Position numbers and translations under genes: made by a program. Of a stretch of DNA of 9,275 bases, positions 1 through 9,275 are shown piece by piece. How positions within the stretch are numbered: position 1 is the first letter of the stretch; each line of letters begins with the position of its first letter. Origin of the DNA: Synergistota bacterium (GTDB lineage Bacteria > Synergistota > JAGHAJ01); the NCBI GenBank assembly GCA_021161545.1, contig JAGHAJ010000201.1, positions 1 through 9,275 on the forward strand, in the 5' to 3' direction. The notes under the pieces were generated by a model. That model was given only the letters and a program-made list of their open reading frames with translations. It made no database searches and was not told the origin of the DNA.

Positions 1-117
1 AACATATCCCTTCTGGGAGACAAGATGAATTTTAATCTTAAGTATCTGGAGGCGCTCAAGGATGAGTTAAAGGAGCAGTTTGAGGCTCGGGCTGTTGCTT
101 TTGACCAAAGGGCATAG
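1..117 (+). CDS. C-terminal end of a probable FlgN-type flagellar chaperone (partial, 5' end outside window)
   Basis: Frame 1 is open from the first base to a TAG at 115-117 and gives a 38-residue C-terminal tail. The tail is largely helical and charged, with the stretch NLKYLEALKDELKEQFEARA, and ends AFDQRA. The stop lies 11 nt before the flgK start, and the G-rich run right after it serves as the flgK Shine-Dalgarno, so the two genes are almost certainly co-transcribed. In the usual flgM-flgN-flgK-flgL order the gene at this place is flgN, a small cytoplasmic export chaperone that holds FlgK and FlgL through an amphipathic C-terminal helix. The sequence suits that role, but too little is visible for a firm family call. 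The FlgN assignment rests mainly on position. Confidence 0.5.
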   Translation, partial: NISLLGDKMNFNLKYLEALKDELKEQFEARAVAFDQRA

Positions 118-128
118 GGGGAGTTGCG

Positions 129-2243
129 ATGAGGTCCACTTTCTTTGGAATAGAGATAGGTGCAAGGTCCCTTTATACGCAGAGGATGGCTTTAGAAACC
201 ACAGGCCATAATATTGCTAACGCAAACACCCCCGGATATTCGAGGCAGCGTGTGGATATGGGAACAACTGACCCATTTACTGTTCCCTCATTTGAAAGAC
301 CAGCTACACCTGGCCAGATAGGTACTGGGGTTCAAGTGGAGCAGATAAGGAGGTTGAGAAACTTCTTCCTTGATTTGAGATACAGGCAGGAGAGTTCTAC
401 ACTTGGGAAGTGGGATGCTATTTCCGAAGGTTTGAGGGAGGTTGAACTATTCATAGGAGAGCCATCGGATACCGGTGTGAGGAGTGCCCTTGATAAGTTT
501 TGGGCAAGTTTAGAGGAGTTGGCAAACGAACCGGAGAGCCGAGCTGTGAGAGAGTCTGTGAGAGAGAAAACGGAAGTGCTTGTTTCTGCGATAAAGCATG
601 TTGCAAATAGTTTGCAAAGTTATCGTGATGACATAAACAATGAAGTCAAGATGCGTGTAGATGAGATAAATAGCTTGATAAGACAGATATCCAACTTGAA
701 TGTTGAGATAATAAAGGTTGAAGGCACTGGGGACAATGCAAACGACCTGAGGGATAGACAGAATTATCTTGTTGAAAAGCTGGCTAAACTTATAGACATA
801 GATGTGAAAGAGAACCCTGGTAAAGGGATAGTGGTCTCTACCGATGGTTTTGACCTTGTCAGGGGTATAAAGCATCATGAATTTGTTGTTCATCAGAATC
901 CGGGCAATGATGGTTATTACGAGGTTAGGTGGGATATAGATGACTTTCCCGTTAGCAGTGATGTCAGTGTAGTTACTGCTGTGGTTTCACCGGATGCTGC
1001 TCAAAGATTTCATACCGTAGAGGTATTCCAGCTTGCCAATGAGCTTAGCCATAAGGTGGGGGATTCGACAGTTGCAAGTATTGCCTCTCCAAATGTCACT
1101 CTTGCTGCTCTTGGGTGGCTTGGCAAGAATGAGATGGGGGTCTTTGGAATAAAGGTAGGAGATAACCCAGAAGTTGAGATCACGGTGACTGGCGAGGATA
1201 CCTTGCAGACGGTAGCAAATAAGATAAATGCTGCATACAATAATAGCAATGTTTCTTCTTCTCCTGATATTTCGGAGAATTGGGTAGAGGCACAGGTGGA
1301 AGAAAGTGTGACAGGTAATTACTATCTTACTGTTAAGTCCAACAAGCCGGGTGAATCCCACGGAATGACGATAACTGACCATATATCCGATATAGCTTAT
1401 AGACTGGGCTTAATAGATGCAACGGGTAATACAAATGATATAGATACGCCTCAGGATGCAATCTTTAGGATAGATGGGGTTGACTACAGGAGTGCATATA
1501 ATAGGATAGAAAAGGCAATTAACCAATCTACGGGTGAGGAAGAGACTATTACGCCTGGTGTTATTTACACACTTACGGGAGTAGGTTCTGCTTCTGTGAG
1601 TGCCAAGAGAGTTGTAGAAAATGGGAAACTTTATGGTCTCTTGAAGGTACGTGATAGCATAATACCTTATTACATGGAGCAACTTGATGATCTTGCTTAC
1701 ACATTGATAAATGAAATGAACGCTCAGCATAGAGCAGGATATGGTCTTGGTGATACCGATAGAGACGTAAATGGCATAAATCTCTTTGAGCCTTTGAGTG
1801 TGAATAAACCTTACGGTGCTGCAAAGGAGATTTCTATAAATTCTCAGATAGAGGAAGATCTTAACAAGATTGCTGCTGCTACAGGTGATGGATATGGGCA
1901 TAGTGCAGGAGATGGAGATAATCAGAATGCACTAAAGCTGACGGAGCTGAAGCATAGAGGGATAATGAGTGGAGGGACGACTACATTCAGTGACTTCTTT
2001 GAATCTTTGTTGTCCAGACTTGGTGTTGACTCTGAAGAGGCTAAGAAGAACAATGAAAATCAGGAGACAATGGTTAAACAGATAGACCACAAGAGGCAGG
2101 AAACAAGTGGTGTATCACTTGACGAAGAAATGGCGAATATAGTGAAATTCCAGAGGGTTTACGAGGCCTCTGCGCGGTTTATAACTGTGCAAGACTCCAT
2201 AATAAACCGTATTATAAATGGTATGGGGCTTGTCGGGAGGTGA
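129..2243 (+). CDS. flgK: Flagellar hook-associated protein 1 FlgK, enlarged by a central insert
   Basis: FlgK forms the first ring of the hook-filament junction and is exported by the flagellar type III system. The 704-residue protein starts with the rod/hook signature (ALETTGHNIANANTPGYSRQ, residues 21-40). It ends with the matching C-terminal helix (SGVSLDEEMANIVKFQRVYE, 660-679, continuing to about 700), the pair that forms the D0 coiled coil. Residues about 90-220 are the helical D1 region. Well-studied FlgK proteins are about 500-550 residues, and the extra length lies in the middle. Residues about 333-430 resemble a flagellin_IN module, and about 441-494 (AIFRIDGVDYRSAYNRI, then a GVIYTLTGVG strand pair) resemble the hairpin motif of FliD. 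No cysteine is present, as usual for exported axial proteins. The ATG follows an AGGGGGAG Shine-Dalgarno at 116-123. flgL begins 5 nt after the stop. No frameshift is seen. Confidence 0.97.
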   Translation: MRSTFFGIEIGARSLYTQRMALETTGHNIANANTPGYSRQRVDMGTTDPFTVPSFERPATPGQIGTGVQVEQIRRLRNFFLDLRYRQESSTLGKWDAISEGLREVELFIGEPSDTGVRSALDKFWASLEELANEPESRAVRESVREKTEVLVSAIKHVANSLQSYRDDINNEVKMRVDEINSLIRQISNLNVEIIKVEGTGDNANDLRDRQNYLVEKLAKLIDIDVKENPGKGIVVSTDGFDLVRGIKHHEFVVHQNPGNDGYYEVRWDIDDFPVSSDVSVVTAVVSPDAAQRFHTVEVFQLANELSHKVGDSTVASIASPNVTLAALGWLGKNEMGVFGIKVGDNPEVEITVTGEDTLQTVANKINAAYNNSNVSSSPDISENWVEAQVEESVTGNYYLTVKSNKPGESHGMTITDHISDIAYRLGLIDATGNTNDIDTPQDAIFRIDGVDYRSAYNRIEKAINQSTGEEETITPGVIYTLTGVGSASVSAKRVVENGKLYGLLKVRDSIIPYYMEQLDDLAYTLINEMNAQHRAGYGLGDTDRDVNGINLFEPLSVNKPYGAAKEISINSQIEEDLNKIAAATGDGYGHSAGDGDNQNALKLTELKHRGIMSGGTTTFSDFFESLLSRLGVDSEEAKKNNENQETMVKQIDHKRQETSGVSLDEEMANIVKFQRVYEASARFITVQDSIINRIINGMGLVGR
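1125..1418 (+). other. flagellin_IN-like module inside FlgK
   Basis: Residues about 333-430 of FlgK follow the flagellin_IN pattern: a first strand (VFGIKVGDNPEVEITV), a helix in the form TLQTVANKINAAYN, a variable link, a strand (YYLTVKS), then NKPGES and an ending in LGLID. Modules of this type are known from flagellins and the filament cap FliD. Their presence here explains much of the extra FlgK length. Assignment is by eye and the boundaries are approximate. Confidence 0.6.
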
Positions 2244-2248
2244 TTTGA

Positions 2249-3463
2249 ATGAGGATTACGCAAAATATAGTGTATGATACTATACTTCAGGACATAATGT
2301 TTAACTACAGAAGACTATCCCAGTTGCAAAAGGAACTCGCAACCGGGAAGAAGATAGAGTATCCATCGGATGACCCTGTAGGCACAGTTAAGGTTGGCGA
2401 GTTTAACACATCTATAGGTGAGATAGGGCAGTATAACAAGAATATAGATAGTGCGAATTCTTGGATGAATTATACAGACAATGCACTTGACGAAGTTGGC
2501 AAGATTATGCAGAGGGTCAGAGAGATAACCATTTATGGAGCAGATGGTGCACTTTCGACTGTTGATAGAAATGCACTTGCAGATGAGGTAGATGAGCTCA
2601 GAAAACACCTCCTTCAGACGGCCAATACCGAGTATAATGGACACTATATATTTGCGGGTAGGAAGACTACCACGAAGCCGTTTGCGTTCAATGGTGCTGA
2701 TGAAGATGTTTACATGGGTGATGATGGTGAAATAGAGAGAGAGGTTCAGAAAGGTGAGAAAGTTGTTGTTAATATAACTGGTATTCAGGCATTTATGCCG
2801 TCAAAGGTGAGGTATAGTGTTGAAAGTGATGAGTTCCCTGCGTTAACGACATTTGGGCCTGGAACCATTACGGTGAAGGTTGGACAGCAAGTTGCCCTTG
2901 TGGGTGTTCCAGCAGCTGCCACGTTGGAAGATATAGCCAATGCCTTTAACAATATGGCTGGTGACCTTTTAGAGGCAGAGGTAGTGGATGGCTCTGTGGC
3001 TGGAACCAAAAAGCTCGTCATAACTACTAAGAGCCCTTATAAGATAAGTTTTTCTGATACGGTGGGTAATGTTGCCTCTTCCACAGGTTTGACTACCAAT
3101 ACGCAAACTAAGGTGTATAAAGACAAACTTGATGTGTTTGAGATACTGAAAAACATCAGCGATAACCTCAGGAGAAATGAGGTAAGTTCGCTTTCGGGAA
3201 TAAGACTTGAAGAGATAGATGAGTATATGGATAATCTGCTTGAGATGAGAGCACATCTTGGTGCGCGAATTAAGCGGTTAAATACTACCAAGAACCATGC
3301 AGAGGACAAGAAGGTTAACCTCACTGATTTACTTTCCAAGACCGAAGATATTGACATAGAAGATGTAATAATGAATCTTAATACATTACAGAGCGTTTAC
3401 AGGGCATCTCTTGCATCTGGTGCAAGGATTATGCAGATGTCCCTCATGAATTATATGAAGTAA
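2249..3463 (+). CDS. flgL: Flagellar hook-associated protein 3 FlgL, with a central insert
   Basis: FlgL is the second junction protein, lying between FlgK and the flagellin filament, and is built like a short flagellin. Recognition rests on the N-terminus (MRITQNIVYD), the LATGKKIEYPSDDPVG motif at residues 30-45, the ANTEYNGHYIFAGRKT motif at 125-140, and the C-terminal helix at 361-403 (SKTEDIDIEDVIMNLNTLQS, then a flagellin-like tail). At 404 residues it is about 90-100 longer than common FlgL proteins of about 300. The surplus sits at about 195-285 and again looks like a flagellin_IN module. There is no cysteine. The start is well fixed by a near-ideal GGGAGGTGA Shine-Dalgarno at 2235-2243 that overlaps the flgK stop codon, which implies coupled translation. 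fliW follows 12 nt after the stop. Confidence 0.96.
   Translation: MRITQNIVYDTILQDIMFNYRRLSQLQKELATGKKIEYPSDDPVGTVKVGEFNTSIGEIGQYNKNIDSANSWMNYTDNALDEVGKIMQRVREITIYGADGALSTVDRNALADEVDELRKHLLQTANTEYNGHYIFAGRKTTTKPFAFNGADEDVYMGDDGEIEREVQKGEKVVVNITGIQAFMPSKVRYSVESDEFPALTTFGPGTITVKVGQQVALVGVPAAATLEDIANAFNNMAGDLLEAEVVDGSVAGTKKLVITTKSPYKISFSDTVGNVASSTGLTTNTQTKVYKDKLDVFEILKNISDNLRRNEVSSLSGIRLEEIDEYMDNLLEMRAHLGARIKRLNTTKNHAEDKKVNLTDLLSKTEDIDIEDVIMNLNTLQSVYRASLASGARIMQMSLMNYMK
2831..3103 (+). other. flagellin_IN-like module inside FlgL
   Basis: Residues about 195-285 of FlgL read as a strand pair (GTITVKVGQQVALVGV), a helix (ATLEDIANAFNNMAG), a diverged AEVVDG strand, a strand (KKLVITTKSP), and an end in TGLT. 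This is the same order as in the FlgK and flagellin inserts: strand, xTLxxIAxxxN helix, LxIxxK strand, LG/TG end. FlgL proteins usually have a shorter surface domain. The call is by eye and the homology is remote. Confidence 0.5.
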
Positions 3464-3475
3464 GGGGGGAGATTT

Positions 3476-3937
3476 TTGAAGATTGTTACAACGAGGTTTG
3501 GCGAGGTAGAGATAGACGAATCCAGAATCATAAACATGCCAGACGGAATACCAGGATTTGATGAGTGTAAGAAGTTCTTTATATTTGGTAGCGAAGAACA
3601 ACCTATAAAGTGGTTTCAGAGTGTAGATAAACCGGAGGTTGCACTTCCTATAGTCAATCCGTTCCTTTTTGCCAAAGACTATGAGGTTGAACTTAGCGAC
3701 GATGATGTGGAGTTTCTGAAAGCGGAGAAACCCGAGGATATTGCAGTTTTTGTTGTGCTTGTTATTCCCAGCGGAGACCCAATGGCAATGACTGCTAATC
3801 TCAAGGCTCCTATAGTGATAAACACGAAGGAGAAAATTGGCAGACAGGTGGTATTGATGGATGATAGGTATCCTATAAGGTACAGGGTGTTTGGTAAGGA
3901 CGAAAAGCCTGCATCTTCTTCTGGAGGAGGGATGTAG
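3476..3937 (+). CDS. fliW: Flagellar assembly factor FliW (CsrA antagonist), TTG start
   Basis: FliW is a small cytoplasmic beta-barrel protein that binds either flagellin or CsrA. When it is free of flagellin it removes CsrA from flagellin mRNA. The 153-residue protein has family landmarks throughout: [14 protein letters not shown] (residues 24-37), [20 protein letters not shown] (43-62), and [20 protein letters not shown] (105-124) followed by [12 protein letters not shown]. The C-terminus is a short Ser/Gly tail. The only plausible start is TTG at 3476, preceded by a strong AGGGGGGAG at 3463-3471; no ATG or GTG lies near it. The rare start may lower FliW output relative to its neighbours. 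The coding end contains the csrA Shine-Dalgarno, and the stop is 2 nt from the csrA start, so the two antagonists are made from one message. Confidence 0.96.
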
Positions 3938-3942
3938 GTATG
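3923..3942 (+). promoter_or_regulatory. csrA ribosome binding site overlapping a CsrA-type AGGGATGT motif
   Basis: The Shine-Dalgarno GGAGGAGGGA (3923-3932) lies in the last codons of fliW, 7 nt before the csrA ATG at 3940. Positions 3928-3935 read AGGGATGT, which matches the core ARGGAUGU of the published CsrA consensus RUACARGGAUGU at all eight places. The preceding bases (GGAGG) do not match the rest of the consensus. A CsrA dimer bound here would cover the ribosome binding site, giving possible autoregulation. The match could be accidental, because Shine-Dalgarno sequences are themselves GGA-rich. Confidence 0.45.
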
Positions 3943-4212
3943 TTAGTCCTTACGCGGAAGATAAATCAGAGTATCATGATAGGTGATAAAGTGGAGATTA
4001 TGGTGCTGGATATAAAGGGAGAACAGGTGAAGCTTGGGATACAAGCTCCCCGCAGCATTGCTGTCCATAGAAAAGAGGTTTATGAGGAAATCCAGCGTGA
4101 AAACATCATGGCTGCCAGCTCTCAAGTTCTACCAGAGGATATGGGAGAACTTATCAACAAAGAAGTAAAGAAGTCCGTTAAGGATGAGGGAAAACATCCG
4201 AAAGTAAAGTAG
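3940..4212 (+). CDS. csrA: Carbon storage / translational regulator CsrA
   Basis: CsrA is a homodimeric RNA-binding protein that recognises GGA motifs and blocks ribosome binding. In flagellar operons of this type its main target is flagellin mRNA and its antagonist is FliW. The 90-residue protein starts [20 protein letters not shown] and has the [20 protein letters not shown] core at residues 31-50. The two arginines central to RNA contact, R6 and R44, are both present. It is longer than E. coli CsrA (61 residues) and most Firmicutes forms (about 75). The extra length is a charged C-terminal tail (from about 56, ending DEGKHPKVK). Longer C-termini are typical of FliW-dependent CsrA proteins, since FliW contacts this region. 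It lies 2 nt after fliW. The long leader and flagellin gene follow. Confidence 0.97.
4179..4204 (+). promoter_or_regulatory. Weak candidate sigma-28 (FliA/SigD-type) promoter for the flagellin gene
   Basis: TAAGGATG (4179-4186) and TCCGAAAG (4197-4204) are separated by 10 nt. Flagellar sigma-28 promoters have TAAA..., about 11 nt, then GCCGATAA. The -10 half keeps the central CCGA, and the -35 half keeps TAA. The site lies in the last codons of csrA and would start transcription near 4211, at the beginning of the GGA-rich leader. The spacing is one base short and several positions differ, so this is only a candidate. No better sigma-28 site was found between csrA and the flagellin gene. Confidence 0.25.
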
Positions 4213-4234
4213 GGAATTTCAAGGAAGAAACCCT
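4211..4234 (+). promoter_or_regulatory. Leader hairpin 1 with GGA in an AAGGAA loop
   Basis: AGGG (4211-4214) pairs with CCCT (4231-4234) and TTTC (4217-4220) pairs with GAAA (4227-4230). The two bases AA (4215-4216) bulge and AAGGAA (4221-4226) forms the loop. This gives 8 base pairs displaying GGA. No T-run follows, so it is not an intrinsic terminator. The two later copies of the loop sequence have only 2 base pairs closing them. Confidence 0.55.
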
Positions 4235-4277
4235 CTTAAAGACCGCAAGGAAGCCTCAAGGAAGACCTGTTTGATTT

Positions 4278-4292
4278 TGTTCACGGATGACA
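4278..4292 (+). promoter_or_regulatory. Leader hairpin 2 with a CGGA tetraloop
   Basis: TCA (4281-4283) pairs with TGA (4288-4290) around the loop CGGA. With T4280 bulged, two further pairs form (T4278-A4292, G4279-C4291). The stem is short, but it reproduces the CA-NGGA-TG geometry of high-affinity CsrA ligands, in which the GGA sits in the loop closed by CA/TG. Confidence 0.45.
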
Positions 4293-4298
4293 TCTTGG

Positions 4299-4313
4299 GC
4301 GCATGGATGCTGC
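4299..4313 (+). promoter_or_regulatory. Leader hairpin 3 with a TGGA tetraloop
   Basis: GCA (4301-4303) pairs with TGC (4308-4310) around the loop TGGA. G4299-C4313 and C4300-G4312 extend the stem across a bulged T4311. The loop GGA is 20 nt from that of hairpin 2 and about 30 nt before the Shine-Dalgarno GGA, distances that one CsrA dimer can bridge. A competing pairing of CATC (4291-4294) with GATG (4306-4309) is possible. Confidence 0.45.
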
Positions 4314-4347
4314 ATATTTATATAAAATTTCAAAGGAGTGAGGAAAG

Positions 4348-6627
4348 ATGATTATTAATCATAATATTTCTGCATTAGATACCTACAGGCACCTTACGAT
4401 AACACAATCTGAGATAGCTAATGCACTGGAGAAGCTTTCATCCGGTCTGAGGATCAACAAGGCTGCTGATGATGCAGCGGGACTTGCCATATCCGAAAAG
4501 ATGCGTGCGCAGATAAAGGGTCTTAATCAGGCTGCTCGTAATGCACAGGATGGCATTTCTTTGGTTCAGACAGCTGAGGGTGCAATGGATGAGCTGCATG
4601 CCATCTTACAGAGGATGAGGGAACTTGCCATTGAGGCGGCTAATGATACGAATACGGCGTTTGAACGTGAACAGATTCAGAAGGAGATAGACCAGCTCAA
4701 GGCAGAGGTGGACCACATTGCTTACTATGCACAGTTCAATACGAGGAAGCTCCTGAGTGGAAATTTGTCTTACAATCTTTTGAAGACCACTGGAGATGCT
4801 TCTATTGACAAACTCTCTGCAGATAGCAGAACAGAGGCAGGGCTGTATCAGGTTGGAATATATCAGGCAGCTGATGAGGCAGAACTCGTTGGAGGAACTG
4901 CATTTCTGGTTAGTAGTGCAGCATCTATGGAAGGTAATACTGCTGCAGTGCTCCACACAGGTACGATAACGATAAACGGTGTTGCAATTCACCTTGACTC
5001 TGATGAGTATCATTCGGCTTCGGATAAGCTACAGTATATAATAGACAAGATAAACGAAAAGACATCACAAACCAATGTTAAGGCGGAGAAATATAAGGAC
5101 CCTTACGATAGCAACATACAGCACCTGAGGCTTGTTCAGCTGGATACCGGCACTGATAATAAGATTGTTCTCGGTGGTGATGAGCAGACTTTAAAGGACA
5201 TAGGATTCGGTTTGAGGAAAGGGTACCAGGGGAATTCAATACTCACCTCTACATGGGATAGAGTGACATTTACGGCATCAGGTGATATATTCATAAACAA
5301 TGTGAATGTCTTTCATGTAACAGCAGGTGTGTCTTACACTTTGCAGTCCTTGGCTAAGATTATAAACGATAAGGCATACTTGACTGGAGTTAGAGCAGAA
5401 GCCATAGAGATAAGTATCGGTTCCGGAATACACAAATGGAGATTTCGTTTAGTGGAGGAGATACCCGGTATAGGAATAGATACGAGGAATACAACTGCGA
5501 GCATATGGTCGCAGCTTGGAGTTTCCGTTGCCAACCTTGATCTGGATGAGATACCTTCTCTTGGTAATACAGATACGGGTGTAAGGTGGTATGAGGGTAA
5601 TAATGAAGGTACTTCTCTATTTGCTGCCAGTATAGGCGAAAGGATAAGAATAAATGGTAACTGGATTGATATCAGGAATGCAAAGAGTCTTGTCTCCATT
5701 GCAGATATCATAAATCAGGCATATCAGATTACCAATGTTAAAGCTGAGGTTGTAGGTGCTGAAATCAGTGGACATGCAAGGCTGAGATTGTATCAGGTTA
5801 CTGCAGATACAAGAAACAAGATAATTATGTACGCAAACGATAATGGCTCTTCTGGTGGTGGACTTGATAAAATGGGATTTGGCATGCCGGATAAGACGGC
5901 GATAATAGATAGAAATGGAGGAGGTGCCCGATATACTACTGGTGTTAATGTCAAGATAAGGGTTTACTCTGCAGATGAGACAGGCCATCACATAAGTATA
6001 GCTGATGATGATGCGCTTATCATAGAGGGTAAGGGTAACAGGGTTACGCTGGATAAAAAGCAGGTTGGTCAGCACATATACACACCACTGAACTACGATT
6101 ATACCAAGAGAGGTATGGGACTTGCAATGGACATATATGGGGAGAATACCCCATGGTATGCTCCGAGAAACTTCACAGTAGGGACTGTAAACCTATGGGG
6201 TAGTGGTGCTGAGATAAAGGTGATGTCAGACAATACCCTCCTATTCCACATAGGTGCGAATGCAGATGAGACATTGAGAATCGATATAGAACCTGTTAGT
6301 GCAGATGCACTTGGCATCTCTAATGTAGATGTTACAACCCATGGAAACGCAGAGCTTGCTATAGATGCCGTCTCTGAAGCTATAAACAAGGTTTCAGAGC
6401 AACGAGCAAAGCTTGGTGCTTATCAGAACAGGCTTGAGCATACTATAAAGAGTTTGAACGTCTCTGCTGAGAACCTGCAGGCAGCAGAATCCCGTATTAG
6501 GGATGTTGATATGGCACAGGAGATGATGGTTTACACCAAGTTGCAGATACTTAATCAGGCAGGCACTGCGATGCTTGCACAGGCAAATACTCTACCTCAG
6601 TCCGTGCTACAGCTCCTCAGGGGATAA
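4348..6627 (+). CDS. fliC: Flagellin, unusually long (759 aa), with three flagellin_IN-like repeats
   Basis: This is the main filament protein, exported and polymerised beyond FlgK/FlgL. The N-terminal D0/D1 is classical: MIINHNISALDTYRHLTITQ (1-20), ALEKLSSGLRINKAADDAAG (26-45), then ISEKMRAQIKGLNQAARNAQ (48-67). The C-terminal D1/D0 is equally clear: FHIGANADETLRIDI at 633-647, RIRDVDMAQEMM at 716-727, and an end QANTLPQSVLQLLRG. Common flagellins run from about 280 to 500 residues. Here residues about 150-630 form a large variable insert with three tandem diverged modules (about 204-290, 311-395, 428-515) and a further beta-rich part (about 530-630). No cysteine is present. The insert is rich in Ser/Thr, relevant to the downstream glycosyltransferase. 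The start follows AAAGGAG at 4332-4338, and translation is probably under CsrA/FliW control through the leader. The gene ends at a strong terminator. Confidence 0.97.
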   Translation: MIINHNISALDTYRHLTITQSEIANALEKLSSGLRINKAADDAAGLAISEKMRAQIKGLNQAARNAQDGISLVQTAEGAMDELHAILQRMRELAIEAANDTNTAFEREQIQKEIDQLKAEVDHIAYYAQFNTRKLLSGNLSYNLLKTTGDASIDKLSADSRTEAGLYQVGIYQAADEAELVGGTAFLVSSAASMEGNTAAVLHTGTITINGVAIHLDSDEYHSASDKLQYIIDKINEKTSQTNVKAEKYKDPYDSNIQHLRLVQLDTGTDNKIVLGGDEQTLKDIGFGLRKGYQGNSILTSTWDRVTFTASGDIFINNVNVFHVTAGVSYTLQSLAKIINDKAYLTGVRAEAIEISIGSGIHKWRFRLVEEIPGIGIDTRNTTASIWSQLGVSVANLDLDEIPSLGNTDTGVRWYEGNNEGTSLFAASIGERIRINGNWIDIRNAKSLVSIADIINQAYQITNVKAEVVGAEISGHARLRLYQVTADTRNKIIMYANDNGSSGGGLDKMGFGMPDKTAIIDRNGGGARYTTGVNVKIRVYSADETGHHISIADDDALIIEGKGNRVTLDKKQVGQHIYTPLNYDYTKRGMGLAMDIYGENTPWYAPRNFTVGTVNLWGSGAEIKVMSDNTLLFHIGANADETLRIDIEPVSADALGISNVDVTTHGNAELAIDAVSEAINKVSEQRAKLGAYQNRLEHTIKSLNVSAENLQAAESRIRDVDMAQEMMVYTKLQILNQAGTAMLAQANTLPQSVLQLLRG
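4957..5217 (+). repeat. Flagellin internal repeat 1 (flagellin_IN-like module)
   Basis: Residues about 204-290: TGTITINGVAIHL strand pair, LQYIIDKINEKTSQTNVKAE helix and strand, HLRLVQLDTGTDNKIVL strands, end KDIGFG. It shares TNVKAE, LRL.Q, NKI and GFG with repeat 3 at equivalent positions. Confidence 0.7.
5278..5532 (+). repeat. Flagellin internal repeat 2 (most diverged copy)
   Basis: Residues about 311-395: SGDIFINNVNVFHV, then SYTLQSLAKIINDKAYLTGV, RAEAIEI, KWRFRLVEEIPG and SQLGVS. Layout matches repeats 1 and 3 (INN for ING, TGVRAE for TNVKAE, FRLVE for LRLVQ, LGVS for GFG), with more substitutions. Confidence 0.6.
5629..5892 (+). repeat. Flagellin internal repeat 3
   Basis: Residues about 428-515: SIGERIRINGNWIDI, SLVSIADIINQAYQITNVKA, ARLRLYQVTADTRNKIIMYA, then LDKMGFG. 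TNVKAE recurs with closely matching codons in repeats 1 (5071-5088) and 3 (5731-5748), separated by 660 nt. Confidence 0.7.
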
Positions 6628-6646
6628 TGCCCTCCTCATTCTTTGG

Positions 6647-6682
6647 GTAGGGACAGTGGTTAGCTGTCCCTACTTATTTTTT
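6647..6682 (+). terminator. Strong Rho-independent terminator after the flagellin gene
   Basis: A perfect 10-bp stem, GTAGGGACAG (6647-6656) with CTGTCCCTAC (6664-6673), closes a 7-nt loop (TGGTTAG). It is followed by TTATTTTTT (6674-6682). It starts 19 nt after the flagellin stop codon and should end the very abundant flagellin transcript, insulating maf. Confidence 0.93.
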
Positions 6683-6683
6683 G

Positions 6684-6692
6684 TGGTATAAT
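6684..6692 (+). promoter_or_regulatory. Extended -10 promoter for maf
   Basis: TGGTATAAT is a perfect extended -10 element (TGnTATAAT) of the housekeeping sigma factor type. The -35 at 17-nt spacing is CTGTCC (6664-6669), only 3 of 6 matches to TTGACA, but extended -10 promoters tolerate that. Transcription would start near 6699, about 33 nt before the GTG start of maf. That the -35 falls inside the terminator stem is notable. Confidence 0.7.
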
Positions 6693-6713
6693 TCAGTTTG
6701 TAATGACATCTTG

Positions 6714-6740
6714 TGTGAGGGAGATGTGATTGTGAGGGAG
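6714..6740 (+). promoter_or_regulatory. maf ribosome binding region with a duplicated TGTGAGGGAG
   Basis: GAGGGAG at 6717-6723 is the Shine-Dalgarno and lies 8 nt before GTG at 6732, which decides the start. The 10-mer TGTGAGGGAG occurs at 6714-6723 and again at 6731-6740, the second copy covering the start codon. An in-frame GTG at 6726 is only 2 nt from the Shine-Dalgarno and is less likely. Confidence 0.65.
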
Positions 6741-8630
6741 CATAACTTTCTTGACTCTAATCTGCAAATTATAAAGCATAAAGATAGAGAGCTCTTCTCC
6801 AGATTACGCAAGGTAAAGGCAAAGCAACCTCCGTTTGTGGAGTTTTTTCCGTCTAAGAGTGGTCCCATAATAGCGCGCCTCCAGACGGATGAGGGCAAGG
6901 AATATCTTCTTCACAGCTATTATGATCCACTTGCTGAAGGAGAAGGGGTTGTTAAGAGGATTAACTGGCGTGGTGTTACGCATGTGCTGATACTCGGCTT
7001 TGGATGTGGTTATCATGTAAGGGCAATTCTCAATAGGGTTGGAGAAGATGTTGAAGTGTATGTGATAGAGCCAGATGTTACACTCTTTAAGGCAGTCATA
7101 GAAAATATGGATATGAAGGACATTCTTTCGCATAAGAACTTGAAGTTGTTTGTGGGATTACAACCTATGGGTGTAGTTGGTATGTTCTACAAGGTTTTCA
7201 AAGTGCAGGACCTGAAGTCCATTGAAGTAGTGAAGCACCCTGTTTATGCGAGGCTTGTTTCGAGGTATTTCAATGAGGTAGAGAGGCGGCTTAAAGAGGC
7301 GATAAGGCTCCTACTTACAAATCTCATAACATCTATGGTATCTACAATAAGAGACCAGAGGAATATGCTTTACAATATAGACTGGATAGTGAAGAGTCCG
7401 GGTGTTGGTGAACTCTTTGGCAGGTTTAGAGGTAGGCCTGCTGTTGTTGTCTCTGCTGGACCTTCTTTGGACAAGAATATATACTATTTAAGAGGTATGG
7501 AGGATAGAGTTTTGATAGTTTCCACTGATACTGGCATGAATGCTCTTCTGTCGCACGGTATAAGGCCTCATATTGTTGCTGTGGGAGATCCATTTGAATC
7601 AGACTACAACTGCTTTATGTTTACCCCCCCTGAGGAAGAAGAGGGAATCTGGCTTGTTGCAGACCCAAGGGTTACACCTCGCATACTGAATCACTGGGGT
7701 GGAAGTGTAATGATTGGGGAACTTGGCTCCAGGTTTATGAACTGGTTGAAGCAGTTTGTCGGTGATAAGGGAACCCTTGTTGCATGGGGATCCGTTGCGA
7801 CCCAGGCTATGAGTATAGCTGTCAATTTAGGAGCAAATCCCCTAATATTTATAGGGCAGGATTTATCTTTTGTTGATGGCAGAAAGTATGCTTCTTATAC
7901 TTATGGGGATTATCTTGGCAACAATTATGTTCCCCTGAATGGAAAGGGTTTTACGCTTGAAAAAGACTTGTTTGATAGAGATGTTCCAACTGTCCACAAT
8001 ATGAAGACTTACAGAGATTGGTTTAACCAGCAGATATCTCAGTTACCTATTACAGTTATCAATGCTACAGAGGGAGGGATAATGAGGGAAGGTGTTATCT
8101 GCATGAGTCTTAGGGAAGCGCTGGAAATCCATGCTAAGGAGCCGTTTTATCCACGTGAAACCATAAACAAGATGATAAGGTATCCGAAGGCCGATAGGGA
8201 CGCAAAGAGCGTGAGAGATGGACTTAGGCAGTTGCTGACTGTGGTAGATGAAATATACAATCTTGCGGTATCAGTGCAAAAGGAGATAGATGAGGTATTT
8301 GGAGGTGTTGAGGATCCAAACAAGTTAGAAGGGTTTAACTGGAATGAGATCCTCTTTAAACTTGAAAGTAGTGAAAAGGAGCTACGGGCCTTGATGAAGA
8401 AAGGAAGGTTCGTAGGTGATGGCTTTTTTGTGATACTACTAAACTTTGGTAGATTGATGGACAATGCACGTAAAAACCCCGATGAAGTGAAAAGGAATGC
8501 GGAGCAAGTGGCATCTTATATGGAACTCTTCAAAGGTGTGGAACAGATTGCCTTGAAGTATAGGAAGATGCTTTGTAACGCAATCGATAAGCTAAATGTG
8601 TTGATTCAAGGAGTGAAGGTACATGCCTAA
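6732..8630 (+). CDS. Maf family (DUF115 / MptE-like) flagellin glycosyltransferase
   Basis: Motility-associated factor (Maf) proteins are cytoplasmic enzymes that attach nonulosonic acids such as pseudaminic or legionaminic acid to Ser/Thr of flagellin before export. The 632-residue protein (GTG start) has the expected order. Residues about 60-190 are the Maf N-terminal domain with a Rossmann-like VLILGFGCGYHVRAIL (85-100) and YVIEPD (110-115). The DUF115 domain starts near 234 (GRPAVVVSAGPSLDKN), with STDTG (264-268), VGDPF (284-288), NLGANPLIFIGQDLSF (365-380) and NATEGG (444-449). A helical C-terminal part follows. The frame stays open upstream to 6681, but that region is the terminator and promoter, so the GTG at 6732 is preferred. 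The gene directly follows flagellin yet has its own promoter. The sugar donor cannot be read from the sequence, and no sugar synthesis genes are in view. Confidence 0.88.
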   Translation: MREHNFLDSNLQIIKHKDRELFSRLRKVKAKQPPFVEFFPSKSGPIIARLQTDEGKEYLLHSYYDPLAEGEGVVKRINWRGVTHVLILGFGCGYHVRAILNRVGEDVEVYVIEPDVTLFKAVIENMDMKDILSHKNLKLFVGLQPMGVVGMFYKVFKVQDLKSIEVVKHPVYARLVSRYFNEVERRLKEAIRLLLTNLITSMVSTIRDQRNMLYNIDWIVKSPGVGELFGRFRGRPAVVVSAGPSLDKNIYYLRGMEDRVLIVSTDTGMNALLSHGIRPHIVAVGDPFESDYNCFMFTPPEEEEGIWLVADPRVTPRILNHWGGSVMIGELGSRFMNWLKQFVGDKGTLVAWGSVATQAMSIAVNLGANPLIFIGQDLSFVDGRKYASYTYGDYLGNNYVPLNGKGFTLEKDLFDRDVPTVHNMKTYRDWFNQQISQLPITVINATEGGIMREGVICMSLREALEIHAKEPFYPRETINKMIRYPKADRDAKSVRDGLRQLLTVVDEIYNLAVSVQKEIDEVFGGVEDPNKLEGFNWNEILFKLESSEKELRALMKKGRFVGDGFFVILLNFGRLMDNARKNPDEVKRNAEQVASYMELFKGVEQIALKYRKMLCNAIDKLNVLIQGVKVHA

Positions 8631-9275
8631 TTTCCCTGCATCTGTTGGGGCAGTTACTGTGCATGGAAATATCGCTTATGTCGTGGACCCGATAGGAAGC
8701 AAGATATGGATACTTGATAGGGATTTGCAGTTTGTAGATAGTTTTGGTAAAAGGGGTAGAAAGAAAGGTGAGCTGTTTTATCCCAACTCGGTGGCAGTAA
8801 AGGATAGTTTTATACATGTCGTAGACTCGTTTAATAATAGGATTCAGGTCTTTGATAGTGACTTTCGGCTTACGGAAATACATGGTAAAAGTGGTGTAAG
8901 ATTAGGTGAACATACAATGCCAGTAGATATTATGTTTATTGACGATAACGCCTTTGTGCTTGAGAGGGATAATAATCGTATTCAGGTATTCTCTTCTGAG
9001 TGGAAACCTTTGTGGATGTTTGGAGGAGTCTACAAACCTCCAAGAGATGGTATTGCTACCTACCTTGGTTCAATAGATGAGTATATGGATGGATATGGTT
9101 TTCTTTATCCTGTTAGGTTTATAAGGGGAAGAAAAGGAGATATGTTTGTTGTTAATTCAGGAAATGATATGATTTTGAGGTTGGATAGCAGGTGGTGTAA
9201 GGTTGATGATACTGTCATATATCCTTACCCTTATTCTGTTGCTTTTATCTCTTCTGGTTATATAATAGTAGCTCC
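8623..9275 (+). CDS. NHL-repeat beta-propeller protein (partial, 3' end outside window)
   Basis: The frame is open from ATG at 8623 to the window edge, giving 217 codons without a stop. NHL-type blades recur: AYVVDPIGSKIWILDRDLQF (19-38), YPNSVAVKDSFIHVVDSFNN (53-72) continuing RIQVFD, FVLERDNNRIQVFSSEW (111-127), and YPVRFIRGRKGDMFVVNSGN (162-181). The Asn-Asn-Arg-Ile-Gln-Val-Phe core appears twice, and about four blades are visible with a 20-residue insert before the fourth. There is no signal peptide, so the product is predicted to be cytoplasmic. The ATG overlaps the maf stop by 8 nt and has AAGGAGTG at 8608-8615, which implies coupled translation. NHL propellers bind proteins, RNA or carbohydrates, and no specific function can be given here. 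A link with flagellin modification is inferred from position only. Confidence 0.8.
   Translation, partial: MPNFPASVGAVTVHGNIAYVVDPIGSKIWILDRDLQFVDSFGKRGRKKGELFYPNSVAVKDSFIHVVDSFNNRIQVFDSDFRLTEIHGKSGVRLGEHTMPVDIMFIDDNAFVLERDNNRIQVFSSEWKPLWMFGGVYKPPRDGIATYLGSIDEYMDGYGFLYPVRFIRGRKGDMFVVNSGNDMILRLDSRWCKVDDTVIYPYPYSVAFISSGYIIVA

Follow-up and report, generated by a model that had tools for sequence, protein, structure and literature searches.

Does the short gap between csrA and a flagellin gene in this Synergistota genome act as a CsrA-controlled leader, and how far does it depart from the known flagellin switch? In B. subtilis, CsrA blocks the Shine-Dalgarno (SD) sequence of hag and FliW removes CsrA (PMC7652899). 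The window, the whole stretch of 9,275 nt analysed here, is one entire contig of a 1.58-Mb assembly (1,575,279 bases, 82% complete) and carries flgK, flgL, fliW, csrA, flagellin and an MptE-like motility-associated gene. The fliW gene (3476–3937, plus strand, TTG start), whose product is a CsrA antagonist and flagellin binder, matched Pfam FliW (E 1.1e-42) and the FliW structure 5dmb_A (E 5.6e-27). The csrA gene (3940–4212, plus strand, 90 aa; Pfam CsrA E 1.2e-25) starts 2 nt past the fliW stop. Its top PDB match was the CsrA chain of 5dmb (E 3.1e-17), an entry that contains FliW as well as CsrA. The RNA-binding residues and the FliW-contact residue N55 were looked for in the alignment, in which L4, R44 and N55 are retained and the N55 column is aligned. 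The flagellin gene (4348–6627, plus strand, 759 aa) matched Flagellin_N (E 1.8e-46) and Flagellin_C (E 2.5e-31). Both fliW and csrA, with the expected residues present, thus lie directly upstream of the flagellin leader. The original prediction that the circuit is complete within one locus agrees with this gene order, but the sigma factor and the genes for flagellin export are located elsewhere.

Because the csrA stop codon occupies 4210–4212, the leader proper is the 135 nt from 4213 to 4347. Within this gap we found five CANGGANG motifs: three copies of CAAGGAAG starting at 4220, 4246 and 4257, CACGGATG at 4282 and CATGGATG at 4302. The SD sequence AAAGGAGTGAGG follows at 4333–4344, before the flagellin ATG at 4348, and GGA occurs eight times in the leader in total, more than the five motifs and the SD account for. 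The three CAAGGAAG copies have differing flanks, so they did not arise as a plain tandem repeat. CANGGAWG was counted 7 times on the two strands of the window, where 2.7 were expected, and one 90-nt stretch of the leader holds five of these. Three CANGGANG motifs spaced 3–33 nt apart were found nowhere else on either strand of the 1,575,279-base genome, and a control with the reversed pattern gave 0 clusters genome-wide. The five GGA motifs and the GGA-rich SD of the original prediction were confirmed, and the observation proved stronger than first claimed. The GGA cluster in this leader is real.

The motif was picked post hoc, but the hexaloop test uses an independent definition from RsmE and RsmZ structures. 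A high-affinity site in the RsmE-RsmZ structures is an ANGGAX hexaloop that sits immediately on a stem whose closing pair is C-G, with U-A or G-C next (PMC4005645). The leader contains six such hexaloops, the five motifs plus the SD site, and every one has two or more Watson-Crick closing pairs. By comparison, no more than three were seen in any of 20,000 dinucleotide shuffles or in any of the phylum's 73 other leaders of flagellin genes. Together with the uniqueness of the cluster in the genome, this bears out the earlier statement that the motifs are far from random. All five CANGGANG motifs have complementary outer flanks, U-A at sites 1, 3 and 4 and G-C at sites 2 and 5, and the array has the C-G plus U-A or G-C closure of RsmZ-type sites. 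All six predicted sites are on the plus strand. Site 1 (4211–4234) is the hairpin AGGG..UUUC[AAGGAA]GAAACCCU, at -5.2 kcal/mol with a GGA unpaired probability of about 0.95; its stability showed no excess over shuffles. Site 2, GC[AAGGAA]GC (4245–4254), has a weak stem and pairs otherwise in the minimum-energy fold, and site 3, UC[AAGGAA]GA (4256–4265), has a weak stem and no stable local fold. Site 4, UC[ACGGAU]GA (4281–4290), was found by the hexaloop detector with local folding, its stem being weak alone, while site 5, GC[AUGGAU]GC (4301–4310), folds at -3.4 kcal/mol. Site 6, UUUCA[AAGGAG]UGAGG (4328–4343), lies over the SD with a weak fold of -0.5 kcal/mol. As in hag-type leaders, a GGA site (site 6) overlaps the flagellin SD and at least one ANGGA hairpin lies upstream, here five predicted hexaloops.

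Folding of the whole leader, which had been proposed as a check, gave a minimum-energy structure less stable than shuffles (z +1.42). In this structure sites 2, 3, 5 and 6 have base-paired GGAs, and forcing all six sites open cost about 9 kcal/mol. The stems of sites 2, 3, 4 and 6 were weak when folded alone. Since its stability was not above that of shuffles, we dropped the whole-leader fold as support for a switch. A long-range stem of CCUCA (4254–4258) with UGAGG (4339–4343) appears in the minimum-energy fold, but its complementarity did not exceed that of shuffles, and we therefore do not claim SD sequestering for the window. We also rejected a short upstream open reading frame, seen by eye, that would run from the ATG in CATGGATG to the SD and allow iraD-like coupling; leaders L038 and L039 are without that ATG.

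To place this leader, flagellin leaders were extracted from genomes of the same phylum (n=73 besides the window leader); some genomes contributed more than one gene and some of the species are related, so that the counts below are not independent events. GGA was the most enriched triplet in the loops of hairpins of at least 6 bp (40 of 175, 23%; 3.7% over all triplets), and many different pair types make up the stems of the GGA-loop hairpins. A GGA hairpin of at least 5 bp was present in 44 of the 73 leaders, whereas shuffles gave 6.5 and random genomic pieces 5.4. At the SD, CANGGA was found in 64 of 73 flagellin leaders but at only 1 of 52 fliW or csrA starts. The usual layout, phylum-wide and in Bacillota, is two hexaloops, one in an upstream hairpin and one at the SD. 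In the csrA loci of Bacillota, nearly all leaders of the main flagellin gene have two hexaloops, one near -35 and one near -15; a single leader has three. The detector thus recovers the hag-type two-site layout in Bacillota, and the window leader with six is the outlier.

The nearest family compared (f3, L037–L040) has the same flgL-fliW-csrA-flagellin order as the window. Its csrA-linked leader carries a sigma28 promoter followed by three GGA sites: TCCTCACGGATGAGGA, GCGCANGGATGCGG and a third that covers the SD. In all four genomes this leader holds a cluster of three CANGGANG motifs, exactly one such cluster per genome and on the matching strand. The conservation of GGA motifs by which the original prediction was to be judged was seen in part. 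The two 3' motifs of the window (4282 and 4302) have counterparts in these relatives, and the site at 4302 shares 12 identical nucleotides (GCGCATGGATGC) with L037, but the three CAAGGAAG sites have no counterpart in f3, where the sigma28 promoter occupies that stretch. The CCUCA arm of site 3 is similar to site 1 of f3 (CCTCACGGATGAGG). Other flagellins of this family (L070, L071 and L073) have three hexaloops or more. Together with the three-site leaders, these indicate that expansion beyond two sites is a feature of the branch and has gone furthest in the window.

On this evidence we consider it likely that 4213–4347 controls a flagellin gene of the hag type, repressed by CsrA and derepressed by FliW, with a leader grown to six predicted sites. 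We infer that CsrA dimers would bind the ANGGAX hexaloops, and that CsrA on the SD hexaloop would block ribosome entry while upstream sites hold or load a CsrA dimer by bridging. Export of flagellin would free FliW, which would strip CsrA from the leader and allow flagellin to be translated. The leader may have grown from two sites to six in the window lineage, and tighter, steeper repression might be expected from the expanded array. CsrA can bridge sites 10–63 nt apart (PMC7652899). The GGA-to-GGA distances across the six sites are 26, 11, 25, 20 and 30 nt, all inside this range, so that up to three CsrA dimers could bind per mRNA. In the B. subtilis circuit there is about one CsrA dimer per hag transcript (PMC6529632). 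Room for three dimers would alter this 1:1 stoichiometry and makes site number a natural variable for testing how flagellin homeostasis is tuned.

Could the GGA-richness be chance or compositional, with no CsrA function? The leader is purine-rich, its folds are weak and flagellin genes often have several SD-like strings nearby, but the shuffle, genome-wide and cross-phylum tests all contradict this explanation, which we regard as highly improbable. A more serious alternative is that transcription starts inside the gap, leaving the flagellin mRNA with two to three sites (4282, 4302 and the SD) and the CAAGGAAG copies untranscribed or present only in csrA read-through RNA. L037–L040 have a sigma28 promoter in the corresponding stretch with RNA starting just before site 1 of f3, and the window retains CTCTTAAAG at the -35 position. 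The matching -10 would, however, be TCAAGGAA, poor in comparison with GCCGATAA, while the second flagellin of the genome keeps TAAA-N15-GCCGAAT. Moreover, selection for hexaloops upstream of a transcription start is unexpected, yet sites 1–3 all have Watson-Crick flanks. A search of the csrA-flagellin gap for sigma28 promoters gave only sub-threshold candidates, none scoring above chance, and the transcript is thus possibly limited to the 3' sites. One weak candidate, TTAAGG-N15-TCCGAAAG (4178–4204, plus strand), would start RNA near 4211; it is similar to TTAAGT-N15-TCCGATAT of L070 and L073, but its score of 8.3 of 11.3 was not above chance (null median 7.8, 90% 8.7). No terminator was found between csrA and flagellin, so that read-through, or the weak 4178–4204 promoter, would include sites 1–3 in the RNA. 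We consider a start inside the gap the less likely reading. A multi-site CsrA switch expanded beyond hag, as first proposed, is supported in part by the six predicted sites next to fliW and csrA, but qualified by the CAAGGAAG copies without f3 counterparts and by the want of an above-chance promoter.

The leader might instead serve mainly as a CsrA sponge. The flagellin mRNA would then have two functions and, like RsmZ/CsrB or the C. jejuni flaA leader, draw CsrA away from other flagellar messages. With 135 nt and eight GGA it resembles RsmZ, which has eight GGA in 127 nt and four dimers (PMC12047976). Titration of CsrA is known for the flaA leader of C. jejuni (PMC4894983), and a search of the genome for an RsmZ-family RNA found none. 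Set against this, the overlap of one site with the SD is in keeping with direct repression, and the genome is fragmentary. We hold a mainly titrating role to be possible but doubtful. Within the preferred reading of a FliW-derepressed switch, the abundant leader may also act as a CsrA sink, with titration possible as in C. jejuni flaA (PMC4894983). Only tentatively do we suggest a bolder version, in which the leader would be an RsmZ-like array in an mRNA, three dimers loading cooperatively to give steep all-or-none silencing, and with the sponge taking the place of Csr sRNAs in a bacterium that has FliW.

The hag leader of B. subtilis is likewise a flagellin leader with csrA and fliW as partners, in which one site covers the SD and another lies upstream of it (PMC7652899, PMC8523840), but it has two sites as against six predicted here; in the window, csrA is directly upstream of flagellin and the predicted sites fill the entire gap. 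The C. jejuni flaA 5'UTR shares ANGGA hexaloop hairpins, SD overlap and FliW antagonism, but it is 45 nt long with two hexaloop sites and one dimer, and fliW is not beside csrA (PMC4894983). Six CsrA sites in one mRNA leader, as predicted for the window, are known from E. coli pgaA (PMC7652899), which is not a flagellin gene and is controlled by Rho-dependent termination and csrB/C rather than FliW. RsmZ and PrrB sRNAs have ANGGAX hexaloops with the same closure and are similar in length and GGA number (PMC4005645, PMC12047976), whereas the window array would be part of an mRNA leader and has no terminator and no Rfam match. An Rfam search of the window at gathering score gave no match, hence no Csr/Rsm RNA family, nor did a search of the genome with RF00166. 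We found no description of CsrA-type flagellin leader control in Synergistota in the literature searched. Two-hexaloop flagellin leaders are widespread in this phylum, and in one branch they have been enlarged to three, four and six sites. Judged from sequence, this is probably a CsrA leader ordinary in kind but enlarged, new in its six-site form, the hag-type switch being already known.

Several minor observations were made. The second flagellin of the genome (L067; contig 220, 9.4 kb) is short (249 aa) and has a clear sigma28 promoter, with a single hexaloop and a single CANGGANG site. The best FliA-like sigma factor (L154–L155, contig 17) is split and scored 46 bits against a family cut-off of 189.6; a true FliA may be absent because the assembly is incomplete. 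An open frame at 8624–9275 runs off the contig end and by eye resembles a repeat beta-propeller protein. In flagellin leaders of the phylum an SD-like GGAGGTG(G/A)TG lies near the 5' end, about 8–40 nt past the sigma28 -10 box (L070, L075, L077 and L129 are examples); it was present in 19 of 38 leaders with good promoters, against 7.6 expected from shuffles, and might be a tiny leader ORF or a ribosome site that stabilises the 5' end. The sigma28 promoter spacer of L037–L040 (-107 to -90) contains an 11–13-nt complement of the flagellin SD region (-14 to -1), for example GAGTCCTCACCTT with GGGGTGAGGACTC in L039. The complementarity reached z 5.5–7.7 in three of the four, and between genomes an A-T/G-C change is matched on the two sides. 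In this family the SD could be hidden in RNA that reads through from csrA, but would not be in RNA started at the sigma28 promoter. In the same four leaders, GGA hairpin 1 has a 5' arm (GUCCUCAC) that can pair either with its own partner or with the SD (GUGAGGAC), and the minimum-energy fold favours pairing with the SD.

Follow-up and report, generated by a model that had tools for sequence, protein, structure and literature searches.

An NHL-repeat propeller gene overlapping maf in a flagellar locus of a Synergistota bacterium

Among described systems, the locus analysed here is closest to those of the Maf flagellin glycosyltransferases, such as Maf1 of Aeromonas caviae and the protein of structure 5mu5. 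The likeness lies in a common MptE-like/Maf central domain, in the position beside flagellin and fliW-csrA, and in the presence of nonulosonic acid (NulO) genes in the genome. These systems differ from the locus described below, where maf is overlapped by a gene for an NHL-repeat propeller, and the literature that we searched on Maf and NulO loci describes no NHL or propeller protein in a flagellin glycosylation locus. In TRIM-NHL proteins (TRIM71, Brat, Thin), the repeats build a propeller of six blades, which serves to bind protein or RNA. These proteins share NHL repeats with the one studied here, which probably has six blades as well, but they are eukaryotic and mostly joined to RING/B-box domains. 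In Nostoc, the scytonemin biosynthetic operon includes a gene for an NHL propeller, ScyF, which acts as an adjuvant, in that the yield of a scyF mutant is reduced but not abolished (PMC4870267). Along a single stretch, the window NHL protein matched the ScyF model (7.6e-16), but its 58.2 bits lie far under the family cut-off of 350. Besides this partial match, ScyF differs in its PEP-CTERM motif and in belonging to an unrelated pathway. Finally, an NHL protein of the rorf1/YjiK type is encoded beside the type III secretion genes of the LEE locus (PMC1084347); the likeness is one of protein type and gene setting, and the secretion system is another one, at a locus not devoted to glycosylation.

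The maf-NHL gene pair and its products

Contig C26 (9,275 nt), which makes up the entire window, comes from a Synergistota genome bin that is 82% complete and comprises 288 contigs. Its gene order is flgK, flgL, fliW, csrA, fliC, maf, NHL, and all features given below lie on the forward strand. The presumed Maf substrate is the flagellin encoded by fliC (4348-6627; Pfam Flagellin_N, 1.8e-46; Flagellin_C, 2.5e-31), a long protein (759 aa) whose variable middle contains a Flagellin_IN motif. Directly 3' of fliW-csrA, the fliC leader (4213-4347) contains three AAGGAAG boxes (at about 4221, 4247 and 4258) and additional GGA motifs at the Shine-Dalgarno sequence. This pattern of CsrA sites makes control of flagellin translation by CsrA-FliW probable; the leader fold is less stable than those of shuffled sequences (z 2.5). 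An intrinsic terminator (6644-6676; stem of 14 pairs, loop of 5, T-run) stands between fliC and maf, and is followed by an extended -10 element, TGGTATAAT (6684-6692), which we read as the probable maf-NHL promoter and which has no good -35 element. Because the terminator and the extended -10 set the pair apart from fliC, maf and the NHL gene probably form a transcription unit of their own.

The best placement of the maf start is a GTG at 6732, giving a 632-aa protein (6732-8630). Its central domain matched MptE-like/Maf (DUF115; PF01973) with 123.7 bits over residues 210-381, full-length orthologues were found at 40-42% identity, and it matched 5mu5, which we take to be a Maf structure, at E 9e-6. 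Moreover, maf lies directly after fliC, and the genome bin encodes elsewhere two NeuB proteins, a CMP-sugar transferase (CTP_transf_3) beside one of them, and PseG-like ORFs, whose likeness was judged by eye and which had no Pfam match. The label of flagellin glycosyltransferase in the preliminary description therefore found support, and use of a nonulosonic acid by this enzyme is well supported by sequence comparison. The NCBIfam PseD model NF050051 gave 70 bits on the window Maf against a cut-off of 670, and the Maf N-terminal domain PF20157, present on the sister Maf of genome G373 described below, was not reported on it. This shortfall limits the name PseD, not the name Maf. An AlphaFold model of the protein was weak (pLDDT 51). 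Two other contigs of the same bin (G000), C151 and C243 (L128, L129), both end in one PseG-like coding sequence, which implies that some of the NulO genes are present in repeat and that assembly broke off at the repeat.

The NHL ORF begins with an ATG at 8623 and has no stop through 9275, giving a first part of 217 codons, or about 4.5 blades. This frame is coding: its 217 codons contain no stop, each of the other five has 3-30, and its codon likelihood is the highest of the six. Since the contig ends at 9275, the gene was cut by the assembly. The preliminary description had proposed obtaining the rest of it, but the remainder was not found in the bin by DNA search, by the terminal 23-mer or by a Pfam NHL scan; the last of these also detected no other convincing NHL gene. 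The identity of the product as an NHL propeller, likewise proposed earlier, was borne out by the Pfam NHL profile (PF01436; 20.9 bits, cut-off 20), with the best repeat in the second blade (8779-8853; profile positions 3-28) and the next in the third (8941-8991; positions 12-28), and by matches to solved structures, where the NHL domains of TRIM71, Thin and Brat ranked on top with E down to 1e-28. Scores for the six-blade propellers TolB_like and DUF5128 were slightly under their cut-offs. A full ring of six blades would take about 60-80 more residues, and the complete protein is probably of this kind, with about 280 aa. The first blade starts within about the first ten residues, with no evident N-terminal membrane anchor or signal peptide (highest 19-residue hydropathy 1.26); we infer that the full protein is cytoplasmic. 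The predicted pI of the known part is about 6. A single-sequence AlphaFold model, limited to the 217 codons, was poor (pLDDT 48) and placed strands in propeller-like groups. PHROGs yielded a single marginal match, with no function assigned to it, and the defence library yielded none. The GC content of the gene (38.1%) and its GC3 (31%) are below those of its neighbours, and its GC3 ranks among the bottom 6% of the ORFs sampled; this composition is consistent with recent acquisition and no settled role.

The maf stop codon (TAA, 8628-8630) falls inside the start region of the NHL gene, and the two ORFs have 8 nt in common, ATGCCTAA (8623-8630). Within maf, AAGGAG (8608-8613) sits 9 nt 5' of the NHL ATG, and GAAGG (8615-8619) is a second, weak Shine-Dalgarno match. 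The overlap and ribosome-binding site were thus as first described, and had been taken to tie the two products in amount. Overlaps of a few bases permit termination-reinitiation, couple translation and are enriched among complex subunits (PMC10666635). However, in a 138-kb sample of the same bin, overlaps occurred in 24 of the 68 same-strand pairs with a Shine-Dalgarno-supported start (35%), 19 of them by 1-20 nt, and the maf/NHL overlap is no more than is expected for any operon pair. Since overlaps are so frequent in this genome, this one argues for co-translation and hardly for shared function, and on the same overlap rate we rejected the overlap alone as proof of partnership. Of the earlier claim, co-transcription and translational coupling stand as probable, whereas the pair is not singled out by them.

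Maf neighbourhoods in two phyla

Whether maf-NHL adjacency recurs was the check proposed in the preliminary description. A Maf-like gene was present in 59 of 185 genomes sampled from the window's phylum. We read 58 neighbourhoods containing 61 Maf ORFs besides the window, extending up to about 7 kb per side where the contig allows, and 51 of the 61 ORFs had at least 600 bases downstream. With the window protein and blade and propeller profiles as queries (the profiles recovered 13 of 13 control loci), no NHL propeller ORF was detected near Maf at any of these 58 loci. The customary order in the phylum is fliW-csrA-maf-fliC. Even the three genomes with the closest full-length Maf proteins (40-42% identity) lack an NHL gene at the locus; in these, maf is followed by an ORF of 87-89 residues with two hydrophobic stretches, a small two-helix membrane protein (L047:6553-6822, L048:8222-8491 and L049:8465-8728), and the one such protein scanned had no Pfam match. 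Weak NHL relatives occur in nine other genomes of the phylum. Where their surroundings were read, the context is unrelated: aldolase and dehydrogenase genes, a histidine kinase and a peptidase, and UDP-sugar and tRNA-processing genes.

In the phylum of Paenibacillus, 91 of 348 sampled genomes had a Maf match, and 79 neighbourhoods were read. An NHL gene was found at one of these 79 loci, in genome G373, and about 136 other Maf loci across both phyla are without one. Adjacency is therefore unique to the window within its own phylum and has one independent case beyond it; with 0 of 58 and 1 of 79 loci, maf and NHL do not form a conserved module. When the whole genomes of this sample were searched for NHL proteins, no further match near Maf was among those listed (three candidates scored per genome).

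The G373 locus reads fliW-csrA-fliC-flaG-fliD-ORF-maf-pseB-pseC-NHL-legB, after which come genes of the aminotransferase, epimerase and NeuB-like kinds. One long run (L185:2-11598, L282) holds the genes for flagellin and Maf together with those of Pse-type and Leg-type pathways, and its content of pseB-pseC plus a LegB-like gene with an aminotransferase suggests two nonulosonic acids in this organism. The NHL gene starts a few bases after pseC and runs into the legB ORF. The 661-residue product contains two NHL regions and lacks an N-terminal anchor. Both this propeller and that of the window begin at the first blade, unanchored; by contrast, the best-matching NHL relatives among those sampled from the class of G373 carry an N-terminal hydrophobic stretch.

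A tree built from 38 Maf proteins placed the G373 Maf as sister to the clade of the window and f3 (support 0.89), and this Maf is the nearest relative that we found outside the window's phylum. An NHL neighbour occurs in one of four members of that Maf clade, while the other loci, about 133 in number, have none (p = 0.03), a count that omits the window as the discovery case and a test made after the data had been seen. NHL genes are also numerous in this class, with 5-25 matched segments in 9 of 10 genomes and 25 in G373 itself, so that the copy beside maf could be there by chance. No NHL match lies near the main Maf loci of the other four Maf-bearing genomes of the class.

Orthology of the window and G373 propellers was not supported, as the G373 protein scored like unrelated NHL proteins. 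In the best single alignments to the window propeller, a Bacteroidetes propeller came first, and that of G373 came second, level with several unrelated ones. A wider contig scan with the window NHL protein returned three weak propellers from Bacteroidetes and Paenibacillus. Taken together, these results agree better with sporadic recruitment on separate occasions than with an ancient common module.

Possible roles of the NHL protein

We tentatively favour, at somewhat below an even chance, the reading that the NHL propeller is a sporadically recruited, dispensable accessory of Maf/nonulosonic acid glycosylation; any role of the protein in glycosylation is one that we infer. A soluble, cytoplasmic propeller would be co-transcribed with maf and translated largely by ribosomes finishing maf, such that both products are made together. 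Maf would put a nonulosonic acid of the pseudaminic or legionaminic type on flagellin in the cytoplasm, and the propeller may serve as a protein-binding adjuvant that docks Maf, flagellin in its unfolded state or an enzyme supplying the sugar. By analogy with ScyF, it would be dispensable and outside the core. We favour this reading because of the overlap and Shine-Dalgarno sequence within a shared unit behind its own terminator and promoter, the presence in the bin of genes for NeuB, CTP_transf_3 and PseG-like proteins, the recurrence of an NHL gene in the maf-pse-leg operon of G373 with a sister Maf, the excess of NHL neighbours in that Maf clade, the unanchored form of both propellers, unlike sampled class relatives, and the ScyF precedent. 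Against it count the lack of NHL genes at the closest Maf loci and at the others read in the phylum, the lack of support for orthology between the propellers, the abundance of overlaps in the window's genome and of NHL genes in G373, and the low GC3. The more specific role put forward earlier, that of a scaffold, a sugar-binding protein or a regulatory partner of Maf or flagellin, found no support.

The main rival, which is nearly as likely, is that the NHL gene is a passenger that landed behind maf, or that it heads an unrelated downstream operon sharing the maf promoter, the overlap reflecting genome compactness only. Several of the results above agree with this: the phylum shows no conservation of the adjacency, overlaps affect 35% of the tandem pairs sampled from the genome, the GC3 of the gene is atypical, a specific orthologue of the propeller was not found, and the contig ends inside the gene, leaving its downstream side out of view. 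Evidence on the other side is the recurrence in a maf-pse-leg operon of another phylum with a sister Maf, and the Pfam scan of the bin, which gave no other convincing NHL gene, so that numbers do not favour a random copy beside maf.

A sugar-processing or sugar-binding six-blade propeller acting on the nonulosonic acid or a precursor, similar to SMP-30/gluconolactonase or a lyase, is improbable. Its support comes from G373, where SGL, Vgb_lyase and arylesterase, six-blade families with enzymatic members, score on the protein and the gene lies between pseC and legB among sugar-nucleotide enzymes. The window protein, however, was scored only by NHL, TolB_like and DUF5128, nearly all sampled Maf loci are without an NHL gene, and the known Pse and Leg pathways, which to our knowledge are complete without a propeller protein, need none. 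Least probable is an RNA-binding regulator that, like TRIM-NHL, would bind the fliC or maf transcript in addition to CsrA-FliW control: the best structure matches are the NHL domains of TRIM71, Thin and Brat, several of which bind RNA, and CsrA-type GGA sites lie in the fliC leader beside fliW-csrA, but the predicted pI of the known part is not basic, and the TRIM-NHL matches mirror which NHL structures are solved.

A bolder form of the accessory reading is that a Maf subfamily of two phyla sometimes pairs with a dedicated cytoplasmic NHL propeller uniting Maf, NulO enzymes and unfolded flagellin; we consider this unlikely. Such a glycosylation scaffold is not described for flagellar systems in the literature searched, and we know of no flagellar system that has one. 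If the NHL gene is only a passenger, the locus stands as a caution that short overlaps are too common to indicate shared function. If instead the propeller is a partner made together with Maf, it would offer a handle on how Maf chooses Ser/Thr residues before export and, likewise, on whether there is a physical link between the supply of the sugar and its transfer.
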